A stretch of DNA of 64,000 nucleotides from a virus. The notes below the pieces were generated by a model that saw nothing but the letters and a program-made list of their open reading frames with translations, was not told the origin of the DNA and ran no database searches. Location of the stretch: positions 1 through 64,000 of the IMG/VR virus record IMGVR_UViG_3300045971_000354. One strand, written 5' to 3'. Below, piece by piece: positions 1 to 64,000 of this stretch (position 1 is its first letter; every line of letters begins with the position of its first letter). Both the position numbers and the translations under genes were made by a program.

Positions 1-127
1 TTGCAGTAGTTGCGCTCACCGCACTTACAGCAGTACCAACTAATAATGTAGTTGTTGATACAAATGTCGCTGTATTTGCACCCATTCGTAATATCTGACC
101 AGTTGTGCCTGTTCCGATGAATCCAGT
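1..127 (-). repeat. 127-bp perfect direct repeat, copy 1 (partner 2749-2875)
   Basis: Bases 1-127 are identical, base for base, to 2749-2875 inside the same fiber gene, and diverge at 128/2876. The match may extend left beyond the window. The surrounding repeats are only similar, so this pair looks like a recent duplication or gene conversion. Confidence 0.9.
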
Positions 128-3100
128 AATACCTGGAGAGATCTGATAATGAATTACACCTGCTGTTCCACCTGCGATATTTGTTGCTGTAGTTGCCGAG
201 GCAACTTGTAATGTAGACGACCCAACTAGGGAATACGCAACTGCCGCACTTGTTGCAGTAAATGCATATGTTGCAGTAGTTGCATAACCGACTTGCGTAG
301 TTGATGTACTTGCTAACGCATATGCAGTAGCCGCACTTGTCGCAGTAGTTGCACTTACCGCAGTTCCAACTAATAATGTCGTTGTTGAAACAAATGTCGC
401 TGTATTTGCACCCATCGCCAATAGCTGACCAGTAGTACCAGTTCCGATGAATCCAGTTAGGCCGGATGCAGTTTGATATGCAATTGCTCCAAAAGTTCCA
501 CCTGCGATATTAGTTGCAGTAGTTGCAGTTCCATTTATAGTTCCCGCAAATGCTCCAACGAATGAGGTTGCAGTTACAGTTCCACCTACAAACAATCCAC
601 CTGCAATACCAACTCCACCTGCAACTTGCAATGCACCGGTGTTTGTTGAGTTTGTAGAAGCAGTGCTTGCAGCAAGTATAACACCGGTCTTAAATGTTCC
701 GTATGTCGTAGTTCCGGTAAACACACCAGATGTATTTTCAGCACCTGTATTATACCACTCTAAATATTTTGTGTTGTTTGCTAAAACTAATGCGCCATTT
801 TGATCAGCCCCATTAAAATAATGGAACATTAAACCTATATCTTTCCCGTCATCTACTGCCCAGGTACCGGATGGAGGAGTATGTAAATCAAGTAGGTTAT
901 CAGTGTAAATGGTATTAGTGCTTAGAACGTAAGTAGCTGTGCCATTAAATGTTACGGGGCCACTAAATGTAACTGGATTAACAACAGTACCGCCTACCCA
1001 ACTATAGGCAGTAGCCGCACTTGTCGCAGTAGTTGCATTTACAGCACTTACCGCAGTTCCAACTAATAATGTCGTTGTTGATACAAACGTCGCAGTGTTT
1101 GCACCCATCGCCAATAGCTGACCAGTAGTGCCTGTGCCAATAAATCCAGTAATTCCTGGAGAGATCTGATAATGAATTACTCCAGCTGTTCCGCCTGCAA
1201 TGTTAGTTGCAGTAGTCGCCGACGCAACTTGTAACGCAGCAGAGCCCACTAATGAGTAAGCAATTGCTGCCGATGTTGCAGTAAATGCATTTGTTGCGGT
1301 GTTGGCATAACCTACTTGAGTTGTTGAAGTACTTGCTAGTGAATAGGCAACTGCGGCAGAAGTTGCTGTATTTGCAAATCCAACTTGAGTTGTTGAAGTA
1401 CTTGCTAATGAGTAAGCAGTAGCCGCACTTGTTGCCGTAGTTGCACTAACGGCATTTACAGCAGTTCCAACTAATAATGTAGTAGTTGATACAAATGTTG
1501 CGGTATTTGCACCCATCTGTAGCAACGTACCTGTAGTACCTGTGCCAATAAATCCAGTAATTCCTGGGGAGATCTGATAATGAATTACCCCAGCTGTTCC
1601 ACCTGCGATATTTGTTGCAGTAGTTGCAGATGCCACTTGCAAAGAAGCAGAGCCAACTAACGAGTAGGCAACGGCTGCACTAGTTGCTGTATTTGCAAAT
1701 CCCACTTGAGTTGTTGAAGTACTTGCTAACGAGTAAGCAACGGCAGCAGATGTTGCAGTATTCGCATAACCGACCTGAAGTGTCGAAGTCGATACGAATG
1801 TCGCTGTATTTGCACCCATCGCTAATACTTGACCAGTAGTACCAGTTCCAATGAAACCAGTTATGCCTGGGGAAATTTGATAATGAATTACCCCAGCTGT
1901 TCCACCTGCAATATTAGTTGCCGTTGTTGCTGAAGCCACTTGTAATGTAGACGACCCAACTAATGAGTAAGCTACAGCAGCAGAGGTAGCAGTATTTGCA
2001 AATCCAACTTGTGTAGTCGATGTACTTGCTAATGAGTAGGCGACTGCCGCACTTGTCGAAGTGTTCGCATAACCTACTTGAATAGTTGACGTTGAAACAA
2101 ATGTTGCGGTGTTTGCACCCATTTGTAATAACGTACCAGTAGTACCTGTTCCAATAAATCCAGTAATTCCTGGGGAGATCTGATAATGAATTACCCCAGC
2201 TGTTCCACCTGCGATATTTGTTGCTGTTGTTGCGGAAGCTACTTGCAAAGAAGCAGAGCCAACTAGGGAATAAGCAACAGCAGCAGATGTCGCAGTATTT
2301 GCAAATCCAACCTGAGTAGTTGAGGTACTTGCTAATGAGTAGGCAACGGCTGCACTTGTCGCAGTAGTTGCACTAACTGCATTTACAGCAGTGCCGACTA
2401 ATAATGTAGTTGTTGATACAAATGTTGCTGTATTTGCACCCATTTGTAATAACGTACCAGTTGTACCAGTTCCAATGAAACCAGTTATGCCTGGAGAGAT
2501 CTGATAATGAATTACTCCAGCGGTTCCACCTGCAATATTAGTTGCAGTAGTTGCAGATGCCACTTGTAAAGAAGCCGACCCAACTAATGAGTAAGCAATT
2601 GCTGCTGATGTCGCAGTATTTGCAAATCCAACCTGGGTAGTTGAGGTACTTGCTAATGAGTAGGCAACGGCTGCACTTGTCGCAGTATTTGCGTATCCAA
2701 CCTGGGTAGTTGAGGTACTTGCTAATGAGTAGGCAACCGCAGCAGAAGTTGCAGTAGTTGCGCTCACCGCACTTACAGCAGTACCAACTAATAATGTAGT
2801 TGTTGATACAAATGTCGCTGTATTTGCACCCATTCGTAATATCTGACCAGTTGTGCCTGTTCCGATGAATCCAGTTAGGCCGGACGCAGTTTGATATGCA
2901 ATTGCTCCTGCACTGCCGCCTGCGATATTAGTAGTTGTAGTTGCATTTGAAACTGCGCCTATAAATGTTCCCACGAATGAGGTTGCATTTAATACCCCAG
3001 TGAACGGATTATAGGTTAACTTAGATGAATTAACTTTAACCGCAGTCGAACCGGTTGTTGCAGCTGAAAACATTGGATAGTATGTTACATTAGTACCAGT

Positions 3101-4627
3101 ATCATCAGTTACTGTACTGTTTCCTACTACTGATCCGTCATACGTTGTGCCGGCATCGTAGCTCATTAATTTTATAGTTGTATATCCAACAGTGGATAAT
3201 TTCGGAGCAACTCCAGTTTGCCAGGTAATAGATGCAGGCCATGTTAATGGCGACTCAATTCCGCTTGTATTTGTAACTCTTATTGTATACTCGGCCCACA
3301 TTTGAGCGCCGGATTGCCTGTTTACTGCACCAGTTAATGTTATTACAGTCGGTAATGCAACTGTAAGATCATGATATGCTCCAGATACACTACTAAAGTC
3401 AATTGTAAACGTTCCGCCGTTTGCAAAATCGCTCATCCACAAGAACCCCATAGACCCTATAACATTAACGGATCCGCCAATGCCTGAAGTAGATGCCCCG
3501 GGTTGAAATTCAACGTGGCCGCCCTGACCCGACCCAGAGGATCCAGGTTGTAAGAACACACTGCCGGCGCGGGTTGTACCAGTATTGGAATTCGTATACA
3601 TACGAATATGATTGCCAACTTCCGATCGAAGAATTAACGATCCGCCGCCCGATACACTTGGGGGTTGCCAAATAGAATCGCTTTGTCCACCAAGCATTAC
3701 AGGATAAGCTGCGGTTGATGTACCAACAGCTAATGTCTTGTTTACATCATCGTATGTGAAATCTGAACTGAATACCGTTGTATTCGTTGCTGTTTGGAAC
3801 GGTACCTGAGTTGCCGTGCCGCCTAATAAATTTGCGGCGTTGGTTGCAGTAATCGAAGTGGTACTCGGACCAGGAGTAATGGTCGAAGTTGTAAGCTCTT
3901 TTGTTAGCGGATTATAGTAAACTGCAAAGACAGTAGCTGAAAAAGTAGCATCACTGCGTACTGGAGCAATATAAGTTCCAGTATTGGCTGCGTTTACTGC
4001 TACTCCGATCGCACTAATAATAATACTACCAGTTACTTGATTTGTCTGGCCGGCTAGATTTCCAATTGCAATCGAATTTACACCTTGGCTAGAATTTCCG
4101 GCTTGTTGGCCAATTGCAACTGCCTGTGCACCTTGACTTGTCTGGCCGGCTGCATTTCCAACTGCAACAGTATTTGAACCTTGCGTTGATGCGCCGGCGA
4201 ATGGACCAATTGCAACTGCCTGTGAACCTTGAGTTGTTGCGCCGGCATTTGAGCCAACTGCAACTGCGCTCCCGCCTTGCGTAGTGGAACCGGCTTGTTG
4301 GCCAACTGCAACAGTATTTGAACCTTGCGTTGTTTGGCCGGCACTGATACCAATTGCAACTGCACGGCTACCTTGCGTTGTTTGGCCGGCTTGATTTCCA
4401 ATCGAAACAGTATTTGAGCCAGGTGTTGTTCCGAGCCCAAGTGCAATCGACGTTGCATTCGGCAAAGAAATATTCCCACCGACATTTAAGTTTTGGCCTA
4501 TCCCCACGCCTCCCGCAACAATTAATGCACCAGTTGAGGTGTTTGTGCTCGTAGCATTTGATAATAGTGTCGCGGTTGTTGAAACCACAAGACCATTCTT
4601 GACCTTGAAATCATTATTTGTTGCCAT
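1..4627 (-). CDS. Large repeat-built tail-fiber-like protein with YadA-head-like repeats (3' end outside window)
   Basis: The frame starts at the ATG at 4625-4627 (MATNNDFKVKNGLVV) and stays open to base 1, so about 1542 codons are visible and the C-terminus is missing. Residues about 30-51 carry the fiber motif STGALIVAGGVGIGQNLNVGG. Residues about 71-197 are eight 16-residue repeats of the type AVAIGxxAGxTTQG, which resemble the left-handed beta-roll repeats of YadA-type trimeric adhesin heads. After a unique section come many Ala/Thr/Ser repeats (AVAYSLASTSTTQVG), repeats containing GITGFIGTGTTG, and one copy (about 720-960) of a block with HTPPSG and DDGKDIGL that also occurs in the next two fibers. 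A TAAATA late-promoter motif lies 39 nt upstream. The role in host-surface binding is inferred from architecture and position; I do not know the receptor. Confidence 0.8.
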   Translation of the reverse strand, partial: MATNNDFKVKNGLVVSTTATLLSNATSTNTSTGALIVAGGVGIGQNLNVGGNISLPNATSIALGLGTTPGSNTVSIGNQAGQTTQGSRAVAIGISAGQTTQGSNTVAVGQQAGSTTQGGSAVAVGSNAGATTQGSQAVAIGPFAGASTQGSNTVAVGNAAGQTSQGAQAVAIGQQAGNSSQGVNSIAIGNLAGQTNQVTGSIIISAIGVAVNAANTGTYIAPVRSDATFSATVFAVYYNPLTKELTTSTITPGPSTTSITATNAANLLGGTATQVPFQTATNTTVFSSDFTYDDVNKTLAVGTSTAAYPVMLGGQSDSIWQPPSVSGGGSLILRSEVGNHIRMYTNSNTGTTRAGSVFLQPGSSGSGQGGHVEFQPGASTSGIGGSVNVIGSMGFLWMSDFANGGTFTIDFSSVSGAYHDLTVALPTVITLTGAVNRQSGAQMWAEYTIRVTNTSGIESPLTWPASITWQTGVAPKLSTVGYTTIKLMSYDAGTTYDGSVVGNSTVTDDTGTNVTYYPMFSAATTGSTAVKVNSSKLTYNPFTGVLNATSFVGTFIGAVSNATTTTNIAGGSAGAIAYQTASGLTGFIGTGTTGQILRMGANTATFVSTTTLLVGTAVSAVSATTATSAAVAYSLASTSTTQVGYANTATSAAVAYSLASTSTTQVGFANTATSAAIAYSLVGSASLQVASATTATNIAGGTAGVIHYQISPGITGFIGTGTTGTLLQMGANTATFVSTTTLLVGTAVNAVSATTATSAAVAYSLASTSTTQVGFANTATSAAVAYSLVGSASLQVASATTATNIAGGTAGVIHYQISPGITGFIGTGTTGTLLQMGANTATFVSTSTIQVGYANTSTSAAVAYSLASTSTTQVGFANTATSAAVAYSLVGSSTLQVASATTATNIAGGTAGVIHYQISPGITGFIGTGTTGQVLAMGANTATFVSTSTLQVGYANTATSAAVAYSLASTSTTQVGFANTATSAAVAYSLVGSASLQVASATTATNIAGGTAGVIHYQISPGITGFIGTGTTGTLLQMGANTATFVSTTTLLVGTAVNAVSATTATSAATAYSLASTSTTQVGFANTATSAAVAYSLASTSTTQVGYANTATNAFTATSAAIAYSLVGSAALQVASATTATNIAGGTAGVIHYQISPGITGFIGTGTTGQLLAMGANTATFVSTTTLLVGTAVSAVNATTATSAATAYSWVGGTVVNPVTFSGPVTFNGTATYVLSTNTIYTDNLLDLHTPPSGTWAVDDGKDIGLMFHYFNGADQNGALVLANNTKYLEWYNTGAENTSGVFTGTTTYGTFKTGVILAASTASTNSTNTGALQVAGGVGIAGGLFVGGTVTATSFVGAFAGTINGTATTATNIAGGTFGAIAYQTASGLTGFIGTGTTGQLLAMGANTATFVSTTTLLVGTAVSATTATSAATAYALASTSTTQVGYATTATYAFTATSAAVAYSLVGSSTLQVASATTATNIAGGTAGVIHYQISPGITGFIGTGTTGQILRMGANTATFVSTTTLLVGTAVSAVSATTA
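2749..2875 (-). repeat. 127-bp perfect direct repeat, copy 2 (partner 1-127)
   Basis: This is the second identical copy, 2748 bp from the first, in the same reading frame. It encodes part of the GITGFIGTGTTGQ / TATFVSTTTLLVG repeat unit. Confidence 0.9.
4037..4417 (-). repeat. Eight 48-bp (16-residue) YadA-head-like coding repeats
   Basis: Eight consecutive units inside the 5' part of the leftmost fiber gene encode S/A-x-A/T-V-A-I/V-G-x-x-A-G-x-T/S-T/S-Q-G. The AIG..AG..QG spacing is that of trimeric beta-roll adhesin heads, although the classic YadA unit is 14 residues rather than 16. The DNA copies have diverged at third positions. Confidence 0.75.
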
Positions 4628-4665
4628 TCAGTTTCCCCTATCCACAGTAACGGCAGTTACAGATG

Positions 4666-4673
4666 TATTTAGC
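4666..4673 (-). promoter_or_regulatory. Candidate T4-type late promoter (GCTAAATA)
   Basis: The minus-strand sequence GCTAAATA lies 39 nt before the ATG of the leftmost fiber. It shares the TAAATA core of the T4 late promoter TATAAATA recognised by gp55-RNA polymerase, and recurs before other transcription units here. Confidence 0.5.
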
Positions 4674-4683
4674 TCAATTTTTA

Positions 4684-7600
4684 TTAAGCAGCAATTGTAG
4701 TTCTATTGCCTTTGATAATCATCGATGTTGGAACATAATTAGGAGTAAATGTAACTGTTATGTTGCCGCCGCCAAGGGTTGCATCAAATGTTCCTAGTTC
4801 GCCTGCATTTGTGCTCAGACCGTATTCATTTTTGTAAGCAATTGTTCCATTATGGAAAACCGTCATTTCAGTTATATGCACATTTGTACCGTCAACTACT
4901 TGCCATAAGTAACGAGCAGTTCTATAGGTTGCAATTGCAAATACATCTAAATTAACCAATGCATTTGTTGTTATTGCTGCGCTTGTATAAGAAGCAATCG
5001 TAGTGTTACCTACGTTAACAGTAGTTGCGGTAAAGACTCCGCCTACAAACAATCCGCCGCCAATTCCAACTCCGCCCACCACCTGCAATGCACCGGTATT
5101 TGTCGAGGATACTGCGGTCGATGAGTTAATTATCACAGTGCTAGACGATACAATAAGGCCTGTTACTGTTTGGCCGTATCCGTAGATCGACATGTTTCCA
5201 GATTCTGATCTAATACTGTTAGTCCCAGCTGATCCGCCATTTATTAATACTCGATTACCAGAAACTCCGAATTGGCCAACGTCACCAGATGTTCCAGTTC
5301 CGAATGCTCCGTTAACTGTTCCGAATATATTTGCGCCTTGTATATTGCCCGGAGTAACAATATTTCCACCGATGTTTACTGCACCAGAAGACGGATTAAT
5401 GGTAAAGGAGCTAGTTGTATATTGTGCTAGATAAGTTGACGATGCAGGATTTGCATTAACAAATGTAGGATAATAAGATGCACTTGCTGACTGCGCAACA
5501 GTTGCTACATTAATTGCATTAGTTGCAGTGTTAACTACTCCTGCTACAGTTCCTGCAAATGTTCCGATAAATGTAGTTGCAGTAACAGTTCCACCTACAA
5601 ACAATCCACCGCCAATTCCAACTCCACCTACTACCTGTAATGCACCTGTATTAGTTGAGTTTGTAGAAGCAGTACTTGCAGCAATAATAACTCCAGTCTT
5701 AAATGTTCCATAAGCTGTAGTACCAGTGAATACACCTGATGCATTTTCAGCGCCTGTATTATACCACTCTAAATATTTTGTATCGTTTGCTAAAACTAAT
5801 GCGCCATTTTGATCAGCACCGTTATAATAGTGGAACCTTAAACCTATATCTTTCCCGTCATCTACTGCCCACGGAGTTCCTGTTCCTCCAGGTGGAGTGT
5901 GTAACTCAAGCATATTATCAGTATAGACTGTGTTGGTGCTTAGGACGTAAGTAGCCGTGCCATTAAATGTTACAGTTCCACTAAATGTAACTGGATTAGG
6001 GACTGTGCCACCCACCCAACTATAGGCAGTAGCAGCAGAAGTAGCAGTAGTTGCACTTACTGCACTTACCGCAGTTCCAACTAACAATGTTGTTGTTGAT
6101 ACAAATGTTGCAGTATTTGCACCCATCGCCAATACTTGACCAGTTGTACCTGTGCCGATGAATCCAGTAATTCCTGGAGAGATCTGATAAGGTAGTGCAC
6201 CGGCTGTTCCACCTGCAATGTTAGTTCCAGTAGTTGCGTATGCAACCTGGAATGACGACGTACTTGCCAACGAGTACGCAATTGCTGCATACGTTGAAGT
6301 AGTCGCAGTATTTGCATAACCGACTTGTGTAGTTGAAGTACTTGCTAACGAGTAGGCAACAGCAGCGAATGTTGCGGTAGTTGCATTAACTGCATATCCT
6401 ACTTGTGTAGTCGATGTACTTGCCAACGAGTATGCAATTGCTGCATACGTTGATGTAGTTGCGTTAACTGCATATCCAACTTGTGTAGTTGAAGTACTTG
6501 CTAACGAATACGCAACGGCAGCGAATGTTGCGGTAGTTGCATTAACTGCATATCCTACCTGAAGAGTCGATGTTGATACAAATGTTGCGGTATTTGCACC
6601 CATTTGTAATAATGTACCAGTAGTGCCAGTTCCAATAAATCCGGTAATTCCCGGAGAGATCTGATAATGAATTACTCCAGCAGTGCCGCCTGCAATGTTA
6701 GTTGCAGTAGTCGCCGACGCAACTTGTAACGCAGCAGATCCTAATAAGGAATACGCAACGGCTGCACTTGTCGCAGTAAATGCATATGTAGCAGTAGTTG
6801 CATATCCTACTTGTGTAGTCGATGTACTTGCTAACGAGTACGCAATAGCAGCAAATGTTGAAGTAGTTGCAGTGTTTGCGTAACCAACTTGTGTGGTTGA
6901 AGTACTTGCTAGTGAATAAGCGACAGCAGCAGATGTTGCGGTAGTTGCATTAACTGCATACCCAACTATTAATGTCGTAGTCGATACAAACGTTGCAGTA
7001 TTTGCACCCATTTGTAATAACGTACCCGTAGTACCTGTTCCAATGAAACCAGTAATTCCCGGAGAGATCTGATAATGAATTACTCCAGCAGTGCCGCCCG
7101 CAATGTTAGTTGCCGTTGTTGCAAATCCAACCTGGAATGTTGTTGTGCTTGCAAGTGCATATGCTACAGCAGCAAATGTCGCTGTAGTTGCATTAACTGC
7201 GTAACCTACCTGGGTAGTTGAGGTACTTGCTAACGAGTAGGCAACGGCTGCGCTTGTTGCGGTAGTTGCATTAACTGCATATCCTACCTGAAGAGTTGAG
7301 GTTGAAACAAATGTTGCAGTATTACCTGTCTGCATTTGCAATACAGTTCCTACAGAACCAGTTGTAATAAACGAAGTTAGGCCCGGAGCAGTTTGTACCG
7401 GTATAAATCCAGCTTGACCACCTGCAATGTTAGTTGCCGTCGTTGCAAGTCCTACTTGATATGATCCAGTATTTGCTAAATTGTACGCAACAGCAGCAAA
7501 CCCGACAAATGTAGTTGATGTATTTGCTAGTGCATATGCAACTGCGGCATACGTAGAAGTATTTGCATATCCTACTTGCGTTGTTGAAGTGCTTGCTAGC

Positions 7601-9363
7601 GAATAAGCAACGGCTGCAAATGTTGAGGTAGTCGCTGTATTTGCGTAACCGACTTGAGTAGTTGAGGTACTTGCTAACGAGTAAGCAATTGCTGCATACG
7701 TTGAAGTAGTCGCTGTGTTTGCATACCCTACTTGAGATGTTGACGTACTTGCTATAGAATAAGCAACAGACGCATATGTCGCAGTAGTTGCGTTAACTGC
7801 ATATCCAACTTGAGTAGTTGATGTGCTTGCTAACGAATACGCAACCGCAGCAGAAGTGGAAGTAGTTGCATTAACTGCATAACCGACTAATAATGTAGTT
7901 GTTGATACAAATGTTGCGGTATTTGCACCCATTTGTAATAACGTACCTGTAGTACCTGTGCCGATGAATCCAGTTATACCTGGAGAGATCTGATAATGAA
8001 TTACCCCAGCTGTTCCACCTGCGATATTTGTAGCAGTTGTGATAGTTCCAATAACGGATCCGCTTACGGTTAAGTTTCCGCTAATAGATACTAAACCAGT
8101 TGATGGATTAATACTAAGAGAACTAGTAGTATAATACGCCTGATACGTTGACGAGGCAGAGTTTGCGTTAACAAATGTAGGATAGAAAGCTGCGTTCGTG
8201 ACAGTTGACACAGTCGCCAAGGTATACGCATTGGTTGCAGTATTAACTACACCAGTTACTGTTCCATTAAAGATACCGTTAATTGAGCCGCCGACATATA
8301 AGTTTCCAGCAATTCCAACACCGCCGGCAACTTGCAATGCGCCGGTGCTCGACGATCCAGAAGTCGTAGTATTTGCTAAAAGGATAGCGCCAGTCTTAAA
8401 TGTTCCGTAAGTTGTTGTTCCAGTAACTACACCTAATACACTTTCAGTTCCTGTGCTATACCACTCTAAATATTTGGTATCGTTTGCTAAAACTAACGCA
8501 CCAGATTGATCTGCTCCATTAAAATAACGGAATTTAAAACCTATATCTTTCCCGTCATCTACTGTCCAGGCTCCAGATGGAGGAGTATGTACTTCGATAA
8601 TATTATCGGTATAGTAAGTGTTTGTACTTAGGACGTAAGTTGCCGTACCATTAAATGTTACATTTCCATTAAATGTAACTGGATTAGGAACAGTCCCACC
8701 TACCCAACTGTAGGCAGTAGCAGCAGAAGTTGCTGTAAATGCCGTGATTGCATTTACTGAGGTGCCAACTAACAACGTTGTAGTTGACACAAATGTTGCA
8801 GTGTTTCCAACTTGTTGTTGTAAAAGATTTCCTACAGATCCGGTGTTAATAAAAGAAGTTACGCCTGGCGTCGATTGTACTGGTATAAATCCCGCAGAGC
8901 CGCCTGCAATATTTGTAGAAGTTGTAATAGTTCCAACAACAGATCCGCTTACAGTTAAGGTTCCGCCGATATTTACTGCACCAGTTGCTGGATTAATATT
9001 AAAAGAACTTGTAGTATATTCTGCTAGATAAGTCGACGATGCAGGATTTGAACTTACAAATGTAGGATAGAAAGCTGCGTTGGTTGTGGTTGCAATAGCA
9101 GCAATTGTGTAAGCGTTAGTTGAGGTATTAACAACTCCGTTAACCGTTCCGTTAAAGATTCCGTTTATTTGTCCGCCAACATATAAGTTGCCAGCAATAC
9201 CGACACCACCTGCAATAACTACAGCACCAGTTATAGTTGAATTACTTGTGAGAGTCGACGACGATATGATCGTCCCTGTTGTTACGACATTACTTGTAGA
9301 CGAGTCTACTTGAAAGTTTCCGACTGTTAAGCCGTTGTGAACGAAAAAGTTTTTCGTTGCCAT
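4684..9363 (-). CDS. Large repeat-built tail-fiber-like protein, 1559 aa
   Basis: I place the start at the ATG 9361-9363 (MATKNFFVHNGLTVG) and not at an in-frame start 14 codons earlier, because the sibling fiber begins MSNKFFYVHNGLTVGG and AGGGA precedes this ATG. The N-terminal GLTVG segment is followed by TGAVVIAGGVGIAGNLYVGG. The body has two copies of the block with HTPP...DDGKDIG...TKYLEWY (about 8400-8700 and 5700-5980). Between them are tandem 26-residue units of the form VGYAxxATTxTxAAVAYSLASTSTTQ, and several repeats with GVIHYQISPGITGFIGTGTTG. The last 95 residues form a domain shared with the next two fibers (xxYRTARYLW...VFHNGT). It is very rich in Ala, Thr and Ser, as expected of a long beta-structured fibrous protein. 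A tail-fiber role is inferred. Confidence 0.82.
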   Translation of the reverse strand: MATKNFFVHNGLTVGNFQVDSSTSNVVTTGTIISSSTLTSNSTITGAVVIAGGVGIAGNLYVGGQINGIFNGTVNGVVNTSTNAYTIAAIATTTNAAFYPTFVSSNPASSTYLAEYTTSSFNINPATGAVNIGGTLTVSGSVVGTITTSTNIAGGSAGFIPVQSTPGVTSFINTGSVGNLLQQQVGNTATFVSTTTLLVGTSVNAITAFTATSAATAYSWVGGTVPNPVTFNGNVTFNGTATYVLSTNTYYTDNIIEVHTPPSGAWTVDDGKDIGFKFRYFNGADQSGALVLANDTKYLEWYSTGTESVLGVVTGTTTYGTFKTGAILLANTTTSGSSSTGALQVAGGVGIAGNLYVGGSINGIFNGTVTGVVNTATNAYTLATVSTVTNAAFYPTFVNANSASSTYQAYYTTSSLSINPSTGLVSISGNLTVSGSVIGTITTATNIAGGTAGVIHYQISPGITGFIGTGTTGTLLQMGANTATFVSTTTLLVGYAVNATTSTSAAVAYSLASTSTTQVGYAVNATTATYASVAYSIASTSTSQVGYANTATTSTYAAIAYSLASTSTTQVGYANTATTSTFAAVAYSLASTSTTQVGYANTSTYAAVAYALANTSTTFVGFAAVAYNLANTGSYQVGLATTATNIAGGQAGFIPVQTAPGLTSFITTGSVGTVLQMQTGNTATFVSTSTLQVGYAVNATTATSAAVAYSLASTSTTQVGYAVNATTATFAAVAYALASTTTFQVGFATTATNIAGGTAGVIHYQISPGITGFIGTGTTGTLLQMGANTATFVSTTTLIVGYAVNATTATSAAVAYSLASTSTTQVGYANTATTSTFAAIAYSLASTSTTQVGYATTATYAFTATSAAVAYSLLGSAALQVASATTATNIAGGTAGVIHYQISPGITGFIGTGTTGTLLQMGANTATFVSTSTLQVGYAVNATTATFAAVAYSLASTSTTQVGYAVNATTSTYAAIAYSLASTSTTQVGYAVNATTATFAAVAYSLASTSTTQVGYANTATTSTYAAIAYSLASTSSFQVAYATTGTNIAGGTAGALPYQISPGITGFIGTGTTGQVLAMGANTATFVSTTTLLVGTAVSAVSATTATSAATAYSWVGGTVPNPVTFSGTVTFNGTATYVLSTNTVYTDNMLELHTPPGGTGTPWAVDDGKDIGLRFHYYNGADQNGALVLANDTKYLEWYNTGAENASGVFTGTTAYGTFKTGVIIAASTASTNSTNTGALQVVGGVGIGGGLFVGGTVTATTFIGTFAGTVAGVVNTATNAINVATVAQSASASYYPTFVNANPASSTYLAQYTTSSFTINPSSGAVNIGGNIVTPGNIQGANIFGTVNGAFGTGTSGDVGQFGVSGNRVLINGGSAGTNSIRSESGNMSIYGYGQTVTGLIVSSSTVIINSSTAVSSTNTGALQVVGGVGIGGGLFVGGVFTATTVNVGNTTIASYTSAAITTNALVNLDVFAIATYRTARYLWQVVDGTNVHITEMTVFHNGTIAYKNEYGLSTNAGELGTFDATLGGGNITVTFTPNYVPTSMIIKGNRTTIAA
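6230..7870 (-). repeat. Tandem 78-bp (26-residue) coding repeats
   Basis: Units encoding VGYAxxATTxTxAAxAYSLASTSTTQ follow each other with a 78-bp period inside the 1559-aa fiber, clearest at about 7570-7860 and 6300-6560, and are interrupted by a longer unit containing GITGFIGTGTTG. Shorter 23-residue relatives fill the neighbouring fiber at 1240-2760. Repeat boundaries are approximate. Confidence 0.7.
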
Positions 9364-9389
9364 AGATCTATATTTCCCTAATAGCAAGC

Positions 9390-9413
9390 CAGGGACGCTT
9401 CGCAACGTCCCTG
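9390..9413. other. Intergenic hairpin between two fiber genes
   Basis: CAGGGACG (9390-9397) and CGTCCCTG (9406-9413) form an 8-bp perfect stem with an 8-base loop in the 69-bp gap between two fiber genes. No T-run follows on the minus strand, so an RNA-stabilising or processing element is more likely than a terminator for the fiber transcript. On the plus strand it is followed by an AT-rich tract. Confidence 0.5.
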
Positions 9414-9432
9414 TATTTTATAATTCTAAAAG

Positions 9433-12400
9433 TTATACCGTTGTATAAATTCTTTGTACCTTAACTGTATTACCAGCCGCGGTTCCTGTTCCCTGCAATA
9501 ATACGTTTCCGCCACTGATTCCAACTGTGAAAAGCATAATTGGAGAAGCACCTGTAAAGACTGAAACATCTTGTAGATACGGTGTTGTTCCGTCATGAAT
9601 TACTAACGCTTCAGTACTTTGATACTGAGGACTGTTACTTATAGTTATTACATACTTAGCCGATCTGTAAGTTGAAGTTGAGAAGCTATCAATTGTAACT
9701 TGAGCAACACCGACTGAAATTCCAGTCTGATCATAAACAACAGGTACATTGTTAGTTATAACATTGCTACTAAATGTACTAGTATTAGTTGCATATAGTA
9801 GACCAGATAGTGTTGTAGTTCCTGTTACCCCTAGGTTTCCTACAATTACAACCTGTGATGCACTTACAATTCCGCCGATTACATTAGTTGCATATGTTGC
9901 TGTAGTTGCCCACGATGATGTATTAGCTAAATCGGCAATTGTTGCACGATTTACATAGATGCTTGCTGTTGCAACAAATGTTGCAGTGTTTACACCTGCC
10001 ATTAACAATGCGCCAGCAGTACCTGAACTTATAAAACTTGTTCCGTTTGCTGCTGTCTGTATCGGAATTGCGCCTGCATTCCCGTAAAATAAATTGTTCG
10101 AGTATACAGCAGCATTTATATACATCGATGCAGTAGTTACAAACGATGAAGTTGTCTGCGATGTCTGTGATAAGAACGATCCAACTGAACCGGTGCTAAT
10201 AAATGATGTTATACCAAGTGCCGACTGAATTGGAATTGTACCAGTAGCGCCGTTATCAATATAAGTTGCAGTAGTTGCTCTACCAACGGTTAATGCAGTT
10301 AGACTTTGCCAAGATGCAGTACTTCCTGCAACTACCTGCAATACTTGACCAACAGTACCGAGTGCAATAAAGCTAGTTGTTCCAGTAGCTGATTGAATTG
10401 GAATTGATCCAGCTGCTCCACCAGATACGTTTGTTGATGAGTTTGCTTGGTATGCAAGATTTGCAAACAACGCAGCACCGACATATATACTACCAGTACT
10501 TGTATAAGCTGGTGCACCTGGTTGGCTCACTAACAAATTACCCTGGCTTCCAGTATTAATAAATCCAGTGGTGCCAGTTGATACTTGATAAACTAGTTGT
10601 CCGGGCGTGCCGCCTAAAACATTTGTTGCACTAACTGCAAATCCGACTTGAATCGAACCAGTAGTTACAAATGTTGCGGTGTTTCCGACCTGTTGCTGTA
10701 AAATATTTCCTACAGATCCAGTATTAATGTACGAAGTTATTCCAATTGCTGACTGAATTGGAATATAACCAGCACTACCGTTTTGTATATTTGTTGCAGT
10801 AGTTGCATTACCAGCAGTTAAATTAGCAGTGGTTGTCCAAGTTGCAGTGTTTGCACCGCCCATTGCCAACACAAATCCTGCAGTTCCAGTTCCGATAAAT
10901 CCAGTAATACCAGGAGCTAACTGATAAGGCATTGCTCCAAGCACTCCGCCTAATATGTTTGTTGCAGTAATTGCATAACCAGCAGTAATGTTAGTACTAC
11001 TCGAGAATACCGGAGCACTTGTACCGTTACTTAACAATACTTGTCCAGGAGTTCCTGGGGTATTGAATACCATTGAATTTGCGCCGCCGTATACAATAGA
11101 ACCAGGACTAGGTACGTTAGTTGCACTAGTACCACCGCTTGATAAGTTTAATACTCCACCTAGCGTTACAGTACCAGTTGTTGCGGCAGCAGGAGTTAAT
11201 CCAGTTGCTCCACCATTAATTGATAGGACACCAAAGTTGGAAATTAAAACTGTGCCGCCTAACGATACTGGACTATTTCCAATTCCGATTCCAGCATTTC
11301 CAGGGCTTACAATAATTGTACTGCTTACAAGTGCTGAGTTTTTAATTGTGCCTGTAGTAATCTGGTCAGCTGAACCGTTGAATACATTTGCATACAATAC
11401 TCCGGTAGCTGCGTTTACATAGAACGAAGCTGTGGTGCCCAGTGTTTGTACTGCACCGCTGTTTGCTGCAAAAAACGATGGATAATAATTTGCGTTTGCT
11501 GTAGTCGGTGCATTTGCTACTGCGCCGGCATATCCGACATAGATGCTTGATGTATTCACATAAGCAGGAACGCCGGGCTGGCTCATTAACAACCAACCTT
11601 GAGTTGCTGTGCTAATAAAACTTGTTAAATTAGGCGATACTTGATAAGGAAGTTGACCAGCAGTTCCGCCGATTAAGTTGTATGCTGCGGTTGCATTACC
11701 TTGGAATGCACCGGAGAATAATGTTGCTGTAACAACCCCTGCAACGTTTATATTTCCACCAACTCCAACACCGCCCGCTACTATCAATGCTCCTGTTATA
11801 GTAGAATTTGATGCAGTAGTATCTACTAAAATTATAGAACCAGTCTTAAATGTTCCGTAAGTACTTCCGGCAAAAGTTGCTGTATTTTCAGCACCTGCAT
11901 TATACCACTCTAAATACTTGGTATCGTTTGCAAGAACAAGTGCTGCATTTGTATTAGTGCTATTTGTAAAATAGTGAAATCTTAAACCGATATCCTTTCC
12001 GTCGTCAACTGCCCAAGGAGTGCCAACACCGCCGGGAGGGGTGTGTAGCTCAAGGATATTATCAGTGTAGAATGTATTTGTACTTAGAACATAAGTTGCA
12101 GAGCCGTTAAATGTTACTGTTCCGCCGAATGTTACGGGACCATTTAACACACTTCCGTTTGAAACAGTTAGATTATTTAAATATGCGTTATTTGCACCAA
12201 TACCACCATCTACAACTAACGCGCCTGTGCCTGTAGTAGTTGCGTTGGTATTATTTGCTATTAGAATTACATTAGTAGTTGCATTACCACGATCAGTTAC
12301 ATTTTGTAATGTAGCAGTGCTCCAGACGGTAACAACACCAGTTGAAGTACTAACCGTTGTACCAGTTCCTGCGATAAGAGAAGTTACACCAAAGGTACCA

Positions 12401-12639
12401 ATTGTTGCAACTGTTAATATTTGGGCTCCGGCTGCATATGCTGTTCCGCCAACCCATAAATCTTTTAAAATGCTTGCGCCGCCACCAACTTGTAACGCAC
12501 CCGAGAACGAAGAAGTAGTTGCGTTTGTAACATTTGTGGTAGTAACAATACCGAAAGTCGTTAGTCCGCCGCTATTGGCATCAACGGTTAATCCTCCAAC
12601 TGTTAATCCATTGTGGACGTAAAAAAACTTATTTGACAT
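9433..12639 (-). CDS. Tail-fiber-like protein, 1068 aa
   Basis: It starts MSNKFFYVHNGLTVGG at 12639, preceded by GGAGAG as ribosome-binding site. Order of parts: N-terminal GLTVGG segment; a block with TFNGSATYVLSTNTFYTDN, HTPPGGVGTPW and DDGKDIGLRFHYF (DNA about 11870-12120) shared with the two fibers downstream; GVGVGGNINVAG; then many variants of a unit with GxxGxxxxQxxxGxTSFIxTGSxG. The last 95 residues share a domain with the two flanking fibers (DSFSTSTYRSAKY...VIHDGT...VKVQ). It lies third from the window's left edge in a row of fiber genes and has its own late-promoter motif 33 nt upstream. A role in adsorption is inferred. Confidence 0.82.
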   Translation of the reverse strand: MSNKFFYVHNGLTVGGLTVDANSGGLTTFGIVTTTNVTNATTSSFSGALQVGGGASILKDLWVGGTAYAAGAQILTVATIGTFGVTSLIAGTGTTVSTSTGVVTVWSTATLQNVTDRGNATTNVILIANNTNATTTGTGALVVDGGIGANNAYLNNLTVSNGSVLNGPVTFGGTVTFNGSATYVLSTNTFYTDNILELHTPPGGVGTPWAVDDGKDIGLRFHYFTNSTNTNAALVLANDTKYLEWYNAGAENTATFAGSTYGTFKTGSIILVDTTASNSTITGALIVAGGVGVGGNINVAGVVTATLFSGAFQGNATAAYNLIGGTAGQLPYQVSPNLTSFISTATQGWLLMSQPGVPAYVNTSSIYVGYAGAVANAPTTANANYYPSFFAANSGAVQTLGTTASFYVNAATGVLYANVFNGSADQITTGTIKNSALVSSTIIVSPGNAGIGIGNSPVSLGGTVLISNFGVLSINGGATGLTPAAATTGTVTLGGVLNLSSGGTSATNVPSPGSIVYGGANSMVFNTPGTPGQVLLSNGTSAPVFSSSTNITAGYAITATNILGGVLGAMPYQLAPGITGFIGTGTAGFVLAMGGANTATWTTTANLTAGNATTATNIQNGSAGYIPIQSAIGITSYINTGSVGNILQQQVGNTATFVTTGSIQVGFAVSATNVLGGTPGQLVYQVSTGTTGFINTGSQGNLLVSQPGAPAYTSTGSIYVGAALFANLAYQANSSTNVSGGAAGSIPIQSATGTTSFIALGTVGQVLQVVAGSTASWQSLTALTVGRATTATYIDNGATGTIPIQSALGITSFISTGSVGSFLSQTSQTTSSFVTTASMYINAAVYSNNLFYGNAGAIPIQTAANGTSFISSGTAGALLMAGVNTATFVATASIYVNRATIADLANTSSWATTATYATNVIGGIVSASQVVIVGNLGVTGTTTLSGLLYATNTSTFSSNVITNNVPVVYDQTGISVGVAQVTIDSFSTSTYRSAKYVITISNSPQYQSTEALVIHDGTTPYLQDVSVFTGASPIMLFTVGISGGNVLLQGTGTAAGNTVKVQRIYTTV

Positions 12640-12672
12640 TAAAAACTCTCCAAGTTATGTTATACACTGTCT

Positions 12673-12680
12673 TATTTAGT
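12673..12680 (-). promoter_or_regulatory. Candidate late promoter (ACTAAATA)
   Basis: ACTAAATA on the minus strand, 33 nt before the ATG of the 1068-aa fiber, in the 42-bp gap after the preceding fiber. Same TAAATA core as the other candidates. Confidence 0.5.
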
Positions 12681-12681
12681 G

Positions 12682-15651
12682 TTATATTGTGATATAGGTT
12701 GGCTGGACTTTGACAATGTTTCCTGCCAATGATCCAATCCCGCGAAGTAAAACAGTGCCAACAGTTACTATTGCTGTGAATAGCATAAGGTTATCTGCAC
12801 CAGAAAATACAGAAGTTTGTTCAATGCTTGCATTTGTGCCATCCTGTATTAGTAAAATTTCAGTAGTTTGATATTGATTAGAGCCTGCATTACTTACACT
12901 TATTAAATATTTTGCAGATCTATATAGTGAAGTCGAAAAAGAATCTAAAATCGTTAAAGTTGTGTCTACAATTGCAGCAGGTTGATTATAAATGATTGGA
13001 TGATTTGAGATGATTAAATCATTTTGAACATTTAGTTGGCCGCCGACAGTTAGTTTACCACCGATTCCAACCCCTCCATTAACTACTAATGCTCCCGAAG
13101 TCGTCGATACTGAATCGGTAACATTAGAAAGAGTAATTACTTGATTTGTTCCAGAACCTCTGCTTGTAACACTCTGTAACGTAGATGCAATTCCTATGCT
13201 AATATTCGAACCAGTAGATGCTGAAACTGTAACTTCTGCGGTAGATACTAAACTCTGCACTCCAAGATTAGTTAATATAATATTGCCAGTAGCAGTACTT
13301 ACTCCGAGGAACTGAGTACCCGATAAGCTTAGTACTCCTGAATTATTAATAGTAAAAGTAGAGCTTGATCCAGAAACAACTAAATTTGTAAGATTAATTC
13401 CGGTTCCTGCTACTGGGGTTACCGACGTTAGTACTCGGTTATTGCTATCAAATAAACTAGAACTAAAAACTGCACCTAGAACGTGTAGATTGCCTCCAAT
13501 TCCAACACCACCTGTTACTATTAATGCACCATTACTGAATGATGTACTAATAGTAGGATTGGTAATTGCAATTGCATTTGTAGTTGATGCACCGCGATCA
13601 GTTACAGTTTGCAACGTGCTATTAGAAGTAAGTGTTATTCCACCACTAGTGGTACTAAGCGTAATATCAGTGCTTGTTCCTAATGTTAATGACGTTACAC
13701 CTGTGTTTGTTACAAGCACTGCACCAGATGCTGTATTAAGAGAAATGCCAGCGCCAGCAGTTAATGTAACTACTCCAATATTTGTAACTGTTACATTTCC
13801 AGTGCTAACATTAACTGCTATACCGTAACCCGGAAGTACCCTAGTTACTCCATATAATCCTAATTGAGATGCAGGTATGTAGCCTACAATGTTTGTTAAT
13901 TGGCCAACATCTGTAAGGGTTGCTGTTGTCCAAACTGCTGCATTATTAGAAAAAATTGCCGCAGCTCGGATAGTCCCTGCTACTACTAACGCTGTACTAC
14001 TAGTGTTAGTAATGTTAATTGCGTTTGTAGTAGTTGTGCCAACATCTGTAACATTTTGAAAGGACGAATTATTACTAATTGTTACAGTACCAGTGTTTGC
14101 GTTTACAATTGTTCCCGGGCCTGCATAGATTGCCTGCACTCCAAGATTTGTAATAACATACGAAACATACGGACCAGTTGTGCTAATGTATGTTACGCCG
14201 ATACCTGTACCTGATGTAGGCGCAACTGACGTAATAACTCGATTTTGATTTTCAAAAATTTCTACTGCATACAAGCTATTCCATTGATCTGTTGCAGCAC
14301 CAAGACCTCTAGAATTGGTAGGAGCGGGTACTATACTTCCGTTTACAACAAATGTATTACTAGGACTTGTATAAGTTATGCTGCCGTGTGTTCCATCGGC
14401 CGCCATTACATTAATGGAGTTTCCTACAAATAAATCACCTGCAATTCCAACGCCACCGGCAACAGTTAATGCTCCACTGATAGATGAAGTGGATGCAGTG
14501 GACGAAGTAATTGAGATACTATGAGAAGAAGTTGATCCTCGAACTACTACTGAATCTAATGTATCAATATTTCGAAGAGTAACCGAACCTGTTGATCCGC
14601 TTGCAAACAGCCCGGCAGGGTCAACGATAAGTTGGCTCACTCCTAACGATGCTACTGTTGCACTTGTTAAAACGGCCAGCCCGTTACTAAAGATTTGGTT
14701 AGCGTAGAGGCTTCCGCCAATACCAACTCCACCTGCAACTGTTAACGCACCAGTGTTAGTTGATGTCGATACTGTTACATCAGTGATGTGTAGTAAATTG
14801 TTTGTTGTAGTAGAGATTGCACCTGACACCCCTTGTGGACCTTGAGGACCAACAGGGCCGGTATCACCTTGTATGCTAGGTGATGCATCAACCCACATAT
14901 TGTGTGTACCATCATTATAGTAAACACGTAAGATGCCAACTGTGCTATCCCACCAAAACTTTCCAACATACGGAAGCAATGGGGGAGTATCGCTTATCTC
15001 AGCTGATCCGCCTCCCACTGGCTGTCCATTGACAAAAATACCAGTTGCACTAACAATGCCTGCTGTTAAAGTAGTAAAGGTAGCACTTGCAGCTACCCTT
15101 GTACCAATTGACATATTATCAATAGCGCCTAGTGTAGTAGGATTAATATCTACTGATCCAATGCCCTTTGGAGTAATAGTTACTGAAGAATCAGTCGGAG
15201 CAATAAACACTGCTCCAAATGCATTTAACGAGCCACCCACTTGCACATCTTTACTAACAAGTAATCCGCCGTCTATTAAAACAGTAGTCAATGTGTTTAA
15301 GAATTTTGCAGTATTTGTTACTGTTAAATCAATAATAGTACCAGTATTAAACGTTAACGAATTACCGTTAATTAAAATGTTTCCATTTAAATTTAATGTG
15401 CCTGTTCCATTTGATTGTATGCTTAGGTTTCCATTCGGAGTCTGTGTTTGCATAATACTATTGGCGAATGTTACTCCGCCAATAGTAGTTGTAAACCCTA
15501 ACTGTCCGTTTGGACCTGTTACTAGTGTATAACCTGTAGAGGTAGTTGGGGTTTTTCCCAGTGCTAGCTGTGCACCGGGCAGTGTAATGAATATGGTTGA
15601 GGTACCCGCGGTACCCTTTAGCGGTTGGCCGCCGTTTAATAGACTAGGCAT
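12682..15651 (-). CDS. Tail-fiber-like protein with short collagen-like stretch, 989 aa
   Basis: It starts MPSLLNGGQPLKGTAGTSTIF; the start codon overlaps the end of the preceding gene by 8 nt (ATGCCTAG), suggesting coupled translation. About residue 260 it has a short collagen-like Gly-X-Y run (GDTGPVGPQGPQG), a feature common in phage fibers. It carries at least three TGALxVxGGVGIGGxL motifs and repeated segments of the form GxxSLxxGxxxxVxxxTGxVTxxN. The C-terminal 95 residues (DSFSTSLYRSAKYLISVS...TEILLIQDGT...VKVQ) match the ends of the next two fibers. The products probably form trimeric fibers, as for other proteins of this composition; attachment site and receptor are unknown. Confidence 0.8.
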   Translation of the reverse strand: MPSLLNGGQPLKGTAGTSTIFITLPGAQLALGKTPTTSTGYTLVTGPNGQLGFTTTIGGVTFANSIMQTQTPNGNLSIQSNGTGTLNLNGNILINGNSLTFNTGTIIDLTVTNTAKFLNTLTTVLIDGGLLVSKDVQVGGSLNAFGAVFIAPTDSSVTITPKGIGSVDINPTTLGAIDNMSIGTRVAASATFTTLTAGIVSATGIFVNGQPVGGGSAEISDTPPLLPYVGKFWWDSTVGILRVYYNDGTHNMWVDASPSIQGDTGPVGPQGPQGVSGAISTTTNNLLHITDVTVSTSTNTGALTVAGGVGIGGSLYANQIFSNGLAVLTSATVASLGVSQLIVDPAGLFASGSTGSVTLRNIDTLDSVVVRGSTSSHSISITSSTASTSSISGALTVAGGVGIAGDLFVGNSINVMAADGTHGSITYTSPSNTFVVNGSIVPAPTNSRGLGAATDQWNSLYAVEIFENQNRVITSVAPTSGTGIGVTYISTTGPYVSYVITNLGVQAIYAGPGTIVNANTGTVTISNNSSFQNVTDVGTTTTNAINITNTSSTALVVAGTIRAAAIFSNNAAVWTTATLTDVGQLTNIVGYIPASQLGLYGVTRVLPGYGIAVNVSTGNVTVTNIGVVTLTAGAGISLNTASGAVLVTNTGVTSLTLGTSTDITLSTTSGGITLTSNSTLQTVTDRGASTTNAIAITNPTISTSFSNGALIVTGGVGIGGNLHVLGAVFSSSLFDSNNRVLTSVTPVAGTGINLTNLVVSGSSSTFTINNSGVLSLSGTQFLGVSTATGNIILTNLGVQSLVSTAEVTVSASTGSNISIGIASTLQSVTSRGSGTNQVITLSNVTDSVSTTSGALVVNGGVGIGGKLTVGGQLNVQNDLIISNHPIIYNQPAAIVDTTLTILDSFSTSLYRSAKYLISVSNAGSNQYQTTEILLIQDGTNASIEQTSVFSGADNLMLFTAIVTVGTVLLRGIGSLAGNIVKVQPTYITI

Positions 15652-16030
15652 TGGCTGTCTCTAATATACTTAATGTTAGCTTTACTACTCCGCTTTCGTC
15701 TGCATAAGCAATCACGCTATCTAAACTTTCAATAATCATCTTTCCTGATAATAAGCTTGCAGCATTATTTGTCGGAATTGCATAACCCAATACTTGTTCA
15801 GTTGTAACATTCCCGCTTTGTCCACCATTCCCTTGAGTGTCGGGCAATATAGGAAGATTTCTATGGTGAGCAAAGCTAACTAAATGCTGACTTACTTGAT
15901 CAATGTTTGCTGCATTAGCCATTAATACAATAGCAGTAGTACCCACTGGTGCTGTGTATACTTTAGCAGTTGGATCGTTTGTTAAGATCGCTGTCTTAGT
16001 TTTGAATACGTTTAAGGGTAATAATGCCAT
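15644..16030 (-). CDS. Small virion-associated protein, 128 aa, unknown function
   Basis: It starts MALLPLNVFKTKTAILTN, with AAGGAAT upstream; the ribosome-binding site overlaps the last codons of the giant fiber, so the two are probably coupled. The sequence has TAPVGTTAIVLMANAAN and ends in a beta-rich segment (SGVVKLTLSILE), the look of a small beta-sandwich attachment or decoration protein. Placed between the giant fiber and another fiber, it could be a fiber adaptor. I do not recognise a precise family. Confidence 0.7.
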   Translation of the reverse strand: MALLPLNVFKTKTAILTNDPTAKVYTAPVGTTAIVLMANAANIDQVSQHLVSFAHHRNLPILPDTQGNGGQSGNVTTEQVLGYAIPTNNAASLLSGKMIIESLDSVIAYADESGVVKLTLSILETANA

Positions 16031-16032
16031 TT

Positions 16033-19000
16033 TTAGATTCCTTCAATTGCCAATATGAATGGCGTTAAGTTTGCAAACAACGACTTTGTAAATGTTCTAC
16101 CGCTTAATACACCAGTTGCTTGACTGATGACTAATCCTGTACCAATTCGGAAGTCACCGTTTTGGTCAGTTGAAGTAAAGAACACCTTACCATTATTTAA
16201 CTGAACTGTCTCTTTACTCTGCACAGGATCTGCAACACCTACTTGAGGTAATGCACCATAGTTTGTTCCAGCGCCCACGTATTCAAACAAGTAGCCAGAA
16301 GCTGACATATACGAACGTTGATAAAAGTTTACAATAGAACCATTCGGGAATAGCCCAACGTCTGTTACGTTCTCTTCAAGTTGAACTAAGTGATGTGTTC
16401 CTGCTGTTGCATAATAGCTCTTTCCTGCTACAATTGCATTATAGTTTCCACCGTTGGCTAAGTCGTAACTTAGAGCATCAACTAGCAAGCCCACATCTCG
16501 GCGGCACTTATCTTTATTATATGCTCCAAATGTACGATTGATATACGAAATAACTTCTGCAACAATAAATTCTCTGTTTGCTTCTAACATCTTTGCTGCA
16601 TTTATTACATTTGTACTTGTGCTACGGATTTGCGGAATAGGAGTTCCAGGTAATGCAACTCCGGGGCCGTTATTGATAATGTTAGTAATAACATCAACAT
16701 CGCCCTTAACAATAGCAGCTTCGGCAGCAGTTCCAGTCGGTAAATTAGTTATTTGAACTTTTGCCGACTGATATGTTGTAACTGACTGACCGAGAACAAT
16801 CTGTTGAGTGATCGATTTAATATAATCGTATGCAGCAGTTACTTCGATAATCTCATTCGGTACCGCAGTAGATGCGCCGTTGTGTGCAAAATAGTAAACT
16901 CCGCTTTGAATAGCTTGTCTATTTCCACCATATAACAAGTCAAAGCTCACGCTGTCGATCATAAAGCCAACATCGCGGTAACATTTTGCCGAGTCGTAAA
17001 TAAAGCCAGGTGTCTTAGAGTTCTCTACATATGCAACTGCCTCAGTTTGAATATAAGTTTTATTTGCCTGTAATAAGTTATAAGCACGTACAACGTTAAT
17101 ATTAATATTTGCAGTAAGATTATTTGGAATAATCTTATTAGTAACTCCGACTGTGCCGTTAGCTAAGATATCAAGAATCACCTTAAAGTCAGTGTCAATT
17201 GCATTAGCTTCAACACTCGATGCAATTGTTCCGCTTATTTGGGTAAGGGTTGTTTGGTATCGTGTGCCGCTTGCAACACTTCCTGAAATATTTTGAATAA
17301 CTTGTTTTGCAAGACTGTTTACATAATTGATTGTGTTAGTTGTAGTAGTAATTTCACTCGCAATTGCACCGACATATCCTGTTTTGGTTATGCTATTTAC
17401 AAATGCAACAGTTTCTGCTCTTAAGAAGTTTCTATTTGCATGTATTAATGTTGCAGCATTTATCACATTTGCGTTCACTGAACGAGTTAGACCAATCGAC
17501 TGTCCAGGTTGCGCAGTGCTTGGACCGTTTGATATAATATCTGTTATTACACTAATTTCAGATTGTGCCAATAATACTTCAGCAGATGTACCCGGTGTTC
17601 CACTCGTAACTTGTGCTGTAGCAGTTTGATAAGGTGACGCGATCGGAGTAGCTGTAATAATATTTGATAATAATGATTTTAAGTAGTTATACGCTTGAAT
17701 CGACACTGCTTGTTCACCAGGCAATGCAGTTGAAGTACCATTGAAACTATAATAGTAAACTCCGCTTTCGATTGCTTGTAAGTTACCAGTGTATAGCAAG
17801 TCGAAGCTTACTGAATCAACCATATAACCTACATCACGAGCACACTTAGTCTGATCATATATAAATCCAGCTGTCTTAGTTGCGTTTACATATGCCACTG
17901 CTTCAGCTTGAATGTATGCTCTGTTAGCTTGTAAAGTTGCATATGCATTTTGAACATTTACGGTACCGCTTGCAACAATTCCGTTTGGAATAATTGCATC
18001 AGTAATTCCTGCTACTCCAGAATTTATAATACTCAAGATAACATTAAAGTCATTAACAATAGTAGCCTGTTCAAATGCAGACGCAATAGTTCCACTTATA
18101 TTTTGCGTTGCAGTTGACTGATAACGAACGCCGCTGGTATCATTTAATATAACCTTTGCTGCTAAATCTCTAACATATGCAATTGCATTTGTTGTTGTAG
18201 TTAATTCATTTGCAATTGCACCTACATAGCTTCCGTGATTCCAATACTGAACTCCGGAGAAAGTAGCTTGTGTTTGGCCGCCAAACAACAAATCTTGTGT
18301 TATTGCGTCAACAATTAGTCCAGTATCACGAGAACACTTAACTTGATTATATGTAAAGTTGCTTGTTTGATTCCAATATTGAATACCTGCAAAAGTTGCT
18401 TGGCTTGATGTGCTAAACAACAAATCTTGTGCTAGAGCATCAACAATTAATCCAGTATCACGAGCACACTTAGTTTGATTATAAGTAAATGTTTTACCAA
18501 ATGTGTTATTGATGTACGCAATAGTTTCAGCTTGTATAAATGTACGGTTAGATTCAAGTAAGTTACCTGCATTAACAACATCAGTAGTAACACTTGGCAC
18601 TAAACCTAACGATGTAGGAGCAGCGGCTGAGCTTGGACCGTTTGCAATAATGTTTGTAATGACGTCAACACTGCCTTGAGCAAGCAACGCCGTTGCATTT
18701 GTACCAGTAAACGCAGTAATTACTTGCGGGACTACTGATTGGTACGTTGTTACCGTAGTTCCAAGAATAATATTTGGAATAATTGCTTTAATATGATTGT
18801 AAGCTGCCTTAATTTGGATAGATTCTCCAGGTATCGCACTCGATGTACTAGAGAAACCATAATAGTAAACACCTGACTGAATTGCTTGACGATTGCCACC
18901 GTACAATAAGTCAATACAAATAGAATCGATCATGTAACCAACATCACGATAGCATTTAGCTTGATTATAAGTGAAGGTAGGTGTTCTGGATTTTTCAACA

Positions 19001-22000
19001 TAAGCCACAGCTTCTGCCTGAATATATGCCTTATTAGCTTGTAACACTGCAAATGCATTTTGTACAGCAGATATCCCACTCTTAGTTAAACTATTCGGCA
19101 CAATGATATTAGTAACATTTGCAGTACCGTTAGTTAAGATACTAGTAATAACATCAAAGTCGGCACCGACTATTGCTGCTTCAGCAACTGTTCCGGCAGG
19201 AAGGATTACATTTTGTGTAGCAGTTGACTGGAATCTAATACCTGCTGTGATATTTTGTAATACTTCTTGTGCTAATACTTTCACATAGTTAATAGAACCA
19301 ATAGTCGGTGTTAACTCGCTTGCAATCGCACCAACATAGCCTGACTGATTCCAGTACTGTATACCAGCAAATGTTGATTGACTTGTTCCACCAAATACTA
19401 AGTCTTGGGCAATTGCATCAACAATTAAACCAGTATCGCGATAGCATTTGTCTTGATCGTATACAAATGTTAAGTAAGTGCTATCAACATAAGAAATAAT
19501 TTCATCTTGTAAGAAAGATCTGTTCTTTGTCAATAATCCAGCAGCATCTGCAAAGCTTGATACAGTAGGGCCGGTCTTTGTAACTGCCGGGGCTGAAGTA
19601 GGACCATTCTTTAAAATGCTATTAATTAAATTGCACTCGCTTGTAATATAAGTACCAGCACCAACACCGCTTAATGTAAAGTCAAATACTTGTGATGTAG
19701 CAGTTTGTAAAGGAGTAACTGACTGATTAAGAATAATTTTCTGTGTTAAGCTATTCAAATAATTAATTGAATTAATTTCTGCTTGGCCCTGTAATCCCGG
19801 CAACAAGAATGTACCGGGGGTTACTGGATCAGCAGACACAGTGCTTGATAATACTGTGTAATATGCCTTTCCGCAAGAGAATAAGTTAAAATAATTTGCA
19901 TTATTTGGGTCGCCGCCACCTGAATTTAGCGGATAGTTTAGCGTAATTGTTTCAAAATTTACGTCTGAAACAATTGTTCCAGGTTTTACGTAAGGTTGAT
20001 TATTAGTGTCTGAAGTTTTACCGTACTGATCTCGAACATAGAAACTTTGTCCAATTACAATACCTGTAGTATCTACTCCGGAAATATTAATTGTTCCAGT
20101 AACTAATACACCAACGTTTGAATTTCCTGTTACAAATCCAGGGAATCCTTGAAGGTTTTTATAGTCTGCAGGCGGTTCAATTTCCATAACTAACGCAATG
20201 TGAGGACGTAGCTTTGGATCAGCAATATATACTTGAATTGCACCTTGTTGTGGATACACGCCTTGTGGATAATAAGGAGCAACTGGTGGATTATATACAT
20301 AACCCGAGAATTCTCTCTTTCCATACCCTTTTGCAGACAAGCAAATATCGCCGAAGTTACTGTTTGAGTTTGTAATAGAGCAAATGCCGCCGTTTTCAAC
20401 TGTTACCGCATTTGAACAGAAGATCGTGAACACCGATACTAACTGTGCATAGCCGTTGTTAGTAATCTTAACACCGTTACCACCTTGGTTCAATTGCGTA
20501 AACGCATCAAAAACAAACGATTGAATAGGTGAACGATCAGATATCACGCCGCCGTCAATTAAGGCGCCGCCATTTGAGCCGATCGCATTTAATCTACGTT
20601 GCTGCCAACGGTCAGGCACATCAGGATCAAGCAACGGATAAACTGCTGTTTGTCCAAAGTATAGTGTCTGGCTATCGCCAAATCCTACAGTACTTTCACT
20701 AATATCAACTTGATATTGATTATTTCCCAATGAAGTAACATTAGTAACTACTGGTGCAATTCTAACATCGTCACGACTTAGACCAGTTTTAACAAATATT
20801 CCGTTTCCTTCAAACACAGACGGTGCAAGTGACGGGCCGCCTTCGATAATATTAGAAATAATATCATAGTTTCTTATTACGGATAATGTTGCGTTTGCAC
20901 CCTTATCGTAGAATGGTAAAAATACCTGAGAATTTACAGTAGATTGTACATATGCAATAACTTCTGATTTGATAAAGTCACGATTTGCTGCAAGTAATGC
21001 CGCTGCATTGTTAACAAATGCGTTGTTACTACGAGTTAATGGAATATTAGTAGGTGCTCCGGCTACTTTTGGTCCATTGTTAATAATATTTGTAATCTTA
21101 TCAATATTATCAGTAATTATTGCTACTTCTGCTGAAGTTGCTGCCGGCAATCCTGTAACTTGAGTTGCTCCGCTGTAGTTACTCAATAAAGGTGTTGCTG
21201 TTACAATACTCGATACTAACACTTTCATGTATTCGTATGCGTTTGTTGATGCTACTTGCTCTTTTGGTAAGCTTGTGCTTACACCATTATAACCCCAATA
21301 GTAAACACCTGACTGAATTGCTTGACGATTTCCGCCATACAATAAGTCAAAGCTTACTGAATCAACAATGTATGCAACATCTCTCGAACACTTTGCCTTA
21401 TCGTATTGGAAAGTAAGTTTATTATTGATATACGCAATTGTTTCTGCTTTAATAAATTCTCTGTTTACAGTTAGGTTATTTGCAGCATTTAGTCTATTTG
21501 CATCAGTACTTGCTACAAGACTAATAGGCGATTTTACACCTACAACGTCTGGACCATTTTCGATGATGCTAATAATTCTAGATGCTTCGTTATTAATTGC
21601 AGTAGCAGCAGATTCTCCTGCTACCGGCATTAGTGTAACTTGTTGAACAGTAGTTTGTAAAGGAGTTACTGGAATATTTCGTATAATTCGATTACTTAAT
21701 ATTTTAATAAATTCAAAAGCTGCAATTGTTTGTGGAATTTCAGTTGGAATTGCACTTGCATTGCTGTTGAATGAGAAATAGTAAACACCTGACTGAATTG
21801 CTTGACGATTGCCGCCGTGCAATAAGTCAAAGCTTACTGAATCAAGCATGTATCCTACATCTCTTGCACACAATGTCTTATCATAAACAAACCCAGGAGC
21901 CTTTGTTGCTTCAACAAACGCTACAGCTTCTGCCTGAATATATGCTTTGTTTGCCTGAAGAGATGCGTATGCATTTTGCACAGTTGATGTTGTTAACGGA

Positions 22001-25000
22001 GCAATTCCGTTAGCCACGATTTGATCAGTTACTCCAGTTGTACCACTTGTCAATATGTTAACAATTGTTGTAAATTCAGATGATAGTTTAGTAACTTCTG
22101 AGATTGTTGCAGCAGTACCTGTTGTATTTTGTACAATAGAACCAATTCCGGACTGATACCTAACGCCAGATAAGTTATTTAAAATAACTTTCTGTGCAAG
22201 ACTACTTACATAGTTAATTGCATTTGTAGTAGTAGTTAGTTCACCTGCAATAGCACCGGTATATCCAGCCTGGCTCCAATACTGTAACCCTGCAAAGGTA
22301 GACTGGCTGTTAGCAGAAGTTGGGTATGCAAGATCTAATGCAATACTATCTACAATTATCCCTGTGTCTCTTGCACATTTAACAGGATCGTATTTGAATT
22401 GCATGCTGGTCTGAATCCAAGCTTCTACTTCTGCTTGGAAATACTGTTTATTTGCTTGCAATAATGCATAAGAATTCTTTACACTATTAATATTACTTGC
22501 AGTTAAGCTGTTCGGTACAATTACATCTGTAATTCCAGTAGTACCCGTTGTTAGAATATCAGTAATTACAGTAAAGTCATTGCCGATAATAAGTTGTTCG
22601 GCTGCGGTACCTAACGATCCACTTACTACTTGAGTTACTGTTGACTGATAACGAATTCCGGTAGTATCGCCTATAATTGCTTTTTGTGCAATAGATTTTA
22701 GATAGTTAATTGCAGCAGTGGTAGTAGTAATTTCACCTGCAATTTTTCCAACATAGCTTCCGTGGTTCCAATATTGAATACCAGAGAATGTAGATTGGCT
22801 GCTTCCGCCGAATAACAAATCTTGTGCTAGTGCATCAACAATTAAACCAGTATCACGTGAACACTTAGTAGAATTGAATACAAAAGAGCTCGATGTAACT
22901 GTAGTGTTGTTAATAATCTGTAACGAAATCTGTTTTGCGCGTGCAATCGCTGCTTGAGTTTCAGTTACTTGATTAGGATTACCAAATTTTGCATTTGCAA
23001 TTACACTTTTTCCACCTGTCCAGTATGTTACACCGGCTTCGACTGTTTTTGCATTTGAATTTAAGATAATATCTTGGCTAATTGCATCAACAATTAATCC
23101 GGTATCACGATAGCAACGCTCTTGTGCATATACAAAGTTTGGATATACTTGATTAATCCAATTGATAACTTCATTTTGGATAAACTTTCTGTTTGATTGC
23201 AACAAGACTTCTGCAGATACTGAACCCCAATCTGGACCATTTCCTATTTGTTTAACAGGTGCGGAGCTTGGGCCGTTTATAATAATTCCATTAATAATCC
23301 CGGCAAGTTTTGAAATTGCAGGACCAGCAGTAGCACCGTTGGTAACAACAGTATTAATTACTTGCGGAGAAGTTTGGTAAGTGTTTAATAAGTTTGTTGC
23401 AGTAACATTTGCAATTACGCTTTGCGCCAATGTATCGATGTAAGTAATTGCGGCAGTTGTTTGTGTAATTTCTGTCGGAATCACACTAGTTACACCGCTC
23501 CAATATGCAAGGCCGGCTTCGACCGACTTTTCATTTCCACCAAATGCTACATCGTACGCAATATTTTCAAGGATGATACCTACGTCACGGAAACACTTTG
23601 CACGATTATATACAAATCCAGTATCTAACTGATTAACATACGCAATAGTTTCTGCTTGGATGAATGATTTGTTTGCTATTAATAAATTATAAGCATTTAC
23701 AATATTAGTATTTGTGCTTGCTGTTAATCCTATTGGAGTAGGAGTAATAGCTGCGCTTGGACCATTATTGATGATGTTAGTGATAAGGTCTAAGTTTGAA
23801 TACAGAACACTAAGAGTGGCAGTAGTTGCTGAAGGAAGGCTTGTTACTTGTTTTACAGCATTGCCGGCAGTCGTTGTAATTTGTTGACCGGTAATAACCT
23901 TTCCAACAATGTTTCTAATATGGTTATATGCGGCAACTGTTTGTGGAATTTCTTTTCCTATAGCTGACGACGAACCGTTAAAGTTGTAATAGTACACACC
24001 GCTTTGAACGGCTTGTCTATTTCCACCATGTAATAAGTCGAAGCTAACAGAATCAAGCATGTAACCGATATCTCGAGCACACTTTACTTGATCGTAAACA
24101 AATCCAGTTAATTGGCTACTAATATATGCCACAACTTCAGCAGCAATAAAATTTCTATTTGCTTCAATAATTGTAGATGCATATATTACATTTGCATCGG
24201 CTGAACTTGTTAAACTAATCGGTGAAGGAGTTGCTGCTACGCTTGGGCCATTAGTAATAATGTTAGTAATAACATCAACTGCTGATTGCGCTGTTATTAC
24301 TTGTGCAGTAGTTCCCGGAGTACCGAATACTTGTGCCACAAGTGTTGACGAAGTTTGGTAGCTTACTGGGATAGGCGCATTTTCTACAATATACGGAAGA
24401 ATATCTCTTAAATGCTTATATGCAGATAGTGTATTTGACAATTCGTTAGCTGGTATTGCTCGTGCAGTACTCGAATAGCCGTAATAATAAACACCGCTTT
24501 GAACAGCTTGTCTATTTCCACCATATAACAAGTCAAATGCAATACTGTCAATCATGTATCCTACATCTCGGGCACACTTTGCTGGATCATATTGAAAGCC
24601 TACTGGCTTCACTAATTCAACATACGCAACAGCTTCTTGTTCTAAGTATAATTTATTAGCTTGAAGAATCGCATAAGCACGTTGTACGTTTACATTTGCG
24701 CTTGATACTAAACCGTTCGGCACAATAATATCAGTTACACCGGCTGTTCCGTTTGTTAAAATGTTAGTAATAACTCCGAACTCGGCAACAATTGCTGTGG
24801 CTTCTGCTCCTGTTGCTGGAGAAAGGTTTGCAACTTGCACACCTGTTGAATATCGTGTTCCGGTCAAATCGTTAAGAACTACCTTAGCTGCGATGCTACT
24901 TACATAGTTAATTGCTGCGGTAGTAGTAGTAATTTCGTTAGGTATTGCACCAGTATATCCTGCTTGATTCCAATATTGAATACCAGCAAATGTTGATTGG

Positions 25001-27924
25001 CTTATTCCATTAAACAATAAATCTTGTGCAACAGCATCTACAAGTAACTTAGTATCACGTAAACATTTTGCTTGATTAAATGTATCATGCTGAGTATTAA
25101 TATATGCAATAGTTTCAGCTTCAATAAATGACTTGTTTGATTGAAGTAAGTTATAAGAAGCAATTGCACTCGGAGTTGTACTTGCAACACCGTTTGATTC
25201 GATAATATCAGTTACACCTACTGTTCCGTTTAATATAATCGAATTTATAACACTAAATTCGCTTGCAACTTTTGCAATTTCAATAGAAGTTGCAGTAGTG
25301 CCAATAGTAGTAACCTGAGATACTGTATTTTGGTATCTAGTTCCAGTTGTATTAGAAATAACTTGTTGAGCAAGCGAACTAACATAATTAACCGCGTTAC
25401 TAGTAGTTGTAAGTTCACTAGAAATCAATCCAGTATACCCTGCTTGATTCCAATACTGTAACCCAGAAAAGTTACTTTGTGTTTGTCCGTTATACAACAA
25501 GTCAACTGCAATACTTTCTACAATTAATCCAGTGTCGCGAGCACACTTAGGTTGATTATAAACAAAGCCAATGCTATATAGTTGATCAATATAGTTGATA
25601 ACTTCAATGGTAATAAACGACTTGTTAGCTTTAATAATGTTAACTGCATTTGTTACCGATGCAGTATTAGTTGCTGTCGAACTAATTGGCACAGGAGTGT
25701 CAGCTGCATCAGGCCCTGCATTAATAATTTCTGTAATCTTATCAACCATTGATTTCAATACAGTAACTTCTGCAGAGGTTGCAGCAGGATAAGATGTTGT
25801 ATCTTGAGTACTAATGTTACCTTCAGACTTTACAATCGGCTGATTTAGTAAAATGTTTTCAATAATACTTTTAATTCTGTAATATGCTGCTGTTGTTTGC
25901 GGACGCTCATTTGCAATTGCACTTGCAGTTCCTGAGAAGCCGTAATAATAAACACCGCTTTGAATAGCTTGACGATTCCCGCCATATAGTAAGTCAAAAC
26001 CAACACTGTCGATCATATATCCCACATCACGGCGGCATTTTGTTTGATCGTAACTAAACAACGGAGTTTTGGTTGATTCTATATATGCAATAGTTTGGTC
26101 TATTAGATATGCTTTATTAAGTTGAAGATTAGTATATGCATATTGAGCAACCGTGGAAACTGCCGTAGTTCCGTTCGGTACAATAATATCAGTAACTCCA
26201 GCAGTTCCATTACTTAAAATAGTAGTGATAACACCGAAGTCTGCTGCAATTGTATTAGCTTCAGTTTGAGTAGCTATAAAACCAGTTAACGTTTGAGTAG
26301 ATACTGTAGCATAACGAGTGCCGCTAGTATCGTTCTTTATAATCTTTTGTGCTAGCCCACTTACGAAGTTAATTGCATTCGTAGTAGTGGTTAGTTCGCC
26401 CGCAATAGCACCAACATATCCTGCTTGATTCCAATACTGAAGGCCGGCAAAATTACTTTGAGTAAATCCGTTGCCTCTGAAAACTAAGTCACTAATCAAG
26501 CTGTCGATAATAATTCCAGTATCGCGGCGGCACTTTACTTTGTCATATTGGTAATATGTATTGTTTATATCGATATAAGCAATAACTTGTTCTTGAATAA
26601 ATGGTTTATTTGCTAACAACAAGGTGCGAGCATTAACATAATCAATTGGTGTTGGTCCAACATTAATAGTGTCGCCTGCCTTTACTACACCCTCAGATAT
26701 TGTTACTAACATTGTAGTAGTATTCGACACCCAAGTAGCTTGTCCAACACCTGATGGAATTTGCACAGTTTGATTTGGACGGAACATTGTACCGTCATAT
26801 AACCACGGTCCAGATTGATTGGTACAGTTTTGAATGTATGGAGAATAGAAAACGTCAATCTTTGCATCATTACCGTAATTAGGTTTAAATGCGACAGCAT
26901 ATGCACCGCGATTCGAACTTGAATTATACCCGATTCCAGGTAGAAGACCGGACTGTCCGTTTGAGAACTGCATCTGTGCTAGATAATTTCCCGACTTAAC
27001 CCAAAACAAATCTTGTGTTTTATGTATTGGTTCGATAAAAGTTGTACGAAGATCTGAACCAATAACAGAAGTTAAAGGCTTTAATTCAATAGGATTATTT
27101 TCGTAGTAATGTCCTGGAGATACTTTAATACTTGTACCTTCCTTATAGAACGGACTGCGAACAGCGCCACTAATTGTACGGCATGCACGAGTAGGATCCA
27201 TAGAGCGACCATCATTTGTGTCGCTTCCATCCATTGTAACATACAGCACATTGCTTGTTACTGGACCAGTACCTAAAGGATTATCGCCCCATACACGGAT
27301 ATTACTATTGATATTTGTTACGCTACCTGGGCCTGGACTAATGTTTACATCTTGTCCTGGCAAGCCGGTCATACTGCCTGCGATTAAATTATTTACATAG
27401 GCATTTGCCCATGTTTGTTCTTCACTACCAATACTATAAGTATTTGCAGTCTGAGGAATGATGTCAGAAACAATTTCAGCAAACAAGCTCAATGTATCTG
27501 AGCCAGTCATATTTCCAACTTGCACACTACCTGCCGCAGTAATATTTCCCGTTGCGTGTAAATTTCCGCTTACTAGTGTATCATTATTTAAAACAATTTT
27601 TGTATCTTTTGCAGACTGAATTATTAAATCGTTAAGAGTATTTACTATGGAACTTGCTGTGAAATTTAAATTTCCCAACGTTGCATTATTATTAACAGTA
27701 AGTGTTCCACCATTTACAATAATCGATCCGCCAGTTGTAATAGAAACAGTCGATCCGGGATTAACACCGAACGTGCTACTGCTTACTGATACGTTGCCGA
27801 ATGTTTGATTACCTGAACTAGATTGTTGCCACGCAAAACCGTTCCAGGTATATACTGTTGTAGTACCTGGGATACTGTATTTTTGTCCTACAGTAGGATT
27901 CAGTGGAAAGTTTAATAATGCCAT
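16033..27924 (-). CDS. Giant virion structural/fiber protein, 3963 aa, with 19 CxRD repeat modules
   Basis: The N-terminus (MALLNFPLNPTVGQKY...YTWNGFAWQQ) is the GQ-Y-WNG opening typical of T4-like fiber proteins of aquatic phages. A region with YYENNPIELKPLTSVIGSDLR and YSPYIQNCTNQ (residues about 270-380), one with DAFTQLNQGGNGVKITN (about 2465), and a C-terminus with PVQSKETVQLNNGKVFF and LSGRTFTKSLFANLTPF are also familiar from cyanophage structural proteins, where I recall them close together. Here two long blocks separate them: residues about 430-2340 (12 modules) and 2715-3840 (7 modules). Modules contain K/R-C-x-R-D and come in two kinds, one with DLLFGG-QSTFAGIQYWNQ, the other with DLLYGGNRQAIQSGVYYY. 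The pectin-lyase-like opening suggests beta-helix. No strong ribosome-binding site is visible before the ATG. Long fiber or whisker role inferred. Confidence 0.85.
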   Translation of the reverse strand: MALLNFPLNPTVGQKYSIPGTTTVYTWNGFAWQQSSSGNQTFGNVSVSSSTFGVNPGSTVSITTGGSIIVNGGTLTVNNNATLGNLNFTASSIVNTLNDLIIQSAKDTKIVLNNDTLVSGNLHATGNITAAGSVQVGNMTGSDTLSLFAEIVSDIIPQTANTYSIGSEEQTWANAYVNNLIAGSMTGLPGQDVNISPGPGSVTNINSNIRVWGDNPLGTGPVTSNVLYVTMDGSDTNDGRSMDPTRACRTISGAVRSPFYKEGTSIKVSPGHYYENNPIELKPLTSVIGSDLRTTFIEPIHKTQDLFWVKSGNYLAQMQFSNGQSGLLPGIGYNSSSNRGAYAVAFKPNYGNDAKIDVFYSPYIQNCTNQSGPWLYDGTMFRPNQTVQIPSGVGQATWVSNTTTMLVTISEGVVKAGDTINVGPTPIDYVNARTLLLANKPFIQEQVIAYIDINNTYYQYDKVKCRRDTGIIIDSLISDLVFRGNGFTQSNFAGLQYWNQAGYVGAIAGELTTTTNAINFVSGLAQKIIKNDTSGTRYATVSTQTLTGFIATQTEANTIAADFGVITTILSNGTAGVTDIIVPNGTTAVSTVAQYAYTNLQLNKAYLIDQTIAYIESTKTPLFSYDQTKCRRDVGYMIDSVGFDLLYGGNRQAIQSGVYYYGFSGTASAIANERPQTTAAYYRIKSIIENILLNQPIVKSEGNISTQDTTSYPAATSAEVTVLKSMVDKITEIINAGPDAADTPVPISSTATNTASVTNAVNIIKANKSFITIEVINYIDQLYSIGFVYNQPKCARDTGLIVESIAVDLLYNGQTQSNFSGLQYWNQAGYTGLISSELTTTSNAVNYVSSLAQQVISNTTGTRYQNTVSQVTTIGTTATSIEIAKVASEFSVINSIILNGTVGVTDIIESNGVASTTPSAIASYNLLQSNKSFIEAETIAYINTQHDTFNQAKCLRDTKLLVDAVAQDLLFNGISQSTFAGIQYWNQAGYTGAIPNEITTTTAAINYVSSIAAKVVLNDLTGTRYSTGVQVANLSPATGAEATAIVAEFGVITNILTNGTAGVTDIIVPNGLVSSANVNVQRAYAILQANKLYLEQEAVAYVELVKPVGFQYDPAKCARDVGYMIDSIAFDLLYGGNRQAVQSGVYYYGYSSTARAIPANELSNTLSAYKHLRDILPYIVENAPIPVSYQTSSTLVAQVFGTPGTTAQVITAQSAVDVITNIITNGPSVAATPSPISLTSSADANVIYASTIIEANRNFIAAEVVAYISSQLTGFVYDQVKCARDIGYMLDSVSFDLLHGGNRQAVQSGVYYYNFNGSSSAIGKEIPQTVAAYNHIRNIVGKVITGQQITTTAGNAVKQVTSLPSATTATLSVLYSNLDLITNIINNGPSAAITPTPIGLTASTNTNIVNAYNLLIANKSFIQAETIAYVNQLDTGFVYNRAKCFRDVGIILENIAYDVAFGGNEKSVEAGLAYWSGVTSVIPTEITQTTAAITYIDTLAQSVIANVTATNLLNTYQTSPQVINTVVTNGATAGPAISKLAGIINGIIINGPSSAPVKQIGNGPDWGSVSAEVLLQSNRKFIQNEVINWINQVYPNFVYAQERCYRDTGLIVDAISQDIILNSNAKTVEAGVTYWTGGKSVIANAKFGNPNQVTETQAAIARAKQISLQIINNTTVTSSSFVFNSTKCSRDTGLIVDALAQDLLFGGSSQSTFSGIQYWNHGSYVGKIAGEITTTTAAINYLKSIAQKAIIGDTTGIRYQSTVTQVVSGSLGTAAEQLIIGNDFTVITDILTTGTTGITDVIVPNSLTASNINSVKNSYALLQANKQYFQAEVEAWIQTSMQFKYDPVKCARDTGIIVDSIALDLAYPTSANSQSTFAGLQYWSQAGYTGAIAGELTTTTNAINYVSSLAQKVILNNLSGVRYQSGIGSIVQNTTGTAATISEVTKLSSEFTTIVNILTSGTTGVTDQIVANGIAPLTTSTVQNAYASLQANKAYIQAEAVAFVEATKAPGFVYDKTLCARDVGYMLDSVSFDLLHGGNRQAIQSGVYYFSFNSNASAIPTEIPQTIAAFEFIKILSNRIIRNIPVTPLQTTVQQVTLMPVAGESAATAINNEASRIISIIENGPDVVGVKSPISLVASTDANRLNAANNLTVNREFIKAETIAYINNKLTFQYDKAKCSRDVAYIVDSVSFDLLYGGNRQAIQSGVYYWGYNGVSTSLPKEQVASTNAYEYMKVLVSSIVTATPLLSNYSGATQVTGLPAATSAEVAIITDNIDKITNIINNGPKVAGAPTNIPLTRSNNAFVNNAAALLAANRDFIKSEVIAYVQSTVNSQVFLPFYDKGANATLSVIRNYDIISNIIEGGPSLAPSVFEGNGIFVKTGLSRDDVRIAPVVTNVTSLGNNQYQVDISESTVGFGDSQTLYFGQTAVYPLLDPDVPDRWQQRRLNAIGSNGGALIDGGVISDRSPIQSFVFDAFTQLNQGGNGVKITNNGYAQLVSVFTIFCSNAVTVENGGICSITNSNSNFGDICLSAKGYGKREFSGYVYNPPVAPYYPQGVYPQQGAIQVYIADPKLRPHIALVMEIEPPADYKNLQGFPGFVTGNSNVGVLVTGTINISGVDTTGIVIGQSFYVRDQYGKTSDTNNQPYVKPGTIVSDVNFETITLNYPLNSGGGDPNNANYFNLFSCGKAYYTVLSSTVSADPVTPGTFLLPGLQGQAEINSINYLNSLTQKIILNQSVTPLQTATSQVFDFTLSGVGAGTYITSECNLINSILKNGPTSAPAVTKTGPTVSSFADAAGLLTKNRSFLQDEIISYVDSTYLTFVYDQDKCYRDTGLIVDAIAQDLVFGGTSQSTFAGIQYWNQSGYVGAIASELTPTIGSINYVKVLAQEVLQNITAGIRFQSTATQNVILPAGTVAEAAIVGADFDVITSILTNGTANVTNIIVPNSLTKSGISAVQNAFAVLQANKAYIQAEAVAYVEKSRTPTFTYNQAKCYRDVGYMIDSICIDLLYGGNRQAIQSGVYYYGFSSTSSAIPGESIQIKAAYNHIKAIIPNIILGTTVTTYQSVVPQVITAFTGTNATALLAQGSVDVITNIIANGPSSAAAPTSLGLVPSVTTDVVNAGNLLESNRTFIQAETIAYINNTFGKTFTYNQTKCARDTGLIVDALAQDLLFSTSSQATFAGIQYWNQTSNFTYNQVKCSRDTGLIVDAITQDLLFGGQTQATFSGVQYWNHGSYVGAIANELTTTTNAIAYVRDLAAKVILNDTSGVRYQSTATQNISGTIASAFEQATIVNDFNVILSIINSGVAGITDAIIPNGIVASGTVNVQNAYATLQANRAYIQAEAVAYVNATKTAGFIYDQTKCARDVGYMVDSVSFDLLYTGNLQAIESGVYYYSFNGTSTALPGEQAVSIQAYNYLKSLLSNIITATPIASPYQTATAQVTSGTPGTSAEVLLAQSEISVITDIISNGPSTAQPGQSIGLTRSVNANVINAATLIHANRNFLRAETVAFVNSITKTGYVGAIASEITTTTNTINYVNSLAKQVIQNISGSVASGTRYQTTLTQISGTIASSVEANAIDTDFKVILDILANGTVGVTNKIIPNNLTANININVVRAYNLLQANKTYIQTEAVAYVENSKTPGFIYDSAKCYRDVGFMIDSVSFDLLYGGNRQAIQSGVYYFAHNGASTAVPNEIIEVTAAYDYIKSITQQIVLGQSVTTYQSAKVQITNLPTGTAAEAAIVKGDVDVITNIINNGPGVALPGTPIPQIRSTSTNVINAAKMLEANREFIVAEVISYINRTFGAYNKDKCRRDVGLLVDALSYDLANGGNYNAIVAGKSYYATAGTHHLVQLEENVTDVGLFPNGSIVNFYQRSYMSASGYLFEYVGAGTNYGALPQVGVADPVQSKETVQLNNGKVFFTSTDQNGDFRIGTGLVISQATGVLSGRTFTKSLFANLTPFILAIEGI
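16400..19780 (-). repeat. CxRD module block 2 (7 copies) in the giant fiber
   Basis: Seven copies of a module of roughly 150-180 residues, each with a K-C-x-R-D-x-G motif followed by DLLFGG or DLLYGG, inserted between two conserved segments of the giant protein. One place has two CxRD half-modules close together (about 18300-18470), suggesting an internal deletion or unequal crossover. Boundaries are approximate. Confidence 0.8.
20900..26640 (-). repeat. CxRD module block 1 (12 copies) in the giant fiber
   Basis: Twelve copies with the same alternating module kinds as block 2. Shared features per module: NKxFIxxExIAYI, C-x-R-D, a G-G-x-x-Q segment, then an ELTTTTxAINYV or EIPQTxAAYxxI helix-like segment and a NIIxNGPSxAxTPxPI or ILTNGTxGVTDIIVPNG linker. 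Boundaries are approximate. Confidence 0.8.
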
Positions 27925-27938
27925 AGTATATTCTTATT

Positions 27939-28748
27939 TTAAATAGTTGTAACCTGCACCCAAATTCTTTGAGTGCCATCTTGTATATATTGAAACCAGG
28001 CGTGTACAGTCGGGTCTGTACAAATCCACTGGTCGCCCACTCTCGGATTCGCTGGAGCAACGGTTGCAGTCGAGGTAACAGTAACCGCCGGTGTATATAA
28101 TAAATTATTTTCGTGTGGGTTTCCATCAAAACTGTAAACACTTCCGGTTACTCCTACACCGCCAGCAACTTGTAATGCACCAGAAGTGGTAGAAGTGGAA
28201 GTCGCTGTTGAATATAAAAATGTAACACCTAATACTGTTGCAGAATTATTGATCGATATTGCGCCGCCGATGATCGCGTCTTTAGTTATGCCGACACCAC
28301 CTGAAATTTGCAATGCACCAGAAGTGGTAGAAGTGGAGTTTGTTCCAGTTGTGATTAAAACTGTACTTAAGAATGTTGCAGTGGAACTTGCATCTAAACT
28401 CTTAACTGAAGCATTCCCGCCAACATGTAAATTTTCAGCAATACCTACTCCACCTGCAACTACTACAGCGCCAGTCGATGTGCTGACTGAACTGGATAAG
28501 TTTGTTACAAAAACTTGTCCAACAATTGTTGCAGTGTTTAATACAGTAAGTGAAAGTAATTGAGTTGCAGTGTTTACAACTAATCCAAATTTTGGATCGA
28601 ATGTATTTGTGGGAGTAAAGTCTGTCTTAATACCGATGCGACCGGTAGTAACATCTAGATATAATAAAGTTGTTTCAAACGATAAATCAACTCCGTCCCG
28701 AAGCAAGTTTTTCGATAATAGCGGACCCGATATGCGACCTACAGCCAT
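27939..28748 (-). CDS. Virion structural protein / short fiber, 269 aa
   Basis: It starts MAVGRISGPLLSKNLLRDGVD, an N-terminus I recognise from structural proteins of T4-like cyanophages, with a strong GAGGAG ribosome-binding site 6 nt before the ATG. Residues about 60-220 hold three TGAxxVAGGVGIxxxxxVGG-type repeats (GALQISGGVGITKDAIIGG and relatives). The end is aromatic (NPRVGDQWICTDPT...WFQYIQDGTQRIWVQVT), like the tips of other small fiber proteins. It precedes the giant fiber by 14 nt and probably shares its transcript from the TATAAATA promoter upstream. A baseplate or fiber-base role is inferred. Confidence 0.75.
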   Translation of the reverse strand: MAVGRISGPLLSKNLLRDGVDLSFETTLLYLDVTTGRIGIKTDFTPTNTFDPKFGLVVNTATQLLSLTVLNTATIVGQVFVTNLSSSVSTSTGAVVVAGGVGIAENLHVGGNASVKSLDASSTATFLSTVLITTGTNSTSTTSGALQISGGVGITKDAIIGGAISINNSATVLGVTFLYSTATSTSTTSGALQVAGGVGVTGSVYSFDGNPHENNLLYTPAVTVTSTATVAPANPRVGDQWICTDPTVHAWFQYIQDGTQRIWVQVTTI

Positions 28749-28839
28749 GCTTGCTCCTCAAGACCCCGTGTTGCACGGTTAACCACCTTTCATTGCGGGT
28801 TTACCACAGTACAATCTGCTAATTTCTTAGCATCAGTAC

Positions 28840-28847
28840 TATTTATA
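28840..28847 (-). promoter_or_regulatory. Consensus T4-type late promoter (TATAAATA)
   Basis: A perfect match to the T4 late-promoter element, 91 nt before the ATG of the 269-aa protein and pointing into the block of giant fiber genes. This is the best match in the window and the anchor for calling the TAAATA-core variants elsewhere. Confidence 0.7.
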
Positions 28848-28869
28848 TCAATTGGTAAAAAGGGGTTAC

Positions 28870-29838
28870 TTACGGTATGAACACGTAGCCATCGAAGCCG
28901 AGTAATGAAACAACTGGCTTGAATGGTACTGGCAGGCTATCAGGTTTAAAATATATGTAAGTACCGGATGCAGTAAATGACGTTGTCAACACTGTAGTTT
29001 CTGCTACTATACCGCTTGCCGGTTGGCTTAATGTAATAGTTAATGATGTTGCACTTGTAGATGCAATAGTTGTGCCAGGGGCGATTCCAATTCCAGAAAT
29101 TGGATTTCCTACATTAAAATCTGCAACAGAATTTACACTTACAATACTAGTTCCAACCAACGTTGTAACCGATGCAGTCGTTTGTGCAGTAATTGCAGGA
29201 GTATAAAATGAAGTTGATACTACTGAGTTAAAAGGTAATGCTACAGTTACCCCGGAGTTAATTGTCACTGTAGTGCCAGTTAAGTCAACTGAGGATATTG
29301 TTGTTCCCGGTGCAATTCCTTTTCCAGTTATAAAATTTCCCACACTAAAATTACTAACATCATTTACTGGTAACACCGTGGCATTGATAGACACTGCCGA
29401 AACCAACGAAGTTGCAAACGAAGCTGTAAAATTACTTCTTGCAAGTGTATAATTGATGTTAGCGATTTGAGGAACGTTCTCAACATATACCATAATATTT
29501 TGAGGACGACTTGCATCGATATTATATTTCAAAGGACCAAAATAGGAATTAAAATAATTTCCATTAGTAAACACTTGTTGAGTAACATTTTGTTGAGCAT
29601 TGGTTTTAAACAACGACCAAGTTCCATTAATAAATCCTTCAAAGTTTCCGCCAACAGGAATGTCTACATTATATCGAATGTCACCATTCACTGCATCTTT
29701 TGGTCGATAAGAAGTATCGCCGCTCGGAACCTGCATACTAATTTTTGAGGTTGTGACTATTTTGTCGTCTGCATGGACAGCAAAACGATCACTCATAGGA
29801 TCTTTACGATTTAACGGTAATTTTTTATAAAATTTCAT
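28870..29838 (-). CDS. Virion structural protein with inserted GIAPGTTI modules, 322 aa
   Basis: It starts MKFYKKLPLNRKDPMSDRFAV. The N-terminal half (GDIRYNVDIPVGGNFEGFINGTW, residues about 52-74) and the segment VYVENVPQIANINYTL (118-132) resemble structural proteins of T4-like aquatic phages. The end (YIYFKPDSLPVPFKPVVSLLGFDG) looks like the natural continuation of residue 132, but residues about 140-290 are filled by two repeats with VxDFNVGNxIxGxGIAPGTTI. The start overlaps the stop of the preceding gene by 1 nt. Baseplate- or fiber-associated location is inferred from neighbours. Confidence 0.72.
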   Translation of the reverse strand: MKFYKKLPLNRKDPMSDRFAVHADDKIVTTSKISMQVPSGDTSYRPKDAVNGDIRYNVDIPVGGNFEGFINGTWSLFKTNAQQNVTQQVFTNGNYFNSYFGPLKYNIDASRPQNIMVYVENVPQIANINYTLARSNFTASFATSLVSAVSINATVLPVNDVSNFSVGNFITGKGIAPGTTISSVDLTGTTVTINSGVTVALPFNSVVSTSFYTPAITAQTTASVTTLVGTSIVSVNSVADFNVGNPISGIGIAPGTTIASTSATSLTITLSQPASGIVAETTVLTTSFTASGTYIYFKPDSLPVPFKPVVSLLGFDGYVFIP

Positions 29839-30146
29839 TATGTATTCACTGAGCTAATAGTTGAGATAACAATACCGGCATCTACTTGAGCATAGATAGC
29901 ATCTTTATCTTCTAAAATAAATCTTTCTGTATCTAACACAAAAGTTTCTGCGGGAGGAATAATTACCCCTTTAATAACTTGATTTACAAGACTGGATGCA
30001 TTTTGTGGGAATGGTACAATATAAACATCTAACGCAGCAGTTGATGTAGATACATTACAAAATATTGCAGTAGTTATAGCAGACTGGCTAGTTGACGAAA
30101 AAATTTGAGAAATCGTTAAATTTGAAATTTGGTGGTTTGTTATCAT
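29838..30146 (-). CDS. Small virion structural protein, 102 aa, unknown function
   Basis: It starts MITNHQISNLTISQIFSSTSQ, 7 nt after the previous gene, and overlaps the next by 1 nt (TAATG type). The sequence has TTAIFCNVSTSTAALDVYIVP, IPPAETFVLDTERFILEDKDAIYAQ and ends in a beta-rich tail. The phrase 'FVLDTERFILEDKDAIYA' is typical of small neck or tail accessory beta-barrel proteins of T4-like aquatic phages. I cannot assign a T4 equivalent. Confidence 0.65.
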   Translation of the reverse strand: MITNHQISNLTISQIFSSTSQSAITTAIFCNVSTSTAALDVYIVPFPQNASSLVNQVIKGVIIPPAETFVLDTERFILEDKDAIYAQVDAGIVISTISSVNT

Positions 30147-30153
30147 GGTGATC

Positions 30154-31251
30154 CTAAAATATTAAACTGTAGACTAAGGCTTTTTTACGACTTACCATTT
30201 CGTCATTTACTACAACTCCGGTAGTGCTACTAGATACATAATATAATCCAGTGCCGCCGCCACCTGGGGCTTTTGAATAAAACCCAATTTGTCCCGAAGC
30301 AGGGCGCGGAGTATTTACTGCCGCAAATACTGCCGAACTTGCAAATACAACTTGAGTTGCTGTTGAATTAGTCGATAAGATTAAATCTTGATTTAGATTT
30401 GTTGGCAATATAGTGTTGCGAACAAGTTGTATTCCTACAAATTGTGCCGAGATATCAGAGATTCGCATAACAACTGTTCCAGTCGTAATATTGTCGGGGT
30501 TATCTGCAAGGTTTCCGTGCACTACTCCAACAATTTCACTTACCGGTGCGGCGGTTAATGCATTGTCAACTAATTTAACATAAGTCGTTCCGGTTGCAAT
30601 AAAGGTTGCACCGTTGCCGTTTATTGCAAGTTTATTATCAACATATTTCTTATTAGGAATATCATCATCGTCAACTACTCGATCTGCATATCCTGAAGTC
30701 CCTGCTACACTTATTACCGCAGTAGGATTTTCTTTTCCAAATATGTTCAACCTAGGAGCACCAGTACCTGCACCAATTGTTGATGCAGAGAACTGATCAA
30801 TACGAATTGCATTTACTTTAATTGCAGAAAATTTAGGATTGTTTGTTGTTTGACCAATTCGAAATTCAAATAATCCATTTACTTGTCCTACACGCCCGGT
30901 GCCGTTCCACACTGCATTTTCATTCCATTCAATAAATGCTGCAAGGTTATCAGTGTCGTTACCTACCCGGCCTCTTGATATTTTAAGCCCGCTAGTGCCG
31001 CCTGCGGCAGTGATTCCACCGTTAAATGCAGTAGTTGGTTCGCCGGAATTTAGAGTTATAATATTATCTCTAACATTAGAATTTACAGATTCGATGTAAG
31101 TAGTCGTACCTCTTACATCTAAATTTCCGTTAATTACCACATACCCCGAAGTTGCAGTAGTTCCGTTGTTAAGAACATCAAGGACAATACTTCCGCCAGT
31201 TGCAGCATGTATTTGGTAGTCGCCTTGTAATTTTAAAACATCAGTTGTCAT
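30154..31251 (-). CDS. Virion structural protein, 365 aa
   Basis: It starts MTTDVLKLQGDYQIHAATGGSI with AAAGGA upstream. The sequence GYVVINGNLDVRGTTTYIESVNSNVRDNIITLNSGE (residues about 37-72, quoted in part as NVRDNIITLNSGE) is the 'xVxGNLxVxGxTTxxxxxNxxxxDNIIxLNxGE' signature of structural proteins in T4-like cyanophages. It continues with SGLKISRGR and AAFIEWNENAVWNGTGRVGQ. A Lys-rich end follows (VSRKKALVYSLIF). It belongs to the row of small structural genes upstream of the giant fiber. Precise role unknown. Confidence 0.75.
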   Translation of the reverse strand: MTTDVLKLQGDYQIHAATGGSIVLDVLNNGTTATSGYVVINGNLDVRGTTTYIESVNSNVRDNIITLNSGEPTTAFNGGITAAGGTSGLKISRGRVGNDTDNLAAFIEWNENAVWNGTGRVGQVNGLFEFRIGQTTNNPKFSAIKVNAIRIDQFSASTIGAGTGAPRLNIFGKENPTAVISVAGTSGYADRVVDDDDIPNKKYVDNKLAINGNGATFIATGTTYVKLVDNALTAAPVSEIVGVVHGNLADNPDNITTGTVVMRISDISAQFVGIQLVRNTILPTNLNQDLILSTNSTATQVVFASSAVFAAVNTPRPASGQIGFYSKAPGGGGTGLYYVSSSTTGVVVNDEMVSRKKALVYSLIF

Positions 31252-31270
31252 TGTTCTTAATCCTTTTAAC

Positions 31271-31278
31271 TATTTATT
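31271..31278 (-). promoter_or_regulatory. Possible late promoter (AATAAATA)
   Basis: AATAAATA on the minus strand, 19 nt before the ATG of the 365-aa gene. If used, the transcript would start almost at the ribosome-binding site, so this is weaker than the other candidates. Confidence 0.3.
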
Positions 31279-31279
31279 C

Positions 31280-31816
31280 TTAGTAAACTGTAAGTAAAAC
31301 CGAGTCTACTGTCATCCCACAGCTATGTGGATAATAAGGATGACTTTGAAATTTTAATATTACACCAAAACTAGGATCTTGCAAAATTGCAGGAGTTAAA
31401 GGCTCTCCCCATAAATCAGTAGAACTACCGTATGTTGTTTCATTTAAGATTGTTAAATGCCCTTCGCTATCGGTTTTATAAACAAAATTGTTATTTCCGT
31501 AAGGTAACCCTTGATACGTTAGTTGTATAACTTCGTCTACAATTCTTCCCATTCGTTGTGCATTAAGATTTAATTGTAGCCCTGTGATAATAGTAGGCAA
31601 TTGTACCATTCGAAAATCTGTACAAGTTAACGACCATGTTTTATTTCGTAGGTCGCCAGTTGCCGGGTTTGAAATATGTTTTAAATCTCGCAGTGTTGTC
31701 CATCTGCTGTTAAGCAAGAAACCTTCATCTGCCGTTGGCACAGATTTCCATCCAATTTCGTATTCTGGAATTTCGCTAGATTGCGATACACTATTAGGTC
31801 TAAAAGATATTGACAT
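31280..31816 (-). CDS. Virion structural protein, 178 aa
   Basis: It starts MSISFRPNSVSQSSEIPEYEIGW. The pattern LRNKTWSLTCTDFRM ... LPTIITGLQLNLNAQRMGRIVDE ... QDPSFGVILKFQSHPYYPHS matches a conserved virion protein that I recognise from T4-like cyanophages, where it sits in the same neighbourhood of small structural genes. It is predicted to be mostly beta. The 32-bp gap before it contains a CUUCGG hairpin. Baseplate- or tail-associated role inferred. Confidence 0.75.
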   Translation of the reverse strand: MSISFRPNSVSQSSEIPEYEIGWKSVPTADEGFLLNSRWTTLRDLKHISNPATGDLRNKTWSLTCTDFRMVQLPTIITGLQLNLNAQRMGRIVDEVIQLTYQGLPYGNNNFVYKTDSEGHLTILNETTYGSSTDLWGEPLTPAILQDPSFGVILKFQSHPYYPHSCGMTVDSVLLTVY

Positions 31817-31822
31817 TTAAGT

Positions 31823-31842
31823 TAGGGGACCGAAGTCCCCTA
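31823..31842 (-). other. Intercistronic C(UUCG)G hairpin
   Basis: On the minus strand TAGGGGAC-TTCG-GTCCCCTA forms an 8-bp stem closed by the extra-stable UUCG tetraloop. It lies between the stop of the 213-aa gene and the start of the 178-aa gene. No U-run follows, so mRNA end protection or processing is more likely than termination. CUUCGG hairpins are a known feature of T4 intergenic RNA. Confidence 0.6.
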
Positions 31843-31848
31843 TATTGC

Positions 31849-32490
31849 TTAGATGCTAGCAAGACTTACGATACCTGCAGAGGCACCGCTAATTGTCCAG
31901 CCTGCGACAGCGTTTTGTCCGAATAAGAACGAACCGCTTGCTGTGCTTTGTACTAGTACTACCTTACGAGCAGTTAACTTATTAACATAGTATGTGCTAC
32001 CATTTAAGTCAGTTGCAACTATATTCATAGTTCCTGCTGTTAATGTAGATGTAGTTACTAACTTACACTGACCAACTCCGTCAGATGTTCTAACTAGATA
32101 TCTACGTGTACTTTCTTGCTTAACAATATCACCTAATGTGCGGGCAGCGCCGCCTGAAACGAATGCAGTAAATGCAAGTGCATTTGCAGTTGTTGTTAAT
32201 GCAATATTAAATGTTGCATTTGCTCCCGGTCCGCTAATCGACACAGTAGGAATACTTGTGTATCCGCCACCGCCGCTTATCAATGCAACGTTTGTTATTG
32301 CACCACCAGCTACAGTAATCGAAGCAGTAGCCGTTACTCCGCCAGCAAGTTGCGGGTTACTAAATGTTAAAGTTGCTGTATTAGCGTAGCCAGTACCAGG
32401 AATTGCAACCGAAATTGATGCAACATCTTCGCCGCCGACTGGTGGTGTATTTAAATTACCGAAGTATCTTTTTTTAATTGGACGTCCCAT
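31849..32490 (-). CDS. Virion structural protein, 213 aa
   Basis: I place the start at ATG 32488-32490 (MGRPIKKRYFGNLNTPPVGGE), with GGAGAAAC just upstream; an in-frame extension 31 codons longer has no such support. The N-terminus and the repeated motifs GTGYANTATLTFSNPQ and GGGYTSIPTVSISGPGANA match a structural protein conserved in T4-like cyanophages, as does VKQESTRRYLVRTSDG. It lies divergently opposite the endolysin across a 109-bp gap that contains promoter motifs and two small hairpins. Role in the virion unknown. Confidence 0.8.
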   Translation of the reverse strand: MGRPIKKRYFGNLNTPPVGGEDVASISVAIPGTGYANTATLTFSNPQLAGGVTATASITVAGGAITNVALISGGGGYTSIPTVSISGPGANATFNIALTTTANALAFTAFVSGGAARTLGDIVKQESTRRYLVRTSDGVGQCKLVTTSTLTAGTMNIVATDLNGSTYYVNKLTARKVVLVQSTASGSFLFGQNAVAGWTISGASAGIVSLASI

Positions 32491-32523
32491 TTTGTTTCTC
32501 CATAATGACGTTCTAGGTCCTAC

Positions 32524-32556
32524 GCTGTGGGTACAGCATAATGCCTCAACCGAGGC
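32524..32556 (-). other. Two small hairpins in the leader of the 213-aa gene
   Basis: GCTGT-GGGT-ACAGC (32524-32537) and GCCTC-AACC-GAGGC (32543-32556) each form a 5-bp stem with a 4-base loop, side by side between the minus-strand promoter motif and the ribosome-binding site. Confidence 0.4.
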
Positions 32557-32564
32557 TGACCCTT

Positions 32565-32572
32565 TATTTAGT
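32565..32572 (-). promoter_or_regulatory. Candidate late promoter toward the structural genes (ACTAAATA)
   Basis: ACTAAATA on the minus strand, 74 nt before the ATG of the 213-aa structural gene. Confidence 0.5.
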
Positions 32573-32580
32573 GTTAAATA
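32573..32580 (+). promoter_or_regulatory. Candidate late promoter toward the endolysin (GTTAAATA)
   Basis: GTTAAATA on the plus strand, 19 nt before the endolysin ATG and directly abutting the minus-strand motif. The two share a small inverted repeat (TAGTG/CACTA). The implied leader is very short, about 13 nt, but still contains the AGGAG. Confidence 0.4.
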
Positions 32581-32599
32581 CACTATCTAGGAGACTACT

Positions 32600-33232
32600 A
32601 TGGAATTTACGTTAACAAAAGAAAAACTACAAGAATGCTTACCTAATAACAAAGAGATTGATTTATGGTTTCCTGTGTTAGAGAAACAATTTGGTTATTA
32701 TCAAATCAACACTATTCAACGCGCAGCCGCATTCCTTGCGCAGTGCGGTCATGAAAGTATGGATTTTACAACTACACACGAAAACTTAAATTACTCTGCA
32801 CAAGGGCTTGCAGGAACATTTAAAAAGTATTTTCCTACAGTAGACGATGCTACTCCTTATGCTCGCCAGCCTGAAAAAATTGCCAATCGTGTATATGCTA
32901 ATCGTATGGGTAACGGTGATGAATCTAGTGGCGATGGTTGGAAGTTTTGTGGTCGTGGAATTTTACAAATTACAGGACACGATAATTACCATGAATGTTC
33001 ACAATTCGTTTTTCAAGATAGTAGATTATTAACTGATCCCTCTTGGTTAGAAAGTAAAGAAGGATGTGTTTCGGGTGCTTGCTGGTTTTGGACAAAACAT
33101 CAACTCAACGATCTTGCAGATCAAGATGACATTAAAGAAATTACACATAAAATCAATGGTGGGTATATAGGATTAGATGATCGCACTACACGGTACAATA
33201 GTTGCTGCGATATTTTAGCAGACAAATCTTAA
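32600..33232 (+). CDS. GH19 (chitinase-like) endolysin, 210 aa
   Basis: Cleaves the peptidoglycan glycan backbone at the end of infection. The sequence shows the GH19 lysin pattern: FLAQCGHESMDF with the predicted catalytic Glu52, a second acidic position in HENLNYSAQGL (Glu61), then KYFP, YARQPEKIANRVYANRMGNG (residues about 87-106), and GRGILQITGHDNY (118-130). It is full length for a single-domain phage GH19 lysin, without a signal peptide or membrane segment, so a holin is expected elsewhere. An AGGAG lies 7 nt before the ATG. The gene is an isolated plus-strand gene between minus-strand structural genes and an HNH gene, with which it ends tail-to-tail. Confidence 0.92.
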   Translation: MEFTLTKEKLQECLPNNKEIDLWFPVLEKQFGYYQINTIQRAAAFLAQCGHESMDFTTTHENLNYSAQGLAGTFKKYFPTVDDATPYARQPEKIANRVYANRMGNGDESSGDGWKFCGRGILQITGHDNYHECSQFVFQDSRLLTDPSWLESKEGCVSGACWFWTKHQLNDLADQDDIKEITHKINGGYIGLDDRTTRYNSCCDILADKS

Positions 33233-33972
33233 GATTTACTTTTACAATTATCCCCGTGCCAGCGAGGATACGTGTTTACTGAAATAAGTTGTTGACAGTG
33301 AGGGCATAGAAGTTTTTTACGTTTCTTACCTATGTTAGAATCGCCGCGTCTACGTTTCTCTTCTTCTGTTTGCTTTCGTCCTCGAATTTTATCACCTATC
33401 TTTTTCCGTGTTTCTTCATTTAACGAGCCGTTAAAATCAGGTTGTTTACTTTTGTGATTAGTTGATAAGTTATTTTTCCATTCTTCACTAAACGGGTCTC
33501 GTTTCTTTCCTAACTTACTATCAACAATTTTTTGTCGTTGCTCTTCTGTTATTTGATTTCCTAAATTAGCTTGCCTAATTTTCTCTCTTGCTTCAAGTGT
33601 CTGAGTCTTACCATACATCCCATTTCCTTCACCTGTAAATTTTACACTTTGTAGAGCAGCATACTCTTGCTTAATCGATTCATATACTCTAGAAGTAATT
33701 TTTGTATGATACCGATTGTTAGTAGAGTCTGCCCTCATCATCCTTAATGCGTTCAACATTTGATGATGAGCATATCCTGTAGTAGATTTTACTAACAACC
33801 AATGACATATGAAATGTTCTCTTGCCGTTAATACAGATAAATTATCAATATCATCAGTTCCGCCCATGCATCTAGGAATTATATGGTGAGTCTCTGTGTA
33901 AACAGATTTATCTATTTTACGGGTTTGACCACGGGCAGTTATTTCGGTGTACCATTTTTCGTATTTGCTCAT
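33229..33972 (-). CDS. HNH homing endonuclease with NUMOD3 motifs, 247 aa
   Basis: Free-standing homing endonuclease that would nick or cut a specific site in related phage DNA and be copied into it. The N-terminus has the HNH core HHIIPRCMGGTDDIDNL (His29, His30, Asn44) and AREHFICHWLL (His53, His57). The middle has DNA-binding NUMOD3-like units (NGMYGKTQTLEAREKIRQ near residue 118, and EETRKKIGDKIRGRKQ). A C-terminal CPHC...HGDNC is a likely zinc finger. It sits just downstream of the major capsid gene and beyond its terminator, a typical landing place. The stop overlaps the endolysin stop by 4 bp within a 14-bp palindrome. No Shine-Dalgarno sequence is visible; a CATAAATA motif ends 5 nt before the ATG. 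Confidence 0.9.
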   Translation of the reverse strand: MSKYEKWYTEITARGQTRKIDKSVYTETHHIIPRCMGGTDDIDNLSVLTAREHFICHWLLVKSTTGYAHHQMLNALRMMRADSTNNRYHTKITSRVYESIKQEYAALQSVKFTGEGNGMYGKTQTLEAREKIRQANLGNQITEEQRQKIVDSKLGKKRDPFSEEWKNNLSTNHKSKQPDFNGSLNEETRKKIGDKIRGRKQTEEEKRRRGDSNIGKKRKKLLCPHCQQLISVNTYPRWHGDNCKSKS

Positions 33973-33977
33973 ATCTA

Positions 33978-33985
33978 TATTTATG
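33978..33985 (-). promoter_or_regulatory. Possible late promoter at the HNH start (CATAAATA)
   Basis: CATAAATA on the minus strand ends 5 nt before the HNH ATG. If used it would give a practically leaderless mRNA. A weak match otherwise unsupported. Confidence 0.25.
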
Positions 33986-34030
33986 TTAGTTACCTTTACA
34001 TTTTAATATATACAGAAATTTAAGTCAACA

Positions 34031-34054
34031 AAAAACCCACCGAAGTGGGTTTTT
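34031..34054 (-). terminator. Intrinsic terminator after the major capsid gene (UUCG loop)
   Basis: AAAAACCCAC-CGAA-GTGGGTTTTT is a perfect 10-bp inverted repeat. On the minus strand it reads CCCAC-TTCG-GTGGG followed by six Ts, a classic rho-independent terminator with a C(UUCG)G loop, 22 nt after the capsid stop codon. The A/T flanks make it potentially bidirectional. Confidence 0.9.
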
Positions 34055-34076
34055 ATTTTACCAATTAAGTAATTGC

Positions 34077-35252
34077 TTACTTGAATGATACATTAGAAGA
34101 AACGATCTTAACCTTACCTAAGTAATCCGCAGCATTACCAAGAGATGATGCAGTATTGGTTAATTCGACGTAGCCATAGCGGGTGAGAAAGCCAACTACT
34201 GGTTCGAATGTTGATGGATCTAACACAACACCAGAACTCATTAGAGGAATGTAAGGGCAATAGAATGCCGCTGCATCTGCTTCTGAGGAACCCTTGTAAC
34301 CGATAAGGACTTGATTGTCATCATCAGTATCAGGACGATATGCATCAACATACACACGCATAGCACCGTTCAATGTACCAACAAACTTTGTGTTTGTAGG
34401 AGCTTCGAAAGTACCTTCTGTTGTACGTGCAAATGCACTTGTTGTTGCTGACTGAAGAATAGTCAACGCTTGGTTGGACACGACAGCCCAGTTACCTGAA
34501 CCACGACGTGTACGCTGAGCGATCAAGTTGCTTACGCGATTGATCTGAATTGCAAGAGCAGCGTGCTCATCACCAACGAATGTAGCAGTACCTGAAACTA
34601 GGGACTGGTCATAAGTTTGTTCAACTGAAGCAAGAGCACGTAGCGAAGCTAAGATTTCTTGGTCGATTTCAGTTGTAATTTCTTGTGCCAAAGCAGCCAT
34701 GATTTCTGCTTCGATGTCAATACCTTGTTGGGCTTGTGCATCTTGAGCAGCTTCAAAAGTCCAACGAGCTGAAAGCTTGCGGCTCTTAGCTTCGACTGGG
34801 CTCTTCAAGATTTGAATGCTCATTCTACGACCAGGTGTACCTTCCATTGCGCCTGTGGAGTTCGCTTTTGGAGTAGTATCATTGTCGTTACCGGAGTAAG
34901 CAGCAGCGATCTTGAATGGGCTAAGTGCTTCTTCACCAGCAACTACGTTTGCGCCGCTATCTGCATAGCGAACACGTAATGTGTGGATCTGAGCAACTGG
35001 ACCAGTCATAGGTTGAACGCCAACGATTTCGTTAGCGATAACTGTTGGCATAACACGACGGATTACTGGAAGAATCACGCGGTTTAGTGTTGCGATATTA
35101 CCTGCAGAAGTTGCACCAGCGGATGCTGATTCAACCAAGTGACGGCGTGTATTCTCTAAGCATACGCTCATTGAAGAACGACGAGTTCCTTGGAGGCCTT
35201 CAAGCAGAGCTTCTTTTGTATCTGACCATCTTTCGTTTAATAGTTGTGACAT
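34077..35252 (-). CDS. gp23: Major capsid protein gp23
   Basis: Forms the hexamers of the head shell. The family signature RVILPVIRRVMPTVIANEIVG followed by QPMTGPVAQIHTLRVRY lies at residues about 57-95. Later segments (DIEAEIMAALAQEITTEIDQE, RGSGNWAVVSNQ, VLIGYKGSSEADAAAFYCPYIPL, RYGYVELTNTASSLGNAADY) are equally typical. At 391 aa it is shorter than T4 gp23 (521 aa). A likely gp21 cleavage site is HLVE-SASAG at residue 41, which would leave a mature protein of 350 aa. AAGGAG precedes the ATG. It is the last gene of the capsid operon and is followed by a strong terminator, as expected for the most abundant protein. Confidence 0.97.
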   Translation of the reverse strand: MSQLLNERWSDTKEALLEGLQGTRRSSMSVCLENTRRHLVESASAGATSAGNIATLNRVILPVIRRVMPTVIANEIVGVQPMTGPVAQIHTLRVRYADSGANVVAGEEALSPFKIAAAYSGNDNDTTPKANSTGAMEGTPGRRMSIQILKSPVEAKSRKLSARWTFEAAQDAQAQQGIDIEAEIMAALAQEITTEIDQEILASLRALASVEQTYDQSLVSGTATFVGDEHAALAIQINRVSNLIAQRTRRGSGNWAVVSNQALTILQSATTSAFARTTEGTFEAPTNTKFVGTLNGAMRVYVDAYRPDTDDDNQVLIGYKGSSEADAAAFYCPYIPLMSSGVVLDPSTFEPVVGFLTRYGYVELTNTASSLGNAADYLGKVKIVSSNVSFK

Positions 35253-35267
35253 TTATGTCTCCTTGAA

Positions 35268-36359
35268 TTATTTTAGACCCGCTAATTTGCGGATATCTAG
35301 AATGTTGTCTAAGCCTACCTCAGACTTTCTTGCTACGCGATCACCAGTAACTACTTGTGCTGATTCTTTCAAAACAGCAGGTTTTGCTTTTCTAGTTTCG
35401 CCTTCTACGACTGCGGGTAGGTATTTCTCAAAAGCAGCAGAAAGTTTTGCAGTCTGAACAGACTCCAAAAGTTCTTTCATGATGCCTCTCTTGTCGGCTC
35501 CCAAAGGTGCTAACAGTTCGCCCATTACGTTTGCACGTTCCATCAAATCTTTCTGAGCGCGGAGTGCGCGATTAGAAGATTCAGCTAGTTGTCGTGTCTT
35601 AGTTAGAGCAACTCGAGCTTCAGCAATTTCAGTTTCTTTCTTATCTACAATCTTCAACAGACGAGCTGTATCAGACTTTTCGTTAAGATAAGAGTGCTGA
35701 AACTCTTGGGCAAACGCTTCAAAAATACGACGACCAAAGCTGTTTGTACGAGCTGAGTCAATATCTTCACGTAGTTGAGAAATCTCTTTACGTAAAGTAC
35801 CTTCTACAGTTTGTTGAACAGCGCCAGCGGCGCGTTTAATGAATTGTGTTTTTACTTCGTCAAATTTAACTTTAGCGCCTGCAACTAACTTAACTTTCGT
35901 TTCAGCTAGATCACGCTTATCTTCAGCAAATTCAGCGATTTCCTTGGCCAATGCGCTTACCACGAATTGTTCAAGTTTTTGGAAGTTTTCAGTAACCTTA
36001 CTACGATCACTTTGGAATTCCACTAGTTCTTTTGCCAACTGCTGAGCAACAAATGATTCCATGACGCTTGCGTCACTTGACATTTTTTGAACATACTTAG
36101 CGCGTGTTTCTGCTAATGTACGCTTGTCTTCAGCTAGTTCGGCCATCTCTGCGGCCAATCTCTCACTCAACATCTTGTCGATTGCTTCAACCATAACACT
36201 TTTATCGTGTTCATACTTTGTAGCAAACTCTTCACGAAGTAGAGCGGTGACTTGGTCGCGATTCTCTTGAATCTTTGTTGTGAATGCGGCTTCAACTTCA
36301 GAACGAATTTGCTCTGACATTACACCACTTTCAACTAATTGTTTGAATGCGTCCAACAT
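35268..36359 (-). CDS. gp22: Prohead core scaffolding protein gp22
   Basis: Forms the inner core around which the prohead shell assembles and is degraded by the gp21 protease. It starts MLDAFKQLVESGVMSEQIRSEVEAAF and is 363 aa of almost continuous Glu/Lys/Ala-rich helix and coiled coil, longer than T4 gp22 (about 270 aa). Three related segments AELAEDKRTLAETRAKYV, FAEDKRDLAETKVKLV and similar suggest internal duplication that lengthened the rod. The C-terminus has LLEPLGADKRGIMKEL-like sequence (LAPLGADKRGIMKELLE) and ends DILDIRKLAGLK. It lies between the protease and the capsid gene, 15 nt before gp23. Confidence 0.93.
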   Translation of the reverse strand: MLDAFKQLVESGVMSEQIRSEVEAAFTTKIQENRDQVTALLREEFATKYEHDKSVMVEAIDKMLSERLAAEMAELAEDKRTLAETRAKYVQKMSSDASVMESFVAQQLAKELVEFQSDRSKVTENFQKLEQFVVSALAKEIAEFAEDKRDLAETKVKLVAGAKVKFDEVKTQFIKRAAGAVQQTVEGTLRKEISQLREDIDSARTNSFGRRIFEAFAQEFQHSYLNEKSDTARLLKIVDKKETEIAEARVALTKTRQLAESSNRALRAQKDLMERANVMGELLAPLGADKRGIMKELLESVQTAKLSAAFEKYLPAVVEGETRKAKPAVLKESAQVVTGDRVARKSEVGLDNILDIRKLAGLK

Positions 36360-36375
36360 CTATTTCTCCTCGGGC

Positions 36376-37011
36376 TTATTTTAGACCTTTTATTATCTTA
36401 AGGAGTGATTCTTTAAGATATTTTTGGGCCTTTGGATCTTCTTTTACTTCTTGCGCTACACGCCACGAGTTGTACCCACCACGATTGTTCATAAGATGTT
36501 CATAAACAGGTGTAGGATACGCACCAGGGGCGCTAGGCTGTGCAACTATGTCAACCGTGATAATCTCAAAATCGGATACTTCGCCAGAGCCTTCGTTAAC
36601 GTTTCCGCTACCGCGTGAGCTCACGCCAAGTTTTACACCTGCTTCAAGCATGGTCTTAATAAGATTGCCCATAGGCGTTGGCAAAACTTTCATCTTGCCG
36701 TAGCCGTTCGGACCATCCATCCACATCTCAGTTATCATGTGTGATACACGGTCTAAATTTACTTTAAGATCATCAGGGTGATCAACTTCGCCTAGAACAC
36801 TGTAACCGTTTTGAATCTGGTCGTTTAGAGTTTTTACTGCATTGCCAATCTCGGAGACAGGGTATACACGCTGATTTGCATTGCGTATACCACCTTGGAT
36901 GCAAATACCTTTCAACCAAAGGTTCTTTCCATCCTTCTCATCACTCTCCAAAACAACACGAGCTTGATCAAAACTTAAATGTTCACGAAGGTATTTCACC
37001 TGATGTCTCAT
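36376..37011 (-). CDS. gp21: Prohead maturation protease gp21
   Basis: Serine protease that cleaves the scaffold and the capsid precursor after L/I-x-E sites during head maturation. Catalytic motifs are visible: GEVDHPDDL with His78, GVSSRGSG with the nucleophile Ser at 131/132, and DIVAQPSAPGA with Asp154. At 211 aa it is the normal size of the family. The start at MRHQVKYLREHLSF fits the conserved N-terminus, and the gene begins 5 nt after the gp67-like gene. The C-terminal tail (KYLKESLLKIIKGLK) is probably a self-cleavable prohead targeting segment, by analogy with T4. Confidence 0.95.
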   Translation of the reverse strand: MRHQVKYLREHLSFDQARVVLESDEKDGKNLWLKGICIQGGIRNANQRVYPVSEIGNAVKTLNDQIQNGYSVLGEVDHPDDLKVNLDRVSHMITEMWMDGPNGYGKMKVLPTPMGNLIKTMLEAGVKLGVSSRGSGNVNEGSGEVSDFEIITVDIVAQPSAPGAYPTPVYEHLMNNRGGYNSWRVAQEVKEDPKAQKYLKESLLKIIKGLK

Positions 37012-37016
37012 GATAA

Positions 37017-38069
37017 TTAAGCGTTACGGTGTGGAGCACCAGTCAATGGGCTACGAGTTTGAACGCCGCCAGTTTGACCTGCTTTGTCGCCGCCAGCTAC
37101 TGCACCGACGCCTGCACCTTCTTTGTTGCCTGGCTTAGGAACTGCCTTAACAGTCTTAATACCCGACTTCACGCCGTCGACATTATGTGTTCCAGCTGAA
37201 GTGAACTTGTCACCACGCTTCAATACACCTGTATTCTTTGGCTGGTGTGGTGATTGACCGTCTTGGTTTTCTCCCATACCTTTTTGTGCAATGTTCTTAG
37301 CATTTGCGCCAGTTTCTGGCTTACCCTTAGCTGAACTAATTGGGCTGTGCTTAATAACACCACCTGTTTGTCCTGCCTTGTCACCACGTCCGGAACCAAC
37401 ACCTTCACCGTCAGCCATTGCAACGCTTACACGTTCAATATACTCACGCATTGTTTCGCCTTGTGACTTCTTAGCTGTAGTACGGCTTTCTTGCATTGGG
37501 AATGCCTCATCTTCTTCGTCGGACTCTTCTTCGTCGTCGGACTCTGCATCGTCAACGCTGTCAAGTGGATCGTTACCTTCTTCGTCGTCATGGACGCCAG
37601 GCTCTTTTTCTTCTTCGTTGCGTTCTGCACCCATAAGTGCTTCAAACTCAGCTTGAAGTTCGTCTAGTGCGCTCTTAAGATCTAATACATCATCTTTTGT
37701 AGCTGGCTCACTTCCGCCTTCGTCTCCGCCGAATTCGTCACCGCCGAATTCATCACCACCCATTGCATCAGCATCGCCGACTTCACCGCTAAGGTCATCA
37801 GTCTGATCTTGAACTGGGAATTCTTCTTCGTTTTCTTCGCCGCCGAAGCCTTCGTCTACTGAGTCATCTTCGTCATCTTCAGATGCTTCATCTACCGATT
37901 CATCTTCGTCATCGGTCATTTCTTCTACGGACTCTTCTTCCTCTTCCGCAATAAGGTTTTCATAAATTTCGCGTGACTTTTCTACAACGATTTCGTGAAA
38001 TAGCTCATTAGCTTTTTCTGTTTCTTCGTTTACAAGATAGTCCAATAATTGTTCGAACTTGCTAGACAT
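37017..38069 (-). CDS. gp67-like prohead core protein with long extension, 350 aa
   Basis: The first 40 residues (FEQLLDYLVNEETEKANELF, then an EIYENLIAEEEEE segment) resemble T4 gp67, an 80-aa very acidic core protein. Residues about 40-195 are extremely acidic (runs such as DDEDESVDEASEDDEDD). The last 150 residues are the opposite: Gly-, Lys- and Ser-rich and basic, with two GDKAGQTGGV copies. The protein is thus bipartite and four times the T4 length. It sits directly before gp21 and gp22, the gp67 position. AAAGGAG precedes the ATG after a 110-nt leader with a hairpin. A role in the prohead core is likely; the basic tail may contact DNA or the scaffold, which is inference. Confidence 0.75.
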   Translation of the reverse strand: MSSKFEQLLDYLVNEETEKANELFHEIVVEKSREIYENLIAEEEEESVEEMTDDEDESVDEASEDDEDDSVDEGFGGEENEEEFPVQDQTDDLSGEVGDADAMGGDEFGGDEFGGDEGGSEPATKDDVLDLKSALDELQAEFEALMGAERNEEEKEPGVHDDEEGNDPLDSVDDAESDDEEESDEEDEAFPMQESRTTAKKSQGETMREYIERVSVAMADGEGVGSGRGDKAGQTGGVIKHSPISSAKGKPETGANAKNIAQKGMGENQDGQSPHQPKNTGVLKRGDKFTSAGTHNVDGVKSGIKTVKAVPKPGNKEGAGVGAVAGGDKAGQTGGVQTRSPLTGAPHRNA

Positions 38070-38178
38070 GGTTTAAATCTCCTTTTATCAGTTGGCAAGG
38101 CTGTCGTGTATATTTACAGCCCAAGTTAATTACTTATACGAAATGCACCAAAAACGGCCGATCTTGAAAAAAATAGGG

Positions 38179-38186
38179 TATTTAGT
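38179..38186 (-). promoter_or_regulatory. Candidate late promoter for the prohead/capsid genes (ACTAAATA)
   Basis: ACTAAATA on the minus strand right after the stop of the 83-aa gene, 109 nt before the gp67-like ATG. It would boost the gp67-like, gp21, gp22 and gp23 transcript. The leader holds a 6-bp stem GGCTGT/ACAGCC (38099-38121). Confidence 0.5.
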
Positions 38187-38193
38187 GAAAATT

Positions 38194-38445
38194 TTAAATT
38201 TGTGCGGCACCGTCTTCTGGTGGGGGATTGGCATACATTACTCTAATTAAAGCAGCATCTTCCATTGCTTCTTGTTCACGGGCCTCGCCAGCCTGACGCA
38301 ATTGATTAAGCATTTTTAATGTTAATCTTGTTTTACGAGTATCGTTAACACTTAGGATAGAATCGTCATGGTCAGGATCATAACGTTTATCTTCTTGTTG
38401 ATCTTCGTCTTCGTCTGTAAAGTAAACAAATTCTCTTAGTAGCAT
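38194..38445 (-). CDS. Small acidic conserved phage protein, 83 aa
   Basis: I place the start at ATG 38443-38445 (MLLREFVYFTDEDEDQQED); longer in-frame versions run into the portal gene out of frame and look non-biological. It has an acidic N-terminus, then DPDHDDSILSVNDTRKTRLTLKMLNQLR, a charged helix, and ends MYANPPPEDGAAQI. Similar small proteins lie next to the portal gene in aquatic T4-like phages, and the position corresponds to T4 genes 67/68, but I cannot prove homology to either. No Shine-Dalgarno is visible; the gene starts 13 nt after the gp20 stop, directly behind a GCTAAATA motif. Confidence 0.75.
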   Translation of the reverse strand: MLLREFVYFTDEDEDQQEDKRYDPDHDDSILSVNDTRKTRLTLKMLNQLRQAGEAREQEAMEDAALIRVMYANPPPEDGAAQI

Positions 38446-38450
38446 AAGGG

Positions 38451-38458
38451 TATTTAGC
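38451..38458 (-). promoter_or_regulatory. Possible late promoter before the 83-aa gene (GCTAAATA)
   Basis: GCTAAATA on the minus strand, ending 5 nt before the ATG. If active the transcript would be leaderless for this gene. It is placed in the 13-bp gap after gp20. Confidence 0.3.
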
Positions 38459-40192
38459 TTACGATGGTTGGGCTGCGCCTGAGCCAGTTGACCCTGGCAT
38501 GCCAGGTGCAGCTTGGGGCTCTTCCATCGGCATTCCATTTTCATCTTCCATTCCTTCCGGTGGAACTCCTGCTGAATCAATTGCACCCATATCAGCAGCC
38601 GCGCCCGATGCTGTTACTCCTGCACTCCGTAATTCTGCGGCAGCACTTGCAGCATTATTAGGATCTTCAAGATTCTCTTCCTTCCATTTTGTTTCGTTTT
38701 CTACAATCTCTTCGTCAGTTAGTCCTAAGAAACGTTTCATTGCAAACCGTTTACTTAGATATGGAACTGCGATCATCTGTCCAAAAACTCCAACTCGCAC
38801 ACCATCCATTTCTGCTTGGCGGTATGATGCAAAGTTTTGTGGTGGGTTAAACTTTAGATCAAAAATACCTGGATCTATGTTTAGTCCCTTATTATGCAAG
38901 TATAATTTGAATTCGTTATTAAAATGATCGTTAATTAAACTTTGTAGTCGTTCACAGTATTTGTTAAACCTGAGTTCTTGAATATATGCGGTCCCGACTC
39001 GTCCATCATTAAAAGATGAGCCTCCATCGTCCGGACCAGTTGGTAGATAACTACTAGGAATGCGCAAAGCCCTAAACAACTTATTAGTAAAGTAACGTAA
39101 ATCATCAATTTCTCCGAGGTTTGTTCCGCCCGGTAGTAATTCAACCTTACTTCCTCTACCTTCGGCGGTTTGCGGGAAAAAGTAATCTTCGTTTATACTT
39201 AATGGATTATAACTTGCATCTATAACACTTGACCCGCCCCCGGTCATACTTGGGATACGGCGTTGGTTAACTTCGTTCTTTACTCGCTCTACAAAGCCCA
39301 TTGCTAAGTGACTTGGCATGTTTCCTACATCAATATAGAAAACACGACGTTCCGGCGCTCTTTGTACACGGTATATAATAATGGCGTCTTCCAGCAGTTC
39401 TTTCTGCTTATAGACCTTAAAAATGCTCTCTAATAGACTGTTTCCGAACGGAAAGTTGTTATCTAACCCCTCTGACATAGAAAGGTGAATAACGTGCTTT
39501 GCATCGATTGCAAACTGATTTTGATTCAGTTGGAATCGGCCACCCGTATTTGAACTAACTGATCCGGCCGCTTTTCCACTGTTTCCGCCACCGCCGGATG
39601 CAAACGAGCTAGATCCTGGGGTACCAGTAGTATTACTAGGATTAATTGCTGTAACTGTTAAGCTCTGTAAGTTAACATTTAAGTCACGGATAACATATTG
39701 TTCGGGCTTTTTTCCTTCGCTTTCGTTTACAATAACACGGTCAATTTTGTTTGGATCAATATACATCCAAGTGTCTGTTTCCGGGTCGCGAATGAAGAAA
39801 CTGTCACCGTATTTGAAACAGTTACGGACAATTTTAAAGATTCTATTGTGGAATTTGTTTAGCTTAGTCCACTGTTGAAGATACTTTTTAAGTACTTTAA
39901 CTTCAGTTGATGTAGCTTGTTCGCGAAACTTTAAAGCAAACGGCGTGCCATTTTCTTCGTTTGTCTGAGAACAAAATTCTGCTAAAATATCAAGAGCAGC
40001 GTTAACTTCACTATCAGTATCCATTGTGTCGTACTGACCGTATCGTTCTAATCTGTTCGGGTGTCCTGAGTAAACATCAGGCAAATAGCTCGAATAGTTT
40101 GTACGACTTGGATTTGCACGACTACTGGAACTACCAACTGTGCTTTTCGAACCGTCAGTGTTAACCGGGGTAAAATACTTTTTCCATGCCAT
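38459..40192 (-). CDS. gp20: Portal vertex protein gp20
   Basis: Dodecameric portal at one head vertex through which DNA is packaged and ejected. Signature segments: RYGQYDTMDTDSEVNAALDI (about 51-70), NCFKYGDSFFIRDPETDTW (124-142), and YRVQRAPERRVFYIDVGNMP (274-293). At 577 aa it exceeds T4 gp20 (524 aa); extra length lies in a Gly/Ser-rich loop (about 187-218) and in a Pro/Met/Gly-rich C-terminal tail. It starts MAWKKYFTPV, 6 nt after the tape-measure-like gene, in the same operon. Confidence 0.96.
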   Translation of the reverse strand: MAWKKYFTPVNTDGSKSTVGSSSSRANPSRTNYSSYLPDVYSGHPNRLERYGQYDTMDTDSEVNAALDILAEFCSQTNEENGTPFALKFREQATSTEVKVLKKYLQQWTKLNKFHNRIFKIVRNCFKYGDSFFIRDPETDTWMYIDPNKIDRVIVNESEGKKPEQYVIRDLNVNLQSLTVTAINPSNTTGTPGSSSFASGGGGNSGKAAGSVSSNTGGRFQLNQNQFAIDAKHVIHLSMSEGLDNNFPFGNSLLESIFKVYKQKELLEDAIIIYRVQRAPERRVFYIDVGNMPSHLAMGFVERVKNEVNQRRIPSMTGGGSSVIDASYNPLSINEDYFFPQTAEGRGSKVELLPGGTNLGEIDDLRYFTNKLFRALRIPSSYLPTGPDDGGSSFNDGRVGTAYIQELRFNKYCERLQSLINDHFNNEFKLYLHNKGLNIDPGIFDLKFNPPQNFASYRQAEMDGVRVGVFGQMIAVPYLSKRFAMKRFLGLTDEEIVENETKWKEENLEDPNNAASAAAELRSAGVTASGAAADMGAIDSAGVPPEGMEDENGMPMEEPQAAPGMPGSTGSGAAQPS

Positions 40193-40198
40193 TAATCA

Positions 40199-43000
40199 TT
40201 ATCCTTTTAGTCTATTACCACCTGCTGCCATCAAGTCCTTAGTGCGTCTTGTGTTGTCAGAAGTATCTCGAGTTGCTTGTAGAAGCAATGCGAACTGTTT
40301 ATTTAACAGTTGTAGCTCGTTAGTTAAAATTTCTACAGGGTCTTTAGATTTAATAGGAACAGCGGTAGCAGCAGGGTTAGGAGCGTTATCATACGCTGAT
40401 TTTTCTTGTTTTGCTTTCTCTTCTGAGGCCTTTGCCCGGTCTGCTTTTTCTTTTTCTGGGGAAGGAGCAGGTGGTGGTAAATTTGTAGCTTCAGTTGCAG
40501 TAGGTGGTACAACGTGTGCCATCGGTGCTCCACGCTTCGGTCCAGATGCACCCGGGGCTGCTGCCGTAGGTTCAGGCTCTGCTGATTTTCCTGTGAAGAA
40601 TTTTACAATTCCGGACCATCCCATATCAGCCAACTTCACTATTCCGTCTTTTATACCGATAAAAAATCTTCCAATTGCAGCAAGCATATCTGTAAACGCT
40701 TCTTTTATCATTTCTCCTGCTTTGGAAAAATCACCTTGTAGTATAAATTTAACTGCTTTAATCAATGCTTTAATTCCGTCCCATAACGGATACAATGCTT
40801 CTATTACTCCTGTAATAACTGGTTGTAAAATAGGAAGAATATTTTCTCTTATAAATTTTACAAGTGTGTTAAAATGGCCCAACAGTAATTTTGTAATATC
40901 AGATAAGTCAGAAAATACCGGACCAAGATCGCTGAATATTTTCCTCATCACTCCGCTTCCAGTTTCTAAAATTGGCGATAAAAATTCTTTTACTGCATCA
41001 AATACACCCTTAAATGCTTTGCCTAACCCTGTACCGATACCTTTAAAGTCCACTGAATCAAACGCAGATTTTATTCCTTTACATTCTTCTTTTACTAAAT
41101 TTAAAAATCCATCAAATATATTTGTTAGATCAGCTAACTTCGATCCTGAGAAAAATGCATCATATAACGATTTGCCAAAATCATAAATTGCAGTAAATGC
41201 ATCTTTTATAAATGTACCAACTGCTTTCCAATCAATTGCATCGCTTATCTTTTTAACAAAAGTACTCACTAACATGAATCCTTTTCTAAAGGCGCCGCCA
41301 ACTGCTTCCCAATCGATCATCTTCATCACATCACCTACAAAAGATACAATTGGTTTGAAGAAACTAACGATTCCGTTTTTAACACCTTCAAGATCTAACC
41401 CGCCGTTTCCACCAAATAATCCCTTCCAAAAATCCTTAAAAGGTTTTATAAAGTCGTTAAGTTTTAGTCCGCCGAACAATTCTTTAAACACAGGAACAAC
41501 TACTTTATCTATAACATTTGTTGCAAACTTTGCAATTACAGGAGCAAACTTTGCAAATGAATCTGTTAAGAATGTAATTACAGGAAATAGTGGGGTTAGC
41601 GCCGTTGCTAACATATCCATTAAATTTCCAGCAAACTTTGCTCTTGCTTGTGCTTGGGCAGCATCGCCGGCTGCAGAATCTTTTGCCTTATCTTGCTCTT
41701 TTCTAATTTTATCTTTTTGTGCAATAATCTTTTCTTCAGTATCAAGGCCTTGTCGTTTTAATTCTCCGTAGCTCTTTGCGCCGGCGGTTGCTGTTTCTGC
41801 AAGTGTTCCTCCAGCCATAATTTGTGCATTCATTACAGTTTTATTCTTCTCATAAAAATCTGCACTTTCTTTTCTTCCTTTTGCATCAAGCTTGTCTAAT
41901 TTTGTTCTTGCTTCTTGTGCAGATGATCCGTCTTCAATAACTGCTGCCTGTTCTCTAACAGTTGCAGCAGCTTCGGCATTTGCTGCTGTAAATTGCTGTG
42001 CAGCTTTAGTCATAGGAGGTAATCCTAACATCTGACTCTGTAATGCTTCTGCTGCACCTTTACCGCCGATTCGCAATGCAGAGTTGTACGCCTGTTGATA
42101 TTTTGCTTTCTCATCTTCAGTCATCGAAGCAAGCTTTGCATTCACTGCGGCATTTGCTGCGGCTTCTTTCATTTCTTCTGCTTTTTGCTGTCTACTTTTA
42201 CCTTCCAACTGAGCCGATGCATCAAGTTCTTCTGCAAACAATTGAACCGTCTTAGTCATTTTAGTTTGATCTTGCATCTGATTTGCATTCAACCCACCAA
42301 CAGATGCAGAATACTGACCTAGCAAATTATTTGCTTCAGTTAGACTGTATCCCATACCGAGCAAGCCCTTACCTACCTCACCTTTAATTAATGTGCTATT
42401 AAACTTAATTAAATTCTTTGCACCTTCATCAGCAGTTGCTCCCATAAATCGTAGCTGTGGACCATTTTGCTTCATCACAGTTGCAAACTCATCCATTCCT
42501 AACCCCATGTTCATTGCAGAGGTACGAACTTCAGTTAAATTTCCACCGAGACGTGCACCAACATCACTAATTTGATCATAAACTCTAAGATTTGATTCTA
42601 ACTTCTTTGTGTTATAAGTCATTGCATTTGCAACTAACCCCAACCCAAATGGTAGGCCACTAAGACCTTCAGTTAATGAATGTAAACTATTTGTTCCTTC
42701 GATTGCACCTTGCGACAGCGCCATTTGTTGAGCTGCTAGAGTTTTTCCAGTCGATACAAGGGTTGATAATCCTGCGCCCGCAAGATTTAGTGCAGCAGAA
42801 AAAGTTCCGGATATCACCGAACCTACAGTTTTAAATACTCCACCTAGTACACTAGCCGCAGTACCGGCGACGCCTCCGCCTCCACCGCCTCCACCCGCGG
42901 CGTTGCCGGTGGACCTTGCCGCAAGACTTCTAAGCGAGTCAGCTTGTGCTCGATTTATATCAATTAATTCTGCTAGTAGTGCTTCGGATGCAGCGCTCAT
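40199..43000 (-). CDS. Tail tape-measure-like protein, 933 aa (gp29 analogue)
   Basis: Likely sets tail length. N-terminal helix, then an eight-glycine linker (about 36-43), then a hydrophobic small-residue region (VLGGVFKTVGSVISGTF), long Ala/Lys/Glu helices (KTVQLFAEELDASAQLEGKSRQ and following), and a hydrophobic central region with repeated FKPIVSFVGDVMKM / KAVGTFIKDAFTAIYDF-type amphipathic segments, typical of tape measures. The C-terminal 130 residues are Pro/Ala/Lys-rich and end in a coiled coil. It is longer than T4 gp29 (590 aa). The divergent neighbour is the gp26-like gene with a frameshift, the classic companion of tape measures. Its place directly upstream of the portal is unlike T4. 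Identity with gp29 is inferred from architecture and context. Confidence 0.72.
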   Translation of the reverse strand: MSAASEALLAELIDINRAQADSLRSLAARSTGNAAGGGGGGGGVAGTAASVLGGVFKTVGSVISGTFSAALNLAGAGLSTLVSTGKTLAAQQMALSQGAIEGTNSLHSLTEGLSGLPFGLGLVANAMTYNTKKLESNLRVYDQISDVGARLGGNLTEVRTSAMNMGLGMDEFATVMKQNGPQLRFMGATADEGAKNLIKFNSTLIKGEVGKGLLGMGYSLTEANNLLGQYSASVGGLNANQMQDQTKMTKTVQLFAEELDASAQLEGKSRQQKAEEMKEAAANAAVNAKLASMTEDEKAKYQQAYNSALRIGGKGAAEALQSQMLGLPPMTKAAQQFTAANAEAAATVREQAAVIEDGSSAQEARTKLDKLDAKGRKESADFYEKNKTVMNAQIMAGGTLAETATAGAKSYGELKRQGLDTEEKIIAQKDKIRKEQDKAKDSAAGDAAQAQARAKFAGNLMDMLATALTPLFPVITFLTDSFAKFAPVIAKFATNVIDKVVVPVFKELFGGLKLNDFIKPFKDFWKGLFGGNGGLDLEGVKNGIVSFFKPIVSFVGDVMKMIDWEAVGGAFRKGFMLVSTFVKKISDAIDWKAVGTFIKDAFTAIYDFGKSLYDAFFSGSKLADLTNIFDGFLNLVKEECKGIKSAFDSVDFKGIGTGLGKAFKGVFDAVKEFLSPILETGSGVMRKIFSDLGPVFSDLSDITKLLLGHFNTLVKFIRENILPILQPVITGVIEALYPLWDGIKALIKAVKFILQGDFSKAGEMIKEAFTDMLAAIGRFFIGIKDGIVKLADMGWSGIVKFFTGKSAEPEPTAAAPGASGPKRGAPMAHVVPPTATEATNLPPPAPSPEKEKADRAKASEEKAKQEKSAYDNAPNPAATAVPIKSKDPVEILTNELQLLNKQFALLLQATRDTSDNTRRTKDLMAAGGNRLKG

Positions 43001-43024
43001 AATTTTTTCACGGTTATATACCTA

Positions 43025-43032
43025 CATAAATA
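43025..43032 (+). promoter_or_regulatory. Candidate late promoter for gp26/51 (CATAAATA)
   Basis: CATAAATA on the plus strand, 43 nt before the gp26-like ATG, in the 75-bp divergent gap. It faces the opposite-strand motif at 43055-43062. Confidence 0.5.
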
Positions 43033-43054
43033 AAGTAAGAGTATTCTATATTGT

Positions 43055-43062
43055 TATTTATT
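43055..43062 (-). promoter_or_regulatory. Candidate late promoter for the tape-measure/portal operon (AATAAATA)
   Basis: AATAAATA on the minus strand, 54 nt before the tape-measure ATG. Together with 43025-43032 it forms a pair of divergent, overlapping late promoters. Confidence 0.5.
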
Positions 43063-43075
43063 GGAGATAAAAACT

Positions 43076-43960
43076 ATGTCAAATTCGCCGTTACAGCCCA
43101 TGAAAAAAGTTAATCCGTTAACAAGTTTCATGCGCCAACCCAAAATTTACATTACATTGCCCAGCCAAGGAATGTATTGGGCACCCGGAAGTATACAAGT
43201 TCCGGAAACAGGCGAACTTCCTGTATTTTCAATGACTGCAAAAGACGAACTTGCGTTTAAAACTCCCGATGCATTACTTAACGGTCAAGCAGTAGTTGAT
43301 GTTATTCAAAGTTGTATTCCCGCTATCAAGGATGCATGGCGTACTCCTAATATTGATCTCGACTTAATCTTAATTGCTATTAGAATTGCAACGTACGGTG
43401 AAAAGATGGAAATTACTCACAAAGTACCAAATACTGAAGAAGAAGTAGAGCACGAGATCGATCTTCGAACACTTGTTGATCAATTGTCAATAAGCAAATG
43501 GGAAGAAGCTGTAGATATTAGCGACGATCTAACGTGTTTTATTCGACCTCTAACTTATAAGCATATGACTGCTACCGGGTTAAAAACGTTTGAAACCCAA
43601 AGATTAATGCAAGCTGTGAACGACGAAACGTTAACTGATGAAAGAAAATTAGAAATTTTCAATCAAAGCTTTAACAAAATGACTGACATTACTATCGATT
43701 TAATGGCAGACACTATTTCAAGTATTCAAACACCTGATGCAATTGTTAAAGATCCTGTGTTCATTAAGGAATTTTTGCAGAATGCCGATAAAGAAGTTTT
43801 CCAGAAACTTCAAAATCATTTAAACAAACTGAAATTAGTTACTGGATTACAACCGTTAAAAATGAAGTCAACTCCCGAGCTAATTGAAGCAGGGGCTCCT
43901 GAAACTTACGAGTTACCAATTAAAATTGACAACGCTGATTTTTTCGGACAAGGCTCTTAA
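43076..43960 (+). CDS. gp26: gp26-like baseplate hub / tail-assembly chaperone, 294 aa (zero-frame product)
   Basis: Family of T4 gene 26 (T4 baseplate protein family). Features: NPLTSFMRQPKIYITLPSQG, GELPVFSMTAKDELAFKTPD, LNGQAVVDVIQSCIPAIKDAW, and DLDLILIAIRIATYGEKM in the first 120 residues. The start is ATG 43076 with GGAG 9 nt upstream; an earlier TTG would overlap that site. In T4, genes 26 and 51 are adjacent and lie just before the tape-measure region. Here the 26-like gene ends at a slippery T TTT TTC, and a -1 shift joins it to a gp51-like frame. As I recall, relatives have Cys-x-x-Cys pairs at two points where this protein has none. Identification is strong, the chaperone role inferred. 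Confidence 0.87.
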   Translation: MSNSPLQPMKKVNPLTSFMRQPKIYITLPSQGMYWAPGSIQVPETGELPVFSMTAKDELAFKTPDALLNGQAVVDVIQSCIPAIKDAWRTPNIDLDLILIAIRIATYGEKMEITHKVPNTEEEVEHEIDLRTLVDQLSISKWEEAVDISDDLTCFIRPLTYKHMTATGLKTFETQRLMQAVNDETLTDERKLEIFNQSFNKMTDITIDLMADTISSIQTPDAIVKDPVFIKEFLQNADKEVFQKLQNHLNKLKLVTGLQPLKMKSTPELIEAGAPETYELPIKIDNADFFGQGS

Positions 43961-44000
43961 CACTATCTAATCAAGAGATAGAAAAGCTCGTTAAGAGCCT
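43939..44000 (+). promoter_or_regulatory. Programmed -1 ribosomal frameshift signal
   Basis: Slippery heptamer T TTT TTC (43939-43945) in the gp26 reading frame, 12 nt before its stop. After a 5-nt spacer (43946-43950) comes a perfect 11-bp stem, AGGCTCTTAAC (43951-43961) with GTTAAGAGCCT (43990-44000). Inside it is a second 6-bp stem, CTATCT (43963-43968) with AGATAG (43976-43981), with a 7-base loop. Heptamer, spacer and stem fit the X XXY YYZ rule for -1 frameshifting. The zero-frame stop TAA lies inside the stem. Confidence 0.85.
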
Positions 44001-44175
44001 CGAAGACGAGTCTAAATCATTTAAAAAGAATTTGTTTAAACTTTGCTGGTATATGCGAGGAAGTTTAACTTTCGAAGAAGCATTTCAGCTTGACCACGAA
44101 AGTCGAGAAATTATATATCAAATAGTTGAAGAGAACCTTGCAACTACAAAAGAAAGCGGATTACCTTTCTTTTAA
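43945..44175 (+). CDS. gp51: gp51-like frame, expressed as a -1 frameshift extension of gp26
   Basis: From the slip site the -1 frame is open for 76 codons and ends NLATTKESGLPFF. Its C-terminal half (LFKLCWYMRGSLTFEEAFQL, then a helix rich in charged residues, then TTKESGLPFF) resembles small gp51-type proteins of T4-like aquatic phages. There is no ribosome-binding site and no ATG until codon 50 of the frame, in the middle of the conserved part; the frame begins after a TGA just upstream of the slip site. Independent expression is therefore unlikely, and a 366-aa gp26-gp51 fusion is predicted. Its stop overlaps the stop of the opposing minus-strand gene by 4 bp. Confidence 0.78.
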   Translation, partial: RTRLLTLSNQEIEKLVKSLEDESKSFKKNLFKLCWYMRGSLTFEEAFQLDHESREIIYQIVEENLATTKESGLPFF

Positions 44176-44837
44176 ATCATCATACCAAGAAACTTGCTTT
44201 CTACTTTGTAGCTTTCTGCTGCAACTTTTGGCTGTAGTAATGCAGCAGTTTTCTTTCCGCCGGGAACTACTTTTGCATTTGCTAATTTATTTGCAGGCGC
44301 TGCGGCAGGTACTGCTGTTGGAAGTTGACCTTGCATATTTGGAGTAACTGCTCCAGGAGTAGTAAATGATTTAGGCGATGCAGCAACTCCTGCTGGAGCA
44401 GGTTTTGGTACTGCTTGCTGCGCAGCAGATTGTTGACTCTTAGAAATTGCAGATACTTGAGCAGTTAGTGCAGCAATCTTAGTCTGTAACGATTGCATCT
44501 GACCTGTAAGTTTCGGAATAGCGTTATTTGTTTGCGGTGCTGCTGGAGCAGATTGTGCGGCCGGAGCAGCAGGTTGTGGTGCTGTTTGTTGTGTTGCTTG
44601 TGGAGTTCCTGCAACTGGTTTAGCTACAGCCGGTGATAATGCCTGTTGCCCACCAACAAAATTCTGTCCACTTTGAAAACCAGATTTAGCAGCGTTCCAT
44701 ACACCTTTAGCAGCGCCTGCAACTCCACCTACTGCATTTGCAGTTTTTCCTAAAGCAGATCCTACTCCTCTTACTGCATCGCTTGCAGTAAGTTCATCTA
44801 TCTGAGTACGATCTTCTAAAATCTGATTAATCTTCAT
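44172..44837 (-). CDS. Ala/Pro/Gln-rich protein, 221 aa, unknown function
   Basis: It starts MKINQILEDRTQIDELTASDAV with AAAGGAATAG upstream. The first 70 residues are a Gly/Ala-rich small-residue helix region (GSALGKTANAVGGVAGAAKGV). The middle is low-complexity Pro/Ala/Gln (TPQATQQTAPQPAAPAAQ), followed by a short coiled coil (QMQSLQTKIAALTAQVSAI) and another Ala/Pro-rich tail. The overall look is that of a flexible internal virion or scaffold protein, but I do not recognise a family. It has its own late-promoter motif 27 nt upstream and converges on the gp26/51 gene. Confidence 0.65.
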   Translation of the reverse strand: MKINQILEDRTQIDELTASDAVRGVGSALGKTANAVGGVAGAAKGVWNAAKSGFQSGQNFVGGQQALSPAVAKPVAGTPQATQQTAPQPAAPAAQSAPAAPQTNNAIPKLTGQMQSLQTKIAALTAQVSAISKSQQSAAQQAVPKPAPAGVAASPKSFTTPGAVTPNMQGQLPTAVPAAAPANKLANAKVVPGGKKTAALLQPKVAAESYKVESKFLGMMI

Positions 44838-44864
44838 TTTATTCTATTCCTTTAAGGATAATTC

Positions 44865-44872
44865 TATTTATG
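44865..44872 (-). promoter_or_regulatory. Candidate late promoter (CATAAATA)
   Basis: CATAAATA on the minus strand, 27 nt before the ATG of the 221-aa gene, leaving room for the AAAGGA site. Confidence 0.5.
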
Positions 44873-44877
44873 TCATT

Positions 44878-45410
44878 TGTGAGTAAGTATTATAATGAGC
44901 TTACGCTCATTAGCTTCTTCAGCTAACGCTTCGAAGCAATTTTTAAGAAACACATTAAATTGTTTTCTGCGAAGCAGTGAATTAAGTATTATCTAGATGC
45001 AATGGTCACACTTTGCCCTGCCGGGCAAAGGAAAACTGGGCATTATCTGAGTGCTTTACAGTCACTAGCGTTAGAACTACTGTGCTACTACACAACGTAA
45101 GCGGTCATCCGGTACTTACTCGTTCAGTCTTTATACGACGGCAATTTACAAATATACGCTAATCATATTCGTAAATCCGGGAACCACTGTTCCCTCCTTG
45201 GGCTTTTAAAATTTATTTTCAAACAATCAAACCGCAAGCATTTTACGATCTTCGTCCTGTGAAGGATAGTGATTGAGTGCTTCTTGCAGCGAGAAGTCTT
45301 CGGAATCCAGTCGCCCGAGGCGCTGGTTACATGTGTACGCCACCCGATATATGCCGGTGGTAGCTTTAATTCTGCTTGTATTACTGGTGGTACGGTGTTA
45401 CTGGTGGTGC
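44878..45410. other. Structured intergenic region without a recognisable gene
   Basis: This 533-bp stretch is the only long gap in the window. It holds a run of inverted repeats: TAATGAGC-TTAC-GCTCATTA (44893-44912), TTAGCT/AGCTAA (44910-44926), the palindrome GCTTCGAAGC (44928-44937), CTGC/GCAG (44967-44977), CTTTGCCC-TGCC-GGGCAAAG (45011-45030), and GGGAAC-CACT-GTTCCC (45179-45194). The part near 45240-45410 is richer in G+C than its surroundings. On the minus strand a 57-codon frame without stop (45397-45227) ends RKMLAV, and a strong AAGGAGG near 45200 precedes a 12-codon frame. I found no tRNA, tmRNA or group I intron core. A structured RNA or decayed insertion is possible. Confidence 0.45.
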
Positions 45411-45839
45411 CTAGGATTTTTTGATTATGTGTGAGCCATGTACACGGACTTGTATATGTCCGTTATAATAGTCGTTTGATTCTAATACTTTGCGGTCGAA
45501 TTGTTCGCGGGCCTCAATGTACGATGTTTCTGATTTTGAGTTACAATAGTGAAGTATTTCACGGGTGAAGTTTTGAATGCCTAATGCTTCTATGTCTTTT
45601 GTAAGATTTGGGCTTGAACCCCAATACTCTTTCCAATCTGAGTCTATTTTGCTTCTGATTTTCTTTTTCTTTTTTGTGCCGTTCTTTAACGTTACCGTCT
45701 TGTAGGTCGTTTTACTAAATTTACTTAATTTTTTTCCAATATATTTTCTGCCGGACGGAACACATGTGATAATATATACAAATCCCACACATTCGTCCGG
45801 CAGTTCTTCTACCAAATGTCCTTGATAGGTCCAAGACAC
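45411..45839 (-). CDS. GIY-YIG family endonuclease-like protein, 142 aa
   Basis: The N-terminus has the GIY-YIG core in the form GFVYIIT (19-25) and KYIGKK (32-37), with a Lys-rich insert (KNGTKKKKKIRSK), then DWKEYWGSS, FTREILHYCNSKSE, and EAREQFDRKVLESNDYYN. This exact type, about 130-145 aa, is common in T4-like phages of aquatic bacteria and is usually found as a stable resident and not as an intron gene. The start codon is GTG (MSWTYQGHLV), 3 nt after the stop of the 64-aa gene, with a weak AAGG upstream. Role unknown: a nuclease acting on host or phage DNA, or a homing enzyme. Confidence 0.85.
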   Translation of the reverse strand: MSWTYQGHLVEELPDECVGFVYIITCVPSGRKYIGKKLSKFSKTTYKTVTLKNGTKKKKKIRSKIDSDWKEYWGSSPNLTKDIEALGIQNFTREILHYCNSKSETSYIEAREQFDRKVLESNDYYNGHIQVRVHGSHIIKKS

Positions 45840-45842
45840 AGA

Positions 45843-46037
45843 TTAAGCAGCCTTAGCTTCTTTACGTGCGTTTTTTTCAGCAGTAATTTCATTACGGCGA
45901 GTCTTAACTAGTTTGCTTAATTCTGCAAGTGCCTTACGTGCGCGTGTACCTGCTGCACTGTTACCTGCTGTGAATTTTGTATCTTCAGCGATAAATGCTG
46001 CTAATGCTTCGTTAATCTGGTTTGTTGTTGTGTTCAT
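45843..46037 (-). CDS. Small Hc1/histone-H1-like basic protein, 64 aa
   Basis: It starts MNTTTNQINEALAAFIAEDTK. The segment TAGNSAAGTRARKALAELSKLV followed by TRRNEITAEKNARKEAKAA matches the pattern GN-AA-R-R-(x)n-V-x-x-x-R-x-E of Hc1-type histone-like proteins (quoted here in pieces). It is Lys/Arg/Ala-rich and probably a helical hairpin that binds DNA or RNA. The start lies inside the end of the 97-aa gene (26-nt overlap). It could compact phage DNA or act on the host nucleoid. The family match is from memory of the pattern, not a search. Confidence 0.7.
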   Translation of the reverse strand: MNTTTNQINEALAAFIAEDTKFTAGNSAAGTRARKALAELSKLVKTRRNEITAEKNARKEAKAA

Positions 46038-46305
46038 TATAATCCTTGTTAAATTTTATTTTTCTATACTCTGCTGCATCTGGATGTGCAGCTAACCACT
46101 CTTTCTGTCTTTCATGTCGCCTTTCTTGCGCAACATCTGCCATTTCGCGTAATGCTAATCGCATCTCTCTAATTACTCCGCGAAGTGCTGCGGTTCTAAC
46201 TGCACTTTGCTTTTCTAAGAAATCTTCATGCATTGGATAATACTTTGTTAACGCATCAATAAACCTAGAATGTGCTTCTGTATACTTGTTTATCAGTTCG
46301 CTCAT
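46012..46305 (-). CDS. Conserved small helical protein, 97 aa, unknown function
   Basis: It starts MSELINKYTEAHSRFIDALTK with its ATG overlapping the gp46 stop (ATGA), indicating translational coupling. It is almost entirely helical and charged, with REMRLALREMADVAQERRHERQKEWLAAHP in the middle (the family resemblance to small phage proteins next to gp46 is positional only). No catalytic motif is visible. I do not recognise a function. Confidence 0.65.
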   Translation of the reverse strand: MSELINKYTEAHSRFIDALTKYYPMHEDFLEKQSAVRTAALRGVIREMRLALREMADVAQERRHERQKEWLAAHPDAAEYRKIKFNKDYNEHNNKPD

Positions 46306-48086
46306 GGTGCCTCGACATATTCTGGGTTTGTATCATAACTTGTGTATCCGTTTTCCTTAACTACCCTTAACACATTATTAACCCGGCCGATAAGTTCGTC
46401 TTTGTGCGAGATTAAGAAAATATTTTTATTTCGGTCACGCGCCATTTTCTTAAGAACTCCTAACCCTGCTTCGACTCCTGCTGCATCCATCCCTGCATCG
46501 ATAAGTTCGTCGACAAATAATAAGTTAATATGTTGATACAAGTTTTCCCATACATCTCGGAATGCAAAACTTAATGATAAAATAAGTCGATTTCGTTCAC
46601 CACGTGACAAATTATCAAAGTCTAGTTCTTGTCCAAGCTGTGTAATTTCTACATTAAGATCATTCAAAAACACAACTTTATGAGGTAATCCCATTTTGTC
46701 AATATAGTAACTTAACCGTTTATTCAGGTAGCTCAAGTTTTGATCAATAATCTTCTTACGAATGAAACTGTCTTTGTTAGTAAGCAACTTGTGTAATAAT
46801 TCTTGATGATCTTTCAATTTAGCTAATGCGTTAACTTCGTCCCAAACAATTACTTGAAGTGCTTCTTTTTTCAGATCTTCGATCTGTTCGTCGTAGGGGT
46901 TATATTCATTATACTTGTCTTCTAAACTTTTTTCAAGCCCCGCAAGATTATTTTTATGGCCTAACGCTTCTGCTTCTGTTTCGTAAAATGATGCAGATGG
47001 TTTTGGTATCTCACTAATTTCGGCAAGGCCGGTTAAAATTAAATCGAGATCGTTTTTAATTTTAAGACCATACACTGTGCTCTCATCAAAATCTTTCTTC
47101 GCCTTTGCAAGCATGTCAGTATGCTTGTGGTCGTGTAAATCTTGTTCGCAAGAAGGACACTTATGATCTGCAAGTGTTGCAATTTCTCTGCCATATCTCG
47201 CAATAGATTTTTCGGCCTGTCCGACTGCTGACTCTAATGTTGCTTTTTGTTTATTAAGATCTCGTATCGACGCATTATTTGCATTCCACTCTTTTAATGC
47301 AATATGACTTTCGAGCTCGGCGTTAATATCAACAGACTCTAGTTGCATAATAGCTTTTCCGAGTTTTTCTAAATCTTGGTCTTTCTTGTGTTCCCAGGCA
47401 GAACTTTTAATAGATAAACTGTTTATTGCCTTTTGCACATTTTCATTTGCTATCTTGATACCGTCGATTTTATAAGTTTCGGCTTGTATCTGATCTTTGA
47501 TATCCTTCATTGCTGTCTTTAGTGCTTCGGCTTTTAGACTTAGTGCAGTAATTCCAAGCAACTGCTCGATAATTTCGCGTTGATCTGCTGCTTTCAATGA
47601 AAGAAACGGCTCCGTGTATGTGTTTAGTGCAACTAAATGCTTAAACATCATATGACTCATTCCGAGTAATGATTCGATATACTTTTGTGTTTCTCGGCTG
47701 TCGCCCTGTGCATCATCGTCTTCTGCTTTCTGTTCTTCTTCGTTTATAAAGATTTTAAGAATATTAGGCTTACGACCACGCTGAATACGATAGTTAATTC
47801 CGTTGACAGAAAACTCAACAGTAACTACCATAGCCTTACCGTTCGTTTTGTTTATTAAGTTTTCTTTTTTAATGTTAGTAAGAGCCTGACCATATAGACC
47901 GTAGCTTAATGCATTAATCATCGTAGTCTTACCAGTACCATTTCGACTACCGCTATCGTCACCGCCTAAGTCGAGATTTTCGCCTAGCACTAATGTTAAG
48001 TGCTCTTTGTCAAAATCTACTGCTTGTGTTTGATTTCCGATCGATAAGAAATTCTTAACGGTGATATTTTTAATGTGAAATGCCAT
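46302..48086 (-). CDS. gp46: Recombination nuclease ATPase subunit gp46 (SbcC/Rad50-like)
   Basis: ATPase arm of the gp46/gp47 nuclease that resects DNA ends for recombination-dependent replication and helps break down host DNA. Walker A GSRNGTGKTT (residues 47-55), two coiled-coil arms meeting at a zinc hook CPSC (Cys310, Cys313), ABC signature LSRGE (493-497), Walker B LLFVDE (522-527), and switch His in LISHKDE (561). At 594 aa it is close to T4 gp46 (560 aa). It starts 1 nt after the gp47 stop and overlaps the next gene by 4 nt. Confidence 0.96.
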   Translation of the reverse strand: MAFHIKNITVKNFLSIGNQTQAVDFDKEHLTLVLGENLDLGGDDSGSRNGTGKTTMINALSYGLYGQALTNIKKENLINKTNGKAMVVTVEFSVNGINYRIQRGRKPNILKIFINEEEQKAEDDDAQGDSRETQKYIESLLGMSHMMFKHLVALNTYTEPFLSLKAADQREIIEQLLGITALSLKAEALKTAMKDIKDQIQAETYKIDGIKIANENVQKAINSLSIKSSAWEHKKDQDLEKLGKAIMQLESVDINAELESHIALKEWNANNASIRDLNKQKATLESAVGQAEKSIARYGREIATLADHKCPSCEQDLHDHKHTDMLAKAKKDFDESTVYGLKIKNDLDLILTGLAEISEIPKPSASFYETEAEALGHKNNLAGLEKSLEDKYNEYNPYDEQIEDLKKEALQVIVWDEVNALAKLKDHQELLHKLLTNKDSFIRKKIIDQNLSYLNKRLSYYIDKMGLPHKVVFLNDLNVEITQLGQELDFDNLSRGERNRLILSLSFAFRDVWENLYQHINLLFVDELIDAGMDAAGVEAGLGVLKKMARDRNKNIFLISHKDELIGRVNNVLRVVKENGYTSYDTNPEYVEAP

Positions 48087-48087
48087 G

Positions 48088-49101
48088 TTATAGATTGTTG
48101 TAAATGTCTAGGAGCAATGCTTTATCAAACGTATCCGAATCGAGATTAACTAGCTGTTCAGTTACAATCTGATCAACACTTTCAAATTCTGCATCTACTG
48201 CTTCGTCTGCGGAAGTTTCTAAACTTGCTTTTTCTTGTATTAAACTAATTTCGCGAATATCGTATGTGTCGACAAATGTTTCTTTGATAAAGTTTGCTTC
48301 CTCATACGAAATATCTACATCCAAATGCACTTTCAAATACATTTTTGATTTCATAATGCTATCAGTTTCATCAATTAGCTTGCTTAAATTTAGAGTTCTA
48401 AACTTTGGAGCATCTGGCCATGCTTTGTATTCGGGCTTTCCGTCCCAATCCATTATCATCATGCCTCGGGAATCGTCCCATGTATCTGCAAAGTTATGTG
48501 GGAATGCGTTTCCGATATACACAATTTTATCACGCTGTTGTCGCTTATGGAAGTGTCCGCTGAAAACATAGTCTTGATGTTTGAAATGATTTGCTTGAAG
48601 TTCACCGTTATCGGGCATCTGTACCATTGCATTCATATGAAATAGTGGTAGTTCAAAGTGGCCGAACATATATTTGCTCTTTACTTTAGAAATCCCTTTC
48701 CATTCTTCGCCGACTAACCACGGAACTAACGTTACATTCCCGATAGTTGTAACTTTTTCAACAACAGTTACACCTGGAATATGCCTGCCAAATGATGAAC
48801 TGTGAATATCGCGCTTGTCTTTATAGAACAGATCGTGATTTCCTGGAAACCAAAAGAACTGTTCGAATGCTGCGCCTAGTTTTTCTAGACACCGCATACT
48901 TGTGTCTAGTGTAATTAAGTTGATTGAATTTCGATTATGATGCCAGTCTCCTAGGAAGATGCAAGTTTCACAACCACTGGCCTTTGCTTCCTGGATAAAC
49001 CAATCTACAAAATCTTCACAATCTTTGTTGTGTGTTGACGAATTTGATTTCAACCCAAAGTGAATATCTGTAAAACACGCAACCCGCTTGAATAATTCCA
49101 T
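48088..49101 (-). CDS. gp47: Recombination nuclease subunit gp47 (SbcD/Mre11-like)
   Basis: Metallophosphoesterase partner of gp46. Motifs in order: TDIHFG (Asp12, His14), GDWHH (Asp52, His54), GNHD (87-90), GHFE (147), and SGHFHKRQ (181-188), giving the two-metal active site. At 337 aa it is the normal length of the family. The C-terminal part (KVHLDVDISYEEANFIKETF and an acidic tail) would bind gp46. Its ribosome-binding site AGGAG lies in the arm of a 9-bp inverted repeat just upstream, so expression may be controlled at translation. Confidence 0.96.
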   Translation of the reverse strand: MELFKRVACFTDIHFGLKSNSSTHNKDCEDFVDWFIQEAKASGCETCIFLGDWHHNRNSINLITLDTSMRCLEKLGAAFEQFFWFPGNHDLFYKDKRDIHSSSFGRHIPGVTVVEKVTTIGNVTLVPWLVGEEWKGISKVKSKYMFGHFELPLFHMNAMVQMPDNGELQANHFKHQDYVFSGHFHKRQQRDKIVYIGNAFPHNFADTWDDSRGMMIMDWDGKPEYKAWPDAPKFRTLNLSKLIDETDSIMKSKMYLKVHLDVDISYEEANFIKETFVDTYDIREISLIQEKASLETSADEAVDAEFESVDQIVTEQLVNLDSDTFDKALLLDIYNNL

Positions 49102-49110
49102 TTAATAGTT

Positions 49111-49142
49111 CTCCTAACTATAGTATACACGACAGTTAGGAG
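49111..49142 (-). promoter_or_regulatory. Inverted repeat sequestering the gp47 ribosome-binding site
   Basis: CTCCTAACT (49111-49119) and AGTTAGGAG (49134-49142) form a perfect 9-bp stem with a 14-base loop. In gp47 mRNA the arm nearer the start codon contains the AGGAG 9 nt before the ATG. The loop encodes TATACTAT on the minus strand, a possible -10 element, so the repeat could instead be an operator. Confidence 0.6.
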
Positions 49143-49147
49143 TTAAA

Positions 49148-50062
49148 TCAAGAGACTTCTTCGCCATCTTCAATAGGATCTTCTTCCGACTTAGGCATCC
49201 GCATTTTTTTGTATAACTCTGCTTGCCGTGCAATTTCTTCTGCAAATATTTGGCTACTCTGTCTTGTTAAACTCGGAGTTAACCCATTTTCTTCAAGTAA
49301 GTCGTCGCGAATATTTTGCATCTTCTTTTCGAGATTTAAAATACGAGTAAAAGAATTAGTTACGGCTGCGGTGTAATAGGCAAACGGGTTTTCTGATTTT
49401 GATTCGTCGAATTGTAAACCAATTTGGCTTAATTGTAAGATTGCTTGTCCTCGCATCTCTTCGATATAGGTATACCCACGCCAGTTAGACCGTTGTGCAT
49501 ATCGTTCACTTAATTTAATATACATCTTTCCGAGGTTTTCTGTAATTCGACCGTGGTCTTTACAAAATTTTCCAGTATGTACATCCCCTTTCCAATGACT
49601 CTTACCTACACAAATTAGTTCGTCTTTTTCGTTAAATTTCCAATGCTGATATGGAGGAAAGTTTACTTTTTCATGTGCATCTGCTGTGGTTTTGGTTGTT
49701 TTCTTTCGCCCGGGTGCAAGCGGAATATGATCAAATGTCATAACCCTAATAACTAAATCTAACTTTAATATAGTGTTAAAATCTGGAGTGACTTCGATTA
49801 GTCTCACTTTTTTATCACCTGCAACTCTTGCGGCATTAAAAATTGCTAACCCTATTCTTTTAGCACGGATTCGTTGGGCATCTACTAATGTAACATCATT
49901 TATCTTATCTTTATTTGATACAATAAGATCGTGCTGTGCATAATCTGGGCTAGTATAACTACTAAAACTTACTTTGCTTCTATGAATCTCTGCTAACAAA
50001 TCTTTATTGTTCAGGTATTTTTGTTTTCTACCTGAAGGTTGTATTATAACACTATTGGGCAT
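49148..50062 (-). CDS. gp55: Late sigma factor gp55, marine-type long form
   Basis: Directs RNA polymerase to TATAAATA-type late promoters. The T4-like pieces are KYLNNKDLLAEIHRSK (15-30) and RSNWRGYTYIEEMRGQAILQ with IGLQFDESKSENPFAYYTAA (191-233), the sigma region-2 equivalent. Between them is an insertion of about 120-130 residues not in T4 gp55 (185 aa), containing PLAPGRKKTTKTTADAHEKV and FPPYQHWKFNEKDEL; I recognise it from T4-like cyanophages and relatives. The tail ends acidic (EDPIEDGEEVS), plausibly the clamp-binding end. It heads the minus-strand recombination cluster and has both a sigma-70-like -10 and a late-promoter motif upstream. Confidence 0.93.
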   Translation of the reverse strand: MPNSVIIQPSGRKQKYLNNKDLLAEIHRSKVSFSSYTSPDYAQHDLIVSNKDKINDVTLVDAQRIRAKRIGLAIFNAARVAGDKKVRLIEVTPDFNTILKLDLVIRVMTFDHIPLAPGRKKTTKTTADAHEKVNFPPYQHWKFNEKDELICVGKSHWKGDVHTGKFCKDHGRITENLGKMYIKLSERYAQRSNWRGYTYIEEMRGQAILQLSQIGLQFDESKSENPFAYYTAAVTNSFTRILNLEKKMQNIRDDLLEENGLTPSLTRQSSQIFAEEIARQAELYKKMRMPKSEEDPIEDGEEVS

Positions 50063-50083
50063 CTAGGCACCCTCCTTTTATAT

Positions 50084-50113
50084 ATTATAACATCTTTGGT
50101 TATACAACTGCAA
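50084..50113 (-). promoter_or_regulatory. Candidate sigma-70-type promoter for gp55
   Basis: On the minus strand TTGCAG, an 18-nt spacer, then a perfect TATAAT (50084-50089), ending 22 nt before the gp55 start with AGGAGG between. The -35 matches the consensus poorly (3 of 6). Would give expression before late genes are on. Confidence 0.45.
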
Positions 50114-50137
50114 CCGAAAGCTATAATAGTAGCACTT

Positions 50138-50145
50138 TATTTATC
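50138..50145 (-). promoter_or_regulatory. Candidate late promoter upstream of gp55 (GATAAATA)
   Basis: GATAAATA on the minus strand, 75 nt before the gp55 ATG; it would let gp55 support its own late transcription. Confidence 0.4.
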
Positions 50146-50147
50146 AG

Positions 50148-50155
50148 GTTAAATA
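50148..50155 (+). promoter_or_regulatory. Candidate late promoter for the baseplate operon (GTTAAATA)
   Basis: GTTAAATA on the plus strand, 17 nt before the gp48-like ATG, with TAGGAG between. The implied leader is about 12 nt, as for the endolysin. Confidence 0.4.
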
Positions 50156-50172
50156 AGGTATAGGAGAACGAT

Positions 50173-50871
50173 ATGGGATTATTAGATACAATAGTTGGTA
50201 GAGTAACGTCTGCATTTAGTGGGACACAGACACCGACATCTGCAAAATTTACAGGATCCGCTGTTGATCTCCGTGCGAAACTTAGAGTGCCAGATATGTA
50301 TTTGCTATCTAATACTCCTTCAGCTGGCCCAAACAATATTTTACAAAAAAACGGAGGCATTCTTTTTCCGTATACTCCTACGATTAGTATAGATAACAGG
50401 GCAGATTACGGCACATCGTCGCCACTTCATTCTAATTTTGCATTTTACTTTTTTAAAAATGCAAGTGTTGGTCCTATCACAGTTAACGCTAAATTTACTG
50501 TTCAAAACGAATTCGATGGTGCAGTTTTGCTAGGAGTAATACACCTGCTTAGGAGTTTAACAAAAATGAGATGGGGCGATGAACCTAATGCTGGATCTCC
50601 GCCTCCTATTTGTAGACTTGATGCATACGGAGATTTTATGTTAAGTAATGTTCCTGTTGCACTTACTGGATGGCGTCATGAGTTACCCGATAGTGTAGAT
50701 TATATTACAGTTGGCCGCCCGGGTAGTCCAACGCTTTATGGCCATAGTATGGTCCCGTCACTTAGCACATTGTCATTAACTTTTAATGTAATGTATAGCA
50801 GACAAGAAATGGGGAATTATAGAGTCGATAACTGGTTATCAGGCGATAGTAAAGGGAAAGGGTATCTATAA
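50173..50871 (+). CDS. gp48: Baseplate tail-tube-associated protein, gp48/gp54-like, 232 aa
   Basis: Likely caps the central hub and starts tail-tube polymerisation. It has FPYTPTISIDNRADYGTSSP (about 65-85), TVNAKFTVQNEFDGAVLLGVI with HLLRSLTKMRWG, then PPPICRLDAYGDFMLSNVPV and RHELPDSVDYI. These elements are shared by gp48 and gp54 of T4, which are related to the tube protein fold. I choose gp48 because in aquatic T4-like phages the gene before gp53 is normally that one, but gp54 cannot be excluded. It opens the plus-strand baseplate operon and overlaps gp53 by 1 nt (TAATG). Confidence 0.78.
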   Translation: MGLLDTIVGRVTSAFSGTQTPTSAKFTGSAVDLRAKLRVPDMYLLSNTPSAGPNNILQKNGGILFPYTPTISIDNRADYGTSSPLHSNFAFYFFKNASVGPITVNAKFTVQNEFDGAVLLGVIHLLRSLTKMRWGDEPNAGSPPPICRLDAYGDFMLSNVPVALTGWRHELPDSVDYITVGRPGSPTLYGHSMVPSLSTLSLTFNVMYSRQEMGNYRVDNWLSGDSKGKGYL

Positions 50872-51167
50872 TGAGTGACTATAGTAGAACAAGTCCGTAC
50901 TTCTCGACACCAGTAGTAAACGGATATTTAGATATATTAAATTTTAAAGATATTCCTTCAGTTGCAGATGATGTTCAATTTACTATTACAAGTTTTTATA
51001 CACATCGCCCTGACCTGTTAGCAAACGATTTATATAATGATCCTCAATTATGGTGGGTGTTTGCTGTAAGGAACAAAGATGTTATTCGAGATCCTGTATT
51101 TGATATGATTCCGGGACAAACAATTTTTTTACCTAAGCTTGCAACTATAAAAGGAGCATTAGGATAA
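50871..51167 (+). CDS. gp53: Baseplate wedge protein gp53, 98 aa
   Basis: Clamps wedges together around the hub. The sequence DLLANDLYNDPQLWWVFAVRN followed by IRDPVFDMIPGQTIFLPKLA is the gp53/LysM-like signature (residues about 52-92). The protein is half the length of T4 gp53 (196 aa), retaining the LysM-like part and a short N-terminal arm (PYFSTPVVNGYLDIL). Overlaps its neighbours by 1 nt on both sides, so it is translated as part of the baseplate operon. Confidence 0.85.
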   Translation: MSDYSRTSPYFSTPVVNGYLDILNFKDIPSVADDVQFTITSFYTHRPDLLANDLYNDPQLWWVFAVRNKDVIRDPVFDMIPGQTIFLPKLATIKGALG

Positions 51168-53965
51168 TGGCTGATCCTTTGTTTACAGGTAAAAATTATA
51201 CATCTGCGCTAAAGCGAAATATTTTACATTCTTATAGATCTTGGGTTTATAATTTTTCGTTTGGTGCAGTACCTCCTACCGAACTAACAACTGAGGACTC
51301 AGTTCGCAAAGCTATTAAAAAATACAATGTGTTAACGTCGTCCGGTAAAGGTACTCAAGGAATGCAGGTAAGTGGAGATGCAGCTAGCTTACCTGGAGAT
51401 GTTTCTAGTCTTGTTGACGAATATAATAAATTGAGCCCCGGCCATTTTGACATGTATATTGATGATGTAGAAATTCAAAGTGTAATCACTGCCGGAACAC
51501 CATCAACTGGATCGTCTCAAGCATGCAACGTAAAATTTTCAGTATACGAGCCTTACAGTATCAACGGATTTATCGAAGCACTCCAAGTTGCTGCTCAAGC
51601 ATCGGGTTATACTGACTATATTAAGGCTACTTTTGCATTAGAGTTTACATTTCAAGGTTATCCAGATGATCAACCCGTTGAGAGTTCTGTTCCTCAAGAA
51701 GTTCCATTTTCTAGCAGATATTATATTATTACTATTACCGGGATTGAAGCTGACATAAATGAAAACGGAACAAAATATCGAGTTGATGCAGTCCCAATGA
51801 CTCACACAGGATTCGGTAATCCTAATAATCTGTTATTTGACATTAAAGTTGCTGGAGATTCGGTTAAAGAAATATTATCAAATTTCTTTAACGGTATAAA
51901 CGAATCGCTTCGTGCTAATGCTGTAAAGAGCAAAAGCTTAACTGATTCTGAGGCTGGGGTAAAATACGATACTTATGAATTATCAGTTCCTGATATTGTT
52001 GCACCCGGCGGCACCGCACAAGACACTACCCAAGCATTAATTTGTTCAAAAGATGACGGCCCGATCAAAACTCCTAAAAACTTATTTCAGCATCGCGTAT
52101 TATCTTCGCCAATGAATAAGGTACTTGAATCAAAAAACGTATTTCAAATGGGAGATCCTAAACAGTTTGCTAAAGGGTATGTTGCAACTGGCACAAAAGA
52201 TTCGTCTTCTAAACCAACTTCGGACAAAATTTCGTTAACTAACGGAACTGTGGTATTTTCCGCCGGCTCGAAAATACATGATTGTATTATGGCAGTCATT
52301 CGAGATAGTGAGTGGGTATCTCAGCATATAATGGCAGGAACATTAGCAGGCAGTGATTTGGTAGATGCTTATGGAATGTTTACATATTTTACTGTTCGAT
52401 TGGAAACAAGTTACGGCGATTTTGATAAAGTTCAAAACAGATATTTGTTTAATTATCGATTTATACTTGAACCTTATAAGATGCACTACACTAGAATTCC
52501 GGGGAATGAACAAGGTACATTTAACCCTTCTGCAATAAAAGATACCTTACAGAGGTCCTACAACTATATCTATACAGGTAAAAATCTTGATATAGTTAAA
52601 TTTAATTTAAAATTTGATAATTTATATTTCTCAGGAACTCCAGCAAACGCAGGTAATAGGCCTGCAGAAAACCCAACAACTCATTCTGCTAAACCTAACG
52701 GCGATGTTGAGAATAAGCATCCTAATTCAGCATTTGGTCAAGATCCTGCGGCATTCAAGTCTATGTCACCAGTTGCTCCACGAAGTACTGATGCATCACA
52801 AAGCCAACGCCCTGAAACAGTAGCCGGTCAAATACAAAATACACCTTATCAACGATTAGCATCGAATATGCATAAGGCAATTTTAGGTGGTGCTGAGTTA
52901 ATTACGGGAAAGTTAGATATATTTGGAGATCCTTATTATCTAACTACTGGCGGCACATTATCTAGAAATTTAAAAGTTAAAGAAGCGTACCTTACTGCTA
53001 ACGGAGAAGCAGAAGTTACACAAACTGCACTTTATATCAACATTGATTTTAGAAATCCAGTTGATATAAACACTACTGGATTTTTAGAGTTCTCTAAGCA
53101 AACTCCATTTAGCGGAATTTATCAAGTTACTATGGTTAATAGTTTATTTAAAGACGGGTTGTTTACCCAATCATTAGATGTGCTTCGCCTTCCTGGACAG
53201 GTATTAGATGGGTCGACTGCTGTTATTGCAAACGACAATAAGAGTGTTGCGGAGCCCGATGCTGCTACGGTTAAAAATTCTGCAGGAGCAACAGTTGTTG
53301 ATACGGGACCAAAAACAAATGCTGCCGGCCTTGCTAGCTTAGGACCTTCGGTTAATTCTGCCGCAGATGCATTTACTACCCCTTCCTCAGTTGCTATACC
53401 AACATTACCTACTGGCATACCAACATTACCTACTGGCATACCGACATTATCTGCCACTCCTCTTGCATCAGCCAGCGCCGCCCTAAGTTCCGGCGCCACA
53501 AATTTAGTTTCAGGTGCAACTAATGTAATTGCAGGAGCCGCAAAGCAACTACCGTCACTAACTTCTGCTGCTAGTTCTCTTGCTGCTAAAGCTACAAGCG
53601 CAGTGACCCCGGCAATTGCACAATTTAAATCTATTGATTTTGCAGCAATTGAAGCGACTGCAAAACAAGGGTTAGATCTATCTATTTTAAAACCAACGCC
53701 TGGCAGCGGAGAAACTTTATCAGATCTTCTTAAGAAGATTCCGCCAGCACAACCATTTTCGCTTCCGCCGCTTCCGCCACTTGATCCTAGCCTTGCACTT
53801 AGCATTAAAGCATCTGCGGATACATTAAAATCTGCAATACCTAGTATATCTGTTCCGAAATTTGGAGATAATTTAACCGGTCTTGCTAATAATGCAGTTA
53901 GTGGAGTAGCTAACCTTACTTCTAATTTACCTTCTGCCGCCGGCACAGTAGCTAAATTTATATAA
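51167..53965 (+). CDS. Baseplate hub-like structural protein, 932 aa (candidate gp27 role)
   Basis: The N-terminal 300 residues (FDMYIDDVEIQSVI, NVKFSVYEPYSINGFIEALQ, FTFQGYPDD, YRVDAVPMTHTGF) have the layout of gp27-type hub proteins: beta domains around the YEPY motif and a second barrel-like domain. Similar large proteins lie between gp53 and gp5 in aquatic T4-like phages, annotated only as structural. Residues about 700-932 are low-complexity Ala/Ser/Pro, with a tandem IPTLPTG repeat (53396-53455), and a Pro-rich segment. It directly precedes gp5, its expected partner. gp27 equivalence is inferred; T4 gp27 is only 391 aa. Confidence 0.6.
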   Translation: MADPLFTGKNYTSALKRNILHSYRSWVYNFSFGAVPPTELTTEDSVRKAIKKYNVLTSSGKGTQGMQVSGDAASLPGDVSSLVDEYNKLSPGHFDMYIDDVEIQSVITAGTPSTGSSQACNVKFSVYEPYSINGFIEALQVAAQASGYTDYIKATFALEFTFQGYPDDQPVESSVPQEVPFSSRYYIITITGIEADINENGTKYRVDAVPMTHTGFGNPNNLLFDIKVAGDSVKEILSNFFNGINESLRANAVKSKSLTDSEAGVKYDTYELSVPDIVAPGGTAQDTTQALICSKDDGPIKTPKNLFQHRVLSSPMNKVLESKNVFQMGDPKQFAKGYVATGTKDSSSKPTSDKISLTNGTVVFSAGSKIHDCIMAVIRDSEWVSQHIMAGTLAGSDLVDAYGMFTYFTVRLETSYGDFDKVQNRYLFNYRFILEPYKMHYTRIPGNEQGTFNPSAIKDTLQRSYNYIYTGKNLDIVKFNLKFDNLYFSGTPANAGNRPAENPTTHSAKPNGDVENKHPNSAFGQDPAAFKSMSPVAPRSTDASQSQRPETVAGQIQNTPYQRLASNMHKAILGGAELITGKLDIFGDPYYLTTGGTLSRNLKVKEAYLTANGEAEVTQTALYINIDFRNPVDINTTGFLEFSKQTPFSGIYQVTMVNSLFKDGLFTQSLDVLRLPGQVLDGSTAVIANDNKSVAEPDAATVKNSAGATVVDTGPKTNAAGLASLGPSVNSAADAFTTPSSVAIPTLPTGIPTLPTGIPTLSATPLASASAALSSGATNLVSGATNVIAGAAKQLPSLTSAASSLAAKATSAVTPAIAQFKSIDFAAIEATAKQGLDLSILKPTPGSGETLSDLLKKIPPAQPFSLPPLPPLDPSLALSIKASADTLKSAIPSISVPKFGDNLTGLANNAVSGVANLTSNLPSAAGTVAKFI
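53396..53455 (+). repeat. 21-bp tandem repeat encoding IPTLPTG
   Basis: Two identical 21-bp copies (53396-53416 and 53417-53437) and a partial third encode IPTLPTG-IPTLPTG-IPTLSAT in the low-complexity tail of the hub-like protein. Identical copies suggest recent slippage. Confidence 0.9.
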
Positions 53966-53974
53966 GGATCTGTA

Positions 53975-56143
53975 ATGGCAATAAACACCCGCTCTAGTCT
54001 CGAAATTCTCACCCGCCCTGGCCCGTTCTTAGGAAGGGTGGTTAATCACCTCGATGGCACTTATATGGGAACAATTGAAGTTGTTCTTCTTAAACCTACC
54101 ACTGGTGATCCTGACTACAACTCTGTTGCAATTCCTGTTAGATATTGCAGCCCATTTATGGGGGCAACTTCTCAAGACTTCGAAGGTAGTGATCCTTCAA
54201 ATATTAACGATGTTCAACGTTCATACGGAATGTGGATGGTACCACCTGATATCGGTACTACAGTTCTTGTTATTTTCCTTGACGGTGATATTAATCAAGG
54301 ATTTTGGATTGGCTGTGTTGGCGACATGTTTCAAAATCATATGGTGCCGGGCATTGCTGCTAGCCAGTATGTTTCAATGTCTGCAGATCAAAAGAAAAAA
54401 TACGGTACTAATTTACTCCCTGTCGGTGAATATCTTAAGAAAATTGGAAGAGAGGGTGACGAGATTGATAATAAAACTAAACCAGTTCATCCTTTTGCTG
54501 ATCGTCTGCTCGAACAAGGGTTGTTAATTGATACTATTCGCGGAGTAACTTCTAGCAGTGCACGTCGCGAAGTTCCTTCGGCAGTTTTCGGAATTTCAAC
54601 ACCGGGCCCAGTTGACAAAAGTGAAACCGGAACACGAGGAGATATTGGGTTTAGCGATAAAGTTAACACCTATGTTGGACGATTAGGCGGCTCGTCTTTT
54701 GTTATGGATGATGGTGATAAAGAAGGACAAAATGAATTAATTCGCATTAGAACTAGGACCGGGCATCAAATTTTAATGCACAATTCTAGTGATTTGATTT
54801 ATATAGGAAACAGTAAAGGTACTGCTTGGATAGAATTAACTTCTTCAGGAAAAATCGATATCTTTGCACAAGATAGTGTTAGCATACACAGCGAAAATGA
54901 CTTTAATTTTAGGGCAGACAGGGATGTTAATATTGAAGCAGGTAGAAATTTGAATGTTTCGGTTAAAGGAACATCACATACTGATGTTACCGGAGACTAC
55001 ATTCTCAATGTTACTAGAAATGGAGTAGTATCTATTGATATGAATCACCATCTTAGAGTTGGATCTAATTCGTATCTTACATCAGACGGTGACACACATG
55101 TTGAAGCAGCAAACATTTTTCAAAGTACCCCTGGTGTATTGCATTTAAAATCAGATGGTAGCTTGTTCGTGCAATCGGGTGCAACTATAAATCAAACAGC
55201 CGCATCAGATTGGAAAGTTAGTGCAGGTGGGTCTATTAGCGAGAATTCGGGAGCAGATTGGAAAGTTAGTGCAGGTGGGTCGTCAAATATTACTTCTAGT
55301 CATCACTTAGAAACTGCTGGCAAGATTGATATGAATGGTCCTTCTGCAACCGCAGCAGAGGCAGCAGAGGCAGCTACTGCGGCCGCTCTTGCAGAACATG
55401 CATCTCATCTTCCTACGTATAGCCTACCTAATACACAATCTGACGAAGGTTGGTCGAATGGACAGTTCTTTAAAGCAGAAGATCTTGTTTCTATTATGAA
55501 ACGTGTTCCTACGCACGAACCGTGGGCACATCACGAAAACATTAATCCTAACGAATTTAGTGTTGCAGGTACTGATTTAGGAGCCACTGAACTTACTCCT
55601 AGTGTGACAAAAAGTGCAGGAAGTGATACTACAATAAAATATAATGCCCTGCCTGCTACGGCCGGAACACCACCTGCTAAAACTGGTATTACAGAAGATG
55701 ATAATATTGCGGCGTTTCTTTGGACTATTCGAGTTTGCGAAGGTACATCGGGTTCTAAAGGATACAACACAATGTTTACTGGTAAAACATTCGATAGTTT
55801 TGCAGATCACCCAAGACAGGCAATTTCTGCAGGAGTCGCAGGAAAGAGTTTAACATCAACGGCCGCCGGCGCATATCAATTCTTGAGTTCTACTTGGGAC
55901 GAAGTACAGAAAGCTACTAAACTTCCTGATTTTAGCCCTGCAAGCCAGGACAAAGCTTGTATATTTTTGTTGAAGAGATTGAAAGCACTTGACGATATTA
56001 AAGCAGGACGTTTTAAACAGGCTATTGATAGATGTAAAACTACTTGGGCTAGTTTACCGGATAGCCCGTATAATCAGCATCCTAAGTCCCTTACATTTGC
56101 ATTAAACACTTATCAGGCCGGCGGCGGCACGGTAACAGCATAA
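53975..56143 (+). CDS. gp5: Baseplate hub spike gp5 with C-terminal lambda-R-type (GH104) lytic domain, 722 aa
   Basis: Central spike that punctures the outer membrane and opens the peptidoglycan. Order: N-terminal OB-fold (FLGRVVNHLDGTYMGTIEVVL ... GMWMVPPDIGTTVLVIFLDGDINQGFWIG), linker, triple-stranded beta-helix (about 288-460, with GKIDIFAQDSVSIHSENDF and KVSAGG repeats), Ala-rich linker, and a C-terminal 148-residue domain. That domain contains RVCEGTSGSKGYN (predicted catalytic Glu589), FDSFADHPR, AAGAYQFLSSTW, DFSPASQDKA, and QAIDRCKTTWASLP, closely matching lambda R transglycosylase. In T4 gp5 the lytic domain is a GH24 lysozyme between OB-fold and beta-helix. AAGGATC precedes the ATG. 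Confidence 0.93.
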   Translation: MAINTRSSLEILTRPGPFLGRVVNHLDGTYMGTIEVVLLKPTTGDPDYNSVAIPVRYCSPFMGATSQDFEGSDPSNINDVQRSYGMWMVPPDIGTTVLVIFLDGDINQGFWIGCVGDMFQNHMVPGIAASQYVSMSADQKKKYGTNLLPVGEYLKKIGREGDEIDNKTKPVHPFADRLLEQGLLIDTIRGVTSSSARREVPSAVFGISTPGPVDKSETGTRGDIGFSDKVNTYVGRLGGSSFVMDDGDKEGQNELIRIRTRTGHQILMHNSSDLIYIGNSKGTAWIELTSSGKIDIFAQDSVSIHSENDFNFRADRDVNIEAGRNLNVSVKGTSHTDVTGDYILNVTRNGVVSIDMNHHLRVGSNSYLTSDGDTHVEAANIFQSTPGVLHLKSDGSLFVQSGATINQTAASDWKVSAGGSISENSGADWKVSAGGSSNITSSHHLETAGKIDMNGPSATAAEAAEAATAAALAEHASHLPTYSLPNTQSDEGWSNGQFFKAEDLVSIMKRVPTHEPWAHHENINPNEFSVAGTDLGATELTPSVTKSAGSDTTIKYNALPATAGTPPAKTGITEDDNIAAFLWTIRVCEGTSGSKGYNTMFTGKTFDSFADHPRQAISAGVAGKSLTSTAAGAYQFLSSTWDEVQKATKLPDFSPASQDKACIFLLKRLKALDDIKAGRFKQAIDRCKTTWASLPDSPYNQHPKSLTFALNTYQAGGGTVTA

Positions 56144-56157
56144 GGAGTAAATATATC

Positions 56158-56598
56158 ATGGCCTATAAAAATATCGTAATTTCACCTGCTAATGTTAGTA
56201 ACCAACAATCTGTGAAACAAAGTCAGTTCTATAAAGGCTTTAGCACCGTTAACGATGCAAGTCTAACGAACAAGCTTTACGATTTTAAGCTAGTTGAACA
56301 AGACATAATGAATATGTTTCAGACAAAGCAAGGTGAGCGAGTAATGAATCCGACGTTTGGAACCGTGATTTGGAGTTTAATCTACGAGCCGTTCACCGAC
56401 GACATTAAACAACTAATTGCAGCAGATGTTACTCGAATATTAAACTATGATCCACGAGTGATTCCGACAAACATCGATATTACTGAAGCAGAATACGGTA
56501 TGATAATTGATGCTACACTGTTTTATGTTAATCAAAATCTTTCACAAAAGATGCAATTATTGTTTGATAAAGAATCAGGCGTAGTCACTGCACAATAA
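56158..56598 (+). CDS. gp25: Baseplate wedge protein gp25
   Basis: Small wedge subunit that nucleates sheath attachment. The family core is DFKLVEQDIMNMFQTKQGERVMNP followed by FGTVIWSLIYEPF (in pieces; residues about 42-78), where the E-R-x-M-x-P-x-F-G pattern is invariant in gp25/GpW proteins. Length 146 aa compared with 132 in T4. AAGGAG precedes the ATG; it lies between gp5 and gp6 as in related phages. Confidence 0.93.
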   Translation: MAYKNIVISPANVSNQQSVKQSQFYKGFSTVNDASLTNKLYDFKLVEQDIMNMFQTKQGERVMNPTFGTVIWSLIYEPFTDDIKQLIAADVTRILNYDPRVIPTNIDITEAEYGMIIDATLFYVNQNLSQKMQLLFDKESGVVTAQ

Positions 56599-56617
56599 AC
56601 ACCAACTTAATTTTATC

Positions 56618-56625
56618 AATAAATA
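56618..56625 (+). promoter_or_regulatory. Candidate late promoter before gp6 (AATAAATA)
   Basis: AATAAATA on the plus strand, 25 nt before the gp6 ATG in the 52-bp gap after gp25. A weak CAGGA site lies between. Confidence 0.4.
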
Positions 56626-56650
56626 TGTTATCCAGGACACTGCATAGCAT

Positions 56651-59600
56651 ATGATACCATCAACAAAAAACCAATTATTAGTTTCACAGACGTGGACTAA
56701 GATTTACCAAAGTTTCCGCAACGCAGACTTTCAAAGCTACGACTTTGATACGCTTCGTCGCACAATGATTACGTATCTGCGTGAAACCTATCCTGAAGAA
56801 TTTAATGATTACATAGATAGCAGTGAATATATTGCTCTTATTGACCTTATTGCGTACCTTGGCCAAAATTTAAGCTTCCGCATTGACTTAAATGCTCGCG
56901 AAAACTTCCTAGAAACTGCTCAACGTAAAGACAGTGTATTGCGCCTTGCACAACTTATTAGCTATAATCCTAAAAGAAACATTCCTGCCAATGGAATGTT
57001 AAAGATTACTTCTATTAAAACAAATGAAAGTGTAATAGATGCAAATGGTACAAACTTAGCCAATCGTACAGTTGGGTGGAACGATCCTACAAACACTAAT
57101 TGGTATCAACAGTTTGTTAGTATTCTAAATACAGCAATGCCCGGATCGTCAGTTTTTGGTCGCCCGCACGATTCTGGCCTTATTAATAACATCAAAACTG
57201 ATCAATACTTTGTAAACAACCAAGGAACTGATCTTCCTATTTTTAGTTTAAGCAAGTCAATTAACGGCACAAATATGACATTTGAAATTGCCGGCGCCAC
57301 ATTTAGCGGTAAAGACTATGTTTACGAAAATACACCAGTGCCCGGCGGCGAGTTTAGTTATATATTTCAAAACGATAATCAAGGTGCAGGTTCTTCTAAC
57401 TCTGGATTTTTTGTGCACTTCCGTCAAGGAACTATGGCATCAACTCAGTTTTCGATTACGCATCCTGTAGCAAATGAGCTTGTTGGAGTTAATGCTAACG
57501 GAATTAATAATAGCGATGTATGGCTTTGGCAATTAGACGGTTCTGGAAATTATAGTACACTGTGGACTAAAGTAGATGCATTAGTTGGAAACAACATAAT
57601 TTATAATAATCTTGCAAATAATATTAGAACAGTCTATGCAGTTAGCTCTAGAGCAAACGATCAGATTGATTTGAACTTTACGGACGGCGGATTTGGCGAT
57701 TTACCAAAAGGCACTTTTAGATTATTTTACCGTCAAAGTAACGGACAAACATATACAATTACTCCTGACCAACTTTCAGGGGTGAATATTACTATTCCTT
57801 ATGCTAATAAAGCAGGCAATATCTATAATCTTACACTAACTTTAAGTTTACAATATACTGTAACTAATAGTAGTGCGCCGGAGAGTATTGAAAGTATTAA
57901 GCAAAAAGCACCGCAAACATATTATCTACAAAACAGAATGATCACTGCGGAAGATTACAATGTCGGTCCTCTCAGTGTTGGGAATAATGTTTTAAAAGTT
58001 ACTAGTACCAATCGTGTTTCAAGCGGTATTTCTAAATATTTTGAACTATCTGATGTTAGCGGAAAATATTCTAGTACAGATATCTATGCACATGACGGAA
58101 TACTTTATAAAGATGCAAAACTATCTAGTTTTGAATTTAAGTTCACCTCGCGTAATGAAGTGTTTGCTGCAATAAAAAATTCTCTTGAACCAATAGTTGC
58201 AGCTAACGGCTTTAAGAATTTTTACTTTGAAAGAACTAACTATCCTCGTCCTGCATTTTCTAATTTAAAGATTAGTTGGTCGCTAGTTACTAAGAAAGTT
58301 GATCAATCAACTGGTTATTTTTCAAATGCCGATACATCACCAGTTCAGACTGGATATTTTAGTAGTAGTGATACCGCTTATATTACATCGGGCGCCTTAA
58401 TTAAATTTCAATATGTAGAAAGCGGCGTCACAAAAACTATTTGGTCAAAAGTTTTACAAGTTATCGGTGATGGTGCAAATTCCGGAAAAGGAGTGCTTAA
58501 TGATGGAACCGGCCCCATTGTTTTAACGGGTAAAATTCCTAATAAAGCAACTCCGGTAGAAATTATTCCTGCATTTGTTAGTGTGTTTAGCTATGCGTTT
58601 GAAACTCAGATGGTTAATCTCTGTGTTGCACAACGAAATTTTGCATTAAGTTTTGATAGAGTTTCAAGACAGTGGTTTATTATTACCGAATCTAATTTAG
58701 ATGCTATTTCAAATTTTGATTTAACATATCAAAGCGATATAAGCAATACGCAAAAAGATTCAAGTTGGATGATTTTATTCCAGTGGACTGGTATTGCATA
58801 CAAAGTATCTTACCGATCGTTAGAATATATTTTTGAAAGCGATAAACAAACTGCATTCTTTGTAGACTATTCTAATAACAATTATGATTATACTACAAAT
58901 AAAATTATTAAAGATCAAATTGATGTGTTAATGTTTAACCCGTTGCCAAATCCTAATACTGCTTCTCAAGGATTAGGTGTAGATTATCGTTGGCAAATTG
59001 ATAGCCCTGTCATTGAACCCGATGGATATATTGAACCTAAGAAAGTTGTTATTGGATTTTATAGCGCAAATAATGACGGTCAAATTGATACACCTGATGC
59101 ATTTACTGAAATCGTTAATCCTTATTATTCTGATAGCAACGGCACTTATCAAAATTTTATCTATTTTGAAATTTTAAGTGATAGAAATAGATATCAATTA
59201 ATGGCGGATCAAACATTAATTACTCCGTATGCAAATGAAACTTCTGCTCGAACTCTTGCGACCTCGCTAACAGAAGGACAGTTATTTTATTTTTACAACG
59301 ACGATGCAGTGACGAAATATACGAACGGCATGTTTGTTTTAGATACAACTCATTTTGCTAAATCTGGCCGCGCATCTATGAAGTTCCATTACATACACAA
59401 CAGCGGGCAAGAACGTAGAATAGATCCGGGAAAATCAAATATTATTGATATCTATGTGTTAACATCAGATTACGATAATGCATTTAGATCATATTTACAG
59501 TCTGGATCAACTACATTACCGTTAGCTCCGACAAGTCAAAGCTTAGAAAATAATTTTGCAGGTGCACTAGATACTATTAAGTCGATTTCGGATACACTAG

Positions 59601-60022
59601 TATTTCACCCTGCAAATTACAAAACATTATTTGGCTCTAAGTCGGCATTAAATTTACAAGGTACTTTCAAAGCAGTGCGAAATCCTACGAGGATAACTAG
59701 TGATAACGATCTGATTACAAGAATTCTTGCATCTATTAACAGTTTTTTTAGTGTTGATAATTGGGAGTTTGGTCAGTCGTTTAATTTTACAGAACTATCA
59801 ACCTACGTGCTAAATCAAATGACACCGGACATTTTAAATTTTATTATTGTTCCTAAGAATTCGAATATTCCGTTTGGTAGTTTATTTGAAATTGCATGTC
59901 AGTCTAACGAAATTTTAGTTAGCGGTGCAACAGCAAGCGACATAGAAATTATCGATTCAGTTACATCATCACAAATTAATGCAGTATCACCAATCATTAC
60001 AAATACAAATGCGAGCACATAA
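56651..60022 (+). CDS. gp6: Baseplate wedge protein gp6, 1123 aa
   Basis: Forms the inner ring of the baseplate by dimerising between wedges. The N-terminus has DFDTLRRTMITYLRETYPEEFNDYIDSSEYIALIDLIAYLGQNLSF (in pieces; residues about 34-80), then RENFLETAQRKDSVLRLAQLISYNPKR, the universal gp6/BPP J-type start. A second conserved segment is APQTYYLQNRMITAEDYN (about 430-450). It is much longer than T4 gp6 (660 aa), with the extra length in the C-terminal half, as in cyanophages. It ends 2 nt before the next gene. Confidence 0.92.
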   Translation: MIPSTKNQLLVSQTWTKIYQSFRNADFQSYDFDTLRRTMITYLRETYPEEFNDYIDSSEYIALIDLIAYLGQNLSFRIDLNARENFLETAQRKDSVLRLAQLISYNPKRNIPANGMLKITSIKTNESVIDANGTNLANRTVGWNDPTNTNWYQQFVSILNTAMPGSSVFGRPHDSGLINNIKTDQYFVNNQGTDLPIFSLSKSINGTNMTFEIAGATFSGKDYVYENTPVPGGEFSYIFQNDNQGAGSSNSGFFVHFRQGTMASTQFSITHPVANELVGVNANGINNSDVWLWQLDGSGNYSTLWTKVDALVGNNIIYNNLANNIRTVYAVSSRANDQIDLNFTDGGFGDLPKGTFRLFYRQSNGQTYTITPDQLSGVNITIPYANKAGNIYNLTLTLSLQYTVTNSSAPESIESIKQKAPQTYYLQNRMITAEDYNVGPLSVGNNVLKVTSTNRVSSGISKYFELSDVSGKYSSTDIYAHDGILYKDAKLSSFEFKFTSRNEVFAAIKNSLEPIVAANGFKNFYFERTNYPRPAFSNLKISWSLVTKKVDQSTGYFSNADTSPVQTGYFSSSDTAYITSGALIKFQYVESGVTKTIWSKVLQVIGDGANSGKGVLNDGTGPIVLTGKIPNKATPVEIIPAFVSVFSYAFETQMVNLCVAQRNFALSFDRVSRQWFIITESNLDAISNFDLTYQSDISNTQKDSSWMILFQWTGIAYKVSYRSLEYIFESDKQTAFFVDYSNNNYDYTTNKIIKDQIDVLMFNPLPNPNTASQGLGVDYRWQIDSPVIEPDGYIEPKKVVIGFYSANNDGQIDTPDAFTEIVNPYYSDSNGTYQNFIYFEILSDRNRYQLMADQTLITPYANETSARTLATSLTEGQLFYFYNDDAVTKYTNGMFVLDTTHFAKSGRASMKFHYIHNSGQERRIDPGKSNIIDIYVLTSDYDNAFRSYLQSGSTTLPLAPTSQSLENNFAGALDTIKSISDTLVFHPANYKTLFGSKSALNLQGTFKAVRNPTRITSDNDLITRILASINSFFSVDNWEFGQSFNFTELSTYVLNQMTPDILNFIIVPKNSNIPFGSLFEIACQSNEILVSGATASDIEIIDSVTSSQINAVSPIITNTNAST

Positions 60023-60024
60023 TA

Positions 60025-63000
60025 ATGGCAAGTAGAGACATTTCAAAACCAGTCGACATTAATAATTCATCGGTTACCCGCCGCTCATCGGATTTATTGC
60101 CCGGTTATCTTAGAACAGATAAGAACACTAAATTTTTAGCTAGCACGTTAGATCAATTTATTCAACAACCTGAATTAGAGCGCGTTAACGGATTTGTAGG
60201 AAGCAAAGAAAGTGTAAACTATAATGCATCTACTGATAATTATATTGACGGCGGAACTCCTTTACGTAATGCATATCAACTAGAGCCTAGTCTTGTAATT
60301 AAGGATGTACAAGGGGCGATTAATATAGCATTAGGATATGATGATCTTATTAATGAATTAGGATTTTCAGGAGCAGATACCTCCAATTTAGATAGAATGT
60401 TTAGACCACGTTCGCATTCTTATGATCCTAGAATTGATTGGGATAAGTTTGTTAATTATAATCAATATTACTGGATGCCGCTCGGCCCTGATGTTATTGA
60501 GATTACCGGGTTGCAAAAGCATACAGTTAGTACATATTCAGTTACTGATTCTGCTGACGGTAACTCATTAATTTTCATGCCTGACGGGTTAACTCCTACT
60601 CCTCTATTAACATTGTACAGAGGCATGACTTACATTTTTAATGTAACTAGTAAATATTCTTTCTATATCAAGACATCATATGTTATCGGAGCATCTAATT
60701 TATACGAAGGCGCATCTGGTAATGGATCTAAAAATGGGCAGGTAGTTCTTACTGTTGATGATTTTACTCCTAACACTTTATTTTATTTTGCCGAAGGAAA
60801 TCCAAATGCCATCGGCCAGATTTCCATTAAGACACTTTCTGAAGATACTGTGATTGATGTTGATGCATCGATTGTAGGGAAAGAAACATTTACTGCTAAT
60901 AACGGTATTACACTTAGCAACGGAATGAAGATTAAATTTGCAGGTTCGGTAACTCCTGCATATTACGAAAACAAGGAATTTTTTGTAGAAGGTGTTGGCA
61001 GTGCAATTGTGTTGGTTGATTTTGCTAGTTTAACTAACGTTGGAACTGGAACAACAAATATAGATCCTAATTTTGATGCTACTCCTTTTGATCAATATCC
61101 GTTTGATGATTTCCAATTCCTGCCATTGACTCCTGAATATATTACTAGCAACCGTGCAAGCCCTGATGCAAACCCGTGGGCACGGTATAATCGTTGGGTT
61201 CATAAAGACGTTATTGCAGTCACCGCAACTGCAAATAATGTTCCATTAGTATACCCTAATGAGATGAGAGCACACCGTCCGATTGTTGAGTTTGTAGCAG
61301 GTCTGCAACTTTACAATTCTGGTGCAATCGCTAAACAATATGTAGATTTAATCGATACTTCCACTGCTAATGCTTTTTCGACTGTAGAAGGTACTCCTGG
61401 ATTTTATATTGATGGTGTATTAGTTGAGCAAGGCCATCGTGTTATTTTTAATGCAGATACTGATTCTCTTGTTAGGGGTAAAATTTACGAAGTAAAGTTT
61501 GTAATTATTAACAATCAACAAATTATTAATTTAGAAGAAACACTAGATAGCACACCATTTATAAACAATGCTGTTCTTGCAATCAGAGGAACACAGTATG
61601 CAGGATCTAATTGGTGGTTCAACGGCGACAAGTGGGTATTTGGACAACAAAAGACATTAACAAATCAGCTTCCGTTATTTGAATTATATGATAATCAAGG
61701 AAACCGTTTCTCTGATCAATCAATATATCAAAGTTCGTTCCTTGGAACTAGGGTTTTTAATTATGCAGTTGGAACAGGAAGTAATGATCCTGTTTTAGGA
61801 TTTCCATTTACCTACCGAAATATTTCAAGTGTTGGAGAGTATCTGTTTAACAATTATTATATGACAGATAAATTTAACAACTTTAAGAATGGTGCAGTTG
61901 AAGTTATTAATGTATCAACTGGATTTTTAAAATTAAACGATGCTACCGGCAACTCAACATTTATTACAGTATGGTCTCCTGCCGCTACTCGTGCTGTTTC
62001 AGTTAATTCTAGCAGATTTTATGAGCCGCCTACTAATTTAACTAATAATCCGTTAAACGGATCTATTACTGATTTCTCTTTCTCAGAATTAAGCGATCAT
62101 GCTAAAACTATTGCTGATAACAACAGTAAATTTATTGGAGTGTTCCCAGGAACCAATAATCTTAGAGATTTAAAAAATATAAGCACGTTTGGTACTCGTT
62201 TAGTTAGTCACGATAACCCTATGAGCTTTGCACATTATTTTTTAGGAACTAAAGAAAATAATATTATTGATGCAATTAGAAAAGTATCGAATGATTATAA
62301 TCAGTTTAAATCTGTATTACTTAGGAATATTCCTAAGTTTAAAGGAACATATACCGCTGCAGAAACATTAGATAATATTTTAGTATCTTTAAATTCTACT
62401 AAAGACACGACAGCATCTTATAACTATTCAGATATGCTTGCTCACGGAAGCAGTAATGTTTCTAGAAAATTTACAGTAACTGATAGTCGAAATGTTCGAT
62501 ATAGTCTTGCATCATTATTTGATGACAGCATATTATCTGAACGTGCAGTTTTAGTTTATGTTAATGATTCTATATTAGTTAACAAGCACGATTATCTAAT
62601 TGAACAATATACTCCTACGATTACTATTAGCAAACCGTTAGTTAAAGGCGATATAATTACTATTTTAGATTATAGTAGCACAGTAGGTAGTTTTGTACCT
62701 TCTACTCCTACTAAACTAGGACTATACCCAAAGTTTGCACCTAAAATATATGTCGACGATACATATATTACTCCGCAGTGTGTAATACAAGGGCATGACG
62801 GCAATATTATGATTGCATTTACTTCGGTTGATGCATTTAAAAATAACAACATTGATGATCGAGATTTAGTTATCATGGAATATGAATCTCGTATTTTCAA
62901 TAATCTAAAGATACAGTATAATCCTGAGTTATTAGATATTAATTCTATAATTCCGGGTGCATTTAGAAAAACTGATTTTTTACCGAATGAAATTACTAAA

Positions 63001-64000
63001 TTTATTACTCCTGATTTCTTACGTTGGGCAAGTTATTTCGGGGTAGATTATCAGACTAAAGTATCTGATGGGCATCCATTTACATATAACTATTCAGGGT
63101 CGTTTGATTCTATCTCTAACGCACCTGTTTCTGGATATTGGAGAAATATTTATAAGCATTTCTTTGACACCGATCGCCCGCATACTCATCCTTGGGAAAT
63201 GCTTGGTTTTACTGAGCAACCTATATGGTGGGAATCTGTATATGGCCCAGCGCCGTATACTTCCGGTAATGGAGTGATGTGGAAAGATCTCGAAGATGGA
63301 CGTATTGCCTCGGGTACTCGAGCAGGAATTGACTCAATGTATGCTCGTCCAGGATTACATAAAATTATTCCAGTAGATGCAAGCGGAGTATTATTGGATC
63401 CAATTGATGCGGGTATTACAGATACTACAAATATTAGTTTAGAGGTGTCGTTATGGCAAGCAGGGGATTGTGCTCCTGCAGAAACTACATGGCGTAGAAG
63501 CAGTTATTGGCCTTTCGTTTGCCAAGTTGTACTAGCACTTGCTAACCCTGCATCATATGCAGCATTATGTTTTGACCCTAGTAGAATGCATAAAAATATT
63601 GCAGGTCAATATAAGTACGGCACATCTGGCATATTTTTAAATCCAACTAACGTTTTATTATTCAGAGACACTGTAAATAACACTAGAGTATTATCTAGTG
63701 GATACAGTGTATTTGTGATTGAGGCAGGTATTGCTAGAAATATAAATTATCTTAATGTTTTAAACTCAGATTTTGCAAATTTAGATTATAACTTGATGGT
63801 TAAGTTAGGAGGTTTTGCAAGTAAAGAAAAATTACAAGTGGGTATTGATTCAGTTGATCCTACTAGCACATATGCTGGCTCGTTAGTGCCAAGTGAAGAT
63901 TATACAATATTTTATAATCAAAGTTCTCCGATTGACAGCATTAATATTTCAGGACTTGTAATTCAAAAAACTGAAAGAGGATGGATGGTAAAAGGTTACG
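60025..64000 (+). CDS. Large baseplate/virion structural protein in the gp7 position (3' end outside window)
   Basis: ATG 60025 (MASRDISKPVDINNSSVTRRS), overlapping nothing and 2 nt after the gp6 stop, open to the right edge for 1325 codons. Early segments include DLLPGYLRTDKNTKFLASTLDQ, then ERVNGFVGSK, and SYDPRIDWDKFVNYNQYYWMPLGP, which I recognise from large structural proteins of T4-like aquatic phages. A later stretch is aromatic-rich (HPWEMLGFTEQPIWWESVYGP). In T4 gene order gp7, the wedge initiator, follows gp6, so this is the likely equivalent, though much larger than T4 gp7 (1032 aa) may suggest and without provable sequence match. Confidence 0.7.
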   Translation, partial: MASRDISKPVDINNSSVTRRSSDLLPGYLRTDKNTKFLASTLDQFIQQPELERVNGFVGSKESVNYNASTDNYIDGGTPLRNAYQLEPSLVIKDVQGAINIALGYDDLINELGFSGADTSNLDRMFRPRSHSYDPRIDWDKFVNYNQYYWMPLGPDVIEITGLQKHTVSTYSVTDSADGNSLIFMPDGLTPTPLLTLYRGMTYIFNVTSKYSFYIKTSYVIGASNLYEGASGNGSKNGQVVLTVDDFTPNTLFYFAEGNPNAIGQISIKTLSEDTVIDVDASIVGKETFTANNGITLSNGMKIKFAGSVTPAYYENKEFFVEGVGSAIVLVDFASLTNVGTGTTNIDPNFDATPFDQYPFDDFQFLPLTPEYITSNRASPDANPWARYNRWVHKDVIAVTATANNVPLVYPNEMRAHRPIVEFVAGLQLYNSGAIAKQYVDLIDTSTANAFSTVEGTPGFYIDGVLVEQGHRVIFNADTDSLVRGKIYEVKFVIINNQQIINLEETLDSTPFINNAVLAIRGTQYAGSNWWFNGDKWVFGQQKTLTNQLPLFELYDNQGNRFSDQSIYQSSFLGTRVFNYAVGTGSNDPVLGFPFTYRNISSVGEYLFNNYYMTDKFNNFKNGAVEVINVSTGFLKLNDATGNSTFITVWSPAATRAVSVNSSRFYEPPTNLTNNPLNGSITDFSFSELSDHAKTIADNNSKFIGVFPGTNNLRDLKNISTFGTRLVSHDNPMSFAHYFLGTKENNIIDAIRKVSNDYNQFKSVLLRNIPKFKGTYTAAETLDNILVSLNSTKDTTASYNYSDMLAHGSSNVSRKFTVTDSRNVRYSLASLFDDSILSERAVLVYVNDSILVNKHDYLIEQYTPTITISKPLVKGDIITILDYSSTVGSFVPSTPTKLGLYPKFAPKIYVDDTYITPQCVIQGHDGNIMIAFTSVDAFKNNNIDDRDLVIMEYESRIFNNLKIQYNPELLDINSIIPGAFRKTDFLPNEITKFITPDFLRWASYFGVDYQTKVSDGHPFTYNYSGSFDSISNAPVSGYWRNIYKHFFDTDRPHTHPWEMLGFTEQPIWWESVYGPAPYTSGNGVMWKDLEDGRIASGTRAGIDSMYARPGLHKIIPVDASGVLLDPIDAGITDTTNISLEVSLWQAGDCAPAETTWRRSSYWPFVCQVVLALANPASYAALCFDPSRMHKNIAGQYKYGTSGIFLNPTNVLLFRDTVNNTRVLSSGYSVFVIEAGIARNINYLNVLNSDFANLDYNLMVKLGGFASKEKLQVGIDSVDPTSTYAGSLVPSEDYTIFYNQSSPIDSINISGLVIQKTERGWMVKGY

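Follow-up and report, generated by a model that had tools for sequence, protein, structure and literature searches.

A conserved slippery heptamer and a covarying stem point to −1 frameshifting in the gp26/gp51-like tail-assembly chaperone gene of T4-like viruses

Introduction

A gp26-like gene of an aquatic T4-like virus very probably encodes two products, a short tail-assembly chaperone of 294 aa (TAC-N) and a fusion of 366 aa (TAC-NC), the longer one arising by a stem-stimulated −1 shift at a T TTT TTC heptamer, so that the two would form a pair of the lambda G/GT type. A sequence-only reading had proposed a programmed −1 frameshift of this kind, and the proposal gains strong comparative support from the heptamer (163/163 junctions), a conserved −1 frame and a covarying stem. 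The window is the whole 64,000-nucleotide stretch that was analysed, positions 1–64,000 of the IMG/VR record IMGVR_UViG_3300045971_000354.

Xu et al. reportedly described in 2004 a conserved G–T frameshift of long-tailed phages. A 2016 review describes the lambda G–T frameshift as broadly conserved among long-tailed phages, 'except T4' (PMC5009743). According to two later papers, the identification of T4-like TAC genes is credited to Vladimirov, Gautam & Davidson (Virology 2022, 566:9–15; PMC10885494, PMC12846349); the PRFect paper adds that in some T4-like phages there is a short gene and a long one (PMC10885494), and the Adele paper traces knowledge of poly-T frameshift sites in the TAC-N genes of T4-like phages to the 2022 work (PMC12846349). 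The tie of gp26/gp51 to the general chaperone paradigm, which the sequence-only reading had offered as new, was by the same accounts already made by Vladimirov et al. in 2022 (PMC10885494, PMC12846349), and the core claim is already known in kind. Apparently new, with the 2022 paper represented by those that cite it, are the survey of the aquatic lineage, the covarying stem with its switching 3′ arm and the TTC TTT relic.

Layout of the junction

The 0-frame protein matches PF12322 with an E value of 4.8e-12 (46.5 bits; curated cut-off 24.5) and phrog_150 with an E value of 2.9e-14 (Table 1). It is the single PF12322 match across the 143-kb record, which is possibly incomplete and in which neither two separate paralogous PF12322 genes (the T4-type arrangement) nor a second copy of the −1 domain was found. 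The ORF closes with the codons GAT TTT TTC GGA CAA GGC TCT TAA, the heptamer ending 12 nt ahead of the stop. A TGA immediately 5′ of the heptamer shuts the −1 frame, so that the open overlap is only 22 nt and the shift must fall at or just after the heptamer; only a −1 shift within this stretch, which the heptamer begins, joins the two frames. The coordinates agree with the heptamer, 5-nt spacer and 11-bp stem of the sequence-only reading, which had also described a 76-codon −1 frame with no start of its own until mid-domain (its first ATG lies at about codon 38). The nested 6-bp stem that it added does appear in the predicted fold but, by inspection, is not conserved in relatives.

Table 1. 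Features of the chaperone locus and its neighbours in the window
Feature	Coordinates	Strand	Basis
Likely ribosome-binding site GGAG, 9 nt ahead of the ATG at 43076	43063–43066	+	Read from sequence
0-frame ORF, short tail-assembly chaperone (TAC-N, T4 gp26 equivalent), 294 aa; stop TAA 43958–43960	43076–43960	+	PF12322 and phrog_150 profile matches
Slippery heptamer T TTT TTC, in frame	43939–43945	+	Sequence; conserved in 163/163 distinct junctions
Spacer, 5 nt	43946–43950	+	Predicted fold and clade comparison
Putative stimulatory stem, 5′ arm, AGGCTCTTAAC; 0-frame stop 43958–43960 inside the arm	43951–43961	+	Fold, covariation
Putative stimulatory stem, 3′ arm, GTTAAGAGCCT; 28-nt loop	43990–44000	+	Fold; pairing across 12 sequences
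−1 frame extension (TAC-C), 76 aa after the shift, stop 44173–44175; equivalent to the T4 gp51 C-terminal extension	43945–44175	+	Sole copy in the record
Tape-measure protein gene, divergent neighbour	40199–43000	−	phrog_4200 E 8.4e-10, phrog_1272 E 3e-9
Portal protein (T4 gp20-like), synteny marker	38459–40192	−	PF07230 E 3.9e-109

Conservation of the heptamer

Relatives were collected in a first scan (32 IMG/VR loci), in a profile scan on internal motifs with the junction excluded (80 more) and in scans for cyanophage-type and KVP40-type loci (82); removal of identical junctions left 163 distinct ones. T TTT TTC is present in every one of them (91 from the window's aquatic clade, 70 cyanophage-type and two KVP40-type), either 3 or 12 nt ahead of the 0-frame stop. 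The codon 5′ of the heptamer ends in T in 163/163, while its residue varies among D, N, S, T, H and A. The Phe-Phe pair at the site is invariably TTT TTC, even though TTT makes up ∼83–85% of Phe codons and TTC is the rarer. These counts treat phylogenetically related sequences as independent, which makes nominal probabilities too small, yet no exception was seen.

Among named phages, the site is found in Atu_ph07, Phosso, 121Q, PA5oct, RaK2, GAP32, CBB, XaC1, Munch, Hallingskeid, P-SSM2, S-PM2 and KVP40; Cr30 and HTVC008M carry T TTT TTT at this position. Salmonella phage Vi01 has an imperfect heptamer, A ATT TTC (site GAA ATT TTC ATT TAA), and in the Ackermannviridae, to which it belongs, a gp51-like C-domain is kept in the −1 frame.

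The putative stimulatory stem

The fold of the window's junction is 3.5 s.d. better than those of dinucleotide shuffles. In the aquatic clade a helix with compensatory changes begins 3–6 nt 3′ of the heptamer, and the −1 ORF is nearly always 78 codons long and gap-free, so that the arms can be compared without fitting. For the 76 aquatic junctions with a 3-nt stop distance, the best-helix mean is 23.6, compared with 11.9 after synonymous recoding (s.d. of the group mean 0.46) and 16.1 (s.d. 0.6) under a column-swap null, in which synonymous codons are exchanged between sequences column by column. The 14 aquatic junctions with a 12-nt stop distance give 26.3 versus 14.2 (synonymous) and 20.8 (column-swap); cyanophage-type junctions exceed the column-swap null by a narrower margin (19.7 versus 18.4, s.d. 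0.19). The sequence-only reading had suggested aligning related T4-like phages for heptamer, spacer and stem, and the alignment returns the heptamer in all distinct junctions with the helix 3–6 nt downstream in the aquatic clade.

The 3′ arm of the aquatic clade occupies a few discrete registers, with 34, 23, 21 and 4 sequences. Register members were grouped by their best helix, and the paired percentages thus lean towards structure: 95.3% of cells in the commonest register, compared with 24–61% when the partner is slid by 1–3 columns, and 95.5% in the window's register (12 sequences), compared with 20–55% when slid. Five pairs in the commonest register show double changes and its covariation score is 0.269 versus 0.100 (s.d. 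0.013); the window's register scores 0.295 versus 0.195 (0.019). The double changes and the synonymous and column-swap nulls do not rest on the grouping in that way. Covariation was left uncounted in register 55, which has the shortest loop, because the arms hardly vary there.

Tested singly, Atu_ph07, Phosso, PA5oct, P-SSM2, S-PM2, Cr30 and KVP40 have better-than-null helices (single-sequence P of 0.003–0.047). The same single-sequence test found no significant helix in 121Q, RaK2, GAP32, CBB, XaC1, Munch, Hallingskeid or HTVC008M. The RaK2-like enterobacterial phages have the heptamer without a significant stem, so the stem is not universal; 121Q, RaK2, GAP32, CBB, Munch and Hallingskeid would either shift without a stem or use another stimulator. 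A pseudoknot between the loop sequence CTCG (about 43988) and a downstream CGAG was considered and dropped, its pairing not being kept in relatives as judged by eye. No matching family was found in Rfam.

Correspondence of the predicted products to T4 gp26 and gp51

The PF12322 profile is covered from end to end by both T4 gp26 (8.8e-64) and T4 gp51 (3.9e-52), which also align with each other in hhalign (98.8); ∼48 further residues occur in gp51 alone. By sequence comparison they are paralogues, gp51 consisting of a gp26-type domain plus a C-terminal extension. The 0-frame product would therefore be the equivalent of gp26 (TAC-N) and the fusion that of the whole of gp51 (TAC-NC). The sequence-only reading had equated the −1 frame with all of a gp51-like protein, but its counterpart is the C-terminal extension of gp51 only.

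The correspondence runs through the cyanophage family. In hhalign, T4 gp51 is matched by the cyanophage fusion all the way to the C-terminus (probability 98.8). The cyanophage −1 domain by itself finds gp51 alignment columns 202–253 (92.4) and no part of gp26, and the match of T4 gp26 is confined to the 0-frame part (99.2). The fusion family of the window can be aligned with the cyanophage fusion almost from end to end (90.3). hhalign gave no direct alignment of the window's family to T4 gp51, and a profile comparison of this family with the single T4 gp26 and gp51 sequences gave nothing usable. The database record of KVP40 describes its small downstream gene as resembling the last 40 residues of T4 gp51.

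T4 genes 26 and 51 are adjacent, as the sequence-only reading had stated, but divergently transcribed. T4 gp26 ends in GAG TTC TTT GAG with the −1 frame closed, and in most T-even-type genomes examined the Phe-Phe of gp26 is likewise TTC TTT and the −1 frame is shut at once. In one T4-type genome (L234) the gp51 frame is broken after 120 aa and homology continues in another frame, an error or decay.

An AF2 model of the 0-frame protein (pLDDT 81) matches predicted T4-like baseplate hub/gp26 proteins. Foldseek gave no significant match in the PDB, the HK97 chaperone 2ob9 appearing at rank 28 (E 3.4, TMt 0.35). The model also matches ∼500-aa uncharacterised proteins (A0A191ZCG4, A0A0K2QR08, A0A1L7N169 and A0A7R8R5F3; Foldseek probability 1.00, E about 1e-4 to 1e-7, TMq ∼0.5) from the jumbo phages Erwinia Special G, Ralstonia RSF1 and RP12, and Klebsiella Eowyn. 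On the strength of these model matches, they may be unrecognised tail-assembly chaperones.

The −1 frame and alternative explanations

In many relatives the −1 frame opens 0–3 codons 5′ of the heptamer, and the −1 residues right after the site are conserved in the aquatic junctions (R in 90/90, R/K in 88/90 and L in 83/90). These residues bear on an alternative in which TAC-C would be a small protein in its own right, initiated close to the end of the 0 frame through reinitiation or translational coupling; cyanophage gp51 is annotated in this way. Annotators do call two genes, an ATG stands within the first 10 −1 codons in each of the 67 cyanophage-type junctions, and in Atu_ph07 and Phosso an ATGA spans the 0-frame stop. 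The conserved −1 residues, however, precede any start; in 48 of the 90 aquatic junctions the first 25 −1 codons contain no ATG, in the window none occurs before about codon 38, and 17 of the 90 have no ATG, GTG or TTG within those 25 codons. A separate TAC-C would moreover leave the heptamer and stem without a role, and its counterpart T4 gp51 is a full fusion. We regard this explanation as very improbable; reinitiation may contribute product in some of the relatives, yet it is unlikely as the mechanism common to them. The sequence-only reading would have counted against frameshifting any relatives that lack the heptamer and have an independent start for the gp51-like frame: the heptamer is never missing, whereas an early −1 ATG occurs in about half of the aquatic clade and in all cyanophage-type junctions. 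The small ORF that carries the label 'gp51' or 'hypothetical' in the annotation of many jumbo phages and cyanophages probably encodes the end of a fusion.

Transcriptional slippage, in which RNA polymerase slips on the T run and part of the mRNA encodes the fusion, is a shade less probable still. The site does contain a run of six T, and longer runs occur in Cr30 and HTVC008M, but six is short and the run ends in C in 163/163 junctions, which pure slippage does not need, while a covarying stem 3–6 nt downstream suits a ribosomal stimulator. A sequencing error or a decayed gene, conceivable for one metagenomic record, is refuted by the recurrence of the break, at an identical position, in named isolates as well as in 163 distinct junctions that come from independent samples.

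Neighbouring genes and the virion

The tape-measure gene lies divergently alongside the chaperone gene, as the sequence-only reading had it, and this order is common to Phosso, 121Q, PA5oct and CBB. In P-SSM2, HTVC008M and probably KVP40 the gene pair immediately precedes the tape-measure region and shares its strand. Mass spectrometry of the CBB virion detected the tape-measure neighbour CBB_251 with 29 peptides and 50% coverage (PMC5259590). CBB_250 and CBB_249 are missing from the same table, although non-detection is no proof of absence (PMC5259590). CBB_250 (L238:829–1686) is annotated as a 'structural protein' in spite of being missing from that table. The PA5oct record marks the portal and tape-measure proteins as found by mass spectrometry and not the hub gene, with the same reservation that non-detection does not prove absence. 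Family, position, two-product anatomy and non-detection in the CBB virion together suggest a role as tape-measure chaperone.

On the other side, positions 44172–44837 (−) encode a 221-aa protein, rich in Ala and Pro and weakly matching coiled-coil-like sequences, whose ORF ends over the −1 ORF stop in a convergent 4-nt overlap. The TATAAATA late-promoter motif occurs twice in the whole window against ∼7.7 expected, below chance, and a T4 late promoter is unsupported. Genes resembling gp46/47 are present in the window, though T4-type late promoters are not evident.

Proposed mechanism

Comparison among relatives brings out the heptamer, the open and conserved −1 frame, the covarying stem and the predicted equivalence of the products to gp26 and gp51; we infer that the shift takes place in vivo, how often it does so and what the products bind, along the following course. 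Most ribosomes would stay in the 0 frame and end at 43958–43960, giving TAC-N. A minority, delayed by the stem starting 5 nt downstream, would slip one base back with both tRNA-Phe on U UUU UUC and go on in the −1 frame to give TAC-NC. If the products behave like lambda gpG/gpGT, the N-domain common to both would coat the tape-measure protein, the C-domain would recruit tail-tube subunits and neither product would stay in the virion.

Evolution and implications

In a tree of the N-domain the jumbo/aquatic branch is split from the rest (100/100), and T-even gp26 and gp51 are weakly sisters (87/63); a single gp26/gp51 duplication in the T-even line is likely. We lean slightly towards a history in which the −1 shift with its stem was the ancestral two-chaperone route of the T4 superfamily and was replaced once, by the T-even duplication that dismantled the heptamer, while in the lineage that kept it the 3′ arm moved repeatedly and the 5′ arm stayed fixed. 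The comparisons place the T4 'exception': the −1 arrangement is present in most T4-like lineages examined, two genes occur only in T-even-type genomes, and T-even gp26 still shows remains of the broken heptamer. The partner-switching stem offers a natural series for the evolution of frameshift stimulators inside coding sequence, and the −1 arrangement lends itself to simple experiments in phages that infect laboratory strains of E. coli; Sharanji, a relative of 121Q, is listed with E. coli K-12 MG1655 as its host.

Comparison with known systems

Among the closest parallels are the gp26 plus small gp51 pairs of cyanophages, KVP40 and RaK2-like phages, which share the −1 arrangement and T TTT TTC; the cyanophage pairs differ from the window in having an ATG just after the 0-frame stop, and the RaK2-like pairs in having no significant stem. 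In the Vandenendeviridae and Andersonviridae, TAC-N and TAC-NC are made by a −1 shift on a poly-T motif, which is there GTTTTT, according to the available portion of PMC12846349, in which no analysis of an RNA helix is described. T4 gp26/gp51, assigned to baseplate hub assembly, belong to the same PF12322 family, gp26 corresponding to the predicted unshifted product and gp51 to the shifted one, but T4 uses two divergently transcribed genes and no frameshift.

With respect to lambda gpG/gpGT, the slippery heptamer of lambda is G GGA AAG, whereas here it is T TTT TTC followed by an extended covarying stem; the tape measure is divergent here and downstream in lambda; and the family here is PF12322, its likeness to gpG being drawn from anatomy and not from sequence. 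As in lambda, where the products do not stay in the virion, the products of the relative CBB were not found in virion mass spectrometry, non-detection being no proof. In both systems a single gene beside the tape measure would give a short and a long product through −1 shifting shortly before the first ORF ends, with the C-domain encoded in the −1 frame.
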